From positions 1 through 6,965 of the forward strand of contig JAGBWH010000017.1 of the NCBI GenBank assembly GCA_017629925.1: 6,965 nt of DNA, in the 5' to 3' direction. The notes under the pieces were generated by a model that saw only the letters and a list, made by a program, of their open reading frames with translations, was not told where the DNA came from and made no database searches. Both the position numbers and the translations under genes were made by a program. Origin of the DNA: Clostridia bacterium. Its GTDB lineage: Bacteria; Bacillota; Clostridia; Oscillospirales; CAG-272. This document shows, piece after piece, positions 1 through 6,965 of this stretch; position 1 is the first letter of the stretch; every line of letters starts with the position of its first letter.

Positions 1-100
1 CTTACGAACAATAATCATAACTCCTACCTCAAGGGGAGTTGGTATAGGGGCTTACGAACAATAATCGTAACCCCTACCTCAAGGGTAGTTGGTACGAGGG
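1..100. repeat. Two tandem 50-bp repeat units
   Basis: Units 1-50 and 51-100 match at 44 of 50 positions by eye; both begin CTTACGAACAATAATC. Each unit can form a short hairpin, but in a different register. Unit 1 pairs AACTCC (19-24) with GGAGTT (35-40). Unit 2 pairs CTACC (74-78) with GGTAG (84-88). A degenerate start of a third unit (101-118, ending CAATCATCGTA) leads into the next palindrome. The array touches the left edge, so the true copy number is unknown. No coding sequence is evident here. Confidence 0.85.
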
Positions 101-112
101 ATTAAGACAATC

Positions 113-140
113 ATCGTAGGGCGGGGGCTTGCTCCCGCCG
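113..140. repeat. Short palindromic intergenic element, GC-rich copy
   Basis: An ATCGTAGG head (113-120) runs into an inverted repeat in which 120-128 (GGCGGGGGC) pairs with 131-139 (GCTCCCGCC), with one G-T wobble. The innermost pairs would open to form a loop. There is no T-tract after it on the plus strand, so it is not a classical terminator. It shares its head with the element at 166-192, which suggests two members of one dispersed palindromic family of the REP/MITE-like kind. The family assignment is inference. Confidence 0.6.
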
Positions 141-165
141 AAAAAATCCAAAAAATCAACAAAAC

Positions 166-192
166 ATCGTAGGGGCGAACTGTGTTCGCCCG
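166..192. repeat. Short palindromic intergenic element, GGGCGAAC copy
   Basis: An ATCGTAGG head (166-173) is followed by a perfect 8-bp stem: 173-180 (GGGCGAAC) pairs with 184-191 (GTTCGCCC) around the loop TGT. A truncated copy with the same head, TCGTAGGGGC followed by AAAC, lies at 272-285 just before the mtnN stop and lacks the closing arm. A separate 6-bp stem, TGCGCC/GGCGCA (202-207/211-216), sits between them. Confidence 0.6.
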
Positions 193-215
193 CTATGAAA
201 ATGCGCCGTAGGCGC

Positions 216-251
216 AAAAAGAGCAAGGACAAAACCTTGCTCTGCTTTTTT
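216..251 (-). terminator. Rho-independent terminator of luxS-mtnN, probably bidirectional
   Basis: A perfect 9-bp stem, AGAGCAAGG (220-228) with CCTTGCTCT (235-243), closes a 6-nt loop. Read on the minus strand it is followed by a T-tract (complement of the A run 216-220), and it lies about 46 nt past the mtnN stop. On the plus strand a run of six T follows at 246-251, so it could also stop transcription entering from the left. Confidence 0.8.
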
Positions 252-289
252 ATTGGTGAAATTTTTGCCTTTCGTAGGGGCAAACTTAT

Positions 290-976
290 TTACATTTCCT
301 TTAATACTTCTTTTACCAATTTTGCCATTTTTTCTGCTGCAATGGCAACAAAGGTGGGATAATCCATCGACGCTCTGTCGTCGGCTGTGTCGGAGATGGC
401 GCGCAATACCACAAAGGGGACGTCGTTCATTTGGCACACCTGCGCCATCGCGCCGCCCTCCATTTCGCAGGCTTTCGCACCAAATCTTTGGCGAATGGTT
501 TGCTTTGTTTCCGGCGCTGCCACAAAGCAGTCACCTGAGGCAATCACGCCTTTATGATACCTTACGTTCTGCTTTTGAGCGACCTTTTCTGCAAGGTCAA
601 CTAAAGCAGAGGAGGTGGGCATCTCGATTTTCTTTAGCTCAGAAATATAGCCCACAGGGTCACCGAGGGGGGAGGTGTCAACATCGTGTTGCACAAGAGA
701 GGTGGCAATCACAATATCTCCAATGGAAAGGGAAGTATCAAGCGCACCTGCCACACCGGAATTGATGAGTGTGTCTGCGCCAAAATGAAAAATCATGGTT
801 TGTGCGCATACCGCAGCGCAAACTTTTCCCACACCGCATTTGGCAATGACCACATCTTGCCCGCAAAGCGTCCCTACCTAAAAGGTAATGCCGCTTATGG
901 TTTCAGTTTTTTCTTGTTTCATGGTGGCAATAAGGCTTTCCACCTCTTTTGCCATCGCACCGATGATTCCAATCAT
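290..976 (-). pseudogene. mtnN: 5'-methylthioadenosine/S-adenosylhomocysteine nucleosidase interrupted by an in-frame TAG
   Basis: The family hydrolyses SAH to adenine and S-ribosylhomocysteine, and MTA to adenine and methylthioribose, in the cytoplasm. Reading from ATG 976, which has AAAGGTG about 7 nt upstream, gives 228 codons, the normal family length, ending in TAA at 290-292. The N terminus reads MIGIIGAMAKEVESL. Codon 33 (878-880) is TAG, where relatives such as the E. coli enzyme have Tyr in 'IYTG'. The frame is the same on both sides, so this is a nonsense change and not a frameshift. Expected catalytic residues are all present: Glu11, Met172-Glu173 in EMEGGAMA, and Ser195-Asp196 in RAISD (E. 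coli Glu12, Glu174, Asp197). An internal GTG at 853 opens a 187-residue remainder, but that product would lack Glu11 and the first strand of the fold and has only a weak ribosome binding site. The gene follows luxS by 13 nt. Identity is very secure; activity is uncertain. Confidence 0.85.
878..880 (-). other. In-frame amber codon in mtnN
   Basis: The plus strand reads CTA here, which is TAG on the coding strand, between codons for ITF and VGTL. It sits in a small perfect inverted repeat, TACCT-TTT-AGGTA on the coding strand. No other gene in the window has an internal TAG, and none ends in TAG: the visible stops are TAA, except TGA for luxS. It could be a true nonsense mutation, a base-call error, or a suppressed or recoded amber codon. 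Confidence 0.9.
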
Positions 977-989
977 ATCTATACACCTT

Positions 990-1457
990 TCATGCCGTGG
1001 GGTAGTCCCAGCGCATACCTTCTTTTTCTATGATTTCAACAAATCTTTGACATTCCGCTTTGGCTTTTTCGGTGGAAAGTGAGCGGAAGTTGCCACATTC
1101 AATTTCGCTTTCGCCAAACATGGGCCCCACGTGGTTGGCACAGAGGCGCAAAGTATCCAAAATCAAGGTTGCCGCCTCTTCTCTTGTGACATCATCAAGC
1201 AACAGATAAAAACCGGTTTGGCACCCCATAGGGCCAAAATAAATCACACGATCTGCCAAAGCAGAATTGCGCACATAGGTGGCAAACAAATGCTCAACAG
1301 AGTGCATGGTGCTATGGTCCATGTAATCTCCCGCATTGGGTTTTCTCGTGCGAAGGTCATAGGTGGTAATGCTTCCATCTACGCGAGATACATAAACGCC
1401 GGGCACTACATAGCGGTGGTCAACTGTAAAACTGGTAATGGGTTTTATTTCTTTCAT
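990..1457 (-). CDS. luxS: S-ribosylhomocysteine lyase (AI-2 synthase) LuxS
   Basis: LuxS cleaves S-ribosylhomocysteine to homocysteine and 4,5-dihydroxy-2,3-pentanedione, the precursor of autoinducer-2. It is a cytoplasmic metal-dependent homodimer. The 155-residue length is typical. The metal-binding motif H-x-x-E-H is seen as His52-Ser-Val-Glu55-His56, the third metal ligand is Cys121 in ECGN, and the catalytic Cys79 lies in GPMGCQTGFY. Start ATG 1457 has AAAGGA about 7 nt upstream. The stop is TGA at 990-992. The gene is first in a two-gene unit with mtnN, whose product makes the LuxS substrate, so the pair carries out SAH detoxification and recycling. If mtnN is dead, LuxS would depend on another nucleosidase elsewhere. 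No convincing promoter was found in the 68-nt divergent gap. Confidence 0.97.
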   Translation of the reverse strand: MKEIKPITSFTVDHRYVVPGVYVSRVDGSITTYDLRTRKPNAGDYMDHSTMHSVEHLFATYVRNSALADRVIYFGPMGCQTGFYLLLDDVTREEAATLILDTLRLCANHVGPMFGESEIECGNFRSLSTEKAKAECQRFVEIIEKEGMRWDYPTA

Positions 1458-1471
1458 AAGTATTCCTTTCT

Positions 1472-1501
1472 GTGACTAAATGATGGTCAAATCCATATAC
1501 T
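1472..1501 (+). promoter_or_regulatory. Candidate sigma-A-type promoter for the amidase-domain gene
   Basis: GTGACT (1472-1477, four of six matches to TTGACA) is separated by 18 nt from TATACT (1496-1501, five of six matches to TATAAT). Transcription would start near 1508, just before the ribosome binding site at 1513-1522. The -35 box is weak, so this remains a candidate. Confidence 0.45.
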
Positions 1502-1525
1502 GCAAACAAATAGAAAGGGGGGCAT

Positions 1526-2083
1526 ATGATGCTCATTACAAAACCATACAACAGAGAACGTGCCGTGGAGTATGCCGCAAAGTGGGCATTTTCTCGCAAT
1601 CCCATTTTTTACGACTACACAGGCATCGGTGGGAACTGCACCAATTTCGTATCTCAATGTGTGTATGCGGGAAGTTGCACCATGAACTATACACCCATTT
1701 TCGGATGGTATTATCTATCTGATAGCGAGCGAACTGCCTCTTGGACAGGTGTAGATTTCTTTTATAACTTTTTGACAGGCAACAAGGGGCCCGGGCCGTT
1801 TGGCAGGGAAGTGAAAAAAGAGGAATTGCTCACGGGAGATGTGATACAACTTGGCAAAACTGACGAAGGATTTTACCACACCATGATAGTGGTGGGATTT
1901 GAGATGGGAGTGCCTCTGGTGGCGGCGCAAAGCAATGATGCCTACAATCGCCCACTTGACACGTATATCTATGACTTTGACCGTTTCATTCACATCGACG
2001 GTGTGCGCGTCATTGATCCCAGCACCGAAGATTGTTTTGAGAGTGTCTTAAACGGAATTGCCATTATCCCCAGCTACGAGTAA
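1526..2083 (+). CDS. Putative amidase domain protein (Amidase_6-like, papain-type fold)
   Basis: The protein has 185 residues with no signal peptide or membrane segment, so it is probably cytoplasmic. It fits the 'putative amidase domain' family (Amidase_6) common in Clostridia. Seen in order: YNRERAVEYAAKWA near the N terminus; GGNCTNFVSQC with the likely nucleophile Cys38; MNYTPIFGWYY (53-63); SWTGVDFFYNFLT (72-84); GDVIQL (104-109); YHTMIVVG with likely catalytic His118; QSNDAYNRPL (135-144) with a candidate third residue; RFIHIDGVR near the end. The substrate is unknown; a peptide or cell-wall amide bond is plausible from the fold only. AGAAAGGGGGG (1512-1522) lies 3 nt before ATG 1526 and 6 nt before a second ATG at 1529, so the true start may be the second. 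The gene is divergent from luxS and ends with TAA one base from the stop of the convergent ABC-F gene. Confidence 0.85.
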   Translation: MMLITKPYNRERAVEYAAKWAFSRNPIFYDYTGIGGNCTNFVSQCVYAGSCTMNYTPIFGWYYLSDSERTASWTGVDFFYNFLTGNKGPGPFGREVKKEELLTGDVIQLGKTDEGFYHTMIVVGFEMGVPLVAAQSNDAYNRPLDTYIYDFDRFIHIDGVRVIDPSTEDCFESVLNGIAIIPSYE

Positions 2084-2084
2084 T

Positions 2085-4010
2085 TTACGCCATCAAGGCT
2101 TCGTAGAGATGCAGCAGTTCTTCTTCTAAGTCCTCCATTTTGGCGTAGAGTTCGGCGGTTTTTTGGTAGTCTGAGGCAATATCGGGTTGCTCCATCAACG
2201 CTGAAATCGTGGATAATTCTTGCTCTATTTCAGCCACACGCCTTTGCATTTCGGCTTGCCGTTTTTCCTCGCTTCTGGCGGCTGCGCGCGCCTTTTTTTG
2301 CTGCTCATAAGATAGTTTTGCATCGGTAGGGACTTTGTCTTTTTGGTCCTCCTCGAATGTGGTCTTATCACGAAATTCACGATATACCGTGTAAGCCCCC
2401 TCGTTCTCTTCAAGAGGATAGTCCCATACGCCACCGGGCCTTTCGGGGCAAAGCTCGATGAGACGGCTGGCAGTTCTGTCGATAAAGTAGCGGTCGTGCG
2501 AGACGGCAATCACCGTTCCCTCATAATCGGAGAGGGCTACTTCAAGCGCTTCTCTTGAGGCAATATCTAAATGGTTGGTCGGCTCGTCCAGCACCAACAC
2601 ATTCACTTTATCGAGCATCAGTTTGCAGAGTAGCACACGGGCTTTTTCCCCACCGCTTAAAGTGGAGATTTTTTGGTCGATATCCTCTGCGCCAAACAAA
2701 AACAGCGCCAAAGCAGAACGAATTTCCAGGTGGGTACGGTCAGGGAAAGTGCTATGCAGTTCTTCGAAAATACTGCGGTTTGCATCCAGCGCACTTATTT
2801 CTTGGTCGTAATAACCCACCTTCACCCGATAACCATACTCAATATAGCCTGACTTAGGTTGCAGTTTCCCACACAAAAGTTTGAGCAAAGTAGATTTACC
2901 CGTTCCGTTTTTGCCCAAAAACAGCACGCGTTCTCCACGGCGTATGGCAAAACTCACATGAGAGAGAATGGGTTTTTGCTGATAAGAAAAACACAGGTCA
3001 CGAACAGTCAACACGTTGGCGGCGCTTTCTTCGCTGGTATCAAATCGCATTTTCACGCTTTTCTCGCCTTTTGTCTTTTCAATGACCTCCATTCGATCCA
3101 GTTGCTTTTGCTTGGAACGAATGGTCACAAAGTTATGCTCCTGTCCGCATCTGCGTTGAAACTCAATATTGACTTCAATGCGGGCGCGGATTTTCATTTG
3201 TTCACGGCGTCGTTTTTCCAGAGAGGCCTCATCGGCTTCTCTTTTTTCTTTGGCTGAGGTGTAGTTGCCGGGGTAGAGCACGGCGTGGGTGTGAGAGAGG
3301 TGCAGGGTTTTGGTGGTCACTCTATCCAGAAAATATCTGTCGTGAGAGACGACCATCACGGTTTTGGGATACGTGGCTAAATAGTCTTCCAGCCATTGGA
3401 GCGCATCCATATCAAGATGGTTGGTCGGCTCGTCCAGCAGTAGAATATCAGGCTCTCTGGCAAGCAATCGTGCCAAAGCTAAGCGTGTGTGCTGTCCACC
3501 GCTGATCTCTCGAATACTGCGCTTGTCTCCGTCCTCTCCAAAGCCAAGCCTTGCCAGCATACTGCGGCATTTCCCGCGAAACACCTTTCCGCCGTTTTGC
3601 TCGAATGCCATGCTTTTTTGATCATATTTGCTCGCCAAAGCGGCTGCCTCTGCTGTTCGCCCTTGGTCAGCCGCTGTGATCATAGCGAGTTCTATATCTT
3701 CTAGTTCTTTTTCTGCTTGTAGTAATTCGGTAAAGGCACTTTCCATGTATGCCATAAGGGAGAGGGAAGCGCTGGAGGAGAGGTCTGTCATTTGCTCAAG
3801 CATCCCCACCGTCACACCACGGCCAAAAGACACAATGCCATGGTCAGGCTCACCTGTGCCTGCGATGACTTTGAGTAGGGTGCTTTTCCCCACGCCATTG
3901 ACACCAATGATGCCCACGCGGTCCCGTTCTTCCACAGAAAATGAAATGCCTTGGAGCACCGTTTTTGCGCCAAAACTCACCGCTACATCCGAGACACCGA
4001 GCACGATCAT
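2085..4010 (-). CDS. ABC-F family ATP-binding protein (YdiF/Uup-like)
   Basis: The 641-residue protein has two ABC ATPase domains and no membrane segments, the hallmark of ABC-F proteins, which bind ribosomes and act in translation rather than transport. Domain 1 has Walker A GVNGVGKST (36-44), signature SGGQ (170-173) and Walker B LLDEPTNHLD (191-200, Glu194). A charged linker (about 250-325, rich in Lys/Arg/Glu) corresponds to the tRNA-contacting inter-domain region. Domain 2 has GKNGTGKST (366-374), LSGGE (451-455) and LDEPTNHLD (474-482, Glu476). The C-terminal tail from about 555 is charged and probably coiled coil, as in YdiF- and Uup-type members, whose length this matches. A strong AAAAGGAGGGG site precedes ATG 4010. 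Family membership is firm. Whether it gives antibiotic protection or has a housekeeping ribosome role cannot be told from sequence. No terminator is visible past its stop at 2085-2087. Confidence 0.95.
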   Translation of the reverse strand: MIVLGVSDVAVSFGAKTVLQGISFSVEERDRVGIIGVNGVGKSTLLKVIAGTGEPDHGIVSFGRGVTVGMLEQMTDLSSSASLSLMAYMESAFTELLQAEKELEDIELAMITAADQGRTAEAAALASKYDQKSMAFEQNGGKVFRGKCRSMLARLGFGEDGDKRSIREISGGQHTRLALARLLAREPDILLLDEPTNHLDMDALQWLEDYLATYPKTVMVVSHDRYFLDRVTTKTLHLSHTHAVLYPGNYTSAKEKREADEASLEKRRREQMKIRARIEVNIEFQRRCGQEHNFVTIRSKQKQLDRMEVIEKTKGEKSVKMRFDTSEESAANVLTVRDLCFSYQQKPILSHVSFAIRRGERVLFLGKNGTGKSTLLKLLCGKLQPKSGYIEYGYRVKVGYYDQEISALDANRSIFEELHSTFPDRTHLEIRSALALFLFGAEDIDQKISTLSGGEKARVLLCKLMLDKVNVLVLDEPTNHLDIASREALEVALSDYEGTVIAVSHDRYFIDRTASRLIELCPERPGGVWDYPLEENEGAYTVYREFRDKTTFEEDQKDKVPTDAKLSYEQQKKARAAARSEEKRQAEMQRRVAEIEQELSTISALMEQPDIASDYQKTAELYAKMEDLEEELLHLYEALMA

Positions 4011-4029
4011 ATCAGCCCCTCCTTTTCTT

Positions 4030-4083
4030 TTATCTGTCTATGTCTATGTAGAAATTACATATATGTACTATATACATGATCAT
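4030..4083 (-). other. Possible 17-codon upstream ORF in the ABC-F leader
   Basis: Within the predicted leader of the ABC-F transcript, ATG at 4083 opens 17 codons (MIMYIVHICNFYIDIDR) ending in TAA at 4030-4032, a few bases before the gene's ribosome binding site. Some antibiotic-responsive ABC-F genes are controlled by leader peptides, which makes it worth recording. However, no ribosome binding site precedes it and the region is AT-rich enough to give such an ORF by chance. Confidence 0.15.
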
Positions 4084-4117
4084 ATTTTTATATGAAATAT
4101 TTCTTTTTACTCTTTCT

Positions 4118-4146
4118 ATTATATCTTATTTTGCATAAAATAGCAA
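4118..4146 (-). promoter_or_regulatory. Predicted promoter of the ABC-F gene
   Basis: On the minus strand TTGCTA (4146-4141) is separated by exactly 17 nt from a perfect TATAAT (4123-4118). Transcription would start near 4111, giving a leader of about 100 nt before ATG 4010. That leader contains AT-rich inverted repeats, such as TCATAT-TTTT-ATATGA on the plus strand at about 4080-4095 and ATGTA-CTATA-TACAT at about 4063-4077. Confidence 0.65.
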
Positions 4147-4214
4147 TATTTCCGACAAATATTCACAATATACATGAATAAATGACTAAAATAACGAAAT
4201 ATACATTAAAAATC

Positions 4215-4251
4215 AAAAAATATTCAAAAAAGTTGAAAAAATATTCAAAAA
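4215..4251. promoter_or_regulatory. Phased A-tracts and 16-bp direct repeat upstream of the transporter promoter
   Basis: A-tracts occupy 4215-4220, 4226-4231, 4236-4241 and 4247-4251, with centres spaced about 11, 10 and 10.5 bp, one helical turn apart. The same 16-mer, AAAAAATATTCAAAAA, occurs at 4215-4230 and 4236-4251, a 21-bp period. The last tract ends 4 bp before the -35 box. Such phasing gives intrinsic DNA curvature and fits an UP-element-like activator of RNA polymerase binding. The arrangement is seen directly; the role is inferred. Confidence 0.7.
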
Positions 4252-4255
4252 CCTA

Positions 4256-4284
4256 TTGACAAATCCAAACACAATGTGTATAAT
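4256..4284 (+). promoter_or_regulatory. Consensus sigma-A promoter of the transporter operon
   Basis: Perfect TTGACA (4256-4261), a 17-nt spacer and perfect TATAAT (4279-4284), with transcription expected near 4291. The leader of about 47 nt carries a small GGC-GAAA-GCC hairpin (4308-4317) and AAAGG (4326-4330) as the ribosome binding site for ATG 4338. No riboswitch-sized structure fits in it. Confidence 0.9.
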
Positions 4285-4337
4285 AGGGAACGTAAACAAA
4301 ACAAATCGGCGAAAGCCCCAAAAAGAAAGGCAAAAAA

Positions 4338-5177
4338 ATGAAAAAACTAATCGCTTTACTCCTCACAATTGTACTGCTGACATTCTCTCTTGCAAGCTGC
4401 GGCAATGAAACCGACAAAGATGCAGTGAAAGTAGTAGATATTCCTCTTACCGAAGAAGAATACGCCTTCTGCGTAGCTCCCGGCAATACCGAACTGCTGG
4501 AAACTGTAAATGCATTTTTGAAACAATCCAAAGAAAACGGCGTATTTGATACCAGCGTCAACAACTACTTTGGCGACGGCACCCCCGTTGGCTACGAAAT
4601 GGGCACCGTAGGTGACCGTTCCAAACAATTGGTTGTTGCCACCAACACCCCCTTTGAACCCTTTGAATATACCGAGGGCAATAAATACTACGGTATTGAT
4701 ATTGAATTCATGGCTGCTCTTGCCGCTGATATGGGCAAAGAACTGGTCATTTTGGAAATGTCATTTGATGCCATCTTCTCCAGCGTGGAAGCAGGCTATG
4801 CTGATATCGGCGCGGCTGGTATCACCTATGACGAAAGCAGAACTTCCGTTACCTTTACCGATACATACTACAAAGCGTCTCAAATGCTGATCGTCAAAGC
4901 CGATGATACCACATTTGACAACTGCAAGACCGCAGAAGACGTATTTGCTATCTTGAGTGCTATGGGCGCAGATAAGAAGGTCGGCGCGCAAAACGGCACC
5001 ACAGGTCAACTCTTCATGGAAGGTAATGAAGATTTCGGATATGAAGGCTTCGCACTCACCGTTGTTGGTCACGTATCCGGCGCACAAGCTGTGCAAGATA
5101 TGATCAACGGCAATATCGACTTTGTGATTTTGGACGAAGGTCCCGCAAAATCCATTGTGAAAGCCATCAACGAATAA
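4338..5177 (+). CDS. Amino acid ABC transporter substrate-binding lipoprotein, apparently circularly permuted
   Basis: A 279-residue lipoprotein: a hydrophobic signal (about 4-17) and lipobox LASC with lipidation at Cys21 anchor it outside the membrane. Residues 96-279 form most of a family 3 (polar amino acid) binding domain. QLVVATNTPFEPFEY (97-111) is the first strand and ligand aromatic site, YYGIDIEF (117-124) follows, TYDESRTSVTFTDTYY (163-178) includes the likely carboxylate-binding Arg168, then TTGQ (221-224) and ILDEGPA (264-270) with the likely amine-binding Asp266. The chain stops there. The closing segment that normally comes next (LFGVGT..., N-E-L, final helix, KKYF in HisJ) is instead found at residues 30-79 as LTEEEYAFCVAPGNTELLET through VNNYFGDG. 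This is a circular permutation of the fold. It is the first gene of the operon with permease and ATPase. The exact amino acid substrate cannot be told. Confidence 0.93.
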   Translation: MKKLIALLLTIVLLTFSLASCGNETDKDAVKVVDIPLTEEEYAFCVAPGNTELLETVNAFLKQSKENGVFDTSVNNYFGDGTPVGYEMGTVGDRSKQLVVATNTPFEPFEYTEGNKYYGIDIEFMAALAADMGKELVILEMSFDAIFSSVEAGYADIGAAGITYDESRTSVTFTDTYYKASQMLIVKADDTTFDNCKTAEDVFAILSAMGADKKVGAQNGTTGQLFMEGNEDFGYEGFALTVVGHVSGAQAVQDMINGNIDFVILDEGPAKSIVKAINE

Positions 5178-5194
5178 TTGATGATAAAATCGAC

Positions 5195-5230
5195 AAACTG
5201 TCACATCCTTTTTTGGGGGTGTGGCAGTTT
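5195..5230 (+). other. Intercistronic stem-loop between binding protein and permease genes
   Basis: Positions 5195-5208 (AAACTGTCACATCC) pair with 5217-5230 (GGGTGTGGCAGTTT read within the second arm) as a stem of about 14 bp with two G-U pairs and an eight-base loop starting TTTTTT. No T-tract follows the second arm, so it is unlikely to be a full terminator. By analogy with other importer operons it may protect the binding-protein end of the message or lower expression of downstream genes. Confidence 0.65.
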
Positions 5231-5253
5231 CGCTGTGTAAAAAGGAGAAGAGT

Positions 5254-5952
5254 ATGTCAAAAAAATGGAGCAAGTTTCTGGACGCCTTCATAGATCACAA
5301 AATGTATGAAGTGGTCTTAGAAGGGTTGCGAAACACCATTGTCATTGCGGTCGCAGGGCTTTTGATTGGTATTTTAGTGGGTACCATCATTGCGAGCATC
5401 CGCATTATGCCCAAATATAAGAAAAGCGCTAAAATATTAGACAAAATTGCCTATGCCTACGTATCATTTTTCCGTGGCACGCCTATTGTGGTGCAGCTTT
5501 TGCTGGGGTATTACGTTCTATTTCCGCTCATGGGTATTCATCTTAGCCCATTGGTCACTTGTATTTTGATTTTTGGTCTGAATAGTAGCGCTTACACATC
5601 CGAAATCATGCGCGCAGGCATGGACTCGGTCGATAAAGGGCAGCTGGAAGCCGCAAGAGCACTCGGCATGGGCTACTGGCCTTCTATGCTGCGTGTAGTC
5701 ATTCCCCAAGCAATCAAGAATATTTTGCCCACCTTAGGCAATGAGTTTATTTCGCTCATCAAAGAAACGTCAGTTGTCAGCTTTGTCACCGCCATGGATA
5801 TCTATACTGCGTTCCAAAAAATCGGTGGACAAAACTATGAATATATCATCCCGTATCTCGTCATGGCAGCCATTTATATCATACTTGTACTTGGCATTGG
5901 CGCACTCATTAAACTCATGGAAAGGAGCCTGAAAAAAAGTGATAGAAATTAA
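5254..5952 (+). CDS. Polar amino acid ABC transporter permease (HisM/GlnP family)
   Basis: The 232-residue integral membrane subunit forms the translocation channel of the importer. Hydrophobic segments lie at about 28-50, 66-92, 97-115, 160-180 and 198-220, the usual five-helix core. [10 protein letters not shown] (72-81) is the conserved family motif near the second helix. The EAA coupling loop that contacts the ATPase is seen as [20 protein letters not shown] (131-150) followed by [16 protein letters not shown] 5254 is preferred because AAAGGAG (5241-5247) lies 6 nt before it; an in-frame GTG at 5221 falls inside the preceding hairpin and lacks such a site. The stop TAA overlaps the next gene by 14 nt, indicating translational coupling. 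A single permease gene implies a homodimer, as in other systems of this class. Confidence 0.95.
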
Positions 5953-6769
5953 AGATTTACAAAAGCACTTTGGGGACAATCACGTGCTTCGTGGCATTAC
6001 CACGACCATCAGCGAAGGCGAGGTAGTGGCCGTCATTGGACCTTCAGGCGGCGGCAAATCCACCTTTCTGCGATGCCTAAATTGTCTGGAAGATCCCGAC
6101 GGTGGCAGTATTCTCTTTCAAGGTGAAGACTTGGCAGATATGAAAGTCGATATCAACCATCACCGCGAAAACATCGGTATGGTGTTCCAACAATTCAATC
6201 TGTTTGCTCACAAAAATGTACTGAAAAACATCACCATGGCACCTTTGTATCATGGGAAAAAGAAACTAAAAAAAGCCGTTTTTAGTGCGATCATCAACAA
6301 CATTTGCGCTCTATTTTCTTCAAAAAAAGAGAAAACCCCCGTCCCTTCTTACAGAAAAGAGATGAAGGCGCTCAAAGAGGAAATCAAGCAAAGAGGCTTG
6401 GATTTGCTCCAAAAAGTAGGACTTTCCGATAAAGCAGACGCCTATCCCTCCACGCTCTCAGGCGGGCAAAAGCAAAGAATTGCTATCGCACGTGCGCTTG
6501 CGATGCAACCCAAAATCATGCTCTTTGACGAGCCCACCTCTGCCCTTGATCCTGAACTTGTGGGCGAGGTGCTTGATGTCATCAAAAGTTTGGCGCAAAG
6601 CGGTATGACCATGGTCATCGTCACCCATGAAATGGGCTTTGCCAGAGAAGTGGCTTCAAGAGTGCTGTTTATTGCCGATGGTATCATCACCGAAGAAGGC
6701 ACCCCCGAAGAGTTATTTGGCAACCCCAAACACCCCCGCACAAAGCAATTCTTAAAAGCCGTGCTGTAA
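5939..6769 (+). CDS. Polar amino acid ABC transporter ATP-binding protein with an extra internal segment
   Basis: The 276-residue ATPase powers the importer. Motifs: Walker [10 protein letters not shown] (34-42, Lys40), Q-loop MVFQQFNLF (81-89), signature LSGGQ (173-177), Walker B IMLFDEP (193-199, Glu198) and H-loop VTHEMGFA (228-235, His230). The start is GTG 5939, which gives [11 protein letters not shown], the expected first strand. Its AAAGGAG site (5921-5927) lies inside the permease gene, and the genes overlap by 14 nt. Relatives such as GlnQ and HisP are about 240-257 residues. The excess here is an insertion at about 107-143 between Q-loop and signature, containing a hydrophobic stretch [14 protein letters not shown], then a Lys-rich SSKKEKT and charged helix. 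All catalytic motifs are intact, so the protein should be active. Confidence 0.95.
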
Positions 6770-6780
6770 TCAAACAAACA

Positions 6781-6827
6781 AAAAAGCTATTCGTTCCACC
6801 AACTAAGGCGGAAGAATAGCTTTTTTT
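6781..6827 (+). terminator. Rho-independent terminator of the transporter operon, probably bidirectional
   Basis: AAAAAGCTATTC (6781-6792) pairs perfectly with GAATAGCTTTTT (6814-6825), and an inner TTCC/GGAA stem (6794-6797/6810-6813) continues past a single bulged G. Seven T follow at 6821-6827. It starts 11 nt past the ATPase stop. On the minus strand the A run also gives a T-tract, so it can serve the convergent partial gene on the right. Confidence 0.92.
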
Positions 6828-6845
6828 GTTATGAGATGGAGAGGA

Positions 6846-6965
6846 TTATTTTAGCTGGAAACCACCAATCCAGTCCATATCTTCATCGGTGTTGACCTCA
6901 TCACCGCTTTCCCATAGCAGGTCGCTTTCCAGCAAAAGGGTGATTTGAAGTTCAGGAGAAGTATA
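6846..6965 (-). CDS. C-terminal end of an unrecognised protein (partial)
   Basis: The minus strand is open from the window edge for 39 codons to TAA at 6846-6848. The visible end is acidic: it starts YTSPELQITLLLESDLLWES and finishes with a Glu/Asp-rich run and DWIGGFQLK. I do not recognise a family. It faces the transporter operon across a bidirectional terminator 19 nt from its stop, which supports a real gene end. The start and most of the gene lie outside the window. Confidence 0.5.
   Translation of the reverse strand, partial: YTSPELQITLLLESDLLWESGDEVNTDEDMDWIGGFQLK

Follow-up and report, generated by a model that had tools for sequence, protein, structure and literature searches.

How does a solute-binding protein (SBP) come to carry at its N-terminus the segment that closes the first lobe in family 3 binding proteins, and is this order a peculiarity of one gene or a trait of a lineage? 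The question is raised by a 6,965-nucleotide stretch of DNA from a Clostridia bacterium (contig JAGBWH010000017.1, analysed as a whole and hereafter called the window), where an open reading frame at 4338-5177 of the forward strand encodes 279 residues, with start, stop and translation in agreement with a preliminary description made from the letters alone. The gene, its parts and its operon partners are the following.

4256..4284, + strand: promoter-like TTGACA-17-TATAAT, 12 of 12 consensus bases (a consensus match only).
4338..4400, + strand: predicted lipoprotein signal peptide up to and including lipobox cysteine 21 (LASC), from sequence.
4425..4574, + strand: block N, residues 30-79 (profile matches, GlnBP alignment, AF2 pLDDT).
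4575..4622, + strand: linker, residues 80-95, which bridges the former C- and N-termini (between the two profile matches).
4623..4898, + strand: block A, residues 96-187, first part of lobe 1 (profile matches, GlnBP alignment, conservation).
4899..5177, + strand: block B, residues 188-279, lobe 2 (profile matches, conservation).
5195..5230, + strand: hairpin with a 16 bp stem between the SBP and permease genes (z = -5.0).
5254..5952, + strand: polar amino acid ABC permease (BPD_transp_1; HEQRo_perm_3TM), one gene, with the ATG at 5254 taken as start.
5939..6769, + strand: GlnQ/TcyN-like ATPase with about 35 additional residues, named by likeness and scoring under the NCBIfam GlnQ and TcyN cut-offs.

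Block N comprises the last strand of lobe 2, the hinge and the closing helices of lobe 1, all of which are C-terminal in canonical family-3 SBPs, while block B ends past the last lobe-2 helix with DEGPAKSIVKAINE, followed by the stop codon. The whole protein passes the gathering cut-off of SBP_bac_3 (PF00497; 88.1 versus 26.4 bits), the sole Pfam family matched. When the two pieces were searched separately, as the preliminary description had proposed, residues 29-80 matched the end of the Pfam model (positions 98-131 of 132; E = 6e-4, 20 bits) and residues 95-279 its first part (positions 1-98; E = 3e-20). NCBIfam GlnH gives the same reversed layout, with the N piece at 195-244 of 248 and the main piece at 25-136, as do ArtI and ArtJ, and in the alignment with GlnBP (1ggg) residues 30-79 lie against 173-222 and residues 95-211 against 2-120. 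These matches bear out the claim that residues 30-79 are the closing segment moved to the N-terminus.

The protein end was also said to join smoothly to residue 30. Indeed, a re-ordered protein, composed of residues 95-279 followed by 29-80, yields a single continuous Pfam match (1-131 of 132) of 94.6 bits, versus 88.1 in the natural order, and an unbroken match to PDB chain 4zv1 of 94 bits over residues 4-237 of 237, versus 79.9 bits in two stretches. Re-ordering raises the score for most of the best PDB chains, the exception being 4f3p (62.2 versus 69.4 bits before). Canonical type II (cluster F) topology, in which lobe 1 is followed by lobe 2 and the closing segment, is thus found in this protein solely after re-ordering; in its natural N-A-B order it is a member of the SBP_bac_3 sequence family and not of the canonical topology.

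An origin of this order, hereafter P1, in assembly or gene calling is barely credible: the window's contig does span 6,965 bases in a genome 66% complete in 244 contigs, but N-A-B is common to all 120 of the best homologues listed, query counted, named species of Thermoclostridium and Acetivibrio among them, and P1 occurs in at least 22 of 196 evenly sampled genomes of the class (17 of the window's clade, its own genome counted, and five others), two of them single-contig (G167, G191). The suspicion that the permutation is a lineage trait of Clostridia has therefore held up.

It is, furthermore, very improbable that residues 30-79 form a separate accessory domain that resembles the closing segment, with a lobe 1 left without closing helices. 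In favour of such a domain, block N alone falls below the Pfam gathering cut-off (20 versus 26.4 bits), and the listed structure alignments begin for the most part near residue 91 and in a few cases at 48-51, without placing the block as a whole. Against it, block N aligns with the proper 50 residues of GlnH, ArtI, ArtJ and GlnBP, re-ordering restores one full-length match, and the block N of young P1 genes described below is C-terminal in a syntenic gene that is otherwise 85% identical. The AF2 model (mean pLDDT 90, pTM 0.80) presents block N as strand-strand-helix-helix, in the same order as in the closing segment, and with ten-residue pLDDT means of 92-97 over residues 31-80. Foldseek and VIA, both of which keep chain order, place about residues 91-279 on family-3 SBPs, and the Foldseek TM-scores of 0.35-0.51 among the matches listed fit an unmatched block N, though they are no proof of it. 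The PDB chains matched are canonical and of family-3 type, with amino-acid SBPs on top among the matches listed. Judging from homology and the confidence values, block N would pack on lobe 1. We are confident that the gene encodes a predicted lipid-anchored, circularly permuted family-3 amino-acid-binding protein with its closing segment at the N-terminus; its anchor would then lie on lobe 2.

The ligand site appears to have survived the rotation. Block A has N103, F106, F143, G161, T163 and R168 at GlnBP ligand-site positions, whose roles we assume to be those in GlnBP, and block B holds Q218, T221, T222 and D266; F106, F143, G161, T163, R168 and D266 are invariant in all 26 aligned sequences, as is Cys21 (window counted). 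G161, T163, R168 and D266 match GlnBP G68, T70, R75 and D157, which we take to be the positions binding the alpha-amino and alpha-carboxylate groups (G68 and T70 matched by the printed alignment, R75 by ungapped motif spacing, and D157 with D266 by eye). Since these positions are kept, the lobes would still be expected to close on an amino acid.

In canonical family-3 SBPs the lipid anchor is tied by lobe 1. The N-terminal strand of the window SBP maps to GlnBP 173-176, that is, to lobe 2, which we take to be about residues 90-180 of GlnBP, so that lobe 2 would take over the anchor from lobe 1. The idea that the anchor has moved to the other side of the fold hence stands as far as the mapping of this strand is concerned, with the limits of lobe 2 being those assumed here.

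The lipoprotein signal is accompanied by genes for a polar amino acid permease (TIGR01726, 78.7 versus a cut-off of 42.2) and an ATPase, and the trio probably forms an amino acid importer. Permease and ATPase genes lie directly 3' of the SBP gene in 76 of 80 related loci from a genome collection, the contigs of the other four ending too soon. Because there is a single permease gene, the permease is suggested to be, presumably, a homodimer; the SBP would dock on it, and its symmetry could tolerate a change of the anchored lobe. Promoter-like sites in 4000-6965 number eight on both strands, versus 6.5 expected in shuffles, the one upstream of the SBP gene being the sole 12/12 match. As with the hairpin of the window, inverted repeats are visible by eye downstream of the SBP genes of L203-L207.

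The additional residues of the ATPase (about 104-140; 6245-6355 in the window) lie between the Q-loop region and the signature motif. Counting as an insert at least 28 residues between the marks (17 meaning none), and omitting ORFs shorter than 200 residues or flagged as extending past the locus end, with a few cut ones of L002-L081 perhaps counted, we found it in 77 of 85 ATPases beside P1 genes outside the young groups and in 3/3 beside P3 genes, versus 0/6 beside young P1, 0/11 beside P2 and 0/4 beside canonical SBPs (P2 and P3 being the other rotations, introduced below). The insert was accordingly rejected as a partner of the permutation; it tracks clade.

As to the rest of the window, a ribosomal-protection-like ABC-F ATPase gene (2085-4010, - strand; 432 bits versus a cut-off of 380) is divergent from the SBP operon. 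On the same strand, luxS (990-1457) adjoins a methylthioadenosine/adenosylhomocysteine nucleosidase gene (290-976) that is interrupted in frame by a TAG after 32 codons. At the contig start (1-210), short and imperfect repeat units, cttacgaacaataatc.. and cgtagggg.., can be made out by eye, and Rfam has no match within the window.

The rotation is not unique to the window genome, and three permuted orders, P1, P2 and P3, occur in Clostridia. P1 is cut between the last helix and the last strand of lobe 2. P2 proteins (B-N-A; for example L101, 259 residues) end just past the strand that leads from lobe 1 to lobe 2 (..TQVIIVKK) and start with the next helix (IDDLKGATIGVQ), while P3 proteins (L146, L147, L152, L153; also B-N-A) are cut after the helix that starts P2. 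By the domain limits we assume, all three cuts fall in lobe 2 or at its edge. The N-termini of P2 and P3 carry signal-peptide-like stretches, most of them with a lipobox-like cysteine by eye, and permease and ATPase genes follow the SBP in all seven P2 loci examined (L159-L165) and in three of four P3 loci (L150-L153), L152 having the permease and then the contig end. One P2 protein was modelled with a mean pLDDT of 85 and a pTM of 0.74. Block order was first classified with HMMs built from A1 only, and the later group HMMs were trained on rows that include some of those classified.

P2 is present in at least 8 of the 196 class genomes of the even sample. The window's genus was sampled in 35 further genomes, with P1 in 12 of them and P3 in four; G199 (L154), another of them, carries a more remote N-A-B protein. 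At the level of the phylum, 199 sampled genomes gave the window's own genome as sole match at E<=1e-25, a threshold that other rotations or more distant P1 proteins outside Clostridia could escape. Among the 60 matches listed for P1 and P2 profiles in solved structures, a best-matching stretch across the N-A junction was found in the tandem 6h30 only.

Several relatives have further architectures. In L143 (1498-3126, 542 residues) a P1 SBP is fused to its own permease, and in L112 (763-2346, 527 residues) a P2-type SBP is fused to a permease part recognized by eye. Arrays of two to four SBP units in the P2 register, with a permease at the end, are seen in L157 and L158 (by HMM) and in L111 (permease by eye). 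Distant SBPs of other operons, in which a closing-segment-like block seems to come first (L154 and L155 by HMM, L156 and L169 by eye), are perhaps further permuted groups.

The history of these orders was reconstructed in an unrooted tree of 92 SBPs with re-ordered blocks. P1 of the main clade is represented there by the window together with 12 same-genus rows and one in five of the remainder; rows sharing identical blocks were removed, as were L119, L017, L017b, L009, L154, L155 and L120, names that were long-branch, distant or doubled. Seven changes are needed among canonical, P1, P2 and P3. Four of them involve P1, counting the switch to P3, and branches with good support force every one of these four; three involve P2, two being forced. 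An earlier, smaller tree, which kept every fourth P1 of L002-L081 and whose bootstrap had not settled, needed eight. AU tests reject one P1 clade (with P3; p=4e-6) and one P2 clade (p=0.0026), tests that follow labels fixed beforehand, as well as a single clade of the two young P1 groups (p=3e-47), a pair named after the tree was seen. P3 is a single clade within the window's P1 clade, so that a permuted protein seems to have been permuted a second time; the permease matches and the ATPase insert of P3 loci, with the same permease and ATPase type, also fit this clade.

Parsimony on an unrooted tree gives changes without direction, which leaves room for a single ancient gain of P1 with several later returns to the canonical order. 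We regard this as quite unlikely: the matched PDB SBP chains are canonical, young P1 groups lie within canonical clades with starred support, a single P1 clade is rejected at the above p=4e-6, and the reversions would be circular permutations themselves. Repeated gain is preferred, and the tree argues that the order has changed repeatedly in Clostridia, in place at the operon and at three loops in or beside lobe 2.

The clearest case is a young switch within one genus. The P1 genes L108 and L115 are nested in the tree among canonical genes of the same genus, and five genomes of this genus share a neighbourhood of three upstream genes, SBP, permease and ATPase, where the syntenic SBP is A-B-N in three (L203, L204, L205) and N-A-B in two (L206, L207). 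After re-ordering, L108 and L194 (the genes of L206 and L203, respectively) are identical at 181 of 214 positions (85%). The signal peptide is preserved, L203 and L207 agreeing at 21 of its 23 residues by a count made by eye, and the linker between blocks N and A finishes with FTTVEEGKLIM in L207 and FTTIEEGKLIM in L206, like the canonical N-terminal spacer FTTVESGKLIM of L203; block N hence now sits within the old spacer. A second young P1 group, L098-L100, is sister to canonical L104, at 75-76% identity.

Permutation classically begins from a tandem, and the preliminary description had suggested tandem duplication followed by loss of both ends. Duplication and fusion, then two trims, would give the observed N-A junction; a transfer of the closing block would give the same one. 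A cut-and-paste move of the closing block into the N-terminal spacer, without duplication and trimming, is a possibility to be taken seriously, though we lean against it. For such a move speak the signal peptide kept in L206/L207, together with the linker end FTT[VI]EEGKLIM and its likeness to the L203 spacer, and no tandem A-B-N-A-B-N gene was seen among the loci classified; on the other hand, duplication plus two deletions leads to the same product, and tandem arrays of two to four units do exist in L157, L111 and L158. The route was probably tandem duplication and trimming, or else transfer of the closing block.

Apparent intermediates need caution. The best 120 homologues listed for a P2 query include 54 B-N-A-B-N and 10 A-B-N-A proteins (P0122-P0217), that is, the 1.5-unit forms predicted by duplication and trimming. 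Yet their heads and tails mix freely: tails at least 99% identical form 91 pairs, 64 of which have heads less than 80% identical, heads at least 99% identical form 89 pairs, 24 with tails under 80%, the head-tail identity correlation is 0.31, and the heads fall into 17 clusters that are combined with 14 clusters of tails. Most of these proteins come from single metagenome contigs, P0168 being on seven. In the 196 class genomes the sole listed match across nearly the whole 1.5-unit query is a three-unit array (G043), and of 11 genomes in the order of G105 three match the query, all in its P2 part only. We therefore rejected the 1.5-unit proteins as proof of intermediates, and set aside P0242 (N-A-B-N-A) for the same reason; assembly has probably joined co-resident genes, canonical and P2, into chimeras. 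The suggested tandem duplication with loss of both ends may have occurred: tandem arrays exist, although the half-lost intermediates have the look of chimeras.

Comparison with known systems places the finding. The GlnH, HisJ and ArtJ family-3 SBPs (PF00497) share with the window protein the blocks, the ligand-site positions and the kind of operon partners, and differ in order, being A-B-N where the window protein is N-A-B and its P2 and P3 relatives B-N-A. In the GlnPQ tandem SBD1-SBD2 (6h30), the closing segment of SBD1 runs into SBD2 and the permuted N-A junction aligns across, but SBD1 and SBD2 are both canonical, unlike the window SBP. According to the available text of PMC4990184, TpMglB-2 (Tp0684) of Treponema pallidum resembles the window SBP in being a lipoprotein for solute binding that is circularly permuted in nature, and it has relatives in Gram-positive gut bacteria; the authors of that paper propose a 'Type Ic/Cluster Bc' and mention membrane anchoring as one conceivable reason. 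The two differ in fold, TpMglB-2 being a type I sugar binder and the window SBP, which lacks the type I sugar-binding fold and falls outside type Ic, belonging to family 3, and also in what moved: the first N-lobe strands to the C-terminus with a fourth crossover in TpMglB-2 (PMC4990184, same text), the closing segment to the N-terminus here. Repeated permutation within a genus is not described for TpMglB-2 in that available text. The review PMC3320104, in its accessible part, gives two main models of permutation, with swaposin and DNA methyltransferases as examples of duplication; duplication is a possible mechanism for the window SBP as well, with the same products, and the young canonical/permuted pair of one genus is an unusual test case. 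PMC9815098, as far as its text is available, concerns engineered halves. Among the open-licence PMC papers listed, TpMglB-2 was the only natural permuted SBP found, and permuted family-3 SBPs were not found. Natural SBP permutation is hence known in kind, while its occurrence in family 3, the cut points and the within-genus switch appear to be new.

Chain order is tentatively proposed, at a little less than even confidence, to be an evolving trait of clostridial family-3 SBPs, in which recurrent in-place permutation at lobe-2 loops would always bring the ends, and with them the anchor or a fused permease, to lobe 2, possibly for better delivery to the permease. For annotation the finding carries a warning: a protein that matches half of SBP_bac_3 may be whole but rotated. 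Since natural circular permutations usually come to light in comparisons of distantly related proteins, their origin and cost are rarely testable. In the present case, canonical and permuted genes with up to 85% identity occur within a single genus at a shared locus, beside the same partners, and the family offers three cut points; with these pairs and cut points one can test directly by what mechanism the order changes, what it costs in folding and what follows from anchoring an SBP by the other lobe.
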